DNA from: Actinospica robiniae DSM 44927
GTDB taxonomy: Bacteria > Actinomycetota > Actinomycetes > Streptomycetales > Catenulisporaceae
Length of the DNA stretch: 64,000 nt
NCBI RefSeq assembly: GCF_000504285.1
Contig: NZ_KI632511.1
Coordinates: 6,864,154-6,928,153 of the forward strand
Direction: 5' to 3'
Positions 1 through 64,000 of the stretch are shown in pieces. Below the pieces are notes generated by a model that did no database searches, was not told the origin of the DNA, and saw only the letters and a program-made list of their open reading frames with translations. Positions within the stretch are counted from its first letter, which is position 1, and every line of letters starts with the position of its first letter. A program made the position numbers and the translations under genes.

Positions 1-2
1 TC

Positions 3-272
3 CTCGAAGAGACCGGCTTGACCATCGAGGCGGAGTCAGTCTCCGGCGTCTACAAGAACATGAAGCACGGCATTGTGGCGATCGTCTTCCGTTGCCACGT
101 CACTGGCGGGAAGCTCCGCGCGAGCGATGAGACGACGGCCTTCGCGTGGCTCGAACCCAACGAGATCAAGCAGCGCATGAACGAGGTCTTCGCCGTGCGA
201 GTCCTGGACGCGTACGAAGCAGACGGGCCGAAGGTCCGCAGCCACGATGGCGTGAACCTGCTGCCGCGGTGA
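3..272 (+). CDS. NUDIX hydrolase, C-terminal part (cut by window start)
   Basis: Only the C-terminal part of this gene is inside the window. The first in-frame residues read LEETGLT, which fits the end of the Nudix box (RExxEETG), the motif that binds the divalent metal and the pyrophosphate; about 85 residues follow before the TGA at 270-272. NUDIX enzymes hydrolyse nucleoside diphosphates linked to another group; nothing visible tells the substrate. The real start lies upstream of the window, so the in-frame TTG at 18 is not taken as a start. The inverted-repeat element beginning at 299 follows 26 bases after the stop. Confidence 0.75.
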   Translation, partial: LEETGLTIEAESVSGVYKNMKHGIVAIVFRCHVTGGKLRASDETTAFAWLEPNEIKQRMNEVFAVRVLDAYEADGPKVRSHDGVNLLPR

Positions 273-298
273 TGGGCTAGAACTTTCTCTACAAGGAT

Positions 299-1045
299 CA
301 AGGCGCGCCGTTCCGTCGCGCGGCCCCGTCCCCCTGGTTCCGCCGGCCGGAAAGATCAGGGCGGGCAAAGACGGGTGGGGTGGGTTCGCGCTGGGGGCAG
401 GCGACCACGCGGTGAGGCAACGGCAGACAGCGAAGAATACGGGCACCAGGCCCGCCGCCCGGGTCGGCCGGCGAGGCCATGAATGCTCAAGCGTCACCGC
501 TCAGAACCTCGAGAACCGACACGCCAGGACCGGGCTGTGTGGCCACTCCCAGGGCTTGCACCGAGCCCACGCCGTCAGACTGCGTGATCGAGTTTGATGG
601 GTCTTCCCCTGCCTCTGAAGGAGCCAAGGGAGCGGTCGAGGCCTTCACGAAGCCCTCAGCACATCCCCACGGGATGCACTGGCCCGCGCTCGCCCGGGCG
701 CCTGCGTTCCGCGCGCCCGGCGGCGCGGCCAGCACCCAGGAAGAACCTGGACGCCGGAAGCCGACCACCCCGCACCAGAATGCGGGAACCCACACCCTCA
801 TCGCCGCCACAGCAAGCCACGAACGCCCCAGAAACCACACCCCCAAACCAGACCCGACGACCACGAACCCAACCAGGAACACCGACCCCACGACAACCAG
901 CTACCAGCACCAGCAGGTACCGAGGATCGGCGAACAAGCAAAAGGAACGAAGGGATAAGCAGGGGGAGTTGCGCTGGGGGAGCCCTGGTCTTTCCGGCCG
1001 GCGGAACCAGGGGGACGGGGCCGCGCGACGGAACGAGGCGCCTTG
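299..1045. mobile_element. 747-base segment bounded by 64-base inverted repeats
   Basis: Bases 299-362 and 982-1045 are inverted copies of each other with about three mismatches (the shared core reads GTCGCGCGGCCCCGTCCCCC on the plus strand of the left copy). The interior has no recognisable transposase or other gene. From about 760 to 920 its plus strand is strongly A/C-rich, so the open frames there (for example 479-958 plus, or 487-891 minus with hydrophobic composition) are best read as composition artefacts. The shape suggests a non-autonomous element or the remains of a larger inverted duplication; no clear target-site duplication was found. Confidence 0.6.
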
Positions 1046-1229
1046 GCCCTCTTCGAGCACGAACCCAGCCACCACCGAGCCAACTTCCTCCAGCTGCACC
1101 CCGTCACCGTCCCGGACACTCACACCCGCGGCGAACTCACGCACGTGGCCGGAGAGAGCGAAAAGCAACGCCTCCGGCGGGCCACCTCGGGGATGATTCA
1201 ACGGGTCAGGCTGCGGTCTGTGGGTGGTG

Positions 1230-1381
1230 GCGGGGCTGCTCGGATCATCCCCGCGGACGCCACCCGGAGGGCTGCCAGACGCCGGCCAACACGTCAAGAC
1301 GAAAAGCATGTCTTGACGCGCCGACCACCGCCCGGCAGAACAGGAGTTTGCCGCCCCCGGGGATGATCCGAGCAGCCCCGC
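1230..1381. repeat. Long nested hairpin with 24-base outer arms
   Basis: Bases 1230-1253 and 1358-1381 form a perfect 24-base inverted repeat (core GGGGCTGCTCGGATCATCCC). Inside, 1292-1300 (CGTCAAGAC) pairs perfectly with 1310-1318 around a nine-base loop, and the sequence between the two stems pairs imperfectly. The whole 152-base segment can thus fold into one long hairpin. No gene overlaps it convincingly. It may be a MITE-like element, a structured RNA or a recombination site; the sequence alone does not decide. Confidence 0.6.
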
Positions 1382-1522
1382 TCTATCGGTGAAGTAGATC
1401 GCAAGTGATTTAATACATGAAGCTGACTCCAAGCGGCAGTCTATAACGATACGGTTACAGATTTTCTCGCATGCAAGCGACTTTGTGAGATGGGCTGAAC
1501 TTATTCAGTCGCACGCAGTCGG

Positions 1523-1540
1523 AGTTGATTTGAATCAACT
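1523..1540. promoter_or_regulatory. Palindrome, possible operator (AGTTGATT-TG-AATCAACT)
   Basis: Two perfect 8-base arms with a 2-base spacer, inside a locally AT-richer stretch upstream of the small membrane-protein gene at 1767. Its position and size fit a repressor operator in a promoter region, as seen in front of regulated genes of actinomycete integrative elements. The binding protein is not identifiable here. Confidence 0.45.
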
Positions 1541-1568
1541 ATAAACGTGCAGGTCAAGCCCACTATAG

Positions 1569-1584
1569 GTTGCACGCGTGCAAC
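1569..1584. promoter_or_regulatory. Perfect 16-base palindrome GTTGCACGCGTGCAAC
   Basis: A perfect palindrome 29 bases downstream of the previous one. It is followed by two short hairpins (GCTTGG-CATA-CCAAGC at 1591-1606 and CTGAG-TTCA-CTCAG at 1614-1627). The cluster of symmetric sites within about 100 bases marks a regulatory region serving the gene at 1767 or a lost minus-strand neighbour. Confidence 0.45.
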
Positions 1585-1695
1585 TTTCTTGCTTGGCATA
1601 CCAAGCCCGGGCACTGAGTTCACTCAGCAATCCGGCGACGTGCGGCAGAGTTGCCAAACTGATACCTTCTGGCGAGCGGCAGGCCGCGCAAAAAA

Positions 1696-1725
1696 GGCGG
1701 CCCTCTGTTGGACCAGAGAGCCGCC
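1696..1725 (-). terminator. Intrinsic terminator, minus strand
   Basis: On the minus strand GGCGGC-T-CTCTG pairs with CAGAG-G-GCCGCC with one internal mismatch and a short loop, and is followed by six T residues (plus-strand AAAAAA at 1690-1695). Stem plus T-run is the classic Rho-independent form. It would end minus-strand transcription coming from the HNH endonuclease side, about 650 bases away, or from a gene now lost. Confidence 0.55.
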
Positions 1726-1766
1726 ACGCACCCGTATGCCCTTAGCAGAGAGATAGGAGTGCTTCC

Positions 1767-1973
1767 ATGAGGGTACCCGTTTTGGCACGTCCTGGCGACA
1801 AGCGGCCTCGCCGCCGTATCGCGTTCGGCCTCACCGGAGGCGTGGTCGCTTCCACCGCGTGTGCCGCTGTGTGGCCGCAGGCTGGCACGCCGGTTTTGGT
1901 CGCCCTTACGGCGTCCGGCGTGGCCCTCACGGGCTGGCTCGTGTGCCTCACGAGGGGCACACAAGGCGAGTAG
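1767..1973 (+). CDS. Small hypothetical membrane protein (68 aa)
   Basis: A short basic N-terminus (KRPRRR at residues 12-17) is followed by two hydrophobic stretches at about residues 18-34 and 40-62, so a small two-pass membrane protein is predicted. The ATG at 1767 has a ribosome binding site (ATAGGAG) ten bases upstream, which supports it as a real gene. Two palindromes and an AT-richer promoter-like region lie upstream. Small two-pass proteins of this kind occur in the transfer and spread regions of actinomycete integrative elements, but no family is recognised. Function unknown. Confidence 0.5.
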   Translation: MRVPVLARPGDKRPRRRIAFGLTGGVVASTACAAVWPQAGTPVLVALTASGVALTGWLVCLTRGTQGE

Positions 1974-2057
1974 CAGTACCGCAGCGGAGTACAGCAACAG
2001 GCTCGACGATCGGCGGCAAAGACCGACGCTAGAGAGTTCGGCGTGCTGATGTAGCTT

Positions 2058-2234
2058 CTACGGTGGTTGAAGGTCCAGGCCGGTCTTCGCGAGGAGGCCG
2101 GCCAGCGTCCGGGGTCGGTACTGCAGACGTCGTAGGTGTGTCTTGACCAGGGATGTCAGGGCCTCGATAAGGCCATACAGACTGACACCAACGGCTGACA
2201 CCAACTGCAGCGAACGGCGGCGAATAGCCGCAGG
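2058..2234 (-). pseudogene. Possible C-terminal gene remnant
   Basis: A stop-free minus-strand stretch of 59 codons ends in a TAG at 2058-2060 and reads like protein near its end (SLVKTHLRRLQYRPRTLAGL, then LLAKTGLDLQPP). An in-frame stop sits directly upstream, at 2235-2237, with no start codon and ribosome binding site in a sensible place. It may be the tail of a broken transposase or other gene. The family is not recognised, and the rest of 1974-2373 holds nothing else that I can support. Confidence 0.25.
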
Positions 2235-2373
2235 TCAGCAGGACCGTGAATCGGTGTCAGGGATCACATCGGCGCAGGTCGGCGCATTCGTATAGGCAGC
2301 TGGCAGCTAAATGCGCGGTCGGCAAAAGGCTGTGGAGCCAGAATGGGAGACTGGTGAACTGGGCAGCAGACTC

Positions 2374-3603
2374 CTACGACTTTGGCAGGGCCGCGCTCAC
2401 GGCTTCAGGCAGCTTGGACAGCCACAGCTCATAGCGCCACTTCAGAGCTTCACGATGGGGCCTCCTGTCGAGGCCGCGTATGTGGGGACAGGTGATCCCG
2501 AGATCTTCGATCGACGGCCCGTGAGGGCGCACGACGACGTCTAGTGTGTCAGGGTCGATGGCGAAGAGGTGAGCATCGAAAGCGCGGTGAAGAGCTGCGT
2601 TGAGCGGCAGGCCGTTTCTGGGATCGCTCGAGCCGTGGTCAGCCACTGGTCGAAGGTGGGCGGCATCGAGCATTTCTGTCACTGCTACGCCCGACAGAGG
2701 GCACCGAGGTCCATAGCGCTGCAGCACTCGAAACTTGAATCTGCGCTGGTCAGGACGATTGATGACGTTGCGTGCGACGCGCCGACGGGGGTCAGCCTGC
2801 AGCAAAAAGGGCTCCTCGTCCGAATGATCCTCGGACAGGATCTGGCTCGGAGGTGCATTGCCGACCGTGACGAGGAACGTCTTTGCCTGGTCATCCCAGC
2901 CTTCAACCCACGCCAGACGAACTGAGCGCACGGTGGAGCCGATCGTCGGATAGGCAATCATGAAGATTGGTAGTCCGAGCCGCCCGGCGGTTTTGGTGGC
3001 TTCGACTTCGGCTCGATCACGGCCCTGGACGCGGTTCGTGGATGGGTAGTGGTAGATCACGCCGTCGTCGCTGATGTCGTCTGGATAGTGCGAGCCCGTG
3101 TGGAGAATCCCGACGGTGATTGCCGAGGGTGCTGCGCTTGGGCCGGCAGGCAACTCGATGTGCTTTGTCCGCGCCGAGTCGGTCCAGATGCCCTGTTGGG
3201 GCTTGTAAGCGCCATATGCATGCAGTGCCTGAGGCGGAACGGCGTCGAGGTTGTAGTTGGCCTCGAGCTGGCTCCACACAGCGAAGCGCCAGGCGCGCTC
3301 TTCCTCGAGGTCTTTCGGCTTGGTATCCAGGACGAAGAAGCCGGCGTGCTGGAGGGCTGCATTCGCCGCGGCAACGCCACCGCTGAAGTCTTCGCTCGTC
3401 AATGGCTTGCGGTCGGGGAACTGCAGGTTGTGGGCAACTCCTGCGACGGCCTTCGCGTCGTAGCGAGCGCCGTTGTGAATCAGGTAGTAGCGAGTAGACG
3501 GGCCGAAGTAGTGAGTGGCGAGGAACGCGTCGCGGCCACGGTCGTCGAAATCTGTGAGGGCGCGGAGCACAGCTTCGCGATCGCTCAGGTCCAGTATTCC
3601 CAC
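2374..3603 (-). CDS. HNH endonuclease, ScoMcrA-like (modified-DNA restriction)
   Basis: A 409-residue protein in three parts. The N-terminal 80 residues (MGILDLSDREAVLRAL, then a region with YLIHNGARYDAKAVAG) match the head domain that precedes ScoMcrA-type enzymes. A middle part at about residues 120-250 (GIWTDSARTKHIELP, ITVGILHTGSHYPDD) resembles an SRA/YDG-like modified-base reader. A C-terminal HNH module follows (CPLSGV ... LDAAHLRPVADHG ... NGLPLNAALHRAFD). Such enzymes cut DNA carrying modified bases and act against phages or foreign DNA (type IV-like restriction). The GTG at 3603 has AAGGGGAG eight bases upstream. It lies beside the tRNA attachment scar, as defence genes in integrated elements often do. 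The exact modification read is not predictable. Confidence 0.7.
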   Translation of the reverse strand: MGILDLSDREAVLRALTDFDDRGRDAFLATHYFGPSTRYYLIHNGARYDAKAVAGVAHNLQFPDRKPLTSEDFSGGVAAANAALQHAGFFVLDTKPKDLEEERAWRFAVWSQLEANYNLDAVPPQALHAYGAYKPQQGIWTDSARTKHIELPAGPSAAPSAITVGILHTGSHYPDDISDDGVIYHYPSTNRVQGRDRAEVEATKTAGRLGLPIFMIAYPTIGSTVRSVRLAWVEGWDDQAKTFLVTVGNAPPSQILSEDHSDEEPFLLQADPRRRVARNVINRPDQRRFKFRVLQRYGPRCPLSGVAVTEMLDAAHLRPVADHGSSDPRNGLPLNAALHRAFDAHLFAIDPDTLDVVVRPHGPSIEDLGITCPHIRGLDRRPHREALKWRYELWLSKLPEAVSAALPKS

Positions 3604-3810
3604 TAGCTCACTCCCCTTGACGCTCTGGGTCTACAGACATCGTAGATGCCGCCGCCGACAGCGGGCGGAGGACTGGCGCCGTCGGCTGAAGTCAGCAGAG
3701 AGTCAGCGAAACGCCCAACAGCAGCCGACAACAGACGACAGTGCACGGTGCCCGACCAGCAGGGGAGAGGGCCAGCCGGTACTAGCCGACATCGCCCGAC
3801 ACGGCGGTAC
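3604..3810. other. Attachment-region DNA with repeated GCCGAC/CCGAC motifs
   Basis: Between the HNH gene and the tRNA fragment the sequence has many copies of CCGAC or GCCGAC (for example around 3656, 3728, 3785 and 3796), several in GCCGACA context. Short direct repeats beside a tRNA-derived core are typical of integrase arm-type binding sites. No gene is supported here. Confidence 0.35.
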
Positions 3811-3858
3811 GGCCCTCTCAAGGCAGTAGCGCGGGTTCGAATCCCGTCGGGGCTACCA
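3811..3858 (+). pseudogene. 3' part of a tRNA-Glu(CTC) gene (attachment-site scar)
   Basis: The run contains an anticodon loop CTCTCAA (anticodon CTC), the variable region GTAGC, a T arm (GCGGG-TTCGAAT-CCCGT) and the acceptor strand CGGGGCT-A-CCA. This matches the 3' half of streptomycete tRNA-Glu(CTC). The 5' half is missing: upstream bases do not form a D arm and only partly match the acceptor strand. Tyrosine integrases commonly recombine in this part of tRNA genes and leave such a fragment at the far end of the element, so this is read as an att site. Confidence 0.65.
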
Positions 3859-3872
3859 GCAGGAAACGCAGA

Positions 3873-3900
3873 TCAGGCCACCTCGCCAGAGGTGGCCTGA
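3873..3900 (+). terminator. Terminator hairpin after the tRNA fragment
   Basis: A perfect 12-base stem (TCAGGCCACCTC / GAGGTGGCCTGA) with a four-base loop, followed by AGTGTTTTC. It lies just after the tRNA 3' end, where a tRNA gene terminator is expected, and would have been carried along with the recombined tRNA fragment. Confidence 0.65.
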
Positions 3901-4043
3901 AGTGTTTTCAGGGGTCGCTACTCCGACTTCTCGGCCAAGGCGGAGCTCGTGAGGGGTCGCGGCAGTCGGCGGCGATCTCATGGCGGTGACCGTGGACTTC
4001 ATGCCGAACGGGGAGCTGCGGCTGGATGCGCGGCCGTTGGCTG

Positions 4044-4937
4044 TCACGGGCCGTCAGACGTGAGCTCCGGGTTGGCCGGCGTGCCCGGCGCGTGTTCGGA
4101 GGCCGCCTCCTCCTCTGAGGGCTGAAGCGCGGTCAAGGCCTCGGCGTCGGACGGGGAGGCCGGGAGGAAGACGACGAGGTGGCGGGATGGGTCGTCGGCT
4201 ACGGAGAGCTTGGTGTAGCTGAGGTCGATTCGGCCGGCGCGGGGGTGGTCGAAGCGCTTGGTTTTGGGGCTGAAGGCTTGGATGGCGTGCTGCGACCACA
4301 TGGCGGTGAACTCGGGGCTGGCTTGGTGCAGGGCGCTGATCAGGGCGGCGGTGCGGGGGTCTTGCGGGTGGCGGGCGGCGGCAGCGCGGAATTGGCCGAG
4401 GATGCCTTCGGTTTCCTGGCGCCAGTCGAGTAGCAGCTTGCGCATCGATTCGCGGGTGAACAGGAGCCATATGGTGTTGCGGGCCGGGTCGGGGAGATCG
4501 TCGAGGCCGCCGATGAGGGCCGCGTACGGGCGGTTGTAGGCCAGCAGGTCCCAGCGGGAGTCGATCACGTGGGCCGGGTTCGGTTCCAACGCCTCGAGTA
4601 GTGCCTGCAGCGTTGCGTCGACTCCTGCCGGTTCTGGCGGCTCTTCGGGGAGGGCGGCACCCGCGAGCGTGTACAGGTGGCGTCGCTCGGCCGGGGTGAG
4701 GCGCAGTGTGCGGGCGAGGCTTTCGAGCACTTGGCGGCTGACGGTGATGTCGCGGGCTTGCTCGAGCCACGTGTACCAGGTCACGCTCACGCCTGCGAGT
4801 TGGGCGACCTCTTCGCGGCGGAGCCCTGGCGTGCGCCGACGGGTGGACGCGGTGAAGCCGGCTTCCTGCGGCGAGAGCGCTTCTCTCCGGGCCCTGAGAA
4901 AGCTCGCGAGCAGTGACCGTTGCGTCATGCCCTCCAT
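4044..4937 (-). CDS. XRE-type regulator with MmyB-like ligand-binding domain
   Basis: An N-terminal helix-turn-helix (about residues 10-75, with RRTPGLRREEVAQLAGVSVT followed by WYTWLEQARD) is followed by a MmyB-like domain (about 110-265; AYNRPYAALIGGL, NTIWLLFTRES) that in this family binds a small hydrophobic ligand. Actinomycetes have many such regulators, usually next to and controlling oxidoreductase or exporter genes. It faces the MFS transporter at 5031 across a 93-base gap holding two direct repeats, so it probably regulates that gene. The ATG at 4937 has GGGGAGA upstream; an ATG at 4928 is possible. The longer frame reading upstream is antisense to the transporter and not real. Confidence 0.85.
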   Translation of the reverse strand: MEGMTQRSLLASFLRARREALSPQEAGFTASTRRRTPGLRREEVAQLAGVSVTWYTWLEQARDITVSRQVLESLARTLRLTPAERRHLYTLAGAALPEEPPEPAGVDATLQALLEALEPNPAHVIDSRWDLLAYNRPYAALIGGLDDLPDPARNTIWLLFTRESMRKLLLDWRQETEGILGQFRAAAARHPQDPRTAALISALHQASPEFTAMWSQHAIQAFSPKTKRFDHPRAGRIDLSYTKLSVADDPSRHLVVFLPASPSDAEALTALQPSEEEAASEHAPGTPANPELTSDGP

Positions 4938-4975
4938 CGAAGCGCACTCTCCCCGAGTCGTCCTGGTAGCGGTTA

Positions 4976-5012
4976 TACCAGCATAACTGCGCCTCTGTAC
5001 CAGCTTACTGCG
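4976..5012. promoter_or_regulatory. Direct-repeat operator in a divergent promoter
   Basis: TACCAGCATAACTGCG (4976-4991) and TACCAGCTTACTGCG (4998-5012) are near-identical direct repeats 22 bases apart, that is two helical turns. The first overlaps an inverted GTTAT/ATAAC pair (4973-4986). They sit between the HTH regulator and the MFS gene and are the obvious candidate binding sites for that regulator. Confidence 0.5.
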
Positions 5013-5030
5013 ACGCGGGACGCTCGAAGC

Positions 5031-6308
5031 ATGACCGCGAACGCGTCCGTCGACCGCCGCTCCCTGAACCGCTCTGACAACGACCGCTCCGCCAACGACC
5101 TGTCCGGCAGGCCCAGACCAGCCCCGGACCGACCGGCGTCCGATCGCAGCTGGATCCTGCCGGTCGCGGTCCTCGCGCTCGGCACCTTCGCGATGGGCAC
5201 CGACTCCTTCGTGCTGGCCGGGATCCTGCCGCAGATCTCGCTCGGCCTGCACACGTCGGCGGGCACGGCCGGGCAGGTCATCACCGCCTTCGCCCTCACC
5301 TACGGGTTCGCGGCGCCGTTTCTGTCCGCCGCGACCGGACGGATGCCACGCAAGCCGCTGATGGCTGTGGGGCTCGGCTTGTTCGTCCTGGCGAATCTGG
5401 GCTCGGCTTTCGCGCCGTCGATCAGTGTGCTGCTGGCCGCTCGGGTGGCGGCGGGGCTGGGTGCGGCGTTGTATACGCCGAACGCTTCGGCGGCTGCTGC
5501 CGCACTGGCCGGGCCTGCCCGTCGCGGCCGTGCGCTGGCCGTGATCCTCGGCGGCCTCACCGTCGGCACGGTCTTCGGCGTGCCCGTGGGCACGGCCATC
5601 GGCCAGCACGTGTCGTGGCGCGCCTCGCTGGTTTACGTCGCGGTGGTGGGGGCCGTCGCCTTGCTGGGGCTTCTCGCGGTCCTGGCCGCGCCGCCGCTTC
5701 CGCCTGTGGTGCCGATGTCGGAGCGCCTGCGCGTCTTCACGAACCGCCGGGTGATCAGGTACGTCGTGTTCATGACGCTCGCCAGCGGCTCGAGCATCAT
5801 GGTCTACACCTACATCGCCGACGTGCTCGCCACCACGGCGCACGTCACGGGCGCGGCACTGGCTGTGATGCTGCTGCTTTGGGGCATCGGCGGGACGGCC
5901 GGCGCGTTCGGCAGTGGCTGGCTGGCGGACCGCTGGGGCGCCGACCGGACGCTGACACTCGCCATCAGCGTGCTGGCCGCTTCGCTGGGCCTGCTGACGG
6001 TCGCGGACGACGCAGTGATGGCGGGCTTGGTCATGCTGGCCAACGGCGCTGCGGCTTGGGCGGTGTCCACGCCCAACAACCACCGGCTGATCACGCTGGC
6101 GCCCGATCTTCCCGGCGTGGTGATCTCGTTCAATTCCGCAGGCATCTATCTAGGTCAAGCGCTCGGCGCCGGTATCGGCGGTCTGCTGCTCGACGGCGGT
6201 ATCGGTGCGCGGGGACTGTGCTGCGCTTGTGTGGGGGTCGCGGTGGCGGCCGGAGCATTGCAGCTGAGTGAGACCGCGAGCCGAGGTCACGTTTCCGTAA
6301 AGATGTAG
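5031..6308 (+). CDS. MFS drug exporter, DHA1 family
   Basis: A 425-residue membrane protein with twelve hydrophobic segments. A hydrophilic N-terminus of about 45 residues comes first. MFS signatures follow: GTDSFVLAGILPQIS in helix 1 and GSGWLADRWGADRTLTLAIS between helices 8 and 9. The arrangement fits the arabinose/chloramphenicol-efflux branch of DHA1 proton antiporters. The ATG at 5031 was chosen because the earlier in-frame starts lie inside the promoter region and the divergent regulator gene. Likely controlled by the MmyB-like protein opposite. The exported substrate cannot be predicted. Confidence 0.8.
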   Translation: MTANASVDRRSLNRSDNDRSANDLSGRPRPAPDRPASDRSWILPVAVLALGTFAMGTDSFVLAGILPQISLGLHTSAGTAGQVITAFALTYGFAAPFLSAATGRMPRKPLMAVGLGLFVLANLGSAFAPSISVLLAARVAAGLGAALYTPNASAAAAALAGPARRGRALAVILGGLTVGTVFGVPVGTAIGQHVSWRASLVYVAVVGAVALLGLLAVLAAPPLPPVVPMSERLRVFTNRRVIRYVVFMTLASGSSIMVYTYIADVLATTAHVTGAALAVMLLLWGIGGTAGAFGSGWLADRWGADRTLTLAISVLAASLGLLTVADDAVMAGLVMLANGAAAWAVSTPNNHRLITLAPDLPGVVISFNSAGIYLGQALGAGIGGLLLDGGIGARGLCCACVGVAVAAGALQLSETASRGHVSVKM

Positions 6309-6381
6309 AAGCCTGACGTGTTGCGGTCTCCGATTACCGGTGAAGAGACGAGGAAAGCGACGACCCGGGAGGGCTGCGGCA

Positions 6382-7952
6382 GTGTTCGGTTTCAAACGGG
6401 ACTTGGGTTTCTGGCAGCTCACTGCGATCGGCCTGGGCGGGGTGATCGGCTCGGGCTGGCTGCTCGGTGCGCTCTACGCGGCCAACGCCGCCGGGCCGGC
6501 CTCGCTGATCACCTGGGTGGTCGGCGGCTTGGCGCTGCTGGTGATCGCGCTGGTGATGGTGGAGCTCGGGGGCAGTCGGCCGATGTCCGGCGGGCTGGTG
6601 CGCTGGCCGTTCCTGAGCAGTGGACGGCTGGTGGCCACGCTGGTGGGCTGGGGTATCTGGATCGCCTACGCGACCACCCGCCGTCCGAGGCCGCGGCCAT
6701 GCTGCAGTACTCGAGTGCGCACGTCAAGCACGTCTATGAGAACGGCCAGCTCACCGCGTTGGGCATTGTCATCGCCGTCGTCCTCATGGTGTTGATGGTC
6801 GTGGCGAATTGGTTCGGTGTTCTGCTGTTCGCGCGGGTGAACCTCGCGGTCACGATCGCCAAGTTCGTCATTCCGACACTGACCGTGATTCTCCTGGCCA
6901 CGGCCGGATTCACCAGTTCGAACTTCTCGGCACACGGCGGGTTCGCACCGTACGGCTATTCGGCGCCGCTTTCGGCGATCGCGACGGCGGGCATCATCTA
7001 CGCCTACACCGGGTTCCAGGGTCCGCTGGACGTCTCCGGTGAAGCCCGGGACGCCAAGCGCGACATCCCGCGGGCCGTGATCACGGCGCTGATACTCTCG
7101 ATCCTGCTCTACGTCGCCCTCGAGCTCGTCTTCCTCGGCACGGTGAAGGTCGGCGGTGGCGGGTGGGCCGGGATCAACCTCACTTCGCCCTACGCGCAGC
7201 TCGCGGTGATGCTGAACCTGTCTTGGTTCTCCTGGGTGCTCTACGCCGACTCGATCGTGTCGCCCGGCGGTTCGGCGCTGGTGTTCACCGCTGCGACCAG
7301 CCGCGAGGTCTACTCGCTCAGCCGCAACCGCTTCCTGCCGGAGTGGTTCGCGCAGGTCGACGGGCGTTCCGGGGTGCCGCGTCGGGCGCTGGTGGCGAAC
7401 TTCGCGGTCGGGCTGGTCTTCCTGCTCACGCTGCACTCGTGGCACAAGATCATCGCGGCGACGAGCATCCTGGGTCTGTTCGCCTACTCCATCTCGGCGA
7501 TCAGCGTGGCCGGGTTCGGCCGGGCCGAGCCGGAGCGTCAGGCCGGCTGGGTGCGCGGGAGCCGGCTGCTCGCGCCGCTCGGCTTCGTGCTGGCGACGCT
7601 CATCTTCTACTGGGCCGGCTGGGCCGAGCTGAAGATAGCGATCCCGGTGCTGCTGGCCGCGATCCTGGTCTACGTCGGCGACGGCATCAAGCGCGGGTTC
7701 GAGGTCGCGGATCTGTGGCGCGGCGTCTGGCTGCTGGTCTACCTGGGCGCGCTGCTGCTTGTGTCGTACTTCGGCGCGACGGCGTTCGGCGGCGACAACG
7801 ACGTGCGCGGGCCTTGGGACTCCGTCGTCGTCGCGGTGATCGGTGTGGCCGGTTATGTCGCGGGTGTGTACAGCTCGGTCTCGCACCTCAAGGCGCACCC
7901 GTCGGCGGAGAGCGAGCCGGAGGCGGAGGCGGTGGAACTGGCGGCGTCCTGA
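6382..7952 (+). pseudogene. APC-family amino acid permease with a one-base frameshift
   Basis: The product reads as a normal amino acid/polyamine permease in two frames. From the GTG at 6382 (GGGAGG upstream) the first frame gives VFGFKRDLGFWQLTAIGLGG and membrane helices 1-3 up to GWGIWIAYAT at about 6675. The next base pairs shift: PPSEAAAMLQYSS and the remaining nine or so helices continue in another frame to the TGA ending at 7952. Restoring one C in the CCC run at 6677-6679 would join them. Either the gene is recently broken or the base is missing through sequencing error. The family imports amino acids by proton symport. Confidence 0.8.
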
Positions 7953-7991
7953 GCGCGCTCTCGGAGACCGGTCGGCCACGGCGGCCGGGGA

Positions 7992-8047
7992 GCGGTAGTA
8001 GTACCGCCCCAACCGATCTCCAACCCGATCTCCAACCGGATCTCCAC
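7992..8047. repeat. Short hairpin and three 12-base tandem repeats
   Basis: GCGGTA-GTAG-TACCGC (7992-8007) is a perfect inverted repeat just after the permease. It is followed by three near-identical tandem copies of a CCGATCTCCAAC-like unit (about 8012-8047). They lie in the gap before the membrane-protein/kinase operon. The hairpin could end permease transcription; no role is evident for the repeats. Confidence 0.4.
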
Positions 8048-8138
8048 CCTCGGCTCGACGCGCTCCACCCGGGCCCCGCCCTACCGTTCCCACTGTCGGC
8101 GGGTTCCGTCGACGCGGGCTCAGTGGAGGGAACCGGCC

Positions 8139-8678
8139 GTGTCCGTCATCAGCATCCTGGCCGTCGTCGGGATCATCGTGTACGTCGTCATCCGGCAGAC
8201 CCAGGGCGAGATGTTGCGCGCGAGGAGGGCGATCCTGCTTCCGGTGGTTCTGACGGTGGTCGGTTTCACCGATCTGCGCTCGGCCCAGGAGCACCACTTC
8301 CAGAGCGTCGACATCCTCTGGCTCACGATCGGGTGCGTCGGATCCGCGTTGATCGGATTCGCCTTCGGCGCGATCACCCGGCTGGAATCGCGCGACGGCT
8401 ACCTGTGGGCGAGACTCCCGCTGACCGGACTGTGGTTGTGGGGCGCGTTGCTGGTCTGGCGCGGGCTCGTCATGGTGCTCGCCGGCTCGATGCACGCGCA
8501 CGTCGCGGCCTCGGCGTCGACGTTGCTGTTCAGCCTCGGGGTCAACCGGCTCGCACAGGCCGCGGTGATCGTGCCGCGGGCGCTCGCGACGGGCGTGCCG
8601 TTCGCGCCGGAGGAGGGCGGGGCCGGCCTTCTCGGCGGCCTGCTCGACGGCGGCCCGGCTCGTGATCGCCGCCGATGA
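8139..8678 (+). CDS. DUF1453-like (CcdC-type) membrane protein
   Basis: A 179-residue protein with about four membrane segments (residues 3-20, 30-45, 63-83, 93-112) and one near 125-145. The order and the RxRxxxLxPVxLTVVGFTDL-type loop fit the DUF1453/CcdC-like family of actinobacteria. Starts at GTG 8139 with TGGAGGGAA upstream. It overlaps the histidine kinase gene by four bases (ATGA), so it belongs to the same operon and may be a membrane partner of the two-component pair. Molecular function is unknown in the family. Confidence 0.7.
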   Translation: MSVISILAVVGIIVYVVIRQTQGEMLRARRAILLPVVLTVVGFTDLRSAQEHHFQSVDILWLTIGCVGSALIGFAFGAITRLESRDGYLWARLPLTGLWLWGALLVWRGLVMVLAGSMHAHVAASASTLLFSLGVNRLAQAAVIVPRALATGVPFAPEEGGAGLLGGLLDGGPARDRRR

Positions 8679-9904
8679 GCCGCCGACGCCATACTGAGAT
8701 CATGCTGCTCGCCGTATGGTTCGCCCGCATCGTCGGGCTGGTCCTGCTCGGCGGCCTGACTTTCCTCAATCCGCCCACGTCGGCGGAGGGTCCGCTCACG
8801 CAGCAGACGGCCTACGTCGTCGCCGTGCTGGGCGTGATCGGGTGGGCGTCCGTCGCCGTGCCGTGGAGCCGTTTGCCGGAACGCTTCGGTGTGCCGGTCC
8901 TGATCGGCTCGCTGGGTACGGTCGCCGTCGCCGCCTGCGTCGGGGCGTCGGCGGGTGGCGCGGGGGACGTGCTGATCATCCTCGCCGCCACCGCGATGAT
9001 GCACGCGGGCAGCGAGCTGCGGGGTCGGGCGACCATCGGCATCGGTGTCGCGTCCGCGCTGGCCACGGACATCGGCGGGCTCGCCTTTCATCAGGGTGCG
9101 GCCACGCTGCTCGGCGTCCCGCTGCTGATCTTGAGTGGCGCGCTCTTCGGCCGTCAGCGCACCGCCTATCGGGTACAGGCCGAGCAGGCGGCCGCGTTGC
9201 TCGCTCAGCACGAACGGCTGCGGGTGCAGCAGCGTCGGGCCGATGTGCTCGACGAGCGCGCTCGGATCGCCCGGGAGATCCACGACGTGCTCGCGCACTC
9301 GCTCGGCGCGCTGAGCATCCAGATCCAGACCGCACAGGTGTACTTCGCCGACCTCGATGATCCGCGGCGCGGGCTCGATGCGCTGACCACCGCGCAGCGG
9401 ATGGCGGCCGAAGGGCTGACCGAGACCCGCCGCGCGGTCTTGGCGTTGCGCTCGGATACGCTGCCGCTGAACGAGGAACTCGCCCGGACGGCCGCGCAGC
9501 ACGCCGCGGTCTACGGCGTATCGGTGCGCTGCGAAACCGAGGGTGCGCCGCGGCCGGTGCCGCCGGACGCGACCGTCGCGCTGATGCGCACGGCCCGTGA
9601 GTCGCTGGTCAACGCGGCGAAGCACGCCACCGGCCACAGCGTCGACATCCGTCTGGTCTACGCGCCCGACCGGCTGCGGATGACGATCGCGAACGATCTC
9701 GACGAGGAGGGCGACGTGGCGGGGGACGGGTCCGCACCGCGGCGACCGCAGACCGTCGACGCCGGATACGGTTTGACCGGGATGCACGAGCGGTTGCGGC
9801 TGCTGCGCGGTACCCTCGACGCCGGCGTGCGCGGCGGCGAGTGGGTGGTCGCGGCCGAGCTTCCCTTCGCCCAGTCGCCGAGCCCGGAGGTCGCCATCCG
9901 ATGA
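8675..9904 (+). CDS. Sensor histidine kinase, NarL/DesK type (HisKA_3)
   Basis: A 409-residue membrane sensor. About five to six hydrophobic segments fill residues 9-160, without a large extracellular loop. A coiled linker and the HisKA_3 dimerisation box follow, with phospho-acceptor His203 in REIHDVLAHSLGALSIQI. The HATPase domain covers about residues 295-400 (ESLVNAAKHA N-box; GYGLTGMHERLRLL near 364). It autophosphorylates and passes phosphate to the response regulator encoded next, with which it overlaps by four bases. The ATG at 8675 overlaps the previous stop; an ATG at 8702 (MLLAVWF) is an alternative start. The stimulus is unknown; a membrane-embedded sensor suggests an envelope signal. 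Confidence 0.9.
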   Translation: MSRRRHTEIMLLAVWFARIVGLVLLGGLTFLNPPTSAEGPLTQQTAYVVAVLGVIGWASVAVPWSRLPERFGVPVLIGSLGTVAVAACVGASAGGAGDVLIILAATAMMHAGSELRGRATIGIGVASALATDIGGLAFHQGAATLLGVPLLILSGALFGRQRTAYRVQAEQAAALLAQHERLRVQQRRADVLDERARIAREIHDVLAHSLGALSIQIQTAQVYFADLDDPRRGLDALTTAQRMAAEGLTETRRAVLALRSDTLPLNEELARTAAQHAAVYGVSVRCETEGAPRPVPPDATVALMRTARESLVNAAKHATGHSVDIRLVYAPDRLRMTIANDLDEEGDVAGDGSAPRRPQTVDAGYGLTGMHERLRLLRGTLDAGVRGGEWVVAAELPFAQSPSPEVAIR

Positions 9905-10593
9905 ACGAACCCGGCAGGATGCTGCGCATCATCGTCGCCGATGATCAGGCCAGCGTCCGCGAGGGGCTCGTGGTGTTGCTCGGCGCACTACCGGATATCG
10001 AGGTGGTGGCGTCGGCGGCGGACGGCAGGCAGGCGGTCGAACTCGTCGCGCAGCACCGGCCGGACGCGATCCTGCTCGACCTGCACATGCCCGTGCTCGA
10101 CGGCATCGAGGCGACGAAACTGCTGGTCGCCGAGCATCCGCAGGTCGCCGTGGTGGTGCTCACGACGTACCTCGACGACACGTCCGTCATGGACGCCTTG
10201 CGGGCGGGTGCGCGCAGCTATCTGACGAAGGACGCCGACCGCAAGGACATCGCGCACGCGCTGCGGGCCGCGGCCGACGGCCTCGCCGTGTTCGATCCGC
10301 GCGTGCACGCCACCTTGCTCAATGCCGCTTCGGGTTTCGGTGCCGAACGCGACGACGAAGACGCCCTCGGCGAGCCGGCCGGCGGCCAGGCCGCGCCGGA
10401 CGGTCTGACCCAGCGGGAAGCCGAGATCCTCGGCCTGGTCGCGAAGGGCCTGACGAATCCGGAGATCGCCGACCGGCTGTTCGTCAGCACGCTCACGGTC
10501 AAGTCGCACGTCAACCGGATCTTCTCGAAGACCGGCTCGCGCGACCGTGCCGCGGCCATCGGCTACGCCTACCGCCACGGCTTGGCGGAATGA
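9901..10593 (+). CDS. Response regulator, NarL/FixJ (LuxR-type HTH)
   Basis: A 230-residue regulator. The receiver domain (residues 8-125) has the acidic pocket VADDQ, phospho-acceptor Asp60 in AILLDLHMPVLDG, and the conserved Lys in SYLTKDADRKD. A LuxR-type helix-turn-helix follows at about 168-230 (LTQREAEILGLVAKGLTNPE ... SHVNRIFSKTG). It overlaps the kinase gene by four bases (ATGA) and is its cognate partner. A small hairpin with a T-run (10602-10620) follows and may end the operon. Target genes are not predictable; the upstream DUF1453 gene is part of the same transcript. Confidence 0.92.
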   Translation: MNEPGRMLRIIVADDQASVREGLVVLLGALPDIEVVASAADGRQAVELVAQHRPDAILLDLHMPVLDGIEATKLLVAEHPQVAVVVLTTYLDDTSVMDALRAGARSYLTKDADRKDIAHALRAAADGLAVFDPRVHATLLNAASGFGAERDDEDALGEPAGGQAAPDGLTQREAEILGLVAKGLTNPEIADRLFVSTLTVKSHVNRIFSKTGSRDRAAAIGYAYRHGLAE

Positions 10594-10711
10594 CCTGATC
10601 GACCGGAATGTCCGGTGGTTTTCACCCGGCCGTGGCGCAATCCCGACCCACACGCTACGGTTTGCCGGAAGATCAGGTCATGGCGCACGATTGAGTAGGG
10701 TTGGGGAGCAG

Positions 10712-11968
10712 GTGCGAGGCACGTCAGAGATCGACGACACGGCCGGCGGAGTGCAGTCCGAGCCGGAGTCGGTCCCGACCCGCGCCGCGGCTTCGGCGCC
10801 GGCGGCCGCCCGGCGCGCGGATCGCCCGCTGTGGCTCGCCTCGCTGCTGGCCGCGCTTCCGGCCTGGGTGCTCGCGCACGTGCTGGTCCTGGCGATGCAG
10901 GACTACGCCGAGCGCCGCGACCCGCCGTTCGCGGCCCAGATGCCCGGCCGCGACCAGATCCACCACGTCTTCGATGCGCTCTTCACCTGGGACACCGCCT
11001 GGTACAGCGGCATCGCCGAGCACGGATACACCGGTGTGCCGAGCGACGGCATCCGGTTCTGGCCGCTGCTGCCGCTGACCATCCGCTCCTTCGACCTCGT
11101 CGGGATCGGCGCACTCACCGGCGCGCTGGTGGTGTGCTGGGCGGCCTCGCTCGCCTTCGGCATGCTCATGTACCGGGTGGCCCTGGCCGTCGGCGGCGAT
11201 GAGCCGACGGCACGCCGCGCGGCCTGGCTGAGCCAGCTCGCGCCGGGCGCCTTCGTGCTCGTGATGGGCTATACCGAGGCGCTGGCCGGGATGCTGGCCG
11301 CCGCGTTCCTGGCCTCGATTCTGCTCACCCGCCCCGGCGCGCTGCCCACGGCTCGCGCGACCTGGACGTGGTACGCGGTCGGCTTCGTCGCGGGCGTCGG
11401 CTCCGGCTTGGTCCGTCCCACCGGCTGGCTGCTGTGCCTGGCGGGGCTGGTCGAGGTGGTGGGAAACCGGCGCGACAGGCCGTCGGGCACGGCCGCGCGC
11501 CTCGCCGTCGCCGCGTCCCCGGTGGTGGGGCTGCTCATATTCTTGGGCTGGGTCAACGCCGAGTACCACGACTGGATGTTGCCGTACTCGACCCAGCGGG
11601 CCGCCAACCTGCGCGGTACCACGGCGGCGAACCCGTTCGATTCCGCGCTCCAGTCGATCAACCAGGGCGGCAACGGCGCGGGCGCGTTCACGCTGCTTCT
11701 GGTGATCGCTTCGATCGGGCTGCTGTGGGGGTCGGCCAAGCGGCTGCCGGTCTCGTTCACGGTGTGGGCCTTCGCAGGCCTCGCCGCGGTCATCACCGCC
11801 CCGCACTTCTCGTCCTTCGCCCGCTACTCGGCCGGTATACTCCCGCTGCTGCTCGTCGCGGCGATGCTCACGACCAAGCGCACAGCGTGGTGGTGGACGA
11901 TCGGTTCGTCCGCCGCGCTGTGCGCCTACTTCGCGTTCCAAGCCTTCATCGGGATCTACATTCCCTGA
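10712..11968 (+). CDS. Membrane mannosyltransferase, PIG-V-like (GT-C)
   Basis: A 418-residue integral membrane protein with about nine to ten hydrophobic helices. The first loop holds TWDTAWYSGIAEHGY, the acidic WD..W...A..GY motif of PIG-V/GT-C glycosyltransferases that use polyprenyl-phosphate sugars on the outer face of the membrane. A later loop has NAEYHDWMLPYSTQRA. In actinobacteria such proteins are annotated as mannosyltransferases, presumably acting on lipids or proteins. The GTG at 10712 has TTGGGGAG upstream, and earlier in-frame ATGs overlap the response regulator. It stands alone, converging on the lipoprotein gene 15 bases downstream. Donor and acceptor are inferred from family only. 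Confidence 0.7.
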   Translation: MRGTSEIDDTAGGVQSEPESVPTRAAASAPAAARRADRPLWLASLLAALPAWVLAHVLVLAMQDYAERRDPPFAAQMPGRDQIHHVFDALFTWDTAWYSGIAEHGYTGVPSDGIRFWPLLPLTIRSFDLVGIGALTGALVVCWAASLAFGMLMYRVALAVGGDEPTARRAAWLSQLAPGAFVLVMGYTEALAGMLAAAFLASILLTRPGALPTARATWTWYAVGFVAGVGSGLVRPTGWLLCLAGLVEVVGNRRDRPSGTAARLAVAASPVVGLLIFLGWVNAEYHDWMLPYSTQRAANLRGTTAANPFDSALQSINQGGNGAGAFTLLLVIASIGLLWGSAKRLPVSFTVWAFAGLAAVITAPHFSSFARYSAGILPLLLVAAMLTTKRTAWWWTIGSSAALCAYFAFQAFIGIYIP

Positions 11969-11983
11969 ACGGGGACGCCCGGG

Positions 11984-12748
11984 TCAGGGGGTCGGCACCG
12001 TGAAGGTCGTGACCTCCGAGGCCGGCGGAGCGGTGATCGTGGTGGGCTGGTTCCAAGTGAACGTCATCACGCCCTTGGAGCCGGCGTCGAGCTTGATCGG
12101 CAGTGCCGGGCCGTTGAGCGGGAAGTAGACCGTCGCGGTGCCGTCCGTCTTGTCCACGTCCTTGTACAGCGCGACCGGCGTGCCGTTCAGGGTGCTGGTG
12201 CTGAGGTAGGTGTACTTCTCGTCGGCGTTGTCGATCATCTGCTTGGACATGGAGTCGAAGGACACGTCGCCCAGGCCCGAGGTCATGTCCGCGCCGGTGG
12301 AGCTCTTCGACGAGATCCACTTGTTCTCGTACTTCGTGAAGTAGGAGTCGGCGACCCCGCCGCCCGCGCTCTGCTCCATCATCTTGATGTAGCCGGCGGT
12401 GAACTGGAGGTAGGTCACCCCGTCCACCGAGATGATCGGCATGCTCATGCCCTGGACCTCGACGGTGCCCTGGACACTGCCGTCCTTGTTGAGCTGCATG
12501 TCCATGGAGGTGGCCTGGCCGCTGTCGGTCATGGTGCCCTTCATGTGCAGGGCGGTGGCCGCGTCGAGGGCGGTCTTGATCTTGGCGGTCAGCTGGGCCT
12601 GGGTGAGCTTCGCGTTGGTCGAGCCGTCGCTGTCCGCCGCGGCGCCCGCGGTGGTCACGACGCGCGAGGTCGACTTCGCGGAGGAGGCACAGGAGGTGAG
12701 GGCGAGCGCGCAGGGCAGCAGTGCGGCGGCGATGACGGTACGGCGCAT
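11984..12748 (-). CDS. Lipoprotein, LppX/LprAFG-like
   Basis: A 254-residue exported lipoprotein. The signal peptide (MRRTVIAAALLPCALALTSC) ends with a lipobox LTSC, so Cys20 should be lipidated. The mature part (about 50-250) is a single beta-rich domain with repeated threonine/serine strands (GTMTDSGQATSMDMQLNKDG, GVMTFTWNQPTTI). This fits the LppX/LprAFG fold that holds lipids or glycolipids at the outer face of the membrane in actinobacteria. The start at 12748 has GGGGAGAA just upstream. It is transcribed alone. The family assignment rests on overall pattern, not on a catalytic motif. Confidence 0.7.
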   Translation of the reverse strand: MRRTVIAAALLPCALALTSCASSAKSTSRVVTTAGAAADSDGSTNAKLTQAQLTAKIKTALDAATALHMKGTMTDSGQATSMDMQLNKDGSVQGTVEVQGMSMPIISVDGVTYLQFTAGYIKMMEQSAGGGVADSYFTKYENKWISSKSSTGADMTSGLGDVSFDSMSKQMIDNADEKYTYLSTSTLNGTPVALYKDVDKTDGTATVYFPLNGPALPIKLDAGSKGVMTFTWNQPTTITAPPASEVTTFTVPTP

Positions 12749-12895
12749 GGGATTCTCCCCGAATTTATCAGCACCCGCATTCCGGGCGATGCTGCGTCAC
12801 GCTAGCAGCCCCGGTACTCCTGTGCACTTTGATATGCGCCTGTGACCTCGCCGTTTCCTCGGCGCATGGACTGTGGACCGGACTTCGCGGCGTGC

Positions 12896-15042
12896 TCACT
12901 TCTTGGCCGCCTCGACCGCGCCGAGCTCCTCGACCACCGGGAACCCGGCGCAGAGCTCGTGCACCCGTGCGTGCGGCACGGCGCGGGAGAACAGGAAGCC
13001 CTGACCGCGGTCCGCGCCGAGGGTGCGCAGTATCCGTGCCTGCTCGACGGTCTCGACGCCTTCCGCGGTCACCGTCATCCGGCAGGCGTGCGCCAGCGTG
13101 ATCAGGCTCGCGATGATGGCCTCGGCCGAGTCGTGGCCCTGCACGCTCGGGCGGGTGAGGGCCCGGACGAAGGAATAGTCGATCTTCAGTGTGCCCGCGG
13201 GCAGGCGGTGCAGGTAGGCCAGGTTCGAGTACCCGGTGCCGAAATCGTCGATGGCGATGCGCACGCCCAGATCCGTGAGCGATCGCAGCGTCTCCAGCGC
13301 CGGGCGGCCGCTCTCGCCCGGGCTCATCGCCGCGGTCTCGGTGATCTCCAGCTGCAGCAGCTCCGGCGGAAGCCCGGCCGCCGCGAGCGCTTCGGCCACG
13401 TCGTCGCACAGCGTCGGCTCGTGCACCTGACGCACCGCCACGTTCACCGCGACCGAGAGCCGGCGCCCGTCCGGTCCGGCGGCCAGGTGGCCGCGTCCGC
13501 CACCGCGCGGCGCAGCACCCAGCGGCCCAGCGCGACGATCACGCCCGTCTCCTCGGCCAGCGAGACGAACTCGCCCGGCCCGAGCAGCCCGCGCACCGGG
13601 TGGTTCCAGCGGACCAGCGCCTCCATCGCGTAGGTGCGGCCGTCGGCCAGATCCACGATCGGCTGGTACTCGAGGAACAGCTCGCCGTGTTCCAGCGCGG
13701 TCGGCAGCGCCTGCGAGAGCGCGTACCGGGCCACCTCGCGTTCGTTGCGCTCCTGGTCGAACAGCGCCCAGCGCGCTTTGCCGTCGTACTTCGCCCAGTA
13801 CAAGGTGATGTCCGCGGCGCGCAGCAGCTCGATCGGCTTGGCGCCGGCGGCCGGACGCTCGACCAGGCCCATGCTCGCCGTCACCGAGAGCTTGCGCCCG
13901 TCGAGCTCGATCGGGTCGGCGAGCGCCGCCAGAGCCGACTTCGCCACGTCGGTCACGCAGGCGGAGCTCATCGAGCCCGGCACCACGATGACGAACTCGT
14001 CCCCGCCCATCCGCGCCACCAGGTGCTTCGGGTCGGTGGCGTCGCTCAGCCGCCGCGCCACCTCCGCCAGCAGCCGGTCCCCGGCCTCGTGGCCGAGCGT
14101 GTCGTTGATCCCCTTGAAGCCGTCGAGGTCGAGGAAGCACAGGCCGATCCGCTCGTCCGGACCCGCGTGCTCGAGCAGTTCGCCGAGGCGTTCGAGCAGC
14201 ATGGTGCGGTTGGGCAGGTCGGTGAGCGAGTCGTGGGTGGCCTGGTAGAGCAGCCGCTGGTTCATTCGGCGCTGCTCGGTGATGTCCTCGAACATCATGA
14301 TCAGCAGTTCCACCGAGCCGTTGCCGGCCCGGACCGTGCTGGCCTGCATCCGGGTCCAGGTGACCACGGTGCCGTCGTCCGCGCTGAACCGCTTCTCCGC
14401 GCTGTAGTGCGCGCGCCGGCCCGCCAGCAGATCCTTGACGGCGACGCAGAACTCGGGTGTGTCGTCGGTATCGCGGAACTCGTCGATGCTCCGCCCGCGC
14501 ACGGTCGAGGCCTCCTGCCCGACTATCCGGGCCAGCCGCTCGTTGACCTCCAGCACCCGGCCCTCGCCGTCCACGACGCCGATCCCCAGCGCCGCGTTGC
14601 GGAACACCGCGCGGAAACGCCCTTCACCGGTGCGGTGGGCGCTGAGCACGGCCTGCCGGATCTGTTCCTGCTCGGCCCGGGTCCGCTCCCGCAGCGCGTT
14701 CGCATAGCCCATGGAGAGGCCGGAGTAGAGCGCGGTGCGCCCCTCCCGGCCGACTTCGCGCGGCAGCACGCCGTCGAGCACGGTGATGCTGGTGGCCATC
14801 GCCTCAGGCTGCGTGTAATCGTTCTCTACCAGCGTCCGCCCGGCCTCCGCGCCGAGTTCCCGCAGCGCCTGCGGCCCGTCGGCCGCGAGGAGGCGTTCGG
14901 CGAAGTCCTGCAGCAGTTCGCGCGAGCGCGCCGCGTTCCCCGGCACACCGCCTATCTCGGCCAGGGTCTTGAACCAGGCCGCGGCCACCCGCTGCGCGGC
15001 GCCGGTCACGGCGTCCCGCCCGCATCCCGCGTCACGACGCAT
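12896..15042 (-). pseudogene. PAS-GGDEF-EAL cyclic-di-GMP protein with a one-base frameshift
   Basis: The protein is encoded in two minus-strand frames. The first (15042 to 13444) holds an N-terminal helical region, a PAS domain (about 140-260; RFRAVFRNAALGIGVVDGEG), and a GGDEF domain with intact MGGDEF (diguanylate cyclase active site). The EAL domain then starts with intact YAMEALVRWNHP. Near 13477 the frame must change: GRRLSVAVNVAVRQ, the EAL motifs LEITETAAM and IDDFGTGYSNLAYLHRLP, and the end at 12896 are in the second frame. Restoring one G in the run at 13476-13479 rejoins them. It would make and break c-di-GMP, which controls development in streptomycetes. The break may be real or a sequencing error. 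Confidence 0.8.
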
Positions 15043-15401
15043 GCTCCGGGCGCCCAGGGAATCGCCGGCTGAGCACGCCGCGCGGAGCGCGCAACGGAGT
15101 GTCGGCGCATCCTGCTCCCCTTCACTGTTCGGCGACGCTCACGTGCGTGATCCCACAGACCTGGTCTCGCGCGTCACACCCGACCCTGAGTGGACGCGCA
15201 GGCACTGCGGGCACGTTCGTACGTGCTGTCATGATAGGGCGACGGGGGTATTGCGCGTCCACCACTGACGGTGGATGTTGACCGGATCCGTACCTGTGCA
15301 TGTCCCCTCACCGCGGCCGACCGCGGCCGCCCCGGCGCGGACTCGACCCGAGTCCGGCGGAGCGATCACCGGCGCCGCGGGGGCAGGCTAGCATTTTGCG
15401 G
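15043..15401. other. Intergenic region between GGDEF-EAL and TetR genes
   Basis: No gene is supported. The right part just after the TetR stop contains no clean stem with T-run. The left part must hold the minus-strand promoter of the GGDEF-EAL gene, but no certain -10/-35 pair could be picked by eye. Confidence 0.5.
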
Positions 15402-15989
15402 CTATGCGCCAAGTAATCTCTTGGCGATGTAAAGCAAACCTTCCGTCAAATCGGCGGCGGCCGGGAAGTTCTCCCGGTCCATGAGGTACTGCGCCACCAG
15501 GCCCGTCATCAGCACGCTGTAGAAGCTGCCGACCGACTGCGCCAGCTGCCCGTCCCGCTCCGGGTCGAGGCCCTGCAGCCCCCGGGCGAACTCCATCCGG
15601 CCGTACTGCACCGCGCCGGCCATGAAGCGGCCGAGGGCCTCGTTGTTCATGCCCTCGATGCCCATCTCCATGTTCAGCCGCAGCAGGGGCTTGCGATCCG
15701 GGAACGAGGCCAGGATCTCCTCGAAGAACCGGCTGAACTGCTCGAGGGAGCCGGTGGGCGGCTGGTCGGGGGCGTCCTCGTCGTCATCCTCGACCCACTC
15801 CTCCATGGCCGCCATGAACGCCTGCTCGAGCAGCGATTCCTTCGACCCGTAGTGGTAGCCGATGGCCGCCAGGCTCACCCCGGCCGCGTCCGCGATGTCG
15901 CGCGCGGTGGTCTTGGCGTAGCCCTTCTCCAGCAGGCAGCGCTTGGCGCCGTCCAGCAGAGCCTCACGATTTCCCATGTCAGCGAGCAT
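15402..15989 (-). CDS. TetR-family repressor
   Basis: A TetR regulator of 195 residues from the ATG at 15989; 15977 (MGNREALL) is also possible. The DNA-binding helix-turn-helix is ARDIADAAGVSLAAIGYHYG followed by SKESLLEQAF; the remaining ~130 residues form the variable ligand domain, with an acidic stretch EDDDEDAPDQ. It faces the MFS exporter at 16062 across a 72-base gap that is almost filled by the palindrome at 16006-16046. The natural reading is a repressor of itself and of the exporter, released by the exported compound. The longer frame starting at 16040 runs through the operator and is not preferred. Confidence 0.88.
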   Translation of the reverse strand: MLADMGNREALLDGAKRCLLEKGYAKTTARDIADAAGVSLAAIGYHYGSKESLLEQAFMAAMEEWVEDDDEDAPDQPPTGSLEQFSRFFEEILASFPDRKPLLRLNMEMGIEGMNNEALGRFMAGAVQYGRMEFARGLQGLDPERDGQLAQSVGSFYSVLMTGLVAQYLMDRENFPAAADLTEGLLYIAKRLLGA

Positions 15990-16005
15990 ACCCCAGCCTC
16001 GTACG

Positions 16006-16046
16006 GATGTCTTGCACAACTGTTCTAGACAGATGTGCAAGACATC
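16006..16046. promoter_or_regulatory. 41-base palindrome, TetR operator between divergent genes
   Basis: The outer arms GATGTCTTGCAC (16006-16017) and GTGCAAGACATC (16035-16046) match perfectly, and the 17-base middle is itself nearly symmetric (CTGT..ACAG). Its place between the TetR gene and the MFS gene makes it the expected operator, probably bound by two dimers. The MFS start lies 16 bases away with no clear ribosome binding site, so that message may be leaderless. Confidence 0.75.
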
Positions 16047-16061
16047 TGTACAGTTTCATCC

Positions 16062-17657
16062 ATGACGATCAATCAGGTAGGCGAAGGCGCGGCCCCGCGG
16101 GCGGGCCGCCGGGAGTGGATCGCGCTCGCCGTGCTCCTGCTCCCCTTGCTGCTGGTCTCGATGGACACCTCCGTGCTGCTCTACGCAGTGCCCTTCATCA
16201 CCAGGCAGCTGCATCCGAGCAGCACCCAGCAGCTGTGGATGTACGACGTGTACGGGTTCGTGCTCGCCGGCCTGCTGATCACCATGGGCGCGGTGGGGGA
16301 CCGGATCGGCCGTCGCAGGCTGCTGCTGATCGGCGCGTTCTTCTTCAGCGTCGCCTCGCTCGGCGCGGCCTACGCGGGCAACGCCGGCGAGCTGATCGCG
16401 GCCCGGGCGGTGCAGGGCGTCGCCGGCGCCACGCTCATGCCCTCCACCCTCGCGCTCATCCGCAACCTCTTCCACGACGAAGGCCAGCGCAGGAAGGCCA
16501 TCGGAGTGTGGACCGGCGGCATGATGGGCGGGATCATGCTGGGCCCGGTGATCAGCGGAGTCCTGCTCGACCACTTCTTCTGGGGCTCGGTCTTCCTGAT
16601 CAACCTGCCGTTCATGGTGATGCTGCTCGCCCTCGGCCCCGTCCTGCTCCCGGAGTACCGCTCGCCGCAGACCGGCCGGTTCGACCTGCTCGGCGCGGTG
16701 CTCTCGTTCGGCGCGGTGCTGCCGGCCATCTTCGGAGTCTCCGAGATCGCGGAGAACGGCACGGATCCGATACGCCTCGCCGCGGTAGCCGTGGGCCTGG
16801 TGATGGGCGCGCTCTTCCTGCTCAGGCAGCGCAAGGCCGCGCACCCGATGCTCGAGCTGCGGCTGTTCCGCAGCCGCGGCTACAGCGGCGCGCTCTCGAC
16901 CAACCTGCTGGGAACCTTCGCGCTGCTGGGCAACGCCATATTCCTGACGCAGTTTCTGCAGTCCGTGCTGGGGATGAGTCCGCTCACGGCCGCGCTGTGG
17001 TCGCTGGTGCCCTCGCTCGGGGTGGGCGCGGTGATCGGCCTATGCGGAGCGCTGGTCAAGGTGTTCGACCGCGCCTTCATCATCGCGGGCTGCTTCTTCG
17101 TGATGCTCGGCGGATACTGCGTGCAGGCGACGCTGCTGCGGGCCGACTCGCACATGTGGGTGCTGATGATAGGCGCGGCCCTGCTCGCCTGCGGCGCGGT
17201 GGGAGTGATGACGATCGGCAACGAGCTGCTGATGAGCGCGATCCCCCCGGAGCGGGCCGGCTCGGCCGGCGCGGTGAACGAGACCGTCGGCGAACTCGGC
17301 GGGGCGCTGGGCATGGCCGTGCTCGGCAGCATCGGCGCCGCCGTCTACCGCCACCACATACCCGCCGGCGTGCCCGTCGGCGCCCGCTCGACCCTGGGCG
17401 GCGCCGTGGCCGTGGCCGCCAACCAGCCATCCGCCTCCGCGGCCGCGCAACTGCTGAAGTCAGCCCGCGTCGCCTTCACCGACAGCCTCAACAGCGTCTC
17501 CGTGGTCGGCGCCGTCCTCATGGGCCTGGCCGCGCTGCTGACGGCCATAATCCTGCGCGGCGTCACCCTGGCGGACACGGCGGCGCCGGCCGAGGCCCAG
17601 GGCCGCACGAACGCCGTCGCCGACACCGCCACTCCGGTGGCCCAGCCGCAAAGCTGA
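16062..17657 (+). CDS. MFS multidrug exporter, DHA2 (EmrB/QacA) family
   Basis: A 531-residue membrane protein with fourteen predicted helices, as in EmrB/QacA proton-drug antiporters. Visible marks are VSMDTSVLLYAVPFI in helix 1, the loop motif GDRIGRRRLLLIGA and the helix 5 motif GGIMLGPVISGVLLDHFFWG. The C-terminal 35 residues are hydrophilic and rich in Ala/Thr. The ATG at 16062 was chosen because the upstream in-frame start lies in the operator. Repression by the divergent TetR protein is very likely. The substrate is unknown; a toxic compound or own metabolite is inferred from the family. Confidence 0.87.
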   Translation: MTINQVGEGAAPRAGRREWIALAVLLLPLLLVSMDTSVLLYAVPFITRQLHPSSTQQLWMYDVYGFVLAGLLITMGAVGDRIGRRRLLLIGAFFFSVASLGAAYAGNAGELIAARAVQGVAGATLMPSTLALIRNLFHDEGQRRKAIGVWTGGMMGGIMLGPVISGVLLDHFFWGSVFLINLPFMVMLLALGPVLLPEYRSPQTGRFDLLGAVLSFGAVLPAIFGVSEIAENGTDPIRLAAVAVGLVMGALFLLRQRKAAHPMLELRLFRSRGYSGALSTNLLGTFALLGNAIFLTQFLQSVLGMSPLTAALWSLVPSLGVGAVIGLCGALVKVFDRAFIIAGCFFVMLGGYCVQATLLRADSHMWVLMIGAALLACGAVGVMTIGNELLMSAIPPERAGSAGAVNETVGELGGALGMAVLGSIGAAVYRHHIPAGVPVGARSTLGGAVAVAANQPSASAAAQLLKSARVAFTDSLNSVSVVGAVLMGLAALLTAIILRGVTLADTAAPAEAQGRTNAVADTATPVAQPQS

Positions 17658-17845
17658 GCGGAAGCGCCGACCTGAACGCGCGGGTATCGTCGCGGACAGG
17701 TCGATGCCGACGGATTCGCTCCACGCCGGTCGCCGAAGTCGGCGAGCCGCGAGGAGACGGCCGACCGGAGTCCGCCGCCCGCGGCGAGCGCCCGGGCGGC
17801 CGCTTCCTCGCCGGGAGCGGGCCGCGGTCGGGTGAGAGGTCTGCG

Positions 17846-19951
17846 ATGAGGATCCGAGACGAGTTCCCCTACGGAGTCATCCGCGACGACGTGCGGATCC
17901 CGCTCGGGGACGGCACCCGGCTCTACGCGCGGATCTGGCGCCCGGTCACCGACCAGCCGGTCCCGGCCCTGCTCGAGTACCTGCCCTACCGCCTCACCGA
18001 CTGGACTGCCGAACGCGATGAGCAACGCCATCCCTGGTACGCCGGGCACGGCTACGTCTCGGTCCGGGTGGATCTGCGCGGGTCCGGCAACTCCGACGGG
18101 ACGATGACGGACGAGTACTCCGAGCAGGAGATCCTCGACGGCGTCGCGGTGGTCGAATGGCTGGCCCGGCAGCCTTGGTGCAACGGCCGGGTGGGCATGT
18201 TCGGGATTTCCTGGGGCGGCTTCAACGCGCTGCAGGTGGCCGCGCGGGCGCCGGAGGCGCTCAAGGCGATCGTGACGGTGTGCTCCACCGACGACCGCTA
18301 CGACAACGACGTCCACTACGCGGGAGGCGCGGTCCTCGCGGTGGACATGCATGCCTGGTCCGCCGCCATGCTCGCGTTCACCGCCCGGCCGCCGGATCCG
18401 CAGTACGTCGGGCCGGGCTGGCGCGAGCAGTGGCTGGCGCGGCTGTCCGGGACGCTGCCCTTCATCCACACCTGGCTGTCCCACCCGCTGCGCGACGACT
18501 ACTGGCGGCACGGCAGCGTCTGCGAGGACTACGGCGCCATCAAAGCCGCGGTGCTCGCGGTCGGCGGCTGGCAGGACCCGTACCGCGATACCGTCCTGCG
18601 CCTCGTCGAGCAGCTCGACGAGTTCGACACCCCGGTCCGCGGGCTGATCGGGCCCTGGGCGCATCAGTACCCGGATCGCGAGACCCCGCCGGGGCCGGCC
18701 ATCGGCTTCCTGCAGGAGACGCTGCGCTGGTGGGACCAGTGGCTGCGGGGCGATGAGACCGGCGTGCTCGCCGAACCGCTGCTGCGCAGCTGGATCTGCG
18801 AGTCGGTGCGGCCGGCCACCACGCATCCCGAGCTGCCCGGCCGCTGGGTCGGCGACGAATCCTGGCCGTCCAAGCAGATCATCCCGGCGGAGATCGCGTT
18901 CGCCCAGCCGCAGCAGTCGGCGGAGGCGTGGCTGCTGCCGGTCTCCTCGCCGCAGCAGACCGGCATCGACGCGGGCCGCTTCTTCCCGATCGGCAACTGC
19001 GGCGACCTGCCGCCCGACCAGCGCGAGGAGGACGGCCGCTCGGTCTGCTTCGACACCGCGCCGCTGGTCGGCCGGGTGGAGATCCTCGGCCGTCCGCGGA
19101 TCCGGCTGCGGCTACGCTGCGAAGCCGACAACGCCCACGTCATCGCACGGCTGTGCGATGTGGCCGAGGACGGTTCCTCCACCCTCGTCACCCGCGGCGT
19201 GCTCAACCTCGCCAGCCGCGCCGGACGCGACCGCGCGGCGCCGTGGATCCCCGGCCACACCGAAGACGTAGAACTCGAACTCAACGCCGCCGGCTATGCC
19301 TTCCCGCCCGGCCACCGCATCCGCGTCGCCCTGTCCTCGGCCTACTGGCCGTGGATCTGGCCGGACGGACAGGGCGCCGGCTACGAGGTCGAAGCCGCTC
19401 ACAGCGCCCTGATCCTCCCCGTCCGCGACCAGATCCCCGACGTGGGCAAGAAGAAGATCGTGTTCGCCGAGCCGGAGCAGGCCCGACCGCTCGGCGTCGA
19501 AGTCATCGAGGGCCGGCGCAACCGCCCGGAGCGCATGCTGATGCGCGACGTGGCGGCGGGCACCTGGATGCTCGACATCGACCCCGCCTACGGCGCCACC
19601 CCCTCCCGCCGCTACCCCGACGGGCTGCTCTACACCGAGATCGCCCGCGACCGGTATTGGATCACCCACGACGATCCCCTCTCCGCGCGCGCCCGCTCCG
19701 ACTGGAGCATCCGCTTCCAACGGGATGAGAAGAAGACGGCCAGGGAGACGATGACGGCGTCGAGGGAGGCGACGGAGGCGAAGTGGGACGCCCGGGTGGT
19801 GACCCGTTCCGAGACCAGCTGCACCAGCACGTCGTTCCACGTCGAGAACGTCGTGCGCTGCTACGAAGCCGACGAGCTGATCTACGAGCGCACGTGGATC
19901 GAGGAGATCCCGCGCTCATGGTCCGTAAGGCGCGACGGCTCGCTGGACTGA
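17846..19951 (+). CDS. CocE/NonD-family alpha/beta hydrolase
   Basis: A 701-residue hydrolase of the X-Pro dipeptidyl-peptidase S15 / cocaine-esterase type. The catalytic domain includes ARIWRPVTDQPVPALLEYLP, the oxyanion region VRVDLRGSGNSDG and the nucleophile elbow GMFGISWGGFNALQ. The C-terminal half has the jelly-roll domain typical of this family (GRVEILGRPRIRLRLRC, VALSSAYWPWIWPDG). It should cleave esters or amides in the cytoplasm. The ATG at 17846 has GAGAGGT six bases upstream. The same frame is open for 600 codons upstream, but there it is antisense-like readthrough of the MFS gene and is rejected. It stands alone. Confidence 0.85.
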   Translation: MRIRDEFPYGVIRDDVRIPLGDGTRLYARIWRPVTDQPVPALLEYLPYRLTDWTAERDEQRHPWYAGHGYVSVRVDLRGSGNSDGTMTDEYSEQEILDGVAVVEWLARQPWCNGRVGMFGISWGGFNALQVAARAPEALKAIVTVCSTDDRYDNDVHYAGGAVLAVDMHAWSAAMLAFTARPPDPQYVGPGWREQWLARLSGTLPFIHTWLSHPLRDDYWRHGSVCEDYGAIKAAVLAVGGWQDPYRDTVLRLVEQLDEFDTPVRGLIGPWAHQYPDRETPPGPAIGFLQETLRWWDQWLRGDETGVLAEPLLRSWICESVRPATTHPELPGRWVGDESWPSKQIIPAEIAFAQPQQSAEAWLLPVSSPQQTGIDAGRFFPIGNCGDLPPDQREEDGRSVCFDTAPLVGRVEILGRPRIRLRLRCEADNAHVIARLCDVAEDGSSTLVTRGVLNLASRAGRDRAAPWIPGHTEDVELELNAAGYAFPPGHRIRVALSSAYWPWIWPDGQGAGYEVEAAHSALILPVRDQIPDVGKKKIVFAEPEQARPLGVEVIEGRRNRPERMLMRDVAAGTWMLDIDPAYGATPSRRYPDGLLYTEIARDRYWITHDDPLSARARSDWSIRFQRDEKKTARETMTASREATEAKWDARVVTRSETSCTSTSFHVENVVRCYEADELIYERTWIEEIPRSWSVRRDGSLD

Positions 19952-20814
19952 AGAACACGCTGGACTGAGAACGCGCGGGACTGAAGAAAACGGCACGCAG
20001 CCGGGGCCGGGGAAATCATCGGAGCGGGCTGCGCCGGGACGGTGAAGGTGTCATCGGCCGGGACTAACAAAGTCATCGCGCCGAGCCATGGGGACCGCAG
20101 CGAGCCGGCAACAGGCGGCTTCGGCAATGAGGGGCGGCAACCGCGAGCCCGGCCACCGGCAGTTTCGGCAGTGAGCGGCGGCAACCGCGAGCCCGGCCAC
20201 CGGCAGTTTCGGCAGTGAGCGGCGGCAACTCCGCCGACGGTGCGTAGTCGCGCAGTGACCGCCACGAGGCCGCCGGGAGGTTGGACACCATTGTCCGCGG
20301 CGGCCTTGTGGCTCTGTAACTTTCCCGCGCTCTCGATCCGGGCCCGAACGGTGGCTCCCTCGGATGCGCGGTGTTCGCCGGCCGGGCTTCGGCGGCACCG
20401 ACTTCTGATCGGCGCTCTGCCTGCCACATTCCGGGACGGCCCGTGGCACGATCCGTGCCTCGTATGCCTGGTGCTCGGTGCCCTGCTTCTCGATGGTGAG
20501 GGCGCCTTCTCAGCGGCGTCTTGCTCGCTCTGCCTGTGACGTGGGCGTCATCCTTGTCGCCACCGTCGTTCGCCGCTTCGTGCTGTAGATCTGTTCGATC
20601 CCCGCTGTGCTTTGCCGTGCCTTGCTGTGCGCCTTGCTGTTTCTCGCCGCGCCGCTTCTTCGCTTCGCCGCTCGCCCTGCTTACGGTCGCCTTGCGTCAC
20701 CGCACTCAGCTCGGCTCCGTGAGCTTGCTTCCGCGACTTTCGCGAAATCCCGCGACTCCCCGCTCTCGCGTTGGCGTCGTGGCGATCGTCGCGCCGTCAC
20801 GACCTTCCCGTTGC
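19952..20814. other. 863-base gene-free region with repeats and a C/T-rich stretch
   Basis: No convincing gene. The left half holds a tandem 44-base repeat (see 20131). From about 20510 to 20790 the plus strand is unusually rich in C and T (CTTGCTGTGCGCCTTGCTG-like runs), a strand bias that produces open frames without codon structure. The overlapping frames at 19882-20427 minus and 20521-21474 plus are rejected on that ground. Confidence 0.5.
20131..20227. repeat. 44-base tandem repeat, two full copies and partials
   Basis: Copies start at 20131 and 20175 and are nearly identical (unit begins GGCGGCAACCGCGAGCCCGG and contains ACCGGCAGTTTCGGCAGTGA). A third copy starts at 20219 and stops after nine bases, and a diverged partial copy precedes the array. 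44 is not a multiple of three, so a coding repeat is unlikely. Confidence 0.7.
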
Positions 20815-21534
20815 TCAGGAGGAGCGCTGGACGGCTTCGGACAGGCGTGCCGCGGCGTCCAGGACGGCTTCGGCGTGCAGTTTGCCGGGGTAACGGCTCA
20901 GACGCTCGACCGGGCCGGAGATGGAGACGGCGGCGATGACGCGGTTGTTCGGGCCGCGGACGGGGGCGGAGACGGAGGCGACGCCCATCTCGCGCTCGGC
21001 GACGGACTGGGCCCAGCCCCGCCTGCGCACACCGGCCAGGGTGGTGGCGGTGAAGCGCGCGCCCTGCAGGCCGCGGTGCAGCCGGTCCGGCTCCTCCCAG
21101 GCCAGCAGCACCTGCGCACCGGAGCCGGCGGCCATGGGCAGGGCCACGCCGACCGGGACGGTGTCGCGCAGGCCGGTCAGGCGCTCGGCCGCGGCCACGC
21201 ACACGCGCATCTCGCCCTGACGGCGGTAGAGCTGCGCGGATTCGCCGGAGACGTCCCGGAGGTTGGCCAGCACGGGGCCGGCGGCGGCCAGCAGGCGGTC
21301 CTCGCCCGCCGCGACGGCGAGTTCGGAGAGCCTGGGGCCGAGCACGAAGCGCCCTTGTATGTCTCGCGAGACGAGACGGTGGTGTTCCAGGGCCACGGCC
21401 AACCGGTGTGCGGTCGGCCGGGCCAGGCCGGTGGCAGAAACCAAGCTCGCCAAGGTGGCGGGGCCTGCCTCTAGTGCGGAAAGGACGGCGGCGGCCTTGT
21501 CGAGCACGCCGACGCCACTGGATGCGGTGTCCAT
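20815..21534 (-). CDS. ndgR: IclR-family regulator NdgR (amino acid metabolism)
   Basis: A 239-residue IclR regulator. The N-terminal winged helix (about 5-65; LASLVSATGLARPTAHRLAV) binds DNA and the C-terminal domain (about 80-235; SAQLYRRQGEMRVCVAAAER) senses a small molecule. The sequence and the divergent position against leuCD match NdgR of Streptomyces (LtbR in corynebacteria), which controls leucine and other amino acid genes. The ATG at 21534 was chosen because it gives the usual NdgR N-terminus (MDTASSGVGVLDKAA); earlier in-frame starts overlap the operator. The palindrome at 21550-21564 lies in front of it. Confidence 0.9.
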   Translation of the reverse strand: MDTASSGVGVLDKAAAVLSALEAGPATLASLVSATGLARPTAHRLAVALEHHRLVSRDIQGRFVLGPRLSELAVAAGEDRLLAAAGPVLANLRDVSGESAQLYRRQGEMRVCVAAAERLTGLRDTVPVGVALPMAAGSGAQVLLAWEEPDRLHRGLQGARFTATTLAGVRRRGWAQSVAEREMGVASVSAPVRGPNNRVIAAVSISGPVERLSRYPGKLHAEAVLDAAARLSEAVQRSS

Positions 21535-21549
21535 GGGCCGATACTGCCA

Positions 21550-21564
21550 TCTCATTGCCTGAGA
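21550..21564. promoter_or_regulatory. Palindrome TCTCA-TTGCC-TGAGA, likely NdgR operator
   Basis: Perfect 5-base arms in the ndgR/leuC gap, 15 bases from the ndgR start; CATTGCC recurs at 21573. NdgR is known to bind the ndgR-leuC intergenic region in Streptomyces, so this is the obvious candidate site. Confidence 0.5.
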
Positions 21565-21694
21565 CACAAGTGCATTGCCCAGTGAGACGGTGCCAGGCTG
21601 GCGGTACCCGGATCCACAACCTGGCGCCGATCCGCCTCCCGGTACTGGATCACATCCCGAAGTGGCAACGAACCACGAACTGGAGAAATCCCCG

Positions 21695-23128
21695 ATGACA
21701 GCCACACACGCAGCGCCGGTGCAGCCGCTGACGCTGGCCGAGAAGATCTGGGAGGCGCACGTCGTGCGCCGCGCCGCGGGCGAGCCCGATCTGCTCTACA
21801 TCGACATGCATTTCATCCACGAGGTCACCAGCGCCCAGGCCTTCGACGGGCTGCGCCAGGCCGCCCGTCCGGTGCGCCGGCCGGACCTGACCATCGCCAC
21901 CGAGGACCACAACACCCCGACGCTCGAGATCGACAAGCCGATCGCGGACCCGGTCTCGCGCACGCAGATCGAGACGCTGCGCCGCAACTGCGCCGAGTTC
22001 GGCGTCCGGCTGCACTCGCTCGGCGACGCGAACCAGGGCGTGGTGCACGTGATCGGCCCGCAGCTGGGGCTGACCCAGCCGGGCATGACGATCGTCTGCG
22101 GCGACTCGCACACCTCCACCCACGGCGCGTTCGGCGCGATGGCCTTCGGCATCGGCACCAGCGAGGTCGAGCACGTGCTGGCCACCCAGACGCTGCCGCT
22201 CAAGCCTTTCAAGACCATGTCGGTCAACGTCACCGGCTCGCTGTCCGCGGGCGTGACCGCCAAGGACGTCATCCTGGCGGTGATCGCCAAGATCGGCACC
22301 GGCGGCGGTCAGGGCTACGTCATCGAATACCGTGGCGAGGCCATCCGGGAGCTCTCCATGGAGGGCCGGATGACCGTGTGCAACATGTCGATCGAGGCCG
22401 GCGCGCGGGCCGGGCTGATCGCGCCCGACGACACTACGTACGCTTATCTCAAGGATCGTGCCCACGCACCGCAGGGTTCGGACTGGGACGACGCGGTGGC
22501 CTACTGGTCCACGCTGCGCACCGACGAGGGCGCTGCCTTCGATGCCGAGATCACCATCGACGCGGACTCGCTCACCCCGTTCGTCACCTGGGGCACCAAC
22601 CCCGGACAGGGCGCCCCGCTGGGCGATCGCGTGCCGGACCCGGCCGCGATCGAGGACGGCGGCAAGCGCGCCGAGGTCGAGCGCGCGCTGGAGTACATGG
22701 GCCTGACCCCGGGTGTGCCGCTGCGCGAGATCAGTGTGGACACCGTCTTCCTGGGCTCCTGCACCAACGGCCGGCTGGAGGACCTGCGCGCCGCGGCCGA
22801 GGTTCTCAAGGGCCGCAAGGTCGCCGAGGGCGTGCGCATGCTGGTGGTGCCCGGCTCGGCGCGGGTGCGCCTGGAGGCCGAGGCCGAGGGCCTGGACACG
22901 GTCTTCAAGGAGGCCGGCGCGGAATGGCGCTTCGCCGGCTGCTCGATGTGCCTGGGCATGAACCCGGACCAGCTGGCTCCGGGTGAGCGTTCGGCCTCGA
23001 CCTCGAACCGCAATTTCGAGGGACGGCAGGGCAAGGGCGGCCGCACGCACCTGGTCTCCCCGCTCGTCGCCGCCGCCACCGCCGTGGCCGGCACCCTGGC
23101 CGCTCCGTCCGATCTGCTGGAGGTCTGA
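21695..23128 (+). CDS. leuC: 3-isopropylmalate dehydratase large subunit
   Basis: A 477-residue aconitase-family protein that, with LeuD, isomerises 2-isopropylmalate to 3-isopropylmalate in leucine synthesis. The 4Fe-4S ligands are present: GSCTNGR and the CxxC pair in [12 protein letters not shown]. The family signature [20 protein letters not shown] is intact, and length is normal. The ATG at 21695 has TGGAGAAA upstream; the longer frame to 21575 runs through the operator region. leuD follows after five bases. Regulation by NdgR is expected. Confidence 0.97.
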
Positions 23129-23133
23129 GTTCC

Positions 23134-23727
23134 ATGGAGAAGTTCGTCAGCCACACCGGCACGGCGGCCCCGCTGCGCCGCTCCAACGTGGACACCGACC
23201 AGATCATCCCCGCGGTCTACCTCAAGCGGGTCACCCGCAGCGGTTTCGAGGACGGGCTGTTCGCGGCCTGGCGCACCGACCCCGAGTTCATCCTGAACCG
23301 GCCGGAGCGGGCCGGGGCGAGCGTGCTGATCGCAGGCCCCGACTTCGGTACCGGCTCCTCCCGCGAGCACGCGGTGTGGGCGCTGCAGAACTACGGCTTC
23401 AAGGCCGTGATCTCGGCGCGCTTCGCCGACATCTTCCGCGGCAACTCGCTCAAGGGCGGGCTGCTGACGGTGGTGCTGCCGCAGGAGACGGTGGAGCGGC
23501 TGTGGGCGGCCACCGAGGCCGACCCGGCCGTCGAGGTCACCGTGGACCTCGACGCGCGCGAGGTGCGCTGCGGGGATCTGGTGGCCCCGTTCGAGATCGA
23601 CGACTACACCCGCTGGCGGCTGATGGAAGGGCTGGACGACATCGGTCTGACCCTGCGCAACGTCGAAGCGGTGGACGAGTTCGAGACGCGCCGCCCGTCC
23701 TTCAAGCCGGTGACGCAGCCCGCATAA
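23134..23727 (+). CDS. leuD: 3-isopropylmalate dehydratase small subunit
   Basis: The 197-residue swivel subunit that completes the isopropylmalate isomerase. Typical motifs are visible: [18 protein letters not shown] near the N-terminus and [17 protein letters not shown]. Length is normal for actinobacteria. It starts five bases after leuC and must be co-transcribed; the strong hairpin at 23770 ends the operon. Confidence 0.97.
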
Positions 23728-23769
23728 CCCTCGCGGCGTCCTCCTGACCCGCGACACCCCCGCGCGACC

Positions 23770-23815
23770 CGAACGCGCCGGATCGGCCCCGCAACACGCC
23801 GATTCGGCGCGTTCG
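23770..23815 (+). terminator. Terminator after leuCD
   Basis: An 18-base stem (CGAACGCGCCG-G-ATCGGC with GCCGAT-T-CGGCGCGTTCG, one G-T pair) with a ten-base loop, followed by TTCTG. It lies 43 bases after the leuD stop. Confidence 0.7.
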
Positions 23816-23838
23816 TTCTGCTGGAGCACAATGGAGCC

Positions 23839-24102
23839 ATGGGCACGGCGGCGCACGACGACTCCGAGTCCTTCGACGACGAGGAATTGGCCGAGCTCTC
23901 CGGCTACGCGCGCCTGGCCCAGCGCCTGAAAGAGGCGCACGAAGCCTTGCGTGGCATGGATTTGGAAGTGCCCGAACGCGCCGATTTCGTCCGGCGCCTG
24001 CTCGTCATCACGGCCGCCTCCCGGCATGATCGCGCCGACGCGCTCGCCCGGCTTGACCGCTTCCTTGACGCACTGGTATTGCGACACAAGGGTGATGAGT
24101 AG
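23839..24102 (+). CDS. Conserved small acidic helical protein between leuD and hup
   Basis: An 87-residue, probably all-helical protein (ELAELSGYARLAQRLKEAHE, FVRRLLVITAASRHD). A gene of this size between leuD and hup is also found in Streptomyces, which supports it as real. The ATG at 23839 has a GGAGCACAATGGAGCC stretch upstream serving as ribosome binding site. No domain or function is recognised. It starts after the leuCD terminator and is read towards hup. Confidence 0.75.
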   Translation: MGTAAHDDSESFDDEELAELSGYARLAQRLKEAHEALRGMDLEVPERADFVRRLLVITAASRHDRADALARLDRFLDALVLRHKGDE

Positions 24103-24207
24103 CCTTTGGTGTTTGATTCGGGCGATTCAGGGGCCTACGGTGCGGAAAGGAAATCCTCCGCAGTGTGGCGCAAACGGTGCGCCGCACCAACCCCCGAGGG
24201 GCGCATC

Positions 24208-24819
24208 GTGAACAAGGCTCAGCTGATCGACGCCGTCGCCATGAAGCTGGACATCTCCCGTCGGTCGGCAGGCGACACCGTCGACGCCGTCCTCGAAGGC
24301 ATCACCGGCGCCATCATCTCCGGTGACAAGGTGTCGCTGACCGGCTTCGGCACCTTCGAGACCACCCGTCGTGCCGCCCGGACCGCGCGCAACCCGCGCA
24401 CCGGCGAGGCGGTGGACGTGCCGGCCGCGACGGTGCCGAAGTTCCGTCCCGGCCAGGCTCTCAAGGACGAGGTGAACGCCACCGGCGGGCGGCGGCGCGG
24501 GGCCGCGAAGAAGACGGCGGCGAAGAAGTCCGCGGCCAAGAAGGCCACCGCCAAGAAGGCCACGCCGACCATGGCGGCGAAGAAGACGGCGGCGAAGAAG
24601 GCCACCGCCACCGCCACCAAGGCCGCGGCGAAGAAGACCACCGCCACGGCGAAGAAGGCCCCGGCCAAGAAGGTCACCGCGAAGGCCACCGCGCGCCCGA
24701 TGACGAAGAAGACGGCGGCGAAGGCCCCGGCGAACAAGACGGCCGCGAAGAAGACCGCGGCGAAGAAGTCGCCGGCCAAGAAGGCCACCGCGAAGAAGGC
24801 CACCGCCCGCAAGCGTTAG
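24208..24819 (+). CDS. hupS: HU nucleoid protein with long Lys/Ala-rich tail
   Basis: A 203-residue DNA-binding protein. Residues 1-92 are a standard HU domain (MNKAQLIDAVAMKLDISRRS; GFGTFETTRRAARTARNPRT with the DNA-intercalating arm). Residues 95-203 are an H1-like tail built of AAKKT/KKAT repeats. This two-part design is the actinobacterial HupS/HupB type, which binds and compacts DNA; in Streptomyces hupS acts in spore nucleoids. The GTG at 24208 has GAGGGG nine bases upstream and is preferred to the frame starting at 24106. A hairpin with T-run follows. The choice of the name hupS rests on synteny with leuCD. Confidence 0.9.
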   Translation: MNKAQLIDAVAMKLDISRRSAGDTVDAVLEGITGAIISGDKVSLTGFGTFETTRRAARTARNPRTGEAVDVPAATVPKFRPGQALKDEVNATGGRRRGAAKKTAAKKSAAKKATAKKATPTMAAKKTAAKKATATATKAAAKKTTATAKKAPAKKVTAKATARPMTKKTAAKAPANKTAAKKTAAKKSPAKKATAKKATARKR

Positions 24820-24847
24820 TGGCTTGAGCACCGCGACGAAGCAGTAC

Positions 24848-24902
24848 ACGCGTACGTCCCCTCGACCGCCAGGCGCCGGCGGCCGCGGGGACGTCGCGTT
24901 TT
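24848..24902 (+). terminator. Terminator after hup
   Basis: ACGCG-T-ACGTCCCC (24848-24861) pairs with GGGGACGT-CGCGT (24887-24899), with a further GC-rich stem inside, and TTTT follows. It also separates hup from the convergent cofC. Confidence 0.7.
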
Positions 24903-24940
24903 CCAGGGCAGTTCCGGCCGCGCAGCGGGCGCGGGCGGGC

Positions 24941-25786
24941 TCAGTCGGGCAGGGGCAGGGTGGCCAGCGTCAGGGCCGTGATCCGGCCCTGCCCGTCGGC
25001 GCGCAGGGCGACGCGCTGGCCGATCCGGGCCAGCCGCAGGCCGCCGGCGTCGAAGGCCGCGGCGTCGTAGGGCAGCTCGGTGCCGTCGTCGAGCAGCACG
25101 GTGCCGCCCCTGGTCTCCGGATCGAAGCTCCTGACCGTTCCCTGCATCAGTCCTAGGCCAATCTCGTGCGCGGTATGGGCCCCCACGCCCAACCTTAACG
25201 CCGCTTCGAGGTCCGCGAGCGTGTCCACGTCCTGGCGCAGCGACGGGCCCGCTGCCAGCCATGGAGCGGCGCCGCTCTCGGCGTGACGGGCGCGCGAGTC
25301 CGGGCCGAAGCGCGGATCCAGGACGCCGTCGAGGGAACCGAGCAGCAAGGTCGTGCCGCTGCCCGCGGCGTCGGGGACGAAGCTGCGTCCCGGATTCACG
25401 GCCGCGTGCGCGAGCGCCTCGGCCAGTTCGGCCGGCCGCAGCGCCGGAAGGTCGCCGGTGAGTGCTCCCACCCGCAGGTCGGGGCGTTGATGCCGGGATC
25501 GCCCGGCCCCGTAGGCGATCGCCGCGTTCAGCCGCTGGGCGGCCGAGAGCACTTCGTCGGCGGCCGGTTCCACCGCGATGCGCGCACCGAGGGCGGAAAG
25601 CCGCTGCGCGGCCGCGGTATCGGCGGTGACCACCAGGACCTGGGCGACCTGCGGCGTCGCCAGGGCCGCGGTGACGCAGTCGTGCACGAAGGCCAGCGCG
25701 AGCCGGCGCCGCCGCTCCGGCGGGACGGGCTCGAGCCGGGTCTTGGCCGCGGACAGGCGCTTGACCGGAATCACCAGGGACCACAC
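24941..25786 (-). CDS. cofC: CofC/FbiD guanylyltransferase fused to a cold-shock-like domain
   Basis: A 281-residue protein in two parts. Residues 1-210 are a 2-phospholactate (or phosphoenolpyruvate) guanylyltransferase of coenzyme F420 synthesis: WSLVIPVKRLSAAKTRLEP at the N-terminus, ALTGDLPALRPAEL (nucleotide site) and RQDVDTLADLEAAL at the end. Residues 214-281 (MQGTVRSFDPETRGGTVLLD ... DGTELPYDAAAF) look like an OB-fold cold-shock-type domain, more usual as a separate small protein. The junction ATG has a weak AGGA upstream, so the second part could also be made alone. The GTG at 25786 gives the normal CofC N-terminus; the frame is open to 25861. Transcribed against hup, divergent from plsC. 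Confidence 0.8.
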   Translation of the reverse strand: MWSLVIPVKRLSAAKTRLEPVPPERRRRLALAFVHDCVTAALATPQVAQVLVVTADTAAAQRLSALGARIAVEPAADEVLSAAQRLNAAIAYGAGRSRHQRPDLRVGALTGDLPALRPAELAEALAHAAVNPGRSFVPDAAGSGTTLLLGSLDGVLDPRFGPDSRARHAESGAAPWLAAGPSLRQDVDTLADLEAALRLGVGAHTAHEIGLGLMQGTVRSFDPETRGGTVLLDDGTELPYDAAAFDAGGLRLARIGQRVALRADGQGRITALTLATLPLPD

Positions 25787-25937
25787 CCGACCATGATTAC
25801 ATTCGCGACGTGAGCCACGTCGCGTCCGAGCGACGCGCCTTGGCATGACCCCGGCCCACACGGGAGACTAGGCTGGAAGTTCGCAAGAGTTCGTCGACCC
25901 ACGTCGCGCCGCTACGGCCGACCGGAAGGACCCCCAA

Positions 25938-26705
25938 GTGGCCCGCCGCAATCCGCGCCCCGGTTTCGCGTTCCTGTTCATCGCCGCGATCGTCCGGCCG
26001 ATCATGGCGGTCCTGTGCAAGCGGGACTGGCGCGGCAAGGAGAACCTGCCGGAGACCGGCGGCGCGCTGGTCGTGGCGAACCACTACTCCTTCTTCGACC
26101 CGATCTCGGTCGGGCACTTCGTGGTGGCCAACGGCCGCACGCCGCGGTTCACCGCCAAGTCCGGGGTGTTCAAGAACCCGGTGCTCGGCCGGCTGTTCAA
26201 GGCGGCCGGCCAGATCCCGGTGCAGCGCGGCTCCCGGGACGCGGTCAAGGCGCTGCTGGCGGCGCAGGACGCGATCAAGCGCGGGGAGACGGTGATCTTC
26301 TACCCCGAGGGCACCATGACGAAGGACCCTGAGCTGTGGCCGATGGCCGGGCGCACCGGCGCGGCCCGGATCGCCCTGCGCACCGGCGTGCCGGTGATCC
26401 CGGTGGCCCAGTGGGGTGCCCAGGAGGTGTTCGCGCCCTACTCGACCAAGCCGCAGTTCTTCCCCCGCAAGACCCTCAAGGTGGTCGCCGGACCGGCGCT
26501 GGACCTGAGCCCGTGGGCCGACCGCAAGCGCGACCGGGCCGCGGAGCAGGAGGTGACCGACTACATCATGGACGAGATCACCAAGCTGCTCGAGGGGCTG
26601 CGCGGCGAGACGGCGCCGGCCGTGCGCTTCCAGCCGCCGGGGAACGAGGCCGAGCCGAGCATCGTGCCGGCCGCGCCGGCCGAGGCCGCGGAGGCGAGCG
26701 AATGA
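25938..26705 (+). CDS. plsC: 1-acylglycerol-3-phosphate O-acyltransferase (PlsC-like)
   Basis: A 255-residue acyltransferase that should acylate lysophosphatidate in phospholipid synthesis at the membrane. The catalytic NHxxxxD motif is NHYSFFDP, and the second block is FYPEGTM. An N-terminal hydrophobic segment (FAFLFIAAIVRPIMAVL) anchors it. The last 30 residues are Ala/Glu/Pro-rich and probably disordered. GTG start at 25938 with GGAAGGA upstream. It overlaps gpsA by four bases (ATGA), a pairing of two phospholipid genes conserved in actinobacteria. Confidence 0.9.
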   Translation: MARRNPRPGFAFLFIAAIVRPIMAVLCKRDWRGKENLPETGGALVVANHYSFFDPISVGHFVVANGRTPRFTAKSGVFKNPVLGRLFKAAGQIPVQRGSRDAVKALLAAQDAIKRGETVIFYPEGTMTKDPELWPMAGRTGAARIALRTGVPVIPVAQWGAQEVFAPYSTKPQFFPRKTLKVVAGPALDLSPWADRKRDRAAEQEVTDYIMDEITKLLEGLRGETAPAVRFQPPGNEAEPSIVPAAPAEAAEASE

Positions 26706-27706
26706 CGCGCGCCGCCGTCTTCGGTCCGGGCAACTGGGGTACCGCGTTCGGCATGGTGCTGGCGGACGCCGGCACCGAGGTGACGCTGTGCGGCCGCCGT
26801 CCGGACCTGATCCAGTCGATCAACGTGGACCGGCAGAACCCGGACTACCTGCCCGGGATCATCTTGCCGGACGGGATGAGCGCGACCACCGATCCGGCCG
26901 AGGCGCTCGACGGCGCGGGCATCGTGGTGCTCGCGGTGCCGTCGCAGACGCTGCGGGCCAACCTGTCCACCTGGGCCGGGCTGGCCGGGCCGGAGACCGT
27001 GTTCGTCTCGCTGATGAAGGGGATCGAGCTGGGCACCTGCATGCGGATGAGCGAGGTCATCGCCGAGTGCAGCGGGGCCGGGCCGGACCGGATCGCGGTG
27101 GTCTCCGGACCCAACCTGGCGCACGAGATCGTCCGCCGGATGCCGGCCGGCACGGTGGTGGCCAGCGCCGACCAGTCGACCGCGGAGCGGTTGCAGAAGG
27201 CCTGCCACACCCCGTACCTGCGGCCGTACACCAGCACCGACGTGATCGGCTGCGAGCTCGGCGGCGCGGTCAAGAACGTGATCGGCCTGGCCGCCGGGAT
27301 GGCCGACGGGATGGGCTTCGGCGACAACGCCAAGGGCACCCTGATCACCCGCGGCCTGGCCGAGACCACGCGCCTCGGCGTGGCCGCGGGCGCCGACCCG
27401 TACACCTTCGCCGGCCTGGCCGGCCTCGGCGACGTGGTGGCCACCTGCGGTTCCTCGCTCTCGCGCAACCACATGTTCGGCGTGCACCTCGGGCGCGGGC
27501 TGAGCGTGGCCGAGACGAGCGAACTGGTGCGCGAGACGGCCGAGGGCGTGAAGTCCTGCCGATCGGTGCTGGAGCTGGCGGAGCGCCACGGAGTGGACAT
27601 GCCGATCGCGCGCGCCGTGGTCGGTGTGGTCCATGAAGGCCACTCGCCGAAGGAGATGCTCGCGACGCTGATGGCGCGGACCGCGAAGTCCGAGGCCTTG
27701 TACTAG
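26702..27706 (+). CDS. gpsA: Glycerol-3-phosphate dehydrogenase (NAD(P)+)
   Basis: A 334-residue enzyme that reduces dihydroxyacetone phosphate to sn-glycerol 3-phosphate for phospholipids. The nucleotide-binding loop is VFGPGNWGTAFG (GxGxxG-like). The catalytic Lys region reads GGAVKNVIGLAAGMADG, and SGPNLAHEI matches the conserved SGP block. Length is normal. ATG 26702 overlaps the plsC stop. The TAG stop codon lies inside the left arm of a MITE-like element (27703-27870), so the last codons may have been altered by its insertion. Confidence 0.95.
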   Translation: MTRAAVFGPGNWGTAFGMVLADAGTEVTLCGRRPDLIQSINVDRQNPDYLPGIILPDGMSATTDPAEALDGAGIVVLAVPSQTLRANLSTWAGLAGPETVFVSLMKGIELGTCMRMSEVIAECSGAGPDRIAVVSGPNLAHEIVRRMPAGTVVASADQSTAERLQKACHTPYLRPYTSTDVIGCELGGAVKNVIGLAAGMADGMGFGDNAKGTLITRGLAETTRLGVAAGADPYTFAGLAGLGDVVATCGSSLSRNHMFGVHLGRGLSVAETSELVRETAEGVKSCRSVLELAERHGVDMPIARAVVGVVHEGHSPKEMLATLMARTAKSEALY

Positions 27707-27870
27707 GGCGCGTTTGAGAAGTATCGCCGGGGCCGCGACGCCTGCCACGCACGCTCGCTGCGTTGCCGGATCGGTTACAGACGGCCGAGTATGCGCCCGA
27801 CCCGGCGCCTTGCGAGCGCACGCGTCAGACGCCGTGGCCTGAGCCGACGCTACTTCTCAACACGCCCTAG
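27703..27870. mobile_element. 168-base MITE-like element
   Basis: The ends CTAGGGCGCGTTTGAGAAGTA (27703-27723) and its near-inverse TACTTCTCAACACGCCCTAG (27851-27870) form 20-base terminal inverted repeats with one mismatch and one indel. CTAG at both tips may be the target duplication. The inside also pairs (CGCACGCTCGC / GCGAGCGCACGCG). There is no coding capacity. Ends of the type GGGCGTGTTGAGAAGT resemble those of actinobacterial IS elements, so it is probably a non-autonomous derivative mobilised in trans. Confidence 0.7.
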
Positions 27871-28079
27871 GCATCCGGGTGCGCGTCGTGTTGGAGCGCC
27901 TTGCGGAAGATCCCTGTGCCGATGTGGGATCCGCAGCTCACCGGGTTCTCGAGCCGGCCTCACCGCCACAGGATCGGGCTGAGTAGAGGTCCGCTCGACT
28001 GATGAGCATCACTCGCTCGGACTCTGGCGGCCGCCCCAGCTCGACCTAGCCCTTGTTCCCCTATTAGTGTCTTGGGACT
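27871..28079. other. Intergenic region upstream of ddl
   Basis: Together with the MITE this makes a 373-base gene-free gap. No gene is supported. The last 40 bases (CCCTTGTTCCCCTATTAGTG and on) hold a TATTAG -10-like box about 20 bases before the ddl ATG and no ribosome binding site, so a leaderless ddl message is possible. Confidence 0.35.
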
Positions 28080-29228
28080 ATGAGCGACCCGATTGCCGTT
28101 CCCGCCCACTCCGCCACCGATGTCAAGGTGCGTGTCGCCGTCGTGTTCGGCGGCCGCTCCAGCGAACACGCCATCTCCTGCGTCACCGCCGGCAGCGTGC
28201 TGAAGGTCCTCGATCCGCAGCGCTACGAGGTCGTGCCGGTCGGGATCTCCACCGACGGCCGCTGGGTGCTCGCGGATGGGATCGCCGACCAGCTCGCGAT
28301 CACCGACGGCGCGCTGCCGCCGCGGCTGGACGAGACCAGCGGCGCGCTGGTGACCATGGCGCCGGACCCGACCGCGCGTGAGCTGACGGTGCACGAGCCG
28401 GGCGCGGTGCCCAAGGTCCTCGGCGACGTGGACGTGGTGCTGCCGCTGCTGCACGGGCCGTACGGCGAGGACGGCACGCTGCAGGGGCTGCTCGAGCTCG
28501 CCGGGATCCCCTACGTGGGCTCCGGGGTGCTCTCCTCAGCGGTGTCGATGGACAAGGACGTGATGAAGCGCCTGCTGGCGGCCTCGGGGCTGCCGGTCGG
28601 GCCGTACGTGTCGCTGCGCGCGGCGCAGTGGGACCAGGACCCGGCGGCGGTGCGCCAGGCGGTCGCAGAGCTCGACTACCCGGTGTTCGTCAAGCCGGCC
28701 CGCGGCGGGTCGTCCAACGGCATCTCGAAGGTGCACGGGCCGGAGCAGCTCGGCGCCGCGATCGAGGCGGCGCGGGCGCACGATCCGAAGCTGGTGATCG
28801 AGGGCATGCTGCGCGGCCGGGAGATCGAGGTCGGCGTGCTGGCCGGGATCCACGGCGCGCGGCCGGAGGCCTCGCTGCCGGCCGAGATCAAGGTGCACGA
28901 GGGCCACGAGTTCTACGACTTCGAGGCCAAGTACCTGGACGGCACCACCGACATCGACCTGCCCGCGCGGCTCACCGAGTCGCAGCTGGCTGAGATCCGC
29001 GAGCTGGCGGTGGCGGCGTTCCTCGCGCTCGAGTGCGAAGGGCTGGCCCGGGTGGACTTCTTCCTGCTGGACGAGGGCGGCTTCGTGGTCAACGAGGTGA
29101 ACACGATGCCCGGGTTCACCCCGACCTCGATGTTCCCGCAGATGTGGGCGGCCACCGGGGTGGCCTACGGCGAACTGGTGGACCGGTTGCTGACCGAGGC
29201 GCTGACGCGTCCGGCCGGGTTGCGCTGA
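28080..29228 (+). CDS. ddl: D-alanine--D-alanine ligase
   Basis: A 382-residue ATP-grasp enzyme that makes the D-Ala-D-Ala end of the peptidoglycan precursor. Signatures are VAVVFGGRSSEHAISC (N-terminal), HGPYGEDGTLQGLLEL, YPVFVKPARGGSSNGISKV (ATP-binding Lys) and FVVNEVNTMPGFTPTSMFP (metal and substrate site). The Ser of the HGxxGEDG/EHxxSC pocket is of the normal D-Ala type, not a D-lactate ligase variant as far as visible. Start at ATG 28080. A strong terminator follows at 29253. Confidence 0.96.
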   Translation: MSDPIAVPAHSATDVKVRVAVVFGGRSSEHAISCVTAGSVLKVLDPQRYEVVPVGISTDGRWVLADGIADQLAITDGALPPRLDETSGALVTMAPDPTARELTVHEPGAVPKVLGDVDVVLPLLHGPYGEDGTLQGLLELAGIPYVGSGVLSSAVSMDKDVMKRLLAASGLPVGPYVSLRAAQWDQDPAAVRQAVAELDYPVFVKPARGGSSNGISKVHGPEQLGAAIEAARAHDPKLVIEGMLRGREIEVGVLAGIHGARPEASLPAEIKVHEGHEFYDFEAKYLDGTTDIDLPARLTESQLAEIRELAVAAFLALECEGLARVDFFLLDEGGFVVNEVNTMPGFTPTSMFPQMWAATGVAYGELVDRLLTEALTRPAGLR

Positions 29229-29252
29229 GCCGCGTCGACGCGAACAGCGAAC

Positions 29253-29284
29253 AGGCCCGTTCCGGAGTCTCGGAGCGGGCCTGA
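29253..29284 (+). terminator. Terminator after ddl
   Basis: A 13-base stem CAGGCCCGTTCCG / CGGAGCGGGCCTG with one T-G pair and a six-base loop, 25 bases after the ddl stop and before the convergent DUF3515 gene; it may work in both directions. Confidence 0.65.
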
Positions 29285-29313
29285 CACGTGAGCGGGGGGC
29301 TTCGGCGCTCGCC

Positions 29314-29859
29314 TTACGCGGGGGCGTCGTCGGCGCCGGGGCGGCCGTCGTTGCGGGTGGTGCCGGCGACGACGGCGGGGGAGAGGTCGGTCGGCGCGTC
29401 CATGGTGGGCGCCTGGGTCGCGGCGAGGTTGTAGGACTTCGGCACGAACACCTCGACGTACACGGAGCGGTAGATCGCCACGAAGGCGTAGCCGTCGGAG
29501 CCGGGCACGACCAGCCAGGAGACGCCGGCGCTGTAGACGGCCTGGGCGTTGGGGTCGTACTGCTTGGTGCCGGAGGCCAGGACGGCCGGTTCGCCGATGC
29601 CGCAGGTGAGCACGATCGGGCTGGAGCCCCAGGCGGCGGTGAGCGGGGAGTCGGGGGAGGTGGTGTCGCGCTTCTGCCCGTCCACGGTGGCGGGCAGGTG
29701 GCGCTGCAGGGTCGCGCAGGCGGCCTCGGTCTTCGCGTCGGCCTTCGGCGGGGTGACCGCGACCGCGCTGTCCGCGCTGAGCACCAGCCAGGCCACGGCT
29801 CCGGCGACGCTGGCGGCCACCACCGCGGCGGTGGGAAGAAGGACTCTGAGCTTGTTCAC
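29314..29859 (-). CDS. DUF3515 family membrane-anchored protein
   Basis: A 181-residue protein. One N-terminal membrane segment (about 6-30; VLLPTAAVVAASVAGAVAWL) precedes an extracytoplasmic domain with two conserved cysteines (EAACATLQRHLP and IVLTCGIGEPAVL), the pattern of the DUF3515 family. The family is conserved in actinobacteria at this place next to ddl and thiL; its role is unknown. The GTG at 29859 overlaps the stop of the upstream Lrp-like gene by four bases (GTGA), so the two are translated together. Confidence 0.85.
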   Translation of the reverse strand: MNKLRVLLPTAAVVAASVAGAVAWLVLSADSAVAVTPPKADAKTEAACATLQRHLPATVDGQKRDTTSPDSPLTAAWGSSPIVLTCGIGEPAVLASGTKQYDPNAQAVYSAGVSWLVVPGSDGYAFVAIYRSVYVEVFVPKSYNLAATQAPTMDAPTDLSPAVVAGTTRNDGRPGADDAPA

Positions 29860-30092
29860 CCGAGGTTGACCACCGGGCACGTCAGGGTCCGGGTGATGCC
29901 CTCGATGACCTGGATCCGGGCGACGATGAGCCGGCCCAGGTCGTCCATGGTCTCGGCTTCGGTGCGCACGATCACATCATAGGGACCGGTCACGTCCTCA
30001 GCGGACAGTACCCCGGGCAGCTCGGTGATCTGGCCGGCCACCGCGGCGGCGCGGCCGACTTCGGTCTGTACGAGGATGTAGGCCTGAACCAC
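29856..30092 (-). CDS. Stand-alone Lrp/AsnC ligand-binding (RAM) domain protein
   Basis: A 78-residue protein that is only the effector-binding RAM domain of Lrp/AsnC regulators (VQAYILVQTEVGRAAAVAGQ, GPYDVIVRTEAETMDDLGRL) without a helix-turn-helix. Such proteins form ring oligomers and bind amino acids; they cannot bind DNA by themselves. The GTG at 30092 has GGAGGG seven bases upstream, so the ATG in that Shine-Dalgarno is not the start. Coupled to the DUF3515 gene. The upstream TTGACT and TATAAG boxes on the minus strand look like part of a promoter. Confidence 0.85.
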   Translation of the reverse strand: MVQAYILVQTEVGRAAAVAGQITELPGVLSAEDVTGPYDVIVRTEAETMDDLGRLIVARIQVIEGITRTLTCPVVNLG

Positions 30093-30273
30093 GATGGAGC
30101 CCTCCATTTGGACTACTACTTATAGTCAATGAGAACTAGGCGACGGCGAAACGTTACCGGCCCGACCCGGGGATGCCGCAAGGGGGTTCCCCTAGTTCCA
30201 CACCTTTGAGGGTGGTTCGGCGGGGATCCGCGTGATTCGGCGAGGATCCGGGGCGTCATGGGTGGCGTCTACA
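30093..30273. other. Divergent intergenic region before thiL repeats
   Basis: Part of a 343-base gap. It should contain the minus-strand promoter of the Lrp-like gene and the plus-strand promoter of thiL. Two diverged direct repeats are seen (TTCGGCGGGGATCCGCG and TTCGGCGAGGATCCGGG around 30216 and 30237). Confidence 0.4.
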
Positions 30274-30281
30274 GTGGTTGC

Positions 30282-30362
30282 GTGAGCGAGCTTGCGAGCG
30301 AACCGATAGGCACTGAGTGTCCGCGAACGCGCCTACCGAGCGCTAGCGAGGTGGTTGCGTGA
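30282..30362 (+). CDS. Small ORF 1 upstream of thiL (26 aa, coupled)
   Basis: GTG-initiated 26-codon frame (VSELASEPIGTECPRTRLPS then ASEVVA) whose TGA overlaps the GTG of the next copy as GTGA. It is created by the 77-base repeat. If translated it would hand ribosomes to the next ORF and then to thiL. There is no homology-type evidence that the peptide itself matters. Confidence 0.35.
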   Translation: MSELASEPIGTECPRTRLPSASEVVA

Positions 30363-30439
30363 GCGAGCTTGCGAGCGAACCGATAGGCACTGAGTGCCCG
30401 CGAACGCGCCCACCGAGCGCTAGCGAGGTGGTTGCGTGA
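30359..30439 (+). CDS. Small ORF 2 upstream of thiL (26 aa, coupled)
   Basis: The second copy of the repeat-encoded frame, identical to ORF 1 except Leu18 to Pro. Its TGA (30437-30439) overlaps the thiL GTG (30436-30438), so reading of this ORF would directly couple to thiL. Confidence 0.35.
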   Translation: MSELASEPIGTECPRTRPPSASEVVA

Positions 30440-31431
30440 GCGAGGTAGAGGCGGGGCGGGGTGATTTGACCGGTGACTCCACATTAGGCCAGATCGGTGA
30501 ATTCGGCCTGATCGACCGAGTGGCGCGGCGGGCGGAGCAGGGTCCGGCGGTAATGCTCGGCCCGGGCGACGACGCGGCGGTGATCGCGGCGGCGGACGGG
30601 CGCGTGGTGGCCAGCACCGATCTGCTCGTGGAGGGCCGCCACTTCCGCCGGGACTGGTCCAGCGCGTACCAGATCGGGCGCAAGGCCGCTGCGCAGAACC
30701 TGGCCGACATCGCCGCCATGGGCGCGGTCGGCACGGCGCTGCTGGTGGGCCTGGTCGCGCCCGCCGACCTGCCGCTGAGCTGGGCCAGGGACCTGGCCGC
30801 GGGGCTCGCGGACGAGGCCGCGCTGGTGGACGCCTCGGTGGCCGGCGGCGACACCGTGCGCGCGGACACGCTCATGCTGGCCGTCACCGCCCTCGGCGAC
30901 CTGGCCGGACGGCCGCCGGTGCTGCGCTCGGGCGCTCGGCCGGGCGACGTCGTGGCCTTCGCCGGGGAGCTGGGCTGGAGCGCGTGCGGCTTGGAGCTGC
31001 TGCGCCGGGAGATCGACGGCCCGAAGCTCGCCTTGGCCCGGCACCGCAGCCCTCAGCCCCCCTACCAGCAAGGTCCGGCGGCCGCTCAGGCGGGCGCGAC
31101 GGCCATGCTGGACGTGAGTGACGGCCTGCTCGCCGACCTCGGGCACATCGCCGAGGAGAGCGGCGTGGCCGTCGATCTGGACCCCGAGGCCTTCCCGCTG
31201 GACCCGCAGCTGCGCGAGACGGCCGCGCAGCTCGGCCTCGACCCGCTCTCCTGGATCCTGACCGGCGGCGAGGACCACGCGCTGGCCGCGACCTTCCCGC
31301 CGGAGGCCACGCTCCCGGCTGGGTGGACCGTGGTCGGCCGGGTGCACGAACGTGCCGCCGACGACGCGCCGCTGGTGACGGTGAGTGGCCGAACCTGGGC
31401 CGGAGCAGCCGGCTGGGACCACTTCTCGTGA
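30436..31431 (+). CDS. thiL: Thiamine-monophosphate kinase
   Basis: A 331-residue PurM-like kinase that phosphorylates thiamine phosphate to thiamine diphosphate, the active cofactor. Visible motifs are the N-terminal [13 protein letters not shown], the metal site [32 protein letters not shown] and the second site [15 protein letters not shown]. Starts with GTG 30436, inside the last partial copy of the 77-base repeat, and overlaps thiD by four bases (GTGA). No THI riboswitch was recognised upstream; the leader consists of the repeats. Confidence 0.93.
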
Positions 31432-32240
31432 CCCGGCCCGGTGCGGGCACCGCCCGACCCAGGGTCCTGACGATCGCGGGCTCGGACTCCGGCGGCGGGG
31501 CAGGCATCCAGGCGGATCTGAAGACCGTTCAGGCGCTCGGCGGGCACGGAATGAGCGCGATCATACTTGTCACCGCGCAGAACTCACTGGGCGTCAGCGG
31601 ATCCTGGCCGCTCCCGCCGGCGGCGATCGAGGCACAGTTCCGCGCGTGCGTCGACGACATCGGCGTGGACGCGATCAAAACCGGCGCGCTCGGCGACGAG
31701 CGGACCGTACGGCTCGTCGCGGAGCTGCTGGGCACGGTCGGCGGGCACGTCCCGGTCGTGGTGGATCCGGTCGCGCTCTCCAAGCACGGCGACACCCTGC
31801 TGGCCGGCCAGGCGCGCACGGCGCTCTTGGCGGAGCTGCTGCCCCGCACGACGGTCTTCACGCCCAATCTCGACGAAGCCGCCTGGCTGCTCGGCCGGCC
31901 TGTGCCCGACCGCGCGGCCATGTGCGAGGCGGCTCGCGACCTGCTCGCCCACGGTCCGCGCTGGATCCTGCTCAAGGGCGGCCACCTCGCTGACGACGCC
32001 GCGGCCGACCTGCTCACCGACGGCGAATCCGAGCACTGGTTCGTCGCCGAACGCATCCCCAACCGGCACACGCACGGCACCGGCTGCACGTACGCCAGCT
32101 CCGTCGCCACGTTCCTGGGCACCGGAGTACCGGTGCCGGAGGCCGTCCAGCGCGCGAAGGACTACGTCACCGAGGCCATCGCGCTCGGATATCCGCTCGG
32201 CGCGGGGATCGGACCGGTCGGGCATCCCGGCGCGCGCTGA
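31428..32240 (+). CDS. thiD: Hydroxymethylpyrimidine (phosphate) kinase
   Basis: A 270-residue ribokinase-fold enzyme that phosphorylates hydroxymethylpyrimidine (phosphate) for thiamine synthesis. Signatures are [20 protein letters not shown], the conserved [34 protein letters not shown] and the catalytic [21 protein letters not shown] 31428 overlaps the thiL stop as GTGA; both thiamine genes form one operon. The longer upstream frame is antisense-like overlap with thiL. Confidence 0.95.
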
Positions 32241-32249
32241 GCCGGCCGG

Positions 32250-33428
32250 TCACTTCGTGCCGGTGATCAGGTCCGCCGACCAGGTCGAGGTGTCCTGGCC
32301 GCACACGACGAGGTCGCGCAGCACAGTGTCGAGCCCGCCGGCGATAGAGGTCCCGACGCCGGGCGACCGCGTCTCCGCAGCGCATACCCGCCAGCCCGTG
32401 ATCGTCCTGCACGTGTGCGACGGATAGGAAAGCAGCGGGTCCGCGTCCGGGTCCTCATCCGGCGGACCGGCCCAGATCTCGACCTGCCCCCTGTTCGCTC
32501 CGGTGCCGAAGGTCAGGGTGACCAGAACGCTGTACGCGCTCGTGCCGCCGTCGACGGGCCGATCGACCTGTACCTGGGCGAGCCGCATCTGCGCTCGCGC
32601 GGGTACCCCCTTGATCTGCAGCGGAGTGGCGACGGTCGTGGTACCGATGACGGCCGTGTCCGCCACGTGCTCGAGCGTCTTCTCCGCCGTGTTGATCTCG
32701 AGGTAGGACCCGGAGACCGAAGCCCACGTACCCGAAGGCGTCTGCCAGACCAGTTCGGCGGACCCCTCGTCGTCGATGATGTCCGGGTGGATCGTGAACC
32801 AGTAGGCCTTGCCGCCGTTGACGTTCCGCGCGGCGATCCGATAGCCCGCGGTGGAGACGACCGACGTGGCCGGGCAACCCGGCGGCACCGCGGCCTGCTG
32901 GCCCGGCACCTGGGCCGCGTACGCGTAGACCGACAGAGAGATCTCCACATCCGGGTCGGAGGCGGAAGCGGCGTAGAGGACGTACGGGCTGCTCGTGCTG
33001 ATCGCGAAGCCGCCGTCGAAGAACGGAACCGCTTGGCTGACCTGGGAGACCTCATCCGAGGGCAGCCAGCCGAACCGGCCGGGCACCTCGGTGCGGTAGT
33101 CGCCGGGCCCCGGATCGGCCTCGCCGACCAAGGTGGGGCAGGTGTCCGAGGACCTCGGATTCGCGGTGCCGAGCGTTCTGTCGGGCAGCAGCAGGCCTGC
33201 CGTCGCGACGGCACCGACGGCGGCCACCCCGGCCAGGCTTCGGACGATCTTGTGCCGGCGGCGGAGCAGGAATCCGTCCCGCGCCGCCTTGGCGACGTCG
33301 ATCCGGCTCGGCGGCGCCGCCTCCTGGGCGAGCCGGTGCAGAGCCTCGGCCGGATCGAACCGGCTCTGCCCGGCTGTGCCGTGCTGCTCCTCGTCGCCGA
33401 TCCAGTCGGAGAAGGGCTGCTTGTTCAC
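32250..33428 (-). CDS. Membrane-anchored protein coupled to an ECF sigma factor
   Basis: A 392-residue protein. About 55 cytoplasmic residues (VNKQPFSDWIGDEEQHGTAG) precede one membrane helix (about 57-80; VRSLAGVAAVGAVATAGLLL) and a large outside domain with several cysteines (DTCPTLVGEAD, PPGCPATSVVS, HTCRTITGWRVCAAETRS). The GTG at 33428 overlaps the sigma-factor stop (GTGA). Single-pass proteins coupled to SigE-type ECF factors are common in streptomycetes and are suspected to modulate the sigma factor, but no zinc anti-sigma motif (HxxxCxxC) is seen. Function unknown. Confidence 0.75.
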   Translation of the reverse strand: MNKQPFSDWIGDEEQHGTAGQSRFDPAEALHRLAQEAAPPSRIDVAKAARDGFLLRRRHKIVRSLAGVAAVGAVATAGLLLPDRTLGTANPRSSDTCPTLVGEADPGPGDYRTEVPGRFGWLPSDEVSQVSQAVPFFDGGFAISTSSPYVLYAASASDPDVEISLSVYAYAAQVPGQQAAVPPGCPATSVVSTAGYRIAARNVNGGKAYWFTIHPDIIDDEGSAELVWQTPSGTWASVSGSYLEINTAEKTLEHVADTAVIGTTTVATPLQIKGVPARAQMRLAQVQVDRPVDGGTSAYSVLVTLTFGTGANRGQVEIWAGPPDEDPDADPLLSYPSHTCRTITGWRVCAAETRSPGVGTSIAGGLDTVLRDLVVCGQDTSTWSADLITGTK

Positions 33429-33946
33429 GCTGACACCCCGCCTTCGATCTCGAGCAGCGCGCACAGCGACGCGATTGCGCGGGAGGTGTGGGACTTGACC
33501 CTGCTCTGGGAGCAGTTGAGTTCGGCCGCGGTCTGTTTCACCGTCAGATCGCAGTAGTAGCGCAGCACGAGCGCGGCGCGCTGCCGCGGCGGCAGGGTGG
33601 CGAAGGCATCGCGCAGGCTGAGCGAGACGTCCAGGTCGGGTGTCTCGACCGCGAGGTCCTCGGCGACGTGCCCGGGGGAGACGATGCGCTTCCACCAGGG
33701 GCGGCGCGTCTCGGAGATGAAGGTGTCGACGAGGATGGCGCGCAGGTGGCCGTCCAGATTCTGGAACGTACGGTCCCGCGGCCAGTGCGCGTAGAGCCTC
33801 GTCATCGAGATCTGCGCCAGGTCGTCGGCCTGGTCCCAGTCCTGGCACAGCAGATAGGCGACGCGCCGCAGCCAGGGCGTGCGCGTGGCCATGTGCTCGG
33901 CGAAGTCCCAGTCAGGTAGGTGCGGTGGCATCGGGATCCCGTCCAT
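33425..33946 (-). CDS. ECF RNA polymerase sigma factor (SigE-family)
   Basis: A 173-residue ECF sigma factor. Region 2 reads WLRRVAYLLCQDWDQADDLA and QISMTRLYAHW. Region 4 is LPPRQRAALVLRYYCDLTVK followed by QTAAELNCSQSRVKSHTSRA, the helix-turn-helix for the -35 element. The start is uncertain: ATG 33946 is used; ATG 33931 has a closer GGGAT, and the frame is open to 34030. Co-translated with the membrane protein that follows. Its regulon is unknown. Confidence 0.85.
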   Translation of the reverse strand: MDGIPMPPHLPDWDFAEHMATRTPWLRRVAYLLCQDWDQADDLAQISMTRLYAHWPRDRTFQNLDGHLRAILVDTFISETRRPWWKRIVSPGHVAEDLAVETPDLDVSLSLRDAFATLPPRQRAALVLRYYCDLTVKQTAAELNCSQSRVKSHTSRAIASLCALLEIEGGVSA

Positions 33947-34032
33947 GCGGAAATCGGTCACCGCCGCCAACCGGCCCGAGGGCGGCCGGGTCGCACCGCG
34001 GAGCGCGGAGGCGGCGCGTGCAAATGACACCT

Positions 34033-34072
34033 CGAAGGGCGGTCACCCACATGTCGTGGGGACCGCCCTTCG
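34033..34072 (-). terminator. Terminator after rpmB
   Basis: A perfect 12-base stem CGAAGGGCGGTC / GACCGCCCTTCG with a further CCCAC/GTGGG pairing inside. It lies between rpmB and the sigma gene, both read on the minus strand, and should end rpmB transcription. Confidence 0.65.
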
Positions 34073-34119
34073 GAAACGCTCTGCGTGGCTTCCGGTGCTC
34101 CGGTGAGCGCAGGCGAAGG

Positions 34120-34308
34120 TCAGCGAGTGACCTTGCCGGCCTTCAGGCACTTGGTGCAGACGTTCTGCCGCTTCGGCGTGCCGTTCGGCAGCGTCGTGCG
34201 GATGTTCTGGATGTTCGGGTTGAACCGACGCTTGGTGCGACGGTGCGAGTGCGACACGTTCATGCCGAAACCCGGACCCTTGCCGCAGACGTCACAGTTG
34301 GCAGCCAC
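34120..34308 (-). CDS. rpmB: 50S ribosomal protein L28
   Basis: A 62-residue protein with the L28 pattern ([47 protein letters not shown]). Two CxxC pairs are present, so this is the zinc-binding (C+) form. The GTG at 34308 gives the normal length. It is divergent from the fatty acid kinase gene, as in other actinobacteria. Confidence 0.95.
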
Positions 34309-34498
34309 GGGAGACACTCCAAAAGACCGTTGTTACAGGTGGACTCGCGCCCAGGCGTGTTCCGGGCAACCTGGTCAGGGTAACCCACCAATCCGGTCCG
34401 GTGCCAATCCGCCTTCGGAACACCTAAGGTGTTGGGCTGTCAATCGATTCTGCCAGTGTGGTCGGCGGGTGGGAAATCCCGCTCAGGAAGGGCGCGCC

Positions 34499-36217
34499 GT
34501 GCTCGAAGCCGTCGACGGATCCGCGGTGCGCGCCTGGGCCCGGGCCTGCCTGGCCGCGCTCGGCAGGGCGCGCGAGGAGATCGACGCCCTCAACGTCTTC
34601 CCGGTGCCCGATGGCGACACCGGCACCAACCTCTACCTCACCTTCGACGCCGCGTGTGAGCGGCTCGACGCGCTCGAGCGCTCCGCCGACGCGGGGGCGG
34701 CGGGCGCGGCGGCGACGCTGGGCGCGCTGGCGGACGGAGCGCTGGAGGCCGCGCACGGCAACTCCGGCGCGATCCTGGCCCAGTTGCTGCGCGGGCTGGC
34801 GGACGAGCTGGCCGCGACTGCCCGGGTCGGCGGCTTCGTCGACCCCGGCGTGCTCGCCGCCGCACTGGCCCGGGCGGACGAGGCGGCCCGCGGCGCCGTC
34901 TCCCGGCCGGTCGAGGGCACGATGCTCTCGGTCGCCCGGGCCGCCGCCGAAGCCGCCCGCGAGCTGGTGCGCCGCAGCACCGACGCCGACGCGCCGCCGC
35001 CCGCGTTCGCCGCGGTGGCCGAGGCCGCCCGGCAGGCCGCCGCGGCCGCGCTGCGTGAGACCCAGAGCCAGCTGCCCGCGCTGACCGCCGCGGGCGTGGT
35101 CGACGCCGGCGGCCGCGGTGTCTGCGTGTTCCTGGACGTGCTCGCCGCGCTGGTCGGCGGGTACGACCCGCGCCGGCTCGAGCCCGCACGGCGTTCGCTG
35201 CTGCGCCCGATGCGCCCGCCCAAGTCGTCGTCGGGCCGGCCCTCGGTGGGCCGGTCCGAGGGCTCCGGCGGGCAGGGTCCGGGGCTGGAGCTGGTCTTCC
35301 TGATCGACACCGAGTCGGTGGACGCGCTGCGGGCCGAGCTGGAGCGGATCTGCGCGGCCGACGGCGGCGACTCCCTGGTCATAGCGGGCGGTTCCGGCCG
35401 CTACCGCGTGCACGTCCACCTGCATCAGCCGGGCCCGGCGATCGAGGCCGCGCTCGACCACGGCCGTCCGCGCGACCTGCGGGTGACCGCGCTGACCGAG
35501 TGCCTCGACCACGGCGGCACCCCGCGCCCGGCGCCGCGCTCCGGCCGGGTGGTGCTGGCCGCGGCCGCCGGCCCGGGCATCGCCGCCCTGTTCGCCGAGG
35601 CCGGCGCGCTGCCGCTGACCGGCCCGGACGACCGTCCGCCGACCAGCGCGCAGCTGAGCCGGGCGGTGCTGGACGCGGGCGTGCGCGAGGTGGTCATCGT
35701 GACCTCCGACCCCGACGGCCTGGCCGGCGCCTTCGCCGCGGCCGACCAGGCCGAGCGCGACCTGCCCGGGGTGCGGGTCGCGGTGATCCCGAGCAAGGCG
35801 GCCGTGCAGGCCGTGGCCGCGCTCGCGGTGCACGAGCCGGGCCGCCGCTTCGACGCCGACGTGGTCGCGATGACCGCGGCGGCCGGCGCCACCCGCTACG
35901 GTGCGCTGCGGCTGGCCGAGGACGACGCCTGGACGATGGCCGGCGTGGTCGCGGCCGGAGACGTGCTCGGCTTCATCGAGGACGACGTCGCGGTGATCGC
36001 GGACTCCGTGCTGGAGGCCGCGCTGGGCGTGGTGGACCGGATGGTGTCGGCGGGCGGTGAGATGGTGACCTTGGTGGCCGGCGCGGGCCTCGGGCTGCCC
36101 ACCGCGCGGCTCGTGGACGCCGTCACCAGCCGGGTGCTCGCCCGCAGGCCGGAGATGGACGTGGTCGCCTACGACGGCGGGCAGACGGACTGGCCGCTGC
36201 TGATCGGGGTCGAGTAG
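34499..36217 (+). CDS. DAK2-domain protein, fatty acid kinase FakA-like (YloV)
   Basis: A 572-residue protein. The N-terminal DAK2 domain (about 5-210) has the metal/ATP motif FPVPDGDTGTNLY and HGNSGAILAQLLRG. A middle part (250-340) and a C-terminal DegV-like domain (about 340-572; GEMVTLVAGAGLGLPTARLV) follow. In FakA this enzyme phosphorylates fatty acids bound to FakB for phospholipid synthesis; no fakB gene is in the window. GTG 34499 with CAGGAAGGG upstream; the frame is open far upstream into the rpmB region, which is rejected. recG follows, as in Streptomyces. Confidence 0.88.
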   Translation: MLEAVDGSAVRAWARACLAALGRAREEIDALNVFPVPDGDTGTNLYLTFDAACERLDALERSADAGAAGAAATLGALADGALEAAHGNSGAILAQLLRGLADELAATARVGGFVDPGVLAAALARADEAARGAVSRPVEGTMLSVARAAAEAARELVRRSTDADAPPPAFAAVAEAARQAAAAALRETQSQLPALTAAGVVDAGGRGVCVFLDVLAALVGGYDPRRLEPARRSLLRPMRPPKSSSGRPSVGRSEGSGGQGPGLELVFLIDTESVDALRAELERICAADGGDSLVIAGGSGRYRVHVHLHQPGPAIEAALDHGRPRDLRVTALTECLDHGGTPRPAPRSGRVVLAAAAGPGIAALFAEAGALPLTGPDDRPPTSAQLSRAVLDAGVREVVIVTSDPDGLAGAFAAADQAERDLPGVRVAVIPSKAAVQAVAALAVHEPGRRFDADVVAMTAAAGATRYGALRLAEDDAWTMAGVVAAGDVLGFIEDDVAVIADSVLEAALGVVDRMVSAGGEMVTLVAGAGLGLPTARLVDAVTSRVLARRPEMDVVAYDGGQTDWPLLIGVE

Positions 36218-36275
36218 CGGGCCCGTCCGACGGGCACCCGGGAGGCGGGTGGCCGGAAGCGAGGAAGGGAAGCGG

Positions 36276-38489
36276 ATGAGCGTCGCGGGAACCGGGGCCG
36301 CGGACCCCCTCGGCCTCCCCCTCGCCGGGGTGGTGGGCGACCGCACCGCGAAGGTGCTGGTCAAAGAGCTGAGACTGGCGACCCTCGGGGATCTGCTGCG
36401 CTACTACCCGCGGCGCTACTACGAGCGCGGCGAGTTCTCGGATCTGAGCCGGGTTCAGCTGGACGAGGAGATCACGGTCCAGGCCGAGGTGGCCAAGGTC
36501 ACCAAGCATCCCGGGCCGGGCCGCCGGCCGCCGCGGGTGGAGGTGGAGATCACCGACGGCAGGGGCTCGCTCCAGCTGACCTTCTTCAACTCCTGGGTGG
36601 CCGACCGCGAGCTGCGGCCGGGCAAGTCAGGCCTCTTCGCCGGCAAGGTGGGCAGCTTCCGCGGCCGCCCGCAGGTCGTGCAGCCGGAGTACTACCTCTA
36701 CGACGCGGATGAGGACGAGGGCAAGGCCGCGGAGGAGTTCGCCAAGCCGCGGCCGGTGTATCCGGCCACCGCGAAACTGCCCACCTGGACCATCGAACGC
36801 TGCGTGCGGGTCGTGCTCGACTCCCTGCCGCAGCTCGAGGACCCGCTGCCGGCCGCGCTGCGCAAGCAGTTCCGGTTGATGGATCTGCGCACCGCGTTCG
36901 AGCGCGTGCACCGGCCCGACGAGGTCGCCGAGACCTTCCCGGCCAAGGAGCGGCTGAAGTGGGACGAGGCCCTGCCGCTGCAGATCGTGCTGGCGAAGCG
37001 CCGGCTCGCCTCGCTGGGTGAGACGGCCGCCGCCCGCGAGAGCCGGCCCGGGGGCGTGCTCGAGCGCTTCGACCAGCGGCTTCCGTTCACGCTGACCGCC
37101 GGCCAGCAGGCCGTGTGCGCCGAGATCGAGCAGGACCTGGCGCAGACCCACCCGATGCACCGGCTGCTGCAGGGCGAGGTGGGTTCCGGCAAGACGATCG
37201 TGGCGCTGCGGGCGATGCTGACGGTCGTGGACGGCGGCGGCCAGGCCGTGCTGCTGGCCCCGACCGAGGTGCTCGCGCAGCAGCACCACCGTTCGATCAC
37301 GCAGATGCTCGGCTCGATCGCCCGCCCGGGCCAGCTCGACGGCGACCCGGACGGGACGAAGGTCGCGCTGCTGACGGGTTCTCAGGGCGCGAAGGAACGC
37401 AAGGCGAACCTGCTCGACGCGGCCGGCGGGGACGCCGGGATCGTGGTCGGCACGCACGCCGTCATCCAGGAGCACGTGCAGTTCCAGGACCTCGGCCTGG
37501 TGGTGGTGGACGAGCAGCACCGGTTCGGCGTGGAGCAGCGCGACGCTTTGCGCGCGAAGGGATCCGTGCCGCCGCACCTGCTGGTGATGACCGCGACGCC
37601 GATCCCGCGCACCGTGGCCATGACCGTGTTCGGCGACCTGGAGACGTCCGTGCTGGCCGAGCTGCCCGGCGGCCGCTCGCCGATCTCGACGCACGTGGTG
37701 CCCGCGCTGGAGAAGCCGAACTTCTTCGTCCGCGCCTGGGAGCGGATCCGGGAGGAGGTCGCCGCCGGGCATCAGGCCTATGTCGTGTGCCCGCGGATCG
37801 GCGGCGAGGCCGGCGACGAGACGGACGGGGACGAGAGCGACGCGCCGCCGCCCGAGGCCGCCGAGTCGGAGCGCCGTGCCCCGCTGGCCGTCGCCGACAT
37901 CGCGGCCGAGCTCGAGGCCGGGCCGCTGGCCGGTCTGCGCATCGGCGTGCTGCACGGCCGGCTCGCGCCCGCGGAGAAGGACGAGGTGATGACGGCGTTC
38001 AACGAGGGCTCGCTGGACGTGCTGGTGGCCACGACCGTGGTCGAGGTCGGCGTGAACGTGCCGAACGCGAGCGTCATGGTCATCCTCGACGCCGACCGCT
38101 TCGGCGTCTCCCAGCTGCACCAGCTGCGCGGCCGGGTCGGCCGGGGCAGCGTCCCGGGCCTGTGCCTGCTGGTGACGGAGGCGTTCGCGGACACCCCGGC
38201 GCGGGAGCGGCTGGACGCGGTGGCGGGCACGCTGGACGGGTTCGAGCTCTCCCGGATCGACCTCGAGCAGCGCCGCGAGGGCGACGTGCTCGGGGCGGCC
38301 CAGTCCGGACGGCGCAGCTCCCTGCGACTGCTCTCGGTGCTCAAGGACGAGGAGCTGATCGGCCGGGCCAGGCAGGCCGCGACGGAGCTGGTCGCCGAGG
38401 ACCCGGAGCTGGCCGGGCAGCCGGGGCTGCGCGCCGCGGTGGCCGCGTTGCAGGACTCTGATCGGGCCGACTACCTGGCCATGACATGA
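36276..38489 (+). CDS. recG: ATP-dependent DNA helicase RecG
   Basis: A 737-residue branched-DNA helicase that regresses stalled forks. The N-terminal wedge (OB fold) includes LLRYYPRRYYERGEFSDL and the helicase core has LLQGEVGSGKTIVALRAML (Walker A), VVVDEQHRFGVEQRDALR (DExH), VMTATPIPRTVAMTVFGDL and QLRGRVGRGSVPGLCLL (motif VI). An acidic, Glu/Asp-rich insert (DETDGDESDAPPPEAAES) lies near residues 512-535, as in other actinobacterial RecG. ATG 36276 has GAAGGGAAGC upstream; GTG 36249 is the alternative. Confidence 0.96.
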   Translation: MSVAGTGAADPLGLPLAGVVGDRTAKVLVKELRLATLGDLLRYYPRRYYERGEFSDLSRVQLDEEITVQAEVAKVTKHPGPGRRPPRVEVEITDGRGSLQLTFFNSWVADRELRPGKSGLFAGKVGSFRGRPQVVQPEYYLYDADEDEGKAAEEFAKPRPVYPATAKLPTWTIERCVRVVLDSLPQLEDPLPAALRKQFRLMDLRTAFERVHRPDEVAETFPAKERLKWDEALPLQIVLAKRRLASLGETAAARESRPGGVLERFDQRLPFTLTAGQQAVCAEIEQDLAQTHPMHRLLQGEVGSGKTIVALRAMLTVVDGGGQAVLLAPTEVLAQQHHRSITQMLGSIARPGQLDGDPDGTKVALLTGSQGAKERKANLLDAAGGDAGIVVGTHAVIQEHVQFQDLGLVVVDEQHRFGVEQRDALRAKGSVPPHLLVMTATPIPRTVAMTVFGDLETSVLAELPGGRSPISTHVVPALEKPNFFVRAWERIREEVAAGHQAYVVCPRIGGEAGDETDGDESDAPPPEAAESERRAPLAVADIAAELEAGPLAGLRIGVLHGRLAPAEKDEVMTAFNEGSLDVLVATTVVEVGVNVPNASVMVILDADRFGVSQLHQLRGRVGRGSVPGLCLLVTEAFADTPARERLDAVAGTLDGFELSRIDLEQRREGDVLGAAQSGRRSSLRLLSVLKDEELIGRARQAATELVAEDPELAGQPGLRAAVAALQDSDRADYLAMT

Positions 38490-38549
38490 CATGAGGTTGG
38501 CTCACGTTTGGCTCTTGCCGTAATGGCCTGGCCACCCTAATCTCGGCCC

Positions 38550-39479
38550 GTGACCGACACCGTGGGGGGACCCGAGCCGGATCCGGAATTCGACGCGGAG
38601 TTCGCGAAACTGCTGCGCGATATGGCAGCCGGGCGGCCGGCCCGCGTGCACGAGCCCTCGGCCCGGGCGCGGATGCTGCAGAGCCAGTGGCGTGACCAGC
38701 CACCGCCGACCACGCCGTGGCGCGGCGACGCTCCGACCTTCGGCGACGCCACGGTCGAGGCGAACGGCGCGCGCAAGGCGAAGTACCGCCGCGGAAACCC
38801 CGGCGGCCGGGCCTGGCCGCGCAACACCGCGATCGCCGTGATCATCGGCGCGCTCGCCTTCGCCATGATCGAGACCGACCGCGGCCGCTCCGGAGCGGCA
38901 GGCGCGAACGCGCAGCAGGCGACCTCGACGGTCACCGCGACGAGCGACTCCGCGTACCTCGCCGCGGACGGGATGATCCCGCTGGCGCAGCTGTTCCCCA
39001 AGACCGTCCCGGCCGCGGACGGAGCCTCGTACGAGCTGCTGCAGTCCGGCAGGCTCGCCGACTGCATCAAGTCCGACCTGGTCGGCGCGAGGCTGGCGGG
39101 CCTGCTCGCGCAGAGCAACGGCTGCGTGGGCGGCGAGGAAGCGCTTTACAAGGACGCGGCGGGCGACCAGTTCAACGTCGTGGTCTTCACGCTCGAGGAC
39201 ACCCGGGACGCGCTGCGGATCATGAACGACCTGTCCATGAACGAGACCGACTTCGAGGTCGCCACGCAGATCCCGCCGGTGGACTCCGGCCTGGCGGACC
39301 TGTCCGCCGAGGACGCGGTCGTGCAGGACTTCGCCAGCGACGGGCACCAGCTCGGCGTCTTCATGGCGCAGTGGGCCGACGGCCGCGGGACCGACGCCGA
39401 GGACCTGGGGAAGCTGCTGAATCCGCTGCAGACCTCGATCGGCGAGAACCTGTCAGCGGAAGGGGAGGACAACCCGTGA
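38550..39479 (+). CDS. Hypothetical membrane-anchored protein
   Basis: A 309-residue protein with a 90-residue acidic/basic cytoplasmic part, one membrane segment (about 92-108; TAIAVIIGALAFAMI) and an outside domain of 200 residues (GMIPLAQLFPKTVPAADGAS, FNVVVFTLEDTRDALRIMND). It starts with GTG 38550 and overlaps the next membrane-protein gene by four bases (GTGA), so the two form an operon. No domain is recognised. It interrupts the usual recG-rsmD neighbourhood and is probably lineage-specific. Confidence 0.65.
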   Translation: MTDTVGGPEPDPEFDAEFAKLLRDMAAGRPARVHEPSARARMLQSQWRDQPPPTTPWRGDAPTFGDATVEANGARKAKYRRGNPGGRAWPRNTAIAVIIGALAFAMIETDRGRSGAAGANAQQATSTVTATSDSAYLAADGMIPLAQLFPKTVPAADGASYELLQSGRLADCIKSDLVGARLAGLLAQSNGCVGGEEALYKDAAGDQFNVVVFTLEDTRDALRIMNDLSMNETDFEVATQIPPVDSGLADLSAEDAVVQDFASDGHQLGVFMAQWADGRGTDAEDLGKLLNPLQTSIGENLSAEGEDNP

Positions 39480-40486
39480 CCCAGATCGATCCGTGGGCCG
39501 TGCCGGTGCCCGGCCGAGGCGGCGACATCTCGCTGCCGGCCGTACCCGCGCAGGTCGGCGACGCCTGGAGCGAACGCCGGACGATACCGACGGTCGCGGC
39601 GGCCGTGCTGTGGTTCTCCACGGCCGTGCTGCAGGTGGCGTGGCTGGTCTTCGGGCAGACGAAAGTCCTGATCAACCCCGTGCAGGGCGATTACACCGCC
39701 GAGATATCCGACAAGGGGACGGCCTGCCTCGGCTTCGTTCTGATCGGCGTCCTGCTGCTGCGCCTGCGCACCCGGACGCTCGGCCTGGGTCTGTCGATGT
39801 TCATCGGCTTGTCCTGGGCGGCCACCGCACCCAGTGATCTGCGCCCGGTGGATTGGAACGGAACCTACCCCGGGAATTACCTGTTCTGTGTCTCGCTCAT
39901 CGCCGGTACGTCGGCGGGGGCCCTGTCCGCGGCCGAACTCATCCGCCGGCGCCGAGCCGAGGGCCCGGCCGCTCCACCGCCGCCGCCGGCCACCCGTGCC
40001 CGAATCCGGCAGCTCGGCATCGCCGCCGGCCTGGTCAGCCTCGCCTGCGCCGTCGGTTCGAACCTGGTCGACATCCGGATCGATCACGACCTGACCCGTG
40101 GCCTGCACTGTTGCACCTATACCGACGCCACCGCCGTGACGAAGGGCGGATACCTGGCCGACTGGGTGTTCATCGCGATCGTGGCGGTCTCGGCCGTCGT
40201 GTTCCGTTCGCGGTTCCTCTCCGTCGCCGCGTTCCTCGTGCCCGTCTTCAGCGCGGTCCGCCTGATCGTGGACGGCGTGGTCCGAGTCATCTGGCCGGTG
40301 TCCTCGCTCTACGGTCGGCACGGCGCAGAGGTCATCGGCCGGATGGGTGACGGCTCGGTCGGCTCGGTGATCCACACCTCGCTCGAGCTCGGATTCTGGC
40401 TGCTCGTCGCGCAGACGGTCGTCCTGCTCGCCGCGGCCTTCATCAGGTCCCGGATCAGGCCGACGGTCGGCGAAGCTTCAGTTTGA
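39476..40486 (+). CDS. Hypothetical multi-pass membrane protein
   Basis: A 336-residue protein with about seven to eight hydrophobic segments (first at about 38-62, AAAVLWFSTAVLQVAWLVFG; last near the C-terminus, LLVAQTVVLLAAAFI). A Pro-rich cytoplasmic loop (EGPAAPPPPPATRARI) divides it in two. GTG 39476 overlaps the previous stop (GTGA). It converges with and overlaps the 3' end of the DUF385-like gene by 32 bases. No family recognised. Confidence 0.65.
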   Translation: MTQIDPWAVPVPGRGGDISLPAVPAQVGDAWSERRTIPTVAAAVLWFSTAVLQVAWLVFGQTKVLINPVQGDYTAEISDKGTACLGFVLIGVLLLRLRTRTLGLGLSMFIGLSWAATAPSDLRPVDWNGTYPGNYLFCVSLIAGTSAGALSAAELIRRRRAEGPAAPPPPPATRARIRQLGIAAGLVSLACAVGSNLVDIRIDHDLTRGLHCCTYTDATAVTKGGYLADWVFIAIVAVSAVVFRSRFLSVAAFLVPVFSAVRLIVDGVVRVIWPVSSLYGRHGAEVIGRMGDGSVGSVIHTSLELGFWLLVAQTVVLLAAAFIRSRIRPTVGEASV

Positions 40487-40958
40487 TCACCAGTGCGCCG
40501 CTCTGCCAGGCCTGCCGCAGGTCGGCCGGGCGGGGGCTGCCGTCGGCCTCGATGGCGATCTTGTTGAACTTGGCGAAGTTCTTGTTGTGCCGGCAGATCA
40601 CGTCGTAGAGCGCGACCACGCTGGTCTCGTCCCGGATCATTTCGACGTCGGCGCTGCGGCGCCTGCCCTTGTACCGCACGTCGAGCGGCTCACCGGTGCG
40701 CAGGTTCTTGGCCCAGCCGAAGCATGTGCCGATCAGCAGCGCGTCCTCGTGCTCGACGTAGGCGACCGGCACGTCGTAGCGCCGTCCGCTCTTGCGGCCG
40801 ACGACGTAGAGCGTGATCAGGTACCTGCCGATGCCCGACGAGACGAGCGGCGCGGCCAGCAGCCCGCGCATGATCCGGTTCAGAAGTTGCTGGTAGGCCA
40901 TGGTCTGCGGCTGCCCCGGGGCCCCGGCACCCGGCGTGGATGAGGTGTCAGTACTCAT
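40455..40958 (-). CDS. F420/FMN split-barrel protein, nitroreductase-like (DUF385)
   Basis: A 167-residue protein. Residues 30-160 have the split beta-barrel pattern of deazaflavin-dependent nitroreductases: ITLYVVGRKSGRRYDVPVAY, EDALLIGTCFGWAKNLRTG, YKGRRRSADVEMIRD. Members bind F420 or FMN and reduce varied substrates; cofC in this window shows that F420 is made. The 25 N-terminal residues are disordered (Ser/Pro/Gly). ATG 40958 is the first codon after the divergent region; longer frames upstream are shadows of rsmD. Substrate unknown. Confidence 0.75.
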   Translation of the reverse strand: MSTDTSSTPGAGAPGQPQTMAYQQLLNRIMRGLLAAPLVSSGIGRYLITLYVVGRKSGRRYDVPVAYVEHEDALLIGTCFGWAKNLRTGEPLDVRYKGRRRSADVEMIRDETSVVALYDVICRHNKNFAKFNKIAIEADGSPRPADLRQAWQSGALVIKLKLRRPSA

Positions 40959-41084
40959 GCATCCCGACGCTAGACCCGCCCCCGCCGGGCCGCAACGGAA
41001 ACGGGCGGTTACCGGCGAATCCCCAGCAACCGCACAGCCCGCGCACAGCCGCGTCCCGGCCGCCGGGCCCCGTAAACTGGCCCG

Positions 41085-41654
41085 GTGACCAGGATCATCG
41101 CAGGCCAGGCCCGCGGCCGGCAGCTCGTCGTGCCGCCCGGCGCCGGTACCCGTCCGACCTCCGACCGGGCCAGGGAGGGGCTGTTCTCGTCGCTCGACGC
41201 GCGTCTGCACGGCCTCGGCGGAATGCGGGTGATCGACGCGTTCGCCGGCTCCGGCGCGGTCGGCGTCGAGGCACTGTCCCGCGGCGCCGCGGCGGCCCTG
41301 ATGATCGAGACCGACCCGCGCGCCGCCGAGGCGATCCGGACCAACCTGCGCACCGTCGGCGTGCCCGGCGGCCGGCTGCTGACCGACCGGGTCGAGCAGG
41401 TGGCCGCGCAGGACTGCGCCGAGGCGCCGTACGAGGTGCTCTTCCTCGACCCGCCCTACGCGCTCGAGGCGAAGGCGCTGGGCGAGCTGATCGCGGACTT
41501 CGCCCGGCACGGCTGGCTCGCCGAGAGCGCGCTGGTCTGCGTCGAGCGCGCCAGCCGCGATCCGGAGTTCCCGTGGCCCGAGGGCTTCGATCCGCTCCGG
41601 GCCCGGAAGTACGGCGAAGGCACCCTCTGGTACGGTCACCGCCGTGAGCAGTGA
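41085..41654 (+). CDS. rsmD: 16S rRNA (guanine966-N2)-methyltransferase RsmD
   Basis: A 189-residue SAM-dependent methyltransferase. It begins [17 protein letters not shown], typical of RsmD, has the SAM loop [19 protein letters not shown] and the catalytic FLDPPYAL (DPPY) motif. It should methylate G966 of 16S rRNA during 30S assembly. GTG start at 41085. It overlaps coaD by 11 bases, a pairing widely conserved in bacteria. Confidence 0.94.
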
Positions 41655-42156
41655 CGCTACGAACCCCGGGCCCTCGCCCCGGCGCCGGGTGGTCTGCCCC
41701 GGATCCTTCGACCCGGTGACCAACGGACACCTTGACATCATCACCCGCATGACCGGGCTCTTCGACGAAGTCGTCGTCGCGGTGGGCAAGAACGCGGGCA
41801 AGAACGGCCTGTTCCCCTTCGAGGAGCGGATGCGCATGATCCGCGAGGTGACCGGGCACCTGCCCAACGTCACCGTCGAGATGGTCGACGGCCTGCTGGT
41901 GGACTTCTGCGCCGAGCGCGGGATCAAGGCGATCGTCAAGGGTCTGCGGGCGGTGGGCGACTTCGACTACGAACTTCAGATGTCGCAGATGAACCACCGG
42001 CTGGCCGGCGTCGAGACCCTGTTCGTCGCCACCAACCCGCTCTACAGCTTCCTGTCCTCCTCGCTGATCAAGGAGGTCTGCGCACTCGGCGGCGACGTCT
42101 CCGGGCTGCTGCCCGAGCCGGTGCTGGCGCAGCTGGTCGAGCGGCTGCGCAAGTAG
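41644..42156 (+). CDS. coaD: Phosphopantetheine adenylyltransferase
   Basis: A 170-residue nucleotidyltransferase that makes dephospho-CoA, the fourth step of CoA synthesis. The HxGH-class motif is [20 protein letters not shown], and the C-terminal block [20 protein letters not shown] is intact. An additional 15-residue N-terminus ([15 protein letters not shown]) precedes the fold. GTG 41644 lies inside the rsmD end; translation is probably coupled. Confidence 0.95.
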
Positions 42157-42325
42157 CCGACACCCCGTCGGCGCCCCGGCCCGCGTCGCCGAGGGCTGAC
42201 GCCCGGACTTTCCGGACAAAGGGGGCAGTTGCCTCGGTGCTCTCCGTCCGCCGCGCGGTTCGGGGTACCGTGGACGGGCGCGGCCGAGCCGGCGGCGCCT
42301 AGGTGACGCAGGGAGTTGGAGTCCG

Positions 42326-43417
42326 TTGGACGTCAACGCGAAGATCGACGAGCTCATCGAGATCGTGGAGGGTGCGCGTGCGATGCCGATGTCGGCGTCG
42401 TGCGTCATCAACCGCACACAGGTGCTCGAGCTGCTCGACGAGCTCAAGCGCGGGATGCCGGAGGAGATGGACCGGGCCCGCCGGGTTCTGGACGACCGCG
42501 AGTCCGTCCTGGCCGAAGGCCGTCGCGAGGCCGAACGCCTGATCGAGCGCACCCGCGGGGAGCGCGACTCCATCATCAACAACACCGACATCTCCCGCGA
42601 GGCCCGCGGGGCGGCGTCGCACATCCTGGACGAAGCCCGCCGCGAGGCGGACGCCATCCGGGCCGAGGCGGACGAGTACGTCGACCAGAAGCTGGCCAAC
42701 TTCGAGGTGGTGCTGGGCAAGACGCTCCAGGCCGTCGGCCGCGGCCGCGACAAGATGCGCGGCAGCAACCCGATGGAGGAGCTCGGCCGGCACGTCGAGG
42801 AGCAGGACCTGGTCGCGGCCGAGCGCAAGCGGTCCCGGGACTTCTCCGGCACCGGCGAGATGCCGCAGGTGCGCGAGCCCTACGACAACCGCTTCGAGGG
42901 CAACGACTTCGAGGGCGAGAACCGCTTCGAGGGCAACGACTTCGAGACCGGCGGCACCTTCGACGGCGGCGGCTTCGACGGCAACGGCTTCGACGGGGGC
43001 AACTTCGACTCCGGCAGCTTCGAGACGACCGGGGAGTTCACCCGGATCGCCTTCGAGGAGGCCGAGCGCCCCTACGAGCCGCACCCGCACACCGGCTACG
43101 ACGAGCAGGGCTACGCTCAGGCTCCGCAGCAGCCGTACTACGCCGCCGAAGCCCAGGGCTACGACAGCGGCGCGTACGAGCAGCCCGGATACGACCAGGG
43201 CGCGGTCCAGGGCTACGGCACCGGCGAGTTCCCGGCCGAGGCCCCCTACGGCCAGGACGCCTACGGCCAGCAGCAGGGCTACGGCGCCCCGGCCGGCTAC
43301 GGCCACCCCGGCCACCAGCCGGGTCCCGGGCCGGAGTACCCGGCGGACGAGACCTCGTACTTCGACACCGGCCTGATCGACGTGCGCCAGTTCCAGCAGC
43401 AACAGCAGTACCGCTGA
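42326..43417 (+). CDS. DivIVA-like coiled-coil protein with FEGNDF and QGY repeat tail
   Basis: A 363-residue protein. Residues 1-165 are charged and helical with coiled-coil potential (DELIEIVEGARAMPMSASC, RREAERLIERTRGERDSIIN, HILDEARREADAIRAEADEY). This part matches the DivIVA/AtpF-like protein encoded after coaD in Streptomyces. Residues 185-240 are short Phe/Glu/Gly/Asp repeats (FEGNDFEGENRFEGNDFETG) and residues 250-355 are Gln/Gly/Tyr-rich (QGYGTGEFPAEAPYGQD, YGQQQGYGAPAGYG), both of low complexity. The tail is much longer than expected for the family. TTG 42326 is the only start with GGGAGTTGGAG upstream. A role in cell-pole or envelope organisation is inference. Confidence 0.8.
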   Translation: MDVNAKIDELIEIVEGARAMPMSASCVINRTQVLELLDELKRGMPEEMDRARRVLDDRESVLAEGRREAERLIERTRGERDSIINNTDISREARGAASHILDEARREADAIRAEADEYVDQKLANFEVVLGKTLQAVGRGRDKMRGSNPMEELGRHVEEQDLVAAERKRSRDFSGTGEMPQVREPYDNRFEGNDFEGENRFEGNDFETGGTFDGGGFDGNGFDGGNFDSGSFETTGEFTRIAFEEAERPYEPHPHTGYDEQGYAQAPQQPYYAAEAQGYDSGAYEQPGYDQGAVQGYGTGEFPAEAPYGQDAYGQQQGYGAPAGYGHPGHQPGPGPEYPADETSYFDTGLIDVRQFQQQQQYR

Positions 43418-43449
43418 GCCACGCGCGGCGGTGGCCTGACGCCGCGTGA

Positions 43450-43496
43450 ACGCCCGGGCGCCGACGGTGACATCCGCACCGTCGGCGCCCGGGCGT
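43450..43496 (+). terminator. Terminator with a perfect 20-base stem
   Basis: ACGCCCGGGCGCCGACGGTG (43450-43469) pairs perfectly with 43477-43496 around a seven-base loop, 32 bases after the coiled-coil protein gene. There is no T-run, which is common for actinobacterial terminators. Confidence 0.75.
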
Positions 43497-43553
43497 CGTC
43501 GGCCGCGGCGTAAACCCGGCCGAGGGCGGCCGAACGGCGGGTAGACTTGAGGC

Positions 43554-44129
43554 ATGCCTCCCGTATCCAAGCCGAAGCGTCCAGACGTGCGCTCGCCCTA
43601 CGTCTTCGACGTGCGCGAGTTCGGCCGGCGCCCCGGCGCGATGCGCCAGTTCGACCGCGACCTGCCGGCCGAGGCCCTGCTCGGCGGCGGCTCCACCCTC
43701 GACGGGCTCTACACCCCGGAGAGCGCGGACCTGCTGCTCGACCTGCGCCTCGAGTCCGTCGTGGAGGGCGTGCTGGCCACCGGCCGGGTCTCCGGCTCGC
43801 TGGTCGGCGAGTGCGTGCGCTGCCTCGACCCGGTCGAGGTCGAGGTCGACGCCGACTTCCAGGAGCTCTTCTATTACGACCCGGAGGAGCTGACCGCCGA
43901 GGAGCGCGAGGAGGCCGTCGCCGTCGTCGAGGAGCTCGTCGACGTCGAACCCCTGGTGCGCGACGCGGTCATGCTCGACCTCCCGCTGCAGCCGCTGTGC
44001 GAGCCGGACTGCCCGGGCCTGTGCCCGCAGTGCGGCGCCTCGCTGGCCGAGGATCCGGAGCACCACCACGACGCGGTGGATCCGCGCTGGGCCGCCCTGA
44101 GCGGACTCGGCACCGAGCGCTCCGAATAG
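43554..44129 (+). CDS. DUF177 (YceD) protein
   Basis: A 191-residue protein of the YceD/DUF177 family, encoded directly before rpmF in most bacteria and implicated in 23S rRNA/ribosome maturation. Seen are RSPYVFDVREFGRRPGAMR, the conserved cysteines in VGECVRCLDPVEVEVDADFQ and the C-terminal CEPDCPGLCPQCGASL zinc-like block. ATG 43554. The 119 bases to rpmF contain its probable promoter. Confidence 0.9.
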   Translation: MPPVSKPKRPDVRSPYVFDVREFGRRPGAMRQFDRDLPAEALLGGGSTLDGLYTPESADLLLDLRLESVVEGVLATGRVSGSLVGECVRCLDPVEVEVDADFQELFYYDPEELTAEEREEAVAVVEELVDVEPLVRDAVMLDLPLQPLCEPDCPGLCPQCGASLAEDPEHHHDAVDPRWAALSGLGTERSE

Positions 44130-44248
44130 GCCGTCACCTCGGCCGAACCCGTGTGCGGGGGCCGTGGTTCGTAACACCCGCCGACTTCCGGTAAAGTCGT
44201 CGGGTACGACCGAATGACCTTTGCAGTAACTGACCAGGAGTTTGAGCC

Positions 44249-44422
44249 GTGGCCGTTCCGAAGCGCAAGAAGTCCCGCAGCCGTACCCGTACGCGCCGCG
44301 CCCAGTGGAAGGCCGCCCCGCTGACCCTGGTCGCCTGCGACCGGTGCCGGGAGACGAAGCGTCCGCACACCGTCTGCCAGAACTGCGGCACCTACGACAA
44401 GCGCCAGGTGCTGGCCGTCTAA
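44249..44422 (+). CDS. rpmF: 50S ribosomal protein L32
   Basis: A 57-residue ribosomal protein. It begins [20 protein letters not shown] and carries the zinc-ribbon cysteines in [20 protein letters not shown], so it is the zinc-binding form. GTG 44249 has CAGGAG upstream. It sits between the DUF177 gene and rnc, its usual place. Confidence 0.95.
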
Positions 44423-44447
44423 GGCCGCGGCCCGACGGAAGACGGTC

Positions 44448-45200
44448 GTGACCGACTCCCTGAAACCGCCCGTGCTCCTGGAGCAGCGGCTCGGTCTGCC
44501 GATCGACCCGCAGCTCCTGGAGCAGGCGCTCACGCACCGGTCCTTCGCCTACGAGAACGGCCACTGCCCGACCAACGAGCGGTTGGAGTTCCTCGGCGAC
44601 TCGGTGCTCGGCATCGTGGTCACCAGCACGCTCTACCACACCCATCCGGATCTGCCGGAGGGTCAGCTGGCGAAGTTCCGCTCCCATGTGGTCAGTGCCA
44701 AGGCGCTGGCCGAGGTGGGCCGCGAGCTCGAGCTCGGCGACTTCCTGCGCCTGGGCAAGGGCGAGGAGGCCACCGGCGGCCGCGACAAGTCCTCCATCCT
44801 GGCCGACGCCATGGAGGCGCTGCTCGGCGCGGTGTACCTGGACCACGGTCTCGACACCGTCAGCGAGCTGATCCACCGGCTGTTCGACCGGTTGATCGAG
44901 GCCTCCGCCGGACTCGGCGCCGGCCTCGACTGGAAGACCTCGCTGCAGGAGCTGACCGCCGAGCCCTCCCTCGGCGTGCCCGCGTACCTGGTCGAGGAAG
45001 AGGGCCCGGAGCACGACAAGTCCTTCACCGCCCGGGTGCGGGTGAACGAGGTCGACTACCCGAGCGGCCAGGGCCGGTCGAAGAAGAACGCCGAGCAGAT
45101 CGCCGCCGAGCACGCCTACCGCGCCATCCGCAAGGAGTACGGCTCGGCCAAGGCGGAGCCCGACGGCACGGCCCGACCCGCGAGTCCCGCCGGTGCCTGA
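44448..45200 (+). CDS. rnc: Ribonuclease III
   Basis: A 250-residue double-strand RNA endonuclease that processes rRNA precursors and regulates messages (AbsB in Streptomyces). The catalytic signature is [18 protein letters not shown] and the second acidic cluster is [20 protein letters not shown] dsRNA-binding domain fills about 160-235 ([37 protein letters not shown]). GTG 44448. It overlaps mutM by eight bases. Confidence 0.96.
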
Positions 45201-46029
45201 GCTGCCCGAGGTCGAGGTCGTACGCCGAGGCCTGGACCGGTGGGTCGCCGGACGCACCGTCAGCCGGGTCGAGGTGCTCCACCCCCGCGCGATCCGGCGG
45301 CACGTCGCCGGGGCCGCGGACTTCGCAGGCCGGCTGTCCGGCCAGCGCGTGCTCGGCGCCGGCCGGCGCGGCAAATACCTCTGGCTTCCGCTCGACGGCG
45401 GCGAGGCGCTGCTCGGCCACCTCGGCATGAGCGGCCAGCTCCTGGTCCAGCCCGCGGAAGCCCCCGACGAGGTGCACCTGCGCGTGCGCGTCGAGTTCAG
45501 CGACGGCGGTCCGCAGCTGCGCTTCGTGGACCAGCGCACCTTCGGCGGCCTGAGCCTGGAACCGATGGCCGGCTCCGTGCCCGCGCCGGTCGCGCACATC
45601 GCCCGCGACCCGCTGGACCCCGAGTTCGACGACGCCGCGTTCCTCAAGGCCCTGCGAGCCAAGCAGACCGGGATCAAGCGCGCCCTGCTGGACCAGACGC
45701 TCATCAGCGGCATCGGCAACATCTACGCCGACGAGTCGCTGTGGCGGGCCGGGCTGCACTACGAACGCTCGGCCGGCGCGCTCACCCGCCCCAAGGCGGT
45801 CACCCTGCTCGCCGAGGTGCGCAAGGTGCTCGGCGAATCCCTGGAACAGGGCGGGACGTCCTTCGACTCGCTGTACGTCAACGTCAACGGCGAGTCAGGG
45901 TACTTCTCCCGCGCGCTCAACGCGTACGGCCGGGAGGACCTGCCCTGCCCGCGCTGCGACACCCCGATACGGCGCGCGGCGTTCATGAACCGCTCCAGCT
46001 ACTTCTGCCCGCGCTGCCAACGCCCCTGA
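45193..46029 (+). CDS. mutM: Formamidopyrimidine-DNA glycosylase
   Basis: A 278-residue base-excision repair enzyme for oxidised purines. The catalytic N-terminus is (M)[13 protein letters not shown] (Pro1 nucleophile, Glu2). The H2TH region includes [20 protein letters not shown], and the C-terminal zinc finger is intact ([13 protein letters not shown] ... YFCPRCQ). GTG 45193 overlaps the rnc end. Normal length. Confidence 0.96.
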
Positions 46030-46075
46030 AGCCGCCGCCGGGGTACGTCCGACGCCCCCGCCGAGTGGTGAAACA

Positions 46076-47452
46076 ATGGGCGATATGAGCAGCGGGAGCG
46101 AGCACAGCCAGGAGATCGAAGCGCAGTACCGGGCCGCCGAGGCCGAACTGCTCCAGCGCTGGCCGGAGACCCGGATCGAGCCCTCGCTCGATCGGATCAC
46201 GGCGATCATGGACGTGCTCGGCGAACCGCAGCGCGCGTACCCCTCGATCCACATCACCGGCACCAACGGCAAGACCTCCACCGCGCGGATGGCCGACGCG
46301 CTGCTGCGCGAGCTGAACCTGCGCACCGGCCGCACCACCAGTCCGCACCTGGCCGAGATCCGCGAGCGCATCTGCGTGGACGGCGAGCCGATCAGCCGGG
46401 AACGTTTCACCGAGGTCTACCGGGAGCTGCTCCCGTACGCCGAGCTGGTCGACGCGCGCCAGCCGTTCCCGCTCTCCTTCTTCGAGATGACCACGGCCAT
46501 GGCCTACGCCGCGTTCTCCGAGGCCCCGGTGGACGTGGCCGTCATCGAGGTCGGACTCGGCGGCACCTGGGACTCCACGAACGTGATCGACGCCCAGGTC
46601 GCCGTGGTCACCCCGATCTCGCTGGACCACACCCACCTGCTCGGCGACAACGTGCGCGACATCGCCGAGGAGAAGGCCGGGATCATCAAGCCGGGCGCCG
46701 TGGCCGTCCTGGCCCAGCAGCCGGTGGACGCGGCCGAGGTGCTCATCCGGCGCGCGTCCGAGGTCGGCGCGACCGTCGCGCGCGAGGGCCTGGAGTTCGG
46801 CGTGGTCGAGCGCCAGCTCGCGGTCGGCGGCCAGCAGCTGACCATCAAGGGTCTGTCGCAGGAGTACACGGACCTCTACCTGCCGCTGCACGGCGCGCAC
46901 CAGGCCGGGAACGCGGCCTGCGCCATCGCCGCGGTGGAGGCGTTCCTCGGCGCCGGCCAGGGCGGCGGCACGCTGGATCCGGACGTGGTGCGCGCCGCGT
47001 TCGCCAAGGTGAGCTCGCCCGGCCGGCTCGAAGTGATCCGCCACAACCCGGCCGTGATCCTGGACGCCGCGCACAACCCCGGCGGCGCCGCGGCCACCGC
47101 GCAGGCGATCAGCGAGGAGTTCACCTTCGAGCACCTCGTCGGCGTGTTCGCGGCGATGAAGGACAAAGACGTGCGCGCTGTGCTCGAGGCGTTCGAGCCG
47201 GTCGTGGACGAGATCGTGGTGACCCGCAACTCCACGCTGCGCTCGATGCCGGTGGAGGAACTGGCCGCGCTCGCCGAGGACGTCTTCGGCGAGGACCGGG
47301 TGATCGCGGTGGAGCGGCTCGACGACGCGATCGACCACGCGCTGGCGCTGGCCGAAGCCGGCGTGCCGGACCCGAGCCTCGGCGGCGCGGGCGTGCTGGT
47401 GACCGGCTCGGTGGTCACCGCCGGAGACGCGGGGCGGCTGCTGCGCGGTTGA
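46076..47452 (+). CDS. folC: Folylpolyglutamate/dihydrofolate synthase
   Basis: A 458-residue Mur-ligase-like enzyme that adds glutamate to folates. The ATP loop is IHITGTNGKTSTARMADALL. FEMTTAMAYAAFSEAPVDVA and VEVGLGGTWDSTNVI-like blocks match the family (here VIEVGLGGTWDSTNVIDAQV), and the C-terminal VILDAAHNPGGAAATAQAI is present. Starts at ATG 46076 or 46085; neither has a strong ribosome binding site. It is followed by the DUF4233 gene and ndk, the usual actinobacterial order. Confidence 0.94.
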   Translation: MGDMSSGSEHSQEIEAQYRAAEAELLQRWPETRIEPSLDRITAIMDVLGEPQRAYPSIHITGTNGKTSTARMADALLRELNLRTGRTTSPHLAEIRERICVDGEPISRERFTEVYRELLPYAELVDARQPFPLSFFEMTTAMAYAAFSEAPVDVAVIEVGLGGTWDSTNVIDAQVAVVTPISLDHTHLLGDNVRDIAEEKAGIIKPGAVAVLAQQPVDAAEVLIRRASEVGATVAREGLEFGVVERQLAVGGQQLTIKGLSQEYTDLYLPLHGAHQAGNAACAIAAVEAFLGAGQGGGTLDPDVVRAAFAKVSSPGRLEVIRHNPAVILDAAHNPGGAAATAQAISEEFTFEHLVGVFAAMKDKDVRAVLEAFEPVVDEIVVTRNSTLRSMPVEELAALAEDVFGEDRVIAVERLDDAIDHALALAEAGVPDPSLGGAGVLVTGSVVTAGDAGRLLRG

Positions 47453-47576
47453 GGCCATGCCGTAGCGTGGCAGTAGCGAACAGCAGGTGGCGGGGCAGGT
47501 GGAGCGGGCCGGGAGCCGGCGCCGGACCCCCGCGCCCGGTCCGATCTTCAGAACACAGGTGAGGTGGCAAGAGCCC

Positions 47577-47918
47577 ATGCGCCGGATGGCCGCTGCGGTC
47601 CTCGTCTTCGAGGCTTTCATCGCGCTCTTCTTCGGCCTGGTCGCGGCCAAGCTGCACCCGGCCGGCGGCTGGCAGCTGGCCGTCGTCCTCGGCGTGATCA
47701 GCGTCCTGCTGAGCGGCCTGCTGCGCTTCCGCTGGGCCTACGCCCTCGGCTGGGCGCTGCAGGTCGCCTTCATCGCGGCCGGCTTCTGGGTCACCGACAT
47801 GTTCGTGCTCGGCGTCATCTTCGCCGGACTGTGGTGGGCCGGCCTGCACTACGGTGCGAAGGGCGAGCAGATCAAGGCCGAGCGCATGCGGGCCTGGGAA
47901 GCCGCCCACGGCGATTGA
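47577..47918 (+). CDS. DUF4233 membrane protein
   Basis: A 113-residue protein with three to four membrane helices (MAAAVLVFEAFIALFFGLVA, LAVVLGVISVLLSGLL, LGWALQVAFIAAGFWV, MFVLGVIFAGLWWAGLHYG). The DUF4233 family is encoded after folC throughout actinobacteria; function unknown. ATG 47577 has GAGGTGGCAAGAG upstream and is preferred to the frame opening at 47487. Confidence 0.85.
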   Translation: MRRMAAAVLVFEAFIALFFGLVAAKLHPAGGWQLAVVLGVISVLLSGLLRFRWAYALGWALQVAFIAAGFWVTDMFVLGVIFAGLWWAGLHYGAKGEQIKAERMRAWEAAHGD

Positions 47919-47961
47919 TCCCGCTCGCGCGGAGCGAAACCCCGAGGTCGTCGGCCCCGGG

Positions 47962-47987
47962 TATGACCCGGCGTGACTTGGGTCATA
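47962..47987. promoter_or_regulatory. Inverted repeat TATGACCC..GGGTCATA upstream of ndk
   Basis: Perfect 8-base arms with a 10-base spacer, about 75 bases before the ndk start. The right arm continues into CATAAC, which could be the -10 box of the ndk promoter. It may be an operator; no regulator is identifiable. Confidence 0.4.
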
Positions 47988-48062
47988 ACATCATGTGAAC
48001 GCACCCCCTGGAAGCGGGGACAAGCTCGTGGGCCACGCGTGGCGCGCGGAAAGGAAGGAAAG

Positions 48063-48494
48063 GTGGCGACCCTCGTGGAGCGCTCGCTCGTTCTGGTCAA
48101 GCCCGACGGCGTCAAGCGTGCCCTGATCGGCACGATCATCGACCGGCTCGAGCGGAAGGGCATCCGGATCGCCGCGATGGATCTGCGCACCCTGCCCCGC
48201 GAACTGGTGGAGGAGCACTACGCGGAGCACCAGGGCAAGCCGTTCTTCGAGCCGCTGGTCTCGTTCATGCTCTCCGGCCCCGTCGTCGCCATGGTGATCG
48301 AGGGCCACCGCTGCATCGAGGCCTTCCGCACCCTCTCCGGCGCCACCGACCCGGTCAAGGCCGCGCCCGGCACCATCCGCGGCGACCTCGCCACCGACGT
48401 CGGCACCACCGTGGTGCAGAACCTCGTCCACGGCTCCGACTCCCCGGCCTCGGCCGAGCGCGAGATCAAGCTGTTCTTCCCGGATCTGGCTTAA
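48063..48494 (+). CDS. ndk: Nucleoside-diphosphate kinase
   Basis: A 143-residue enzyme that balances nucleoside triphosphates. The ATP region begins [18 protein letters not shown] and the catalytic His is in [19 protein letters not shown] 48063 with GGAAGGAAA upstream. The gene is full length. The integrase gene of the next element ends 69 bases past the ndk stop, so the ndk 3' end could be the integration target. Confidence 0.95.
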
Positions 48495-48545
48495 TCTCAG
48501 CGAATACGCAGCTCAGAAGCCTGTAGCTGAACCTGCTCCCCGTCT

Positions 48546-48584
48546 TGTTCCGTCCCTGTTCCGTCAGACGACCGACTGTTCCGT
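48546..48584. repeat. Three TGTTCCGT direct repeats beside the integrase gene
   Basis: TGTTCCGT occurs at 48546-48553, 48557-48564 and 48577-48584, spaced 11 and 20 bases. The last copy is inside the end of the integrase gene. Direct repeats at the integrase-proximal end of an element fit arm-type binding sites of a tyrosine recombinase. Confidence 0.5.
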
Positions 48585-49820
48585 GAGGAAGGCGCCTCCC
48601 ATGCGCCGGTCGATCGCCTTGATGGCCCGGTCGTGCGAGCCGGGGAGCATGTGTGCATAGACCCGAAGCGTGAACCCGGGATCCGCGTGGCCGAGGTACT
48701 CGGCCAGCTCCTTAATCGAGACCCCATCAGCAAGCAGCACGCTCGCGTAGTAATGCCGCAGCGCGTGCATCCCGTGCTCCCGGTCCGTCGCGTACTGCAC
48801 GTGCCCGCGCACCCTCTGAGCCGGAGGCTCGGGAATGACGGCCGCCTTCACGAGCGCCGGCTTCCAAACGAAGTCGTTGAACGTGTTGGCCCGAAGCGCC
48901 TTGTCGTCGCTCCACCGGAACAGCAGGTTGTGCGAGCGCGGCTTCCCGTCCAGCTTTTCCCAAGGCAGCGTGTACGGGCTCGGCCGGTAGGCCTTGGCGT
49001 GGCCCCGCAGCACCTTCGCCGCCCACGTAGGCAGCGGCACGACTCGCTCCCGGTCGTTCTTCGGCAGGGCGTACACGAAGCCGCCACGGAGCTTCTTGAC
49101 CTGACGACGAACCCTGAGCACCTGCTCGGAGAAATCGACGTCCTCCAGCGCGAGCCCGAACAGCTCGGTCTGCCGCAGCCCACAGGCCGCCCCGATCGCG
49201 GGTATCGCCCGATACGGATCAGGATGCGCGTCGATCAGCAGCCGTACCTGCTCGTCCGCCCAGGCCTGAACCTCCTTCCCGCCCGTCTTCGGAACCTGCA
49301 CCACACGCGACTTCGCCGGATTCTTCTTGATCGACTCATCCGCGACGGCCAGCTCCAGAACGCCCTGGAGCACGCGGAACGCCGTCGTGATGCTCGAAGG
49401 CGAGAACGACTGAGCCATCTGCCCGATCCACGCCTGGATCAGCGAGGGCGTGATCGCCTTGAGTGCCTTGTTCCCGAACGCGGGCAGCACGTGCAGCCGG
49501 TACGACGACTCGTACCGGATCATCGACGAAGGGTCCACAACCCGCGAATCGAGCCAACGCTGCCCGAGCTCGCTGAACTTCGTCAGCCCGGCTTTCGGAT
49601 CGATGTAGTCGCCGCGAGCCGCATCGACAGACATCGCGTCAGCGTGCTTCTCGGCGTCGACCTTCCTCTCAAAGGCACGCGACCGCTCGCGCCCCTCCGG
49701 ATCGATCCACGAGGCCAGCCAACGCTTGCCCCTGCCGTGTCGATCCGTCTTCTCCCTCTTGGTGTCCCCAGTCTCTGGATCTTTGACGTTCGAGAACCAC
49801 AGATCCTTCACGAAGGCCAT
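48564..49820 (-). CDS. int: Tyrosine-type site-specific integrase
   Basis: A 418-residue phage/ICE integrase. The N-terminal 60 residues form an AP2/arm-binding-like domain, then a SAM-like core-binding domain (about 75-160) and the catalytic domain. Catalytic residues are visible: Arg in GLRQTELFGLAL, His-x-x-Arg in MHALRHYYASVLL, the later His in EYLGHADPGFTLR, and the nucleophile Tyr in VYAHMLPGS. ATG 49820 has AAAGGAGTGG upstream. It marks the left end of an integrated element next to ndk. Whether the element still excises cannot be told. Confidence 0.92.
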   Translation of the reverse strand: MAFVKDLWFSNVKDPETGDTKREKTDRHGRGKRWLASWIDPEGRERSRAFERKVDAEKHADAMSVDAARGDYIDPKAGLTKFSELGQRWLDSRVVDPSSMIRYESSYRLHVLPAFGNKALKAITPSLIQAWIGQMAQSFSPSSITTAFRVLQGVLELAVADESIKKNPAKSRVVQVPKTGGKEVQAWADEQVRLLIDAHPDPYRAIPAIGAACGLRQTELFGLALEDVDFSEQVLRVRRQVKKLRGGFVYALPKNDRERVVPLPTWAAKVLRGHAKAYRPSPYTLPWEKLDGKPRSHNLLFRWSDDKALRANTFNDFVWKPALVKAAVIPEPPAQRVRGHVQYATDREHGMHALRHYYASVLLADGVSIKELAEYLGHADPGFTLRVYAHMLPGSHDRAIKAIDRRMGGAFLTEQSVV

Positions 49821-49842
49821 CAATCCACTCCTTTCTCTCGCA

Positions 49843-50511
49843 TCATTCCTTCTTGCTGATCTCGCGTAGCAGCGCCTGCAACTCCTCTCCCGTAGCCCCG
49901 CTGCTGATCGCCTGCTCCAGGCTCTCGGTCAACGCGCTGACCCTGTCCCGCGCCCGCGCCGCCAACTGCTCGGCCTCCGAGTTGAACTGCTCGACGATCT
50001 CCCGAGCCTGATCGTGCAGGACATTCCTCGTGTACTCGGCCAGCGTCTGCTGCCCGTCCGGAGCTTGAACGTGCTCAAGCGTCGCGGCGAAGTACCCCCG
50101 CGGATCCACCCCCGGCAACGTCTGGTCGCCCCGGATCCACCGAAGCATCAGATCCGGCTTGTCCACGTGCACGTTTGGCGCGACTTCGACCGGCGTCTCG
50201 CTTTCCTCGGCTGGCACGAGCAGATGGATCGGCGGCACCCCGAGCACGTAGGCGATGAGAAACAACTCATCCACCGTCACCTCCCGCCGGCGCTTCCCGT
50301 CCGCCTTCCGCCGCCCCGACTCGATGTTCGAAATGACGAACATGCTCAGCTCCGGCGCCCCGGCCGCCGCGAGCCGGTCGGCAAGCTCCTGAGCCGACCA
50401 GCCCCGCCGCTTCCGAGCCGTGCGGATACGCGTGGCCGCGACATCGCTCATCGTTGCCGCCACCACGGAGGAGGAGTTCGGTGAGCCCTTCCCGCCGGTC
50501 GCTCTAGTCAT
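49843..50511 (-). CDS. XRE-family regulator of the integrated element
   Basis: A 222-residue regulator. The helix-turn-helix lies at about 27-95 (RIRTARKRRGWSAQELADRL, SMFVISNIESGRRKADGKRR, VTVDELFLIAYVLGVPPIHL). The C-terminal part is charged and helical (EIVEQFNSEAEQLAARARDR) with coiled-coil potential. It lies between integrase and excisionase, the place of a phage-like repressor that decides between integration and excision. ATG 50511 sits inside the perfect palindrome CTAGTCA-TAC-TGACTAG, so autoregulation is likely; ATG 50451 is a possible shorter start. Confidence 0.82.
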   Translation of the reverse strand: MTRATGGKGSPNSSSVVAATMSDVAATRIRTARKRRGWSAQELADRLAAAGAPELSMFVISNIESGRRKADGKRRREVTVDELFLIAYVLGVPPIHLLVPAEESETPVEVAPNVHVDKPDLMLRWIRGDQTLPGVDPRGYFAATLEHVQAPDGQQTLAEYTRNVLHDQAREIVEQFNSEAEQLAARARDRVSALTESLEQAISSGATGEELQALLREISKKE

Positions 50512-50520
50512 ACTGACTAG
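50504..50520. promoter_or_regulatory. Palindrome CTAGTCA-TAC-TGACTAG over the repressor start
   Basis: Perfect 7-base arms with a 3-base centre that overlap the ATG of the XRE gene. In the divergent region towards the excisionase gene, this is the likely operator for the XRE protein. Confidence 0.6.
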
Positions 50521-50617
50521 TTTCACCGCCTGAGTTACATATTTCAAGCCATGAGCGCACGATGGTTACCTAGCCACTCTCGCAAGAGAAGAAGTCATAC
50601 AGACAGAAGAGGTAGCC

Positions 50618-50812
50618 ATGACCACACCTGACCACCTGTGGAGCCACCAGCAAACCGCCGAATTCCTCGGCATCCCCGCCGCGACGCTCTACCAGATGAA
50701 CCACAAGCGCACTGGCCCGCGCTCCTACAAGGTCGGCAAGCACCGCCGCTACATGCGCGAGGACGTACTCGCATGGCTCGCCACACGATCGTCCGACCTG
50801 TGTGGCGAGTAA
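50618..50812 (+). CDS. xis: Excisionase-like MerR/HTH_17 protein
   Basis: A 64-residue DNA-binding protein with the HTH_17 excisionase pattern: LWSHQQTAEFLGIPAATLYQ, GPRSYKVGKHRRYMREDVLA, WLATR. Such proteins bend att DNA and steer the integrase to excision. ATG 50618 with AGAGGTAG upstream. It is divergent from the XRE repressor, as in actinomycete integrative elements. Confidence 0.88.
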   Translation: MTTPDHLWSHQQTAEFLGIPAATLYQMNHKRTGPRSYKVGKHRRYMREDVLAWLATRSSDLCGE

Positions 50813-50878
50813 CCGTGCCACACGGCAGGCTGATCAGCGAAGACGCGTGCGAGTGCTTGTGCAGAGGAGGGAGAGGTC

Positions 50879-51172
50879 GTGGGCGAGAGCATCGAAATGC
50901 TCGACCACACGACCATGGCTCGCGCCCTCATCGAGGGCGCGGCCACCTGCCTCAGCCAGACCATCACCAAGTACATCCACTACGAGAACGCGTGGTGGGG
51001 CATGGCCCCCTTCGGCTGGGTGAAGCTGACCGACAGCCAGGTCTCTGACGGCCTCGATTCCTTCGCCGCCAAACTCGCCGCCGCCGACGCAGCCGTACGC
51101 GCCTCGGTGGAGCGCTCGAAGCCGGTCCAGGCAGCATTCCAGACGGCTGCTCAGACGGCAGGGGAGAGGTGA
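50879..51172 (+). CDS. Hypothetical protein of the integrated element
   Basis: A 97-residue protein, mostly helical and without recognisable domain (MARALIEGAATCLSQTITKY; FAAKLAAADAAVRASVERSK). GTG 50879 has GGAGGGAGAG upstream. It overlaps the next gene by four bases (GTGA), so it belongs to the same operon. Function unknown. Confidence 0.65.
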   Translation: MGESIEMLDHTTMARALIEGAATCLSQTITKYIHYENAWWGMAPFGWVKLTDSQVSDGLDSFAAKLAAADAAVRASVERSKPVQAAFQTAAQTAGER

Positions 51173-52185
51173 GACGGCCCATGACCACCGAAGCCCTCGA
51201 GTCTCTGGCAGAACGCGCCGAGCAAGCCGTCCTGGGCGCCCTCCTCCTACGCCCCGACGTCTTCCAGGACATTGCCTACCTGGACCCCGCCCAGTTCGCG
51301 GACCCCGCCCGCGCCGCCCTCTTCGGCGCCATCCGCACCGAGCTGTCCCGCGACCCCGACCAGTCCGGCAGCACCCTGAGCGCCCACCTCGACAACGTCT
51401 ACTCCGCCACTGGCGCCAGCCCCGACTACGAGGCCCTCGCCAACGCCTGCCCTCACCCCGAGTCGGTCGCTGCCTACGCCCGCATGCTCGTCGAGTCGGA
51501 TCTCCACCGCACCATGCAACTCCACGCCGCCCGCCTCCGAGACTCCTCTGAGCCCAACACCCAACTCCACGCCGAGGCCGAAGTCCTAGACCGCGCCAGC
51601 GTCACAATCTCTGACGAAGCCGAGCAAGCCCCCATCCCCGGAGGCTGGAAGGGCAGCCGCCCCAACCGCGAAGAGCGCGTCCTCGCCGACCTGATCCAGC
51701 ACCCAAACGAGCTCGACCAGCTGCCGCCTTGGCTCAGCCCCGACAACTTCTCATCGCTCGCCCGCAGCGACGCCTTCGACGCCCTCCAGGAACTCCACCG
51801 CCGCGCCGAGCCCGTCGACCGTCTGACCCTCGCCTGGGAACTCGACCGCATCCAGCACGCCGGCACCATCGGCGCCCCCAGCTCCAGCCCCGGCGTAGAC
51901 GCCCTCGCCTACATCGACCGGCTCGCCGCCATCCCCGTAACCCCCGGCACCGCATCCGAAGTCCTCCCCAGCCTCGCCAACCCCACCCCGCAGACCACCA
52001 CCCACCCCAACGCACCACGAACACCGCGCCCGGGCCCCACCTACAGCCAGCGGGCTCAGGCATACGCCGTCGAACGCCAACTCGGCCGCGACCGCATCCC
52101 CGAGCCCGAACCTGACTACCCCCGCCCGTCCTACGACCCGCCACGCGGCCCCGAGCGCGGCCACGGCCCCCGCATGGGCTCCTGA
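51169..52185 (+). CDS. Protein with two DnaB N-terminal domains but no helicase core
   Basis: A 338-residue protein. Residues 12-125 (AEQAVLGALLLRPDVFQDIA) and about 165-255 (REERVLADLIQHPNELDQLP, DAFDALQELHRRAEPVDRLT) both look like the DnaB N-terminal domain that binds primase and forms the helicase collar. The RecA-like ATPase is absent. The last 80 residues are Pro-rich and disordered (NPTPQTTTHPNAPRTPRPGP). It may load or block the host replicative helicase or primase for element replication; that is inference. GTG 51169 has GGGGAGAG upstream; ATG 51181 is an alternative. Confidence 0.7.
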   Translation: MRRPMTTEALESLAERAEQAVLGALLLRPDVFQDIAYLDPAQFADPARAALFGAIRTELSRDPDQSGSTLSAHLDNVYSATGASPDYEALANACPHPESVAAYARMLVESDLHRTMQLHAARLRDSSEPNTQLHAEAEVLDRASVTISDEAEQAPIPGGWKGSRPNREERVLADLIQHPNELDQLPPWLSPDNFSSLARSDAFDALQELHRRAEPVDRLTLAWELDRIQHAGTIGAPSSSPGVDALAYIDRLAAIPVTPGTASEVLPSLANPTPQTTTHPNAPRTPRPGPTYSQRAQAYAVERQLGRDRIPEPEPDYPRPSYDPPRGPERGHGPRMGS

Positions 52186-52258
52186 TCCGTCCGTTCGATC
52201 ATGAAGCACTCCGGGAAGGATCCGGCAAGACAGACTGCTGTGATCCTCGGAGGCCACC

Positions 52259-53704
52259 ATGGCGAGCCGCGACGAGCGGAAGACCCCTGCCCAGATGTAC
52301 CGCGAGTTCGCCAAGCAGCAGCAAGCCGAGAAGCGGCAGCAGGCGGCAGCAGCGAAGAAGGCGGCGGACGCCGAGGCCAAGCGTCAGCGCGACGAACAGA
52401 AGCGCCTCGAAGCCGAACAGCGCCGCGCAGAACGCGCCGAGGCAAACCGCGAGGCGAAGGAGCGCGCCGAGAACGCACGCGCCGTTGCGGCGGTGCTCCG
52501 AGGCATCGACAGCCGCGAGGCCCAGAGCGAGCGCACGGCGAAGGCCCAAGCCGCGGCCTATGAGCGCAAGCGCAAGGCCGACGAGATCCAGGCACTGCGC
52601 GACGAGGCCGACCGAAAGACGGATGAGGTCACCGAGTTGGTCGAGTACATCGACCACATCCTGGCTGGCCGAGACCGCGACCTGGCGGATCTGCGCACAT
52701 CGACAGACGTCGACCCGCAGGCCGACGACGGCCAGCTCTTCGCGGACGCCGTCTGCAGCGTGTTGAACGGTCTCAACTATCTTCAGGGCCGCGACGTCGT
52801 GACCGGCACGTACGAGCCCGAAGCTCGCAGACTGGTGCTCCAGGTCGATCTACCCCGTAAAACGAACATCCCCGTCGCGCGGGAGTACAAGTACGTCGCC
52901 TCGAAGAAGTTGATCGAACCGATCGCCCGCAAAGACGCCGAGGTGCAAGTGCTCTACCGCAAGCTCGTGGCCGGGATAGCCCTGAGCGCCCTCGACTACA
53001 CGATGCAGATCACGTCCCCTGAACTCGTCGTCGAAGTGGTCCTAAACGGCCACTCACGAGGAACCGACCCAGCCACCGGCCAGAAGATCAACCCCTGCCT
53101 CGTCACGGTTCAAGCCGAACGCGAGCAGTTCGGGACGCTGGTCCTCGACTCCCCGGAACTCGATGCCGTCCAGTGCCTCCACCACCTAAAGGCCCTCATC
53201 ACCGAGAACCCCTACGACCTGATCCCGGTGACGCCGATCATCGACCTTGAGTTCCTCAAGAAGTACAAGCTCGCCGGCGAGGTTGCAGCGCTGGCCGCCC
53301 TCGATCACCGCACCGACCTGATGAAGATCTCGCCGTACGAGTTCGAAAAGCTCATCCAGCAGCTCGCAGAGGCCATGGGCATGAAGTCCTGGCGCACCCA
53401 GAACTCACAGGACGACGGCATCGACGCCATCGCCTACCGCGAAGAGCCCTTCAACACCGGCGTCTGCGTCATCCAAGCGAAGCGCTACAGCAAGACCGTC
53501 CCCGTCGAAGCCGTCCGCGCCCTCTACGGCAGCATGGCCCAGAAGAAGGCCGCCACCGGCATCGTCGTGACCACCTCCAAGTTCGGCAAGGCCAGCTACG
53601 ACTACGCCAGAGAGATGGGCCGCATCACCCTGTACGACGGTACCCACCTGAAGGCGCTCCTCCTCGAACACATGGGTCTCGATGTATTGATCGGTCGGAG
53701 CTGA
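52259..53704 (+). CDS. Mrr-type restriction endonuclease with coiled-coil N-terminus
   Basis: A 481-residue protein. Residues 1-140 are highly charged and coiled-coil-like (EKRQQAAAAKKAADAEAKRQ). A middle domain (150-340) is unrecognised. The C-terminal Mrr_cat nuclease domain (about 360-470; ISPYEFEKLIQQLAEAMGMK) has the PD-(D/E)xK core as Asp389 in DGIDAI and Gln406-Ala-Lys408 in VIQAKRY. Such enzymes cut foreign or modified DNA. ATG 52259 with CGGAGGCC upstream. Defence of the element or its host against phage is inferred from the family and place. Confidence 0.82.
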   Translation: MASRDERKTPAQMYREFAKQQQAEKRQQAAAAKKAADAEAKRQRDEQKRLEAEQRRAERAEANREAKERAENARAVAAVLRGIDSREAQSERTAKAQAAAYERKRKADEIQALRDEADRKTDEVTELVEYIDHILAGRDRDLADLRTSTDVDPQADDGQLFADAVCSVLNGLNYLQGRDVVTGTYEPEARRLVLQVDLPRKTNIPVAREYKYVASKKLIEPIARKDAEVQVLYRKLVAGIALSALDYTMQITSPELVVEVVLNGHSRGTDPATGQKINPCLVTVQAEREQFGTLVLDSPELDAVQCLHHLKALITENPYDLIPVTPIIDLEFLKKYKLAGEVAALAALDHRTDLMKISPYEFEKLIQQLAEAMGMKSWRTQNSQDDGIDAIAYREEPFNTGVCVIQAKRYSKTVPVEAVRALYGSMAQKKAATGIVVTTSKFGKASYDYAREMGRITLYDGTHLKALLLEHMGLDVLIGRS

Positions 53705-53948
53705 TGCACGGTACTGCTACGTGTAGGAGAAGGAGGGAAGGCTGCGTTGTGTCGTCAAGTGGGCGCAGAGCTCGGACTCCGGGCACGATCTCGGGGTTCC
53801 TGCAGAGTATGGATCATGGGGCCTCCCAGTAAATCTGGTAAAGCGTGCCCATAGCTATTGCCGAAATGGTAGCATTTGAGAAGTGACTTGAGGCGGTTAG
53901 GGCAGAATCGGCCGCAGGAAGAACCTTCGCGTAATGTGAGCGAGATGG
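53705..53948. other. Intergenic region with a drop in GC content
   Basis: No gene is supported. From about 53800 the sequence becomes visibly richer in A and T than its surroundings (for example CCAGTAAATCTGGTAAAGCG), and this continues to about 55130. It marks the border of a separately acquired segment. CCAGTAAATCTGG at 53827-53839 is a small perfect inverted repeat (CCAG-TAAAT-CTGG), perhaps an operator. Confidence 0.45.
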
Positions 53949-55010
53949 GTGTCAATGTCCATTAATGTCGTGCCGCGGAAATACCTTTGGGGAAGGGCTG
54001 GGAACCGTTGCGCTTACACTGGCTGCTCCCAGAAGCTGATCGATACACCTGGTATGGATGCCTTGGAAATCGCTCAGAGCGCAGGAATCATCTTGGGCGA
54101 GGAAGCTCACATTCGATCTAGTAAGGCTGATGGTCCAAGGCACGATGAGAGCTATCCGGTAGATATGCTCGACAGTTACGAAAATCTTATCTTGCTATGT
54201 CCGACGCACCATACAAAGATCGATAAAGACGGCGGATCCGATTTTCCGGTAGAGATGCTCGTTGCCATGAAGGCAACGCACGAGGAGGCTGTTGATTCTA
54301 CTCTTGGAGAAGCTGGGAAGAAGCGCCGCGAATTGTGTGAACGAACCGCAGTATCGGTGGCGATCTGGGAGAAAAAGCTTGGGCTCGACGATTGGCATGA
54401 GCTCAGCTACAGTCTAAATACGCCACGGCCGACGATTGCTCGGGATAGGTTTGAGCAGCTGCAGCGGCTTTGTGAGTGGCTGTTGGCGAAAAGGTGGGAC
54501 AAGGGATTTCCAGCCCTGGTTATAGCCTTTGAGAACCACCGGCTTGCCATGGCTGATCTATCGTCTATGCTTAGCGGTTCAATGAAATCGTGGGGCGAAG
54601 ACTCTCTGATGATGCACCGAGAGACGGTCAACCTAGAGTGGGACGAGGACAAATACGAGAGATTGTCTCGTGTCGAAGATGTGCGAGCTGCCATCATCTT
54701 CTCTCTCGTAGTAGAAGCCACCAGGTCCGTCAATTTTGTCATTGACGCTATCATTGAAGATTTGGACCCGTATTATCGATTTGACGAGGGTTTGTGCCTC
54801 ATGTTTCGTGGGGACGGATTCACTTTCGAGAAGTACCGGCTCGGCTATTCTTCGCATAGGCTGGAGCGCGGCCTGCTCTATCCAGGGATGCCCTATATCG
54901 AGAGTGTTGTCGATGAGTTGGTCGAGAATAAGAATCACGACTATGGAGTGCTGCTAAACCTCTGCGCGGACATCGATAATATCGGCGACTTTCGGTCTAG
55001 TCGATCATAA
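53949..55010 (+). CDS. HNH-endonuclease-domain protein with unknown C-terminal domain
   Basis: A 353-residue protein. The N-terminal 100 residues are an HNH nuclease with zinc-type cysteines: CAYTGC (Cys21, Cys26), EEAHIRS (His54) and ENLILLCPTHHTKID (Asn79, Cys84, His87, His88). Residues 110-353 have no recognised domain; they are mixed helical (RFEQLQRLCEWLLAKRWDKG, IIFSLVVEATRSVNFVIDAI). The base composition is far more AT-rich than its neighbours and uses codons rare here, a sign of recent transfer. It stands next to the Mrr-type gene, so a defence role is possible. GTG 53949 or ATG 53955 is the start. Confidence 0.75.
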   Translation: MSMSINVVPRKYLWGRAGNRCAYTGCSQKLIDTPGMDALEIAQSAGIILGEEAHIRSSKADGPRHDESYPVDMLDSYENLILLCPTHHTKIDKDGGSDFPVEMLVAMKATHEEAVDSTLGEAGKKRRELCERTAVSVAIWEKKLGLDDWHELSYSLNTPRPTIARDRFEQLQRLCEWLLAKRWDKGFPALVIAFENHRLAMADLSSMLSGSMKSWGEDSLMMHRETVNLEWDEDKYERLSRVEDVRAAIIFSLVVEATRSVNFVIDAIIEDLDPYYRFDEGLCLMFRGDGFTFEKYRLGYSSHRLERGLLYPGMPYIESVVDELVENKNHDYGVLLNLCADIDNIGDFRSSRS

Positions 55011-55095
55011 AATTGGCGTGTAGTGGATTGGAGCGCGCGAATGCTATGCGCCTTCACTTTTCGGTGCACGCTTCTCGAAGTTGTTCTTGTAGAAA

Positions 55096-56193
55096 TTAGA
55101 TTGCGCCGGATAATGCATTCTTGCTCAGATCAATGGAAGTGAATAGAACGTCAGACAGCGGTCCTGAACCTAGCCCCGAAGAAGCCGCAACCTTGAGCAA
55201 TTCTTGCTGCCGCATGCTGTCCAGGCAAAGCGGTGCGCTCTTGTAGGTGGCGACCTCGCGCGCAGCATACCCGTCACCCAAGAGCAGCACTTTTTCGGCG
55301 GAGTACATGAGGAGCCGATTTGCTGCTTCGGGGGAGAAGCCTCTTGCGAGGGTAGCGACACTGACGCCCAATCGAGCAAAATACGGCATACGGCCGGAAA
55401 CCGGTGGAAGGGCATAGAAGCTGGCGATCATCGCTGTCATTTTCGCGGTGAAGTCTTTCCCTGCTGTGTACGTGCACATGACGTCGAGGCAGGTTGCGAC
55501 CTGCCGTTCCCATGGCTCGGTGAGGGTGCTGGCCGCGAAGAGTTCGGCCGCGTCGCCCCCGTGGCCGTTCAAGCAGGCCGCGACGATCGCGGCCTGGCGT
55601 CCCTCCATGAGGTGCAGTCCAATGCCGCGGTGCCGCTCGGCGTGCTGGACTGCCTCGTCCCAACGAGCCTGTAATGCCAGCGCTCGAACTCCGTCTGAGA
55701 TGCAGGACTTCCACGCCCACTCATAGAGCTTCCGGTGCTCCTCCCTTGTGCCGACCATCCCGGCGATGGGAAGCACGCGGCCATCGACTTCCAGATCGGA
55801 GCGCTCCTTGATGGCTCGGAGCATGTTCTCCAGCAGGTCGACAGCGTCGTTGCCGCCGCCGGAGCGGATGCTGAGTCGGGCGAGGTTGAGTACGGGTGCG
55901 AGCATGTATCCGACGTTGGTCACGCTGAGGGTCGGGCCGGTGTCGCGGAAGATGTTGATTTGCTGCCAGCACAGGTCGCGGGCAAGGGGAGCGTCGCCGC
56001 TGTCGCTGGCGATCAGCGCGGCTTTGTTCAGGACGTAGGTTGCGTTCGTGAGTACGTCGGCGTCGCCAGCGCGGATGCTTTGAGCAACCTGGGCGATCTC
56101 GTCGACTCGCTCGGTCAGGCTGGGGCATGCCGGCCGTGGGCGGCTAAGAAGGGGGAAGCGCCGCGAAGCTGCGACGAGGGTTGATTCGTCCAT
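55096..56193 (-). CDS. Unrecognised helical (TPR-like) protein of the lanthipeptide operon
   Basis: A 365-residue, all-helical protein with Ala-rich helix pairs reminiscent of TPR repeats (ARDLCWQQINIFRDTGPTLS, ALQARWDEAVQHAERHRGIG, AAIVAACLNGHGGDAAELFA). It looks like the repeat half of the XRE-TPR regulators of streptomycetes without their DNA-binding domain. ATG 56193 has GGAGCTGAAC upstream, two bases after the preceding stop, so it is the last gene of the lan operon. No catalytic motif is visible. It could be a scaffold, a partner for export or immunity, or a sensor; none of this is shown. The long frame opening upstream at 56988 is a shadow of the preceding gene. Confidence 0.7.
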   Translation of the reverse strand: MDESTLVAASRRFPLLSRPRPACPSLTERVDEIAQVAQSIRAGDADVLTNATYVLNKAALIASDSGDAPLARDLCWQQINIFRDTGPTLSVTNVGYMLAPVLNLARLSIRSGGGNDAVDLLENMLRAIKERSDLEVDGRVLPIAGMVGTREEHRKLYEWAWKSCISDGVRALALQARWDEAVQHAERHRGIGLHLMEGRQAAIVAACLNGHGGDAAELFAASTLTEPWERQVATCLDVMCTYTAGKDFTAKMTAMIASFYALPPVSGRMPYFARLGVSVATLARGFSPEAANRLLMYSAEKVLLLGDGYAAREVATYKSAPLCLDSMRQQELLKVAASSGLGSGPLSDVLFTSIDLSKNALSGAI

Positions 56194-56195
56194 GT

Positions 56196-57176
56196 TCAGC
56201 TCCGAGGGAGGGTGGCGAGTGTCGCGGCTCGGGCGAGGATGCGCTGCTGAGTCGCCGACAGACCGAGGCGGTTCCAGTGGAAGATCACTATGTGGGTGAG
56301 GATCGCTCGCAATCCGCGTTCCAGGGTGCCGCTGGCCGCGGCCTCGCCGAATGTCCTGCCGGCCGCTTCGAATGCGTAGAGCCAGGGCCGGGCCTGGTGG
56401 GCGGGGCCGCCCGGGGCGAAGAGAGCTGAGTCTGCGGAGACCGGAACGCGTAGGAGTCTGCCCACGTCTGCGGCCAGCTTCTCGATTTTGGGTGCTGCTT
56501 CGGCGGTGAGGCGAGGGCGGAGCCTGGTCACGCGGTCGAACACGTCGCCGCACTCGAAGGAGTCGAGCCCCGCAACTCGCATCATCGCGGCGCACAGCAG
56601 CATCGACATCTCGCGAGGGCCCAGACCGGGTGCGGGGTGACTGACGTACTCCAAGACGCCGCGGCTGTCGGCGAAGAAGAGACTGTGGGCCGCGTTGACT
56701 CCGACGTCGCCGCCGAACGCGGCTACTTCCGGCTCGTAGATCGTTGGCTGCCAGGGCTGGATGTGGCCCGCAGCGGCCAGTTCGTCCAGTACGGGAGCGA
56801 CGGATTGGGCGGGCGTGCACGGGCCGATTCCCAGCACTCGGATACGCCAGCAGGGGTACTTCCGGAGGAACCACCAGCCGGTGATCGCTCCGGTCTGCTC
56901 CAGCCGATCGAGCTGGGGGAGTAGCACGCCCGCGCCGATCTTCTCGGCCGCATTCCAGTCCACGAACTGGATGCGAACCTGGAACCACTCGCGTTCTGCA
57001 CGCTGCTCAAGTGCGGCGACTCCGGCGGCCTGGTAGACGCAGACAGCCTCGTCGAGCTCTTCGGGAGTCATGTTGAACTGGGCTGCGATCTGTGCGAAGT
57101 CGCCACCGGCGAGGACCGAGAGCACGCCGTCCGCGAGGCAGGCGGTAGGCGCGGTGGTTAGTTGATCAGTAGGCAT
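56196..57176 (-). CDS. Stand-alone LanB elimination-like domain (thiopeptide-type, SpaB C-terminal)
   Basis: A 326-residue protein. After a 60-residue helical N-terminus (LADGVLSVLAGGDFAQIAAQ), residues 65-325 show the thiopeptide-type/SpaB C-terminal fold: WFQVRIQFVDWNAAEKIGAG, GWWFLRKYPCWRIRVLGIG, and a conserved helical end (GLRAILTHIVIFHWNRLGLS). In split dehydratases this domain removes glutamate from glutamylated Ser/Thr. Here it is an extra, because the LanB next door seems to have its own copy. ATG 57176 overlaps the lanC end by 19 bases. It may serve the same substrate or have turned into another tailoring step. Confidence 0.8.
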   Translation of the reverse strand: MPTDQLTTAPTACLADGVLSVLAGGDFAQIAAQFNMTPEELDEAVCVYQAAGVAALEQRAEREWFQVRIQFVDWNAAEKIGAGVLLPQLDRLEQTGAITGWWFLRKYPCWRIRVLGIGPCTPAQSVAPVLDELAAAGHIQPWQPTIYEPEVAAFGGDVGVNAAHSLFFADSRGVLEYVSHPAPGLGPREMSMLLCAAMMRVAGLDSFECGDVFDRVTRLRPRLTAEAAPKIEKLAADVGRLLRVPVSADSALFAPGGPAHQARPWLYAFEAAGRTFGEAAASGTLERGLRAILTHIVIFHWNRLGLSATQQRILARAATLATLPRS

Positions 57177-58330
57177 GCGTCCCATCCCGATAGCGGAGGA
57201 GCATCCCGACGAAGGGTTTCGAGGGCGAGTTCGACGCCGGCAGCGCCGGTGAGGAAGCCCGGCCGGGCGGCGGCTTCAGCGCTCTGGCGCTTCACTAGTA
57301 GGGCGACGTCGGGCAGCCGGCCAGCGAGGTGGGGCGTCTTCGCGTCTCGCGATGCGCGCCACGCGGTCTGGAAGATGCCGGCCGCGCCATGGCAGATCCC
57401 TGCATCCTTGATCTGCCGGAAGTTGGTCTCAGTGAGGTTCGCCGCGAAGTCCTGTTCGGCGCGTGCCTGGCGTACGTCGTCTCCGAGTGCGAGCGCGGCC
57501 AACTGCTGTGCACGGGTGATGCCGGGCGCCCCGTAGCACCACGAGATTCGCCCTGGCGACCTCTGGCTGGGCTCGCCCGACCGCAAGTCCTCGCGTGTGA
57601 GCCACTGCGGCCACCAGGGCCCGTCCGGCCCTTCTTGACGCCACTGATCGAAGAAGTCGAGTATCGACTCGATCGCTTCGCGCTGGCCGGGTACCTCGAT
57701 ACCGCGCGAGGCCGAGATCGCGAGGACGGCGAGGAGGCCGGCGGCCCCATGTGCCATCCCGAGATTCGCGTGGCCGCCAGGAGTGGGCACGATCCGGTCC
57801 GGGTCGTGCTCAACCCACCATCCGGAGACGGCCAGGCCGTCGACGTGGCGCGGCGTAGTCAGACCGACGAGGTAGTTGAGAGCGTCGGGAAGGACTGCGG
57901 CTTCCGGCAGGTGGCGCACCATCAGTGAGGTGAGCCCGACCAGTCCATAGAGGAGGTCGTACTCCTTGAAGGTCAGCGGTAGGCCTTCGGTACGAGCTCT
58001 GATTGCCGCACCGACTCGGAGCTCCACGACAGCGATGGTGTGCTGGTCTGCGACTTTCGCGGCGGTACGGTAGCGGGCGCCTCGGTCCGAAGTTGCCGCG
58101 TGCAGCAGGAAGCAGATCGAGGGGACGCCGTAGTAGAGGCCGGTGTGTCCTGCCGCGGTGATGGGCGACGCCGTCGCCGCGCGGATCTGCGCGGCTGCCG
58201 GTTTCCAAGCACCGCTGCCGGTCAGAGCGCGTTCCACGTCGAGCAACGCGGTGCCGGCTGCGCCGGAAGCAAGCGACTGGGCGCGGGCTTGCTCGATGTC
58301 GTCGCTGGTCTCGGTCGGGTCGATCGTCAT
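57158..58330 (-). CDS. lanC: LanC-like lanthionine cyclase
   Basis: A 390-residue cyclase that joins Cys thiols to dehydrated residues to make (methyl)lanthionine rings. The zinc ligands are all present: Cys265 in SWCYGAPG and Cys313-His314 in ICHGAAGIF. The GG-rich helical barrel repeats (GHANLGMAHGAAGLLAVLAI, GFLTGAAGVELAL) fit the family. ATG 58330 overlaps the lanB stop by four bases (ATGA). Length is usual for actinobacterial class I LanC. Confidence 0.92.
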   Translation of the reverse strand: MTIDPTETSDDIEQARAQSLASGAAGTALLDVERALTGSGAWKPAAAQIRAATASPITAAGHTGLYYGVPSICFLLHAATSDRGARYRTAAKVADQHTIAVVELRVGAAIRARTEGLPLTFKEYDLLYGLVGLTSLMVRHLPEAAVLPDALNYLVGLTTPRHVDGLAVSGWWVEHDPDRIVPTPGGHANLGMAHGAAGLLAVLAISASRGIEVPGQREAIESILDFFDQWRQEGPDGPWWPQWLTREDLRSGEPSQRSPGRISWCYGAPGITRAQQLAALALGDDVRQARAEQDFAANLTETNFRQIKDAGICHGAAGIFQTAWRASRDAKTPHLAGRLPDVALLVKRQSAEAAARPGFLTGAAGVELALETLRRDAPPLSGWDACLLIN

Positions 58331-61300
58331 CGGCTGCCCACCTCTGACAGCGCTATGCGACGCAGCGCGCAGGAGCGAGCGAGGCGATTTGTGAGGGCTT
58401 CGAACTTGGGATCGACCCCGAGCGCTCGAACGTGGTGGTCGTGCAGCAGCGTGCGAAGCACACCCGATGGGTCGCGCTGAGCGGCCAACGCCGTGTAGTA
58501 GGACTTCAGGGCCTCGTCACGCGCGTCCCACGCCCGCACGACAGCCTCGCCCCCACGCAGCTTCGATATCTCCGCATATCGGCGGGTCGGTTCCGCAAGC
58601 CTGACGGCGACCTCGCGGAGGGCACGGTCCATGGGCCCGGTCTCCTGCTTCAACACCTGCGCGAGCAGTCGGCATCCGGTCTCGGCGTCCGGCGCGAATG
58701 CCGCGGCTATGACGGTCATCGACACGGCGGCAAGGGCTTGTGCCGGGATCGCTGCTTGGGCTGCGGCGTTGATCTGCGCGACGGCCGCCGCGGTGTCGGC
58801 GGCGAAGACGAGCTTTGCGCTGGCGAGCGCCTCTCCTTCGCCGTATCGGCCGGGCTGTTCCTGGTACGAGGCGATGGCCACTCGCGATATGAGCCCGCGG
58901 GCCTGTAGACCGCTTGCGACGTTCGCGACCTGGCGCGCGACATTCCCGTACGCGTCCGAGTCGGCCAGCCGGAGGAAGAGTGAGACGTACTGGTCGGTGT
59001 CCAGCCGAATCAGATCGCGGAATCTCCGAACCCACCAGCGAACAACCCGGTCGCCGCCGAGCCCTTCGACAGCGGCCGGCAGATGCCTGCCCAGGATCTC
59101 GTCGAAGCGTGCCGGATTCCCGATCAGCTGGACGTGGAGCACGTCACCGTAGCCAGCGTTCTGAGCAGGGCTTGGTCTGGTGGTGACGGCGGGCAGCTGC
59201 CTCGTAGACGACGAAGCCTTCAAGACGAGCGGGACGAGCAGTTGCGAGGGCACGCCGAGCCAATCGTGCGCGTCCGGGTCGCCCGCCTCCCGCAGCTCAA
59301 CTCGTTCGGTGCGTCTGAGCTGGAGGCGCAGGAGCGCCCGATCCAGCACGTGGTCCAGGTCGAGAGGCAGTCGCAGTTCCCCTTGGCAGAGGACGACGCG
59401 AGCTGGAACGCGCCACTCCCCAGCCCAGTCCTTCAACCGCCGCTCCCACTCGCCGGCGGCTACATCGTCTCCGAGGTCCGAGGCCTTGAGCAGCCACCGC
59501 GCGGGCGCGAGGACCGTTCGCCGGTACCGGATACGCGGCGTATAGGGCAGCGTCCGGGCGGCGCCGAAGTTGAAAGGTGAGAACACGGCGCTGCGCGCGT
59601 CAGCGACTTCGGACAAGAAGCGAGCGAGCAACGGCGTGTGGATTGTGGCTTCGAGAGCGTGCAGCGTGCGGGGGACGACGCGCTTGCCGGTCGGCAGGTG
59701 CACGAGGTAGAGCTGCTCGTCGTCGGCGGTGACGCCAAGGTCGTCCACGGAGACTCCCGGTCGGCCGTCAGCGCTGAACTCGGAAATCCGGATCACGTCC
59801 GGAAGCAGCTCCGGCGTGCGCACGATGTTCTCGTTGTGGAGGCGTCGGGGCGGGAACGACAGCTGCATTGCCGCTGTGTTCGGAGCCTCATCACGGAATG
59901 ACGCGGCCAGTCGTGCTGTGTCTGCTGAGTCGAAGAGGTAGGCGAAGCGGCCAGCCATGCTGCTGCCCGACCTGGGTACGGCATCGATCCACAGTTCGAA
60001 TCGGCCACGGTCGATGTCATCGAGGCTGTGCGCGTGGAGGTCGAAGGCGAGCTCGACCCGCTGCGGCGGGACCGGAGTGCCTCGCTCTCCGGCCGTCAAC
60101 GCCCGGATCAGTGGTTCTGTTAGCTCGATCTCCTGCGATCGTTCCCAATTCGCGCGCTGAAGGGCCGCCAGCATGGTCACATCGCGCTCATTGACCGTTC
60201 GCCACGTGGGGCGGGCCTGTGGGGCGCCGAGATAGCCGGCTGGGTAGCCGAGCCCTGAATCGGCGACCAGTTCGCGGACCGGGACGAGCGCGCCTGGACC
60301 ATAGCGAGCCCGGAAACGCTGGTGGTAGTTGATCCAGGCCGACGTGCCGAACGGCTTCGTGCTCAATCTGACCAGGACGTCCGCAGCGGCAGCGGCCTCG
60401 CGCAGAACCGCGTCCGGAACAGTGATCTTCGCATCGAGTCGAACATCGACGGCCAGCGGATAGCCGTGAGTGTCGTGCCGCGGTGCCGCCGCGCGCATCA
60501 TCGCGACGATCCTTCTGCGCGTACTCGTTCCCACCGGAGTCAGGGATGTGCACGACGCAGACCGAAGGCTGGCGGCGATCTCGTCGAGTCGGTCTACCGT
60601 GACCTTCAGATCCGGCAGTTCGTGAGCTGCCGCGGCTCTCAAGGCGTCCAGGACATGGGCGAATGCGTCAACAGCTGTCATCGGAGCGCGGAGGCTCGTA
60701 GTGACGATCTGGTGGTCAATCAGGTTGTGGAGCAACTGCTCGATCTTCTCAACGGCTACGGCCGGGAACTGCGCTGCCAGTCGCGGCACGAGTTCGTCGA
60801 AGCGGATCGGCTGAGCGCACAGGTTCAGGGCCGCCTGCACGGGCCGGGTGTTGGCCACCGAAAGCTCGAGGAGCGGCCCGGGAAACTCACCGGGTCGAGG
60901 ACGGCCTGCGACGATCACCCGGTCGTCCCGGACGACGCGTCCGCTGTCGGCGGCGACCAGAAGCCTGCGACGTAACTGCGGGTGACCTTCGAGCTCATCG
61001 ACCAGCACGCCAAGCCATTCGGCGTCCGCTCGGAGATGGACACGATGATCCGTGCCGATCTGGCCATCTGCGCGTGTTCCGGCGGCGGCACTGGCTACGC
61101 CCGCGAACAGCCCGAATGGGGTCGTACGGCGCTGCCACCTGGCCACGTAGGAGATTGCCGAGAGGACCGTACGACGCAGGTCACGGACGACCAAGCGGGC
61201 CGGATCTTCGGAGAGGACCGTGTCGATCTGCGTGGCGAGAGCAGGACTAGCGACGCTCAGGGCTTCTCGAAACCGGTCCTCCGCCCACACACGTGCCAGC

Positions 61301-61434
61301 CAGACGCGGCCTTCGCTCCGCATTGCGGAGTCGTCGGCGGGGTCGAAGCTCAGCGGAAGGTCCAGGCCCGCCGTATAGGTCGTAGCGCGAACGAGTACGA
61401 CGCCAGCGTGTTCGTATCGAGATGAGACAGCCAC
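58327..61434 (-). CDS. lanB: Class I lanthipeptide dehydratase LanB, full length
   Basis: A 1035-residue dehydratase. The N-terminal glutamylation domain (about 1-700) includes ARWQRRTTPFGLFAGVA (RTTPFGLF at 103-110), the conserved entrance of tRNA-Glu-dependent LanBs, and SPFNFGAARTLPYTPRIRY. The C-terminal elimination domain (about 755-1020) reads VLHVQLIGNPARFDEILGRH, VRWWVRRFRDLIRLDTDQY and [20 protein letters not shown]. It should glutamylate Ser/Thr of the precursor with Glu-tRNA and eliminate to Dha/Dhb. It starts 84 bases downstream of the precursor gene with GGAGGTTGGAAC upstream, and is coupled to lanC. Confidence 0.93.
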   Translation of the reverse strand: MAVSSRYEHAGVVLVRATTYTAGLDLPLSFDPADDSAMRSEGRVWLARVWAEDRFREALSVASPALATQIDTVLSEDPARLVVRDLRRTVLSAISYVARWQRRTTPFGLFAGVASAAAGTRADGQIGTDHRVHLRADAEWLGVLVDELEGHPQLRRRLLVAADSGRVVRDDRVIVAGRPRPGEFPGPLLELSVANTRPVQAALNLCAQPIRFDELVPRLAAQFPAVAVEKIEQLLHNLIDHQIVTTSLRAPMTAVDAFAHVLDALRAAAAHELPDLKVTVDRLDEIAASLRSASCTSLTPVGTSTRRRIVAMMRAAAPRHDTHGYPLAVDVRLDAKITVPDAVLREAAAAADVLVRLSTKPFGTSAWINYHQRFRARYGPGALVPVRELVADSGLGYPAGYLGAPQARPTWRTVNERDVTMLAALQRANWERSQEIELTEPLIRALTAGERGTPVPPQRVELAFDLHAHSLDDIDRGRFELWIDAVPRSGSSMAGRFAYLFDSADTARLAASFRDEAPNTAAMQLSFPPRRLHNENIVRTPELLPDVIRISEFSADGRPGVSVDDLGVTADDEQLYLVHLPTGKRVVPRTLHALEATIHTPLLARFLSEVADARSAVFSPFNFGAARTLPYTPRIRYRRTVLAPARWLLKASDLGDDVAAGEWERRLKDWAGEWRVPARVVLCQGELRLPLDLDHVLDRALLRLQLRRTERVELREAGDPDAHDWLGVPSQLLVPLVLKASSSTRQLPAVTTRPSPAQNAGYGDVLHVQLIGNPARFDEILGRHLPAAVEGLGGDRVVRWWVRRFRDLIRLDTDQYVSLFLRLADSDAYGNVARQVANVASGLQARGLISRVAIASYQEQPGRYGEGEALASAKLVFAADTAAAVAQINAAAQAAIPAQALAAVSMTVIAAAFAPDAETGCRLLAQVLKQETGPMDRALREVAVRLAEPTRRYAEISKLRGGEAVVRAWDARDEALKSYYTALAAQRDPSGVLRTLLHDHHVRALGVDPKFEALTNRLARSCALRRIALSEVGSR

Positions 61435-61518
61435 GTTCCAACCTCCTTCGTGTGGGCCGAGCGTTGGCCTAGCGAGGGCCGTCGGCGCCCGGCGTGCGGG
61501 CGCCGACGGCGGATCGGG

Positions 61519-61707
61519 TCAGGACGGGTCGTTGGAGCCCGTGGCGCACGCGCTGTTACTGCACGTGCTGCCGCAGCCGTCGTCCGTGTCGCACATCAGC
61601 ACGACGATGGGAGTCGTGGCCTCCACGACCGTCATGTCCAGGTCGAACTCGTCCTCGCCGACCTCGGTGTCCAGGTCGGGGGCGTCGAGCGTCAAATTCG
61701 GCGGCAT
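61519..61707 (-). CDS. lanA: FxLD-family lanthipeptide precursor
   Basis: A 62-residue precursor. The acidic leader (MPPNLTLDAPDLDTEVGEDE) contains the FxLD motif as FDLD at 21-24, the recognition box for LanB. The C-terminal part has four cysteines (39, 45, 49, 54) among Ser/Thr in MCDTDDGCGSTCSNSACATG, the core pattern of FxLD peptides. Asp40, Asp42 and Asp43 are candidate sites for the methyltransferase. ATG 61707 has AAGGAGAC upstream. The leader cleavage site is unclear; no GG or GA motif stands before the first Cys. Confidence 0.9.
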   Translation of the reverse strand: MPPNLTLDAPDLDTEVGEDEFDLDMTVVEATTPIVVLMCDTDDGCGSTCSNSACATGSNDPS

Positions 61708-61775
61708 CTGTCCTCTGTCTCCTTCCGTTGATGGTCGGTGGTGCTACCTGGCCCGTCGCGGACGCGCGCGGTGGA

Positions 61776-63014
61776 TCAATCCGCGGCCGGCCAGGAGATC
61801 GTGATCAGGCTGTGGTCCTTCGGGACCACGCCCGTGCGTTCCGGAAATGCGGAACGGTCGGTGTCGAGCGGCCATACGGCGAAGGTCGGGGCGGGCCCGC
61901 TGCGGGCGGCTTCGTCCCAGGCCCGGATCTGCGCGACCAGCGCGCCGCCCGCCTCGTCCGCGTGCAGCCCGTACGCCAGTGCGCCGAATTCGGAGCCCTC
62001 GGCGGCCGGCCGCACGACGAGGTATGCGAACGAGTCCCCCCGCACCACGCCGAACGGGAACCAACTGCCGCCTTCGTCCACCATCGACATTCCGTCGTCC
62101 GCGGCGAACTTGCAGAAGCCGTCGAGGAAGCTCGCAAACCACAAGTGGAGCGTCGCGAAGGACGCGCCTCGTCCGAGGGTGACGCCGGACCACATTGCCT
62201 TCCGCTCGGTGGCCAGCACTTTGTCGAGTCGGTGCGGATTTTCGAGCGTGCCGTCGTCATACCGCAGCTTGATCGCCTTGCCGCGGCCGTCCGGGAGCTC
62301 GTAGACCTTCTCCGGATGCGCCCCCTCGCCCTGCATGGCGACGAACCCCGCGACCTGGGCGGACGTGCTGACCAAGTGATCACCGTCGCGGCGGAACGCG
62401 ATCGTGCGAGTCACGCCCTTCATGCGGAGCGGCAGCACGATCCGCCCTCCATCGGCCAACTGCTCCAGCCAGCTGGGCGCGATCTCCCAGGCCCCGACCG
62501 TCACCACGATGCGGTCGAAGTGCTCGACATCGGGGACGCCGTGCCCGGCATCTCCCAGGACGACCCTGACCCGATCGCTGTAGCCCGCCTCAGCCAGGGC
62601 GGCTTCGGCCCGGTCGATGACGTCCTTGTCGATGTCCATGCTGACGACGAGGCCGTCCGGACCCACGACCTCGGCCAGGAGCGCGGCGTTGTATCCGCCA
62701 CTCCCGATCTCCAAGACGCTCATACCAGGCTCGATCGCGGCTTGCTCGATCATCTGGGCCTGGATGAACGGCGCCGAGACGGACGAGATGACCACTCCGT
62801 ACTGGTCGGTCTTGGTCGGGACCGCGTCGTCGGCGTTGTAGACCGTCTCCAGGGGAGTACCTGCCGGAGCGAACCTCTCTCGGGGCACACGCCGGAAGGC
62901 GGTCTCCACGGCAGGCGTCGTGATCATTCCTGTCGCCAGCAGCTTCTCCACCAAGGCGTCACGGAACGTCGCCTCGCTGCCCGTGTCTTTCATCAGATCC
63001 ACCGCTCGTGTCAT
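61776..63014 (-). CDS. FxLD-system O-methyltransferase (protein-isoaspartate type)
   Basis: A 412-residue SAM enzyme. Residues 30-225 are a PCMT-like domain: RRVPRERFAPAGTP, the SAM motif MSVLEIGSGGYNAALLAEVV, and DRIVVTVGAWEIAPSWLEQL. A 180-residue C-terminal domain is specific to lanthipeptide members (VLATERKAMWSGVTLGRGAS, FATLHLWFASFLDGFCKF). Relatives in olv-type lanthipeptide clusters methylate a specific Asp of the modified peptide, which then rearranges through a succinimide to isoaspartate. ATG 63014 has AGGGAG eight bases upstream (TTG 63020 rejected). It is the first gene upstream of the precursor, 68 bases away. Confidence 0.9.
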   Translation of the reverse strand: MTRAVDLMKDTGSEATFRDALVEKLLATGMITTPAVETAFRRVPRERFAPAGTPLETVYNADDAVPTKTDQYGVVISSVSAPFIQAQMIEQAAIEPGMSVLEIGSGGYNAALLAEVVGPDGLVVSMDIDKDVIDRAEAALAEAGYSDRVRVVLGDAGHGVPDVEHFDRIVVTVGAWEIAPSWLEQLADGGRIVLPLRMKGVTRTIAFRRDGDHLVSTSAQVAGFVAMQGEGAHPEKVYELPDGRGKAIKLRYDDGTLENPHRLDKVLATERKAMWSGVTLGRGASFATLHLWFASFLDGFCKFAADDGMSMVDEGGSWFPFGVVRGDSFAYLVVRPAAEGSEFGALAYGLHADEAGGALVAQIRAWDEAARSGPAPTFAVWPLDTDRSAFPERTGVVPKDHSLITISWPAAD

Positions 63015-64000
63015 GTCCAACTCCCTACTGATGTCGTGCTCGCTCGCTGACGTCGTTGTTCTCTGCTGGCCGCCGGCCTCGGTATTCGCCCGCCGAGGCC
63101 GCCGATGCTCCCGGTTCCCGAGCGACCCCAGTACAGCGCGAGCAACAGACAGTCAGAAGTCTGCGGACGTCGAGCCATCGCGTGCGGCGTGCCGGGGGCT
63201 ACGCGGCCAGCCCCGGCAGAACGTCCGCCAGTACGGCATCCGATGCTGATGCTTCGGCGCCGGAACGAGTTGCGGCTCAGCAAGGACTGGGAGCGCGATG
63301 GTGTCGGCAGGAGGAGAGCTGAGCTCGGCCAATTCGCCCTGGTAGATGCGCTGAATCTCTGAGCAGCTGAACGCCACCGTGCACGGTAGGGTCTTGCCGC
63401 ACATGCAGAGCCCGTGGCCCGTTCCGAGATGCCCGGTGAGGATCTCGTTGGCCACGTCGATCTGACGTCGTGCGAACTCGACCGCCGCGACGGGATCGTA
63501 GGGATGTCGCATGGTCGGCTCATCTCCCCGGTAGTGGCCGGGCGGGTCTCCGGCCCGATGCCGCTGCGTTCGGCGACCGCCCGCGGCCCGCCCGGCAGCG
63601 TGTCGAGGTACCGGATGAGGAAGTGGACGGTCGTGCCGTCCTCCGTGCACTCGTGGCCCCAGGTCTCCGCCAGTTCCTCGACGAGCAGCAGCCCACGACC
63701 CGACTCCATGAGGTCGGCAGGCTCGCCTGCTTCCGGCCTCCACTGGGAGCCTTCGTTCTGCACGCGGACGAGGAGACCCTGCTCGGTTTCGTCCAACTCC
63801 ACCCGCACCCAGGCCACGGCAGCATCCGTGGCTGTGCCGTACAGAATCGCATTGGTGACGATCTCGCTGAGGAGAAGTTCCACGTCCTCGAGTTGGACGA
63901 GAGTGCTCCAGGCGCGGAGCACCGCGAGCACCTCGCGCCGACAAACAGCTACTTGGCCCGGGCGCGCCAGGAATCGCAACGTCTCACGATGCCGACTGGC
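63011..64000 (-). CDS. ATP-binding (HATPase) anti-sigma-like protein, cut by window end
   Basis: The recognisable protein is encoded by about 63560-64000. It starts before the window edge (the frame reads ASRHRETLRFLARPGQVAV from the last base). HATPase features are VELLLSEIVTNAILYGTAT (N-box), ESGRGLLLVEELAETWG (G-box) and DGTTVHFLIRYL, the pattern of RsbW/SpoIIAB-like proteins that bind sigma factors or phosphorylate their antagonists. After residue ~155 the frame stays open to 63011, but there it is an out-of-frame reading of the small gene at 63153-63512, so the true stop is probably lost or shifted. Confidence 0.65.
   Translation of the reverse strand, partial: ASRHRETLRFLARPGQVAVCRREVLAVLRAWSTLVQLEDVELLLSEIVTNAILYGTATDAAVAWVRVELDETEQGLLVRVQNEGSQWRPEAGEPADLMESGRGLLLVEELAETWGHECTEDGTTVHFLIRYLDTLPGGPRAVAERSGIGPETRPATTGEMSRPCDIPTIPSRRSSSHDVRSTWPTRSSPGISERATGSACAARPYRARWRSAAQRFSASTRANWPSSALLLPTPSRSQSLLSRNSFRRRSISIGCRTGGRSAGAGRVAPGTPHAMARRPQTSDCLLLALYWGRSGTGSIGGLGGRIPRPAASREQRRQRASTTSVGSWT
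63074..63101. terminator. Hairpin upstream of the methyltransferase gene
   Basis: CGGCCTCGG / CCGAGGCCG, a perfect 9-base stem with a ten-base loop, between the small protein gene (stop 63153) and the methyltransferase start. It could end transcription of the upstream genes or attenuate entry into the lanthipeptide operon. Confidence 0.5.
63153..63512 (-). CDS. Small CxCG-x3-PC protein paired with anti-sigma-like kinase
   Basis: A 119-residue protein: PYDPVAAVEFARRQIDVANE helix, then LGTGHGLCMCGKTLPCTVAF with a C-x-C-G-x3-P-C motif that could bind zinc, and SCSEIQRIYQGEL. Proteins of this type sit next to HATPase anti-sigma-like genes in streptomycetes. GC-rich third codon positions support this frame over the overlapping one. 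ATG 63512 has GGGGAGATGAG upstream. The C-terminal 45 residues are of low information. Function unknown; a role in regulating the neighbouring cluster is possible. Confidence 0.65.
   Translation of the reverse strand: MRHPYDPVAAVEFARRQIDVANEILTGHLGTGHGLCMCGKTLPCTVAFSCSEIQRIYQGELAELSSPPADTIALPVLAEPQLVPAPKHQHRMPYWRTFCRGWPRSPRHAARDGSTSADF

What the first reader, a model, noticed from the sequence alone, without database searches (positions are those of the whole stretch)
53800..55130. AT-rich HNH protein with an unknown 240-residue partner domain: candidate defence gene
This segment has clearly lower GC than everything around it, and the protein fuses a complete-looking HNH nuclease to a domain I cannot place. 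It directly follows an Mrr-type nuclease in an integrated element, between the element and the lanthipeptide operon. Single-gene HNH fusions with unknown sensor domains are a common form of newly found anti-phage systems.
Basis: partly seen in the sequence, partly recalled or inferred. Interest (0 to 1): 0.6.

Follow-up and report, generated by a model that had tools for sequence, protein, structure and literature searches.

The report
Single-gene HNH nuclease with unknown sensor
This gene makes a DNA-cutting enzyme of a kind bacteria use against viruses, joined to a second part that matched no protein family or solved structure searched here; relatives occur in many unrelated bacteria, several of them beside known virus-defence genes, so it is probably an unnamed one-gene immune system.

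Summary
A 351-353 aa ORF (53949/53955-55010, +) has GC 0.514 against 0.697 for the rest of the window. Residues about 3-120 are an HNH nuclease of the Cap5 (CBASS effector) type; residues about 121-353 have no significant match in Pfam, PADLOC, NCBIfam, PHROGs or PDB sequences. The architecture is conserved: 58 of 105 examined proteins carry this C-terminal domain, spread over 12 phylum-level groups. H54, N79 and H88 are invariant in 50 of 50 aligned members. The C-terminal domain is modelled confidently as helical (pLDDT 91.5), with no convincing PDB match. No neighbour family recurs in more than 6 of 56 loci. Individual neighbours include Gabija, type IIG R-M, DRT and OLD-like genes. Seven E. 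coli copies opened, nearly identical, lie between tail-sheath and tail-fibre-assembly genes of P2-like prophages, as I recall the fun(Z) site. It fails as a CBASS effector: no SAVED domain found, and 21 of 26 relatives' genomes lack SMODS. Best reading: a single-gene anti-phage nuclease with its own sensor. Trigger and activity are untested.

The parts
53955..55010 (+). HNH + C-terminal-domain gene (351 aa from ATG 53955; 353 aa from GTG 53949), stop included
53955..54308 (+). Cap5-type HNH nuclease domain and start of the long connecting helix (residues 3-120, counted from GTG 53949)
54108..54110 (+). codon of H54, aligned to His56 of Pseudomonas syringae Cap5 (a His56Ala mutant is PDB 9nlg, by its title)
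54183..54185 (+). codon of N79 of the HNH motif, invariant 50 of 50
54210..54212 (+). codon of H88 of the HNH motif, invariant 50 of 50
54309..55007 (+). C-terminal helical domain (residues 121-353), no known family found; proposed sensor
53750..55400 (.). low-GC segment (about 0.50-0.55 in 500-base windows, flanks about 0.62-0.72)
52259..53704 (+). upstream Mrr-type (type IV) restriction endonuclease; a neighbour, with no relative among the 834 neighbour ORFs of the other loci
48564..49823 (-). tyrosine integrase beside ndk; presumed integrase of the element

Best explanation
A single-gene anti-phage system. Shown: a Cap5-type HNH domain with its conserved residues is joined to a conserved helical domain, in a gene without a recurrent partner, often GC-poorer than its surroundings and in several cases beside defence genes. 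Inferred: the HNH domain is a metal-dependent DNase held inactive at rest; the C-terminal domain senses a phage component or an infection-induced change in the cell, and rearranges or oligomerises so as to switch paired HNH domains on. Phage DNA, and probably host DNA too, is then cut, ending the infection either by clearing it or by killing the cell first. What the domain senses is not known.
For: The HNH domain matches the CBASS Cap5 effector by sequence (PADLOC effector 4.3e-27; PDB 7rwk 8.2e-09) and by fold (8fmf_A Z 14.4, 107 residues, rmsd 3.4; 7rwk_A Z 14.2, 106 residues, rmsd 2.6). H54 aligns with His56 of P. syringae Cap5. H54, N79, H88, C84, D92 are invariant in 50 of 50. The same HNH module occurs with other C-terminal parts: 47 of 105 proteins did not match this domain, and all 10 of those 47 that I scanned hit the Cap5-type models over the HNH part, as expected of a swappable effector. 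No neighbour family recurs in more than 6 of 56 loci, which suggests that the gene acts alone. Context: Gabija GajA and GajB just upstream in L010; type IIG R-M in L047, DRT in L032 and L034, OLD/GajA-like in L043, TIR in L081, a weaker ATPase match in L038 (4 of its 10 picked proteins had no match); Mrr here. E. coli copies in one P2-like prophage site; PMC9519451 (passages) reports a second defence-enriched locus of P2-like phages that holds fun; that this is the same site is recalled. Mobile signature: lower GC than its flanks in 47 of 49 loci. Helical domain confidently modelled.
Against: No activity or phage test exists. How many neighbourhoods hold a defence gene is unknown: near and far PADLOC tallies (145 against 76 families, 140 proteins each) count families, not proteins, and show no significance; the distant control proteins also match defence models (methyltransferases, DrmD, AriA, mad genes). 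The E. coli copies are near-identical (five of the seven opened share one protein accession), so they are one or few events. Loci were chosen by an HNH pattern, which biases what was seen. Partner genes too divergent for blastp, or short ORFs under 70 aa, would have been missed. Solitary HNH genes can also be restriction enzymes or homing genes.
Confidence: 0.58

Rival explanations
1. A modification-dependent (type IV) restriction enzyme: the C-terminal domain reads a modified base or backbone directly on phage DNA and the HNH domain cuts nearby. This is also defence, but by direct target reading rather than by sensing infection.
For: Single polypeptide with no recurrent methyltransferase partner; the HNH fold is shared with the type IV enzymes EcoKMcrA (6ghc, Z 6.9) and ScoMcrA (5zmm, Z 6.7); the window neighbour is an Mrr type IV enzyme. 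HNH type IV enzymes of 224-283 aa (wH-HNH) and 375-496 aa (PUA-wH-HNH) exist (PMC11037411, passages).
Against: Cap5 is a far better match for the HNH part (Z 14.4). No known reader family was found in 50 C-terminal domains and no PDB fold match. The domain is mainly long helices, unlike the readers that I recall.
Confidence: 0.23
2. A CBASS-like effector activated by a cyclic nucleotide made elsewhere in the cell.
For: Cap5-type HNH; one SMODS hit exists in the own genome and in 5 of 26 relatives' genomes.
Against: The own hit is 1.18 Mb away. 21 of 26 relatives' genomes have none (26 of the 42 genome loci with the domain were tested, some genomes incomplete). No SAVED domain was found by Pfam. 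SMODS covers only part of the CD-NTase families, so this is strong but not complete.
Confidence: 0.07
3. A homing or otherwise selfish HNH endonuclease gene.
For: Mobile-looking, solitary, low GC.
Against: The HNH is of the defence-effector type; no homing-type DNA-binding domain was reported by Pfam; the E. coli copies lie between phage genes rather than inside a conserved gene.
Confidence: 0.05
4. A toxin or DNA-metabolism gene without a role against phages, for example one that stabilises the mobile element that carries it.
For: Carried by plasmids and prophages; no defence phenotype is known.
Against: No antitoxin-like partner recurs; it is also found beside chromosomal defence genes.
Confidence: 0.07

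Closest known systems
CBASS effector Cap5 (HNH-SAVED; PDB 7rwk, 7rwm, 8fm1, 8fmf)
   Same: HNH domain by sequence and fold, and the catalytic histidine
   Different: no SAVED domain found, C-terminal domain mainly helical; no CD-NTase seen nearby
PDB 9om4 'HNH endonuclease' (435 aa)
   Same: closest HNH domain in the PDB sequences (9.3e-17; 5.1e-44 with the family profile)
   Different: the match ends at its residue 114; its remaining 320 residues gave no match to the profile. No paper held names the entry
PADLOC candidate PDC-M68A
   Same: HNH domain (1.6e-27)
   Different: only profile positions 10-114 of 253 match
HNH plus NACHT-like proteins (for example L011, 1156 aa)
   Same: same HNH module at the N terminus (52.7% identity over residues 5-112; L060 hits the same PADLOC models)
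   Different: a much longer C-terminal part with a weak NACHT match in L011 (E 0.002, under the cut-off)
wH-HNH and McrA-type type IV restriction enzymes
   Same: one polypeptide with an HNH nuclease and further domains
   Different: no reader domain recognised here; weaker HNH fold match than Cap5
P2-EC46 Z-region ORF2 (AJ512680)
   Same: HNH-like, and deposited as part of a P2 proviral Z-region
   Different: the tblastn match covers only the HNH part, 31% of the query L061

Membership tests
CBASS Cap5 effector | Cap5-type HNH nuclease domain | tested here: met
CBASS Cap5 effector | SAVED sensor domain | tested here: not met
   No SAVED match by Pfam in the protein (E up to 1) or in any of 50 C-terminal domains (E up to 0.01); PADLOC SAVED_HNH models match over the HNH part only; the domain is mainly helical
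CBASS Cap5 effector | adjacent CD-NTase | tested here: not met
   the only SMODS hit of the genome is 1.18 Mb away; 21 of 26 relatives' genomes have none; a home-made motif scan of neighbours printed nothing. Other CD-NTase families were not searched
Type IV (modification-dependent) restriction enzyme | nuclease without a cognate methyltransferase | tested here: met
   no recurrent neighbour among 56 loci; one locus, L047, does have a type IIG enzyme beside it
Type IV (modification-dependent) restriction enzyme | recognisable modified-DNA reader domain | tested here: inconclusive
   no Pfam reader in 50 members; no PDB fold match, which does not exclude one
Type IV (modification-dependent) restriction enzyme | cleaves modified DNA only | not testable with these tools
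   needs biochemistry
PADLOC PDC-M68 | full-length match to PDC-M68A | tested here: not met
   profile positions 10-114 of 253; the partner gene of PDC-M68 was not looked for
Anti-phage defence gene (general) | recurrent location in defence sites | tested here: inconclusive
   For: defence neighbours in L010, L032, L034, L043, L047, L081 and the window, and the P2-like prophage site in the 7 opened of 9 near-identical E. coli copies. But no formal enrichment and no count per locus
Anti-phage defence gene (general) | protects against phage | not testable with these tools
   needs a phage challenge
Homing endonuclease | homing-type DNA-binding domain (NUMOD, AP2, LAGLIDADG; names recalled) | tested here: not met
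   Pfam scans report none

The most novel reading that the evidence does not exclude
A so far unnamed single-gene immune system, rare where I counted it but spread over 12 phylum-level groups: a Cap5-type HNH effector switched directly, without a second messenger, by a new helical sensor domain for which no relative was found in the PDB.
Probability: 0.48. Interest if true: 0.66.

Novelty: new variant of a known kind. Interest (0 to 1): 0.52.

Why it matters
If true, the Cap5 nuclease can be controlled without any cyclic-nucleotide signal, by a sensor in the same protein whose fold has no relative found here. A gene of about 1 kb that works alone could be tested directly in laboratory E. coli, and escape phages would name the trigger. 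It would also give detection tools a profile for a family that the PADLOC version searched here does not describe beyond its HNH part.

Tried and rejected
CBASS membership: rejected (no SAVED found, no CD-NTase nearby). Conserved partner gene: sought by all-against-all blastp (E 1e-6) of 834 neighbour ORFs in 56 loci; the largest cluster covered 6 loci and looks, by its letters, like common ABC-type proteins. Coupling to the Mrr gene: not supported; the window's Mrr protein finds no relative among those 834 ORFs. Fold of the C-terminal domain: whole-model and domain-only searches gave no convincing match for it; the best VIA-align row for the domain alone was Z 6.5 (6s7o_E, rmsd 4.0, 119 residues), within the range the tool calls possibly chance for helical bundles. 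Weak hits told: among 50 domains, PbeC in 1 (7.7e-4), CAS_C in 2, Aca2_YdiL in 1, VID27_PH in 1 (0.005-0.008); none recurs. Att site: short or imperfect pairs only. Empty site: conservation with three relatives stops at or near the end of ndk and different sequence follows in each, so no clean empty site. Domain-only prevalence: 4 of 197 genomes, own included; 2 of 392 in the genus of G111, both already seen; 1 of 396 in the phylum with the profile, the window itself; 5 plasmid records, one the query's own; no phage record. Two further viral scans gave 5 loci (four of them the contigs already fetched as L017-L019 and L022, one already L015) and 1 locus already held; a third gave none. The first genome-contig scan, with the single protein, found no relatives. 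Promoter and terminator scan: near the shuffled expectation.

Papers: searches listed none that I recognised as describing this fusion; several listings were cut (for example 15 of 35, 8 of 11). I saw passages of PMC9122126 (with its outline; its P2 hotspot lies between other genes, Q and A), PMC10952713, PMC9519451, PMC8568899, PMC7159879, PMC13092281 and PMC11037411; of the rest, listings only. Supplements could not be opened, so a tested candidate hidden in a table is not excluded.

Rows dropped before counts: L002 and L076 (duplicates) from the 58 members before the neighbour analysis of 56 loci; L014, L019 (short) and L076 before the 50-row alignment, which also left out six members not fetched by the search for related loci; L009, L015 and five other loci under 8 kb before the GC count of 49; L009, L015 and L027 from the near/far sets, which were cut to the nearest 140 of 266 and a random 140 of 189 proteins, none over 1000 aa. 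The ten proteins were picked by size or motif, and those by eye, so their hits are not a rate. One search took 10 of 47. Odds changed at this check: best explanation 0.60 to 0.58 and novel case 0.50 to 0.48, because the E. coli copies are near-identical and the statement that most neighbourhoods lack defence genes could not be borne out either way.

Full report
WHAT IS THERE. The ORF at 53949-55010 (+) is real. The next in-frame ATG, 53955, aligns with a methionine in 39 of 50 family rows. Residue numbers below count from GTG 53949. GC is 0.514; equal-length stretches elsewhere in the window average 0.697 (sd 0.032) and none clear of the gene falls below 0.598. The gene lies 250 bases after an Mrr-type enzyme, in a region with a tyrosine integrase and a repressor-like gene, and before lanthipeptide genes.

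THE NUCLEASE HALF. Residues about 3-120 match HNH_2 in Pfam, PDC-M68A (1.6e-27) and Cap5-type CBASS effectors (4.3e-27) in PADLOC and, in the PDB, 9om4 'HNH endonuclease' (9.3e-17) and Cap5 structures (8.2e-09 and weaker). In the predicted structure (mean pLDDT 91.6, pTM 0.89) model residues 1-118 align with Cap5 (8fmf_A Z 14.4, rmsd 3.4, 107 residues; 7rwk_A Z 14.2, rmsd 2.6, 106 residues), above McrA-type and Cas9 HNH domains. H54 aligns with His56 of P. syringae Cap5, the residue changed in PDB 9nlg (title). H54, N79, H88, C84 and D92 are identical in all 50 aligned family members. Cap5 degrades DNA when 3',2'-cGAMP binds its SAVED domain, and the published structures are dimers packed through the HNH domains (PMC8568899, passages).

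THE OTHER HALF. Residues about 121-353 have no significant match in Pfam, PADLOC, NCBIfam, PHROGs or PDB sequences. Scans of 50 members of the domain found only isolated weak hits, and the family profile found no PDB sequence below E 0.24. Predicted alone, the domain is a confident, mainly helical bundle (pLDDT 91.5). Foldseek found nothing below E 4 and VIA-align nothing above Z 6.5, which for helical bundles may be chance. A new fold is possible, not proven; predicted structures of cellular proteins could not be searched.

A CONSERVED FAMILY. A domain-only search hit 4 of 197 related genomes, own included. Plasmid relatives covering 85-90% of the protein were found in Pseudoalteromonas, Shewanella and Rhizobium. 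Scans with the 8-row alignment gave 18 viral-contig loci and the best 80 of 244 genome loci. Of 105 proteins examined, 58 carry the domain: 42 from genome contigs, 10 from viral contigs and 6 from earlier searches. A tree of 42 members covers 12 phylum-level groups; Actinomycetota, Pseudomonadota and Cyanobacteriota do not each form a single clade, which fits transfer but does not prove it. The window protein groups with three Streptomyces relatives (support 99/94). In a six-frame scan of the loci, domain matches outside the 58 were only other fetches of the same genes, and the 5 plasmid records of the domain-only search are the same as those with a full-length match. So I have not seen the domain without the HNH part, but most of these loci were found through the HNH part.

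CONTEXT. No neighbour family recurs in more than 6 of 56 loci, and the window's Mrr has no relative among them, so the gene seems to act alone. The gene is GC-poorer than its flanks in 47 of 49 loci, by 5 points or more in 34. Nine of 5426 E. coli genomes hold a copy, over 99% identical to the query. The seven that I opened lie between the tail-sheath and tail-fibre-assembly genes of a prophage that I read as P2-like, on the opposite strand; five of the seven share one protein accession, so these are one or few insertion events. That this is the P2 fun(Z) site is recalled, helped by a deposited 'Z-region' record with an HNH ORF. [quoted passage not shown] the passage does not name the flanking genes. 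Individually scanned neighbours include Gabija GajA and GajB directly upstream in Rhizobium, a type IIG enzyme 48 bases upstream in L047, DRT reverse transcriptases near L032 and L034, an OLD/GajA-like ATPase near L043, a weaker ATPase match near L038 and a TIR protein near L081 (distances); 4 of the 10 picked proteins, and 7 of the 10, had no match. Bulk PADLOC tallies were 145 families near and 76 far, for 140 proteins each; they give no count per protein, so I claim no enrichment.

WHAT IT IS NOT. Not a CBASS effector as defined: no SAVED domain found, 21 of 26 relatives' genomes have no SMODS protein, and the own genome's only one is 1.18 Mb away. A type IV restriction enzyme is not excluded and is the main rival.

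HOW IT PROBABLY WORKS. By analogy with Cap5 (inferred): HNH domains pair, the helical domain keeps them inactive, a phage trigger changes the helical domain, and DNA is cut. The trigger and the outcome (clearing or cell death) are unknown.

NOVELTY. The principle, an HNH effector with an exchangeable second domain, is known from Cap5; this second domain and this family are not described in the libraries and papers that I could search (list under Tried and rejected). I rate it a new variant of a known kind.

Noticed in passing
window 56196-61434 (-): Class I lanthipeptide biosynthesis genes: a Lant_dehydr_C protein (1.8e-23), and long ORFs that I read as LanC- and LanB-like from the translation only.
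   Followed up: no
window 51169-52185 (+): A 338-aa protein with two matched stretches of the DnaB N-terminal domain and no helicase domain reported.
   Followed up: no
L011 3874-9471; also L060, L062, L065, L071, L072, L073: Proteins of about 1100-1170 aa with the same HNH module; in L011 a weak NACHT match, about 500 bases after a SIR2 protein matching PDC-S25.
   Followed up: partly
L019 7971-8729 (and L137): A truncated 252-aa copy of the E. coli-type gene in a prophage contig, the domain split over two frames.
   Followed up: no
window about 48494 onward: Conservation with relatives ends at or near the ndk stop codon and different sequence follows ndk in G001, G002 and G004, so this may be a site of frequent insertion.
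   Followed up: partly
L111 488-1594: Phage P2-EC46 Z-region ORF2, deposited as a putative lysogenic conversion protein, has an HNH part like this one.
   Followed up: partly
L084, L099, L100, L103, L104 and others: Short proteins of about 220-250 aa with the same HNH module and other, unexamined C-terminal parts.
   Followed up: no
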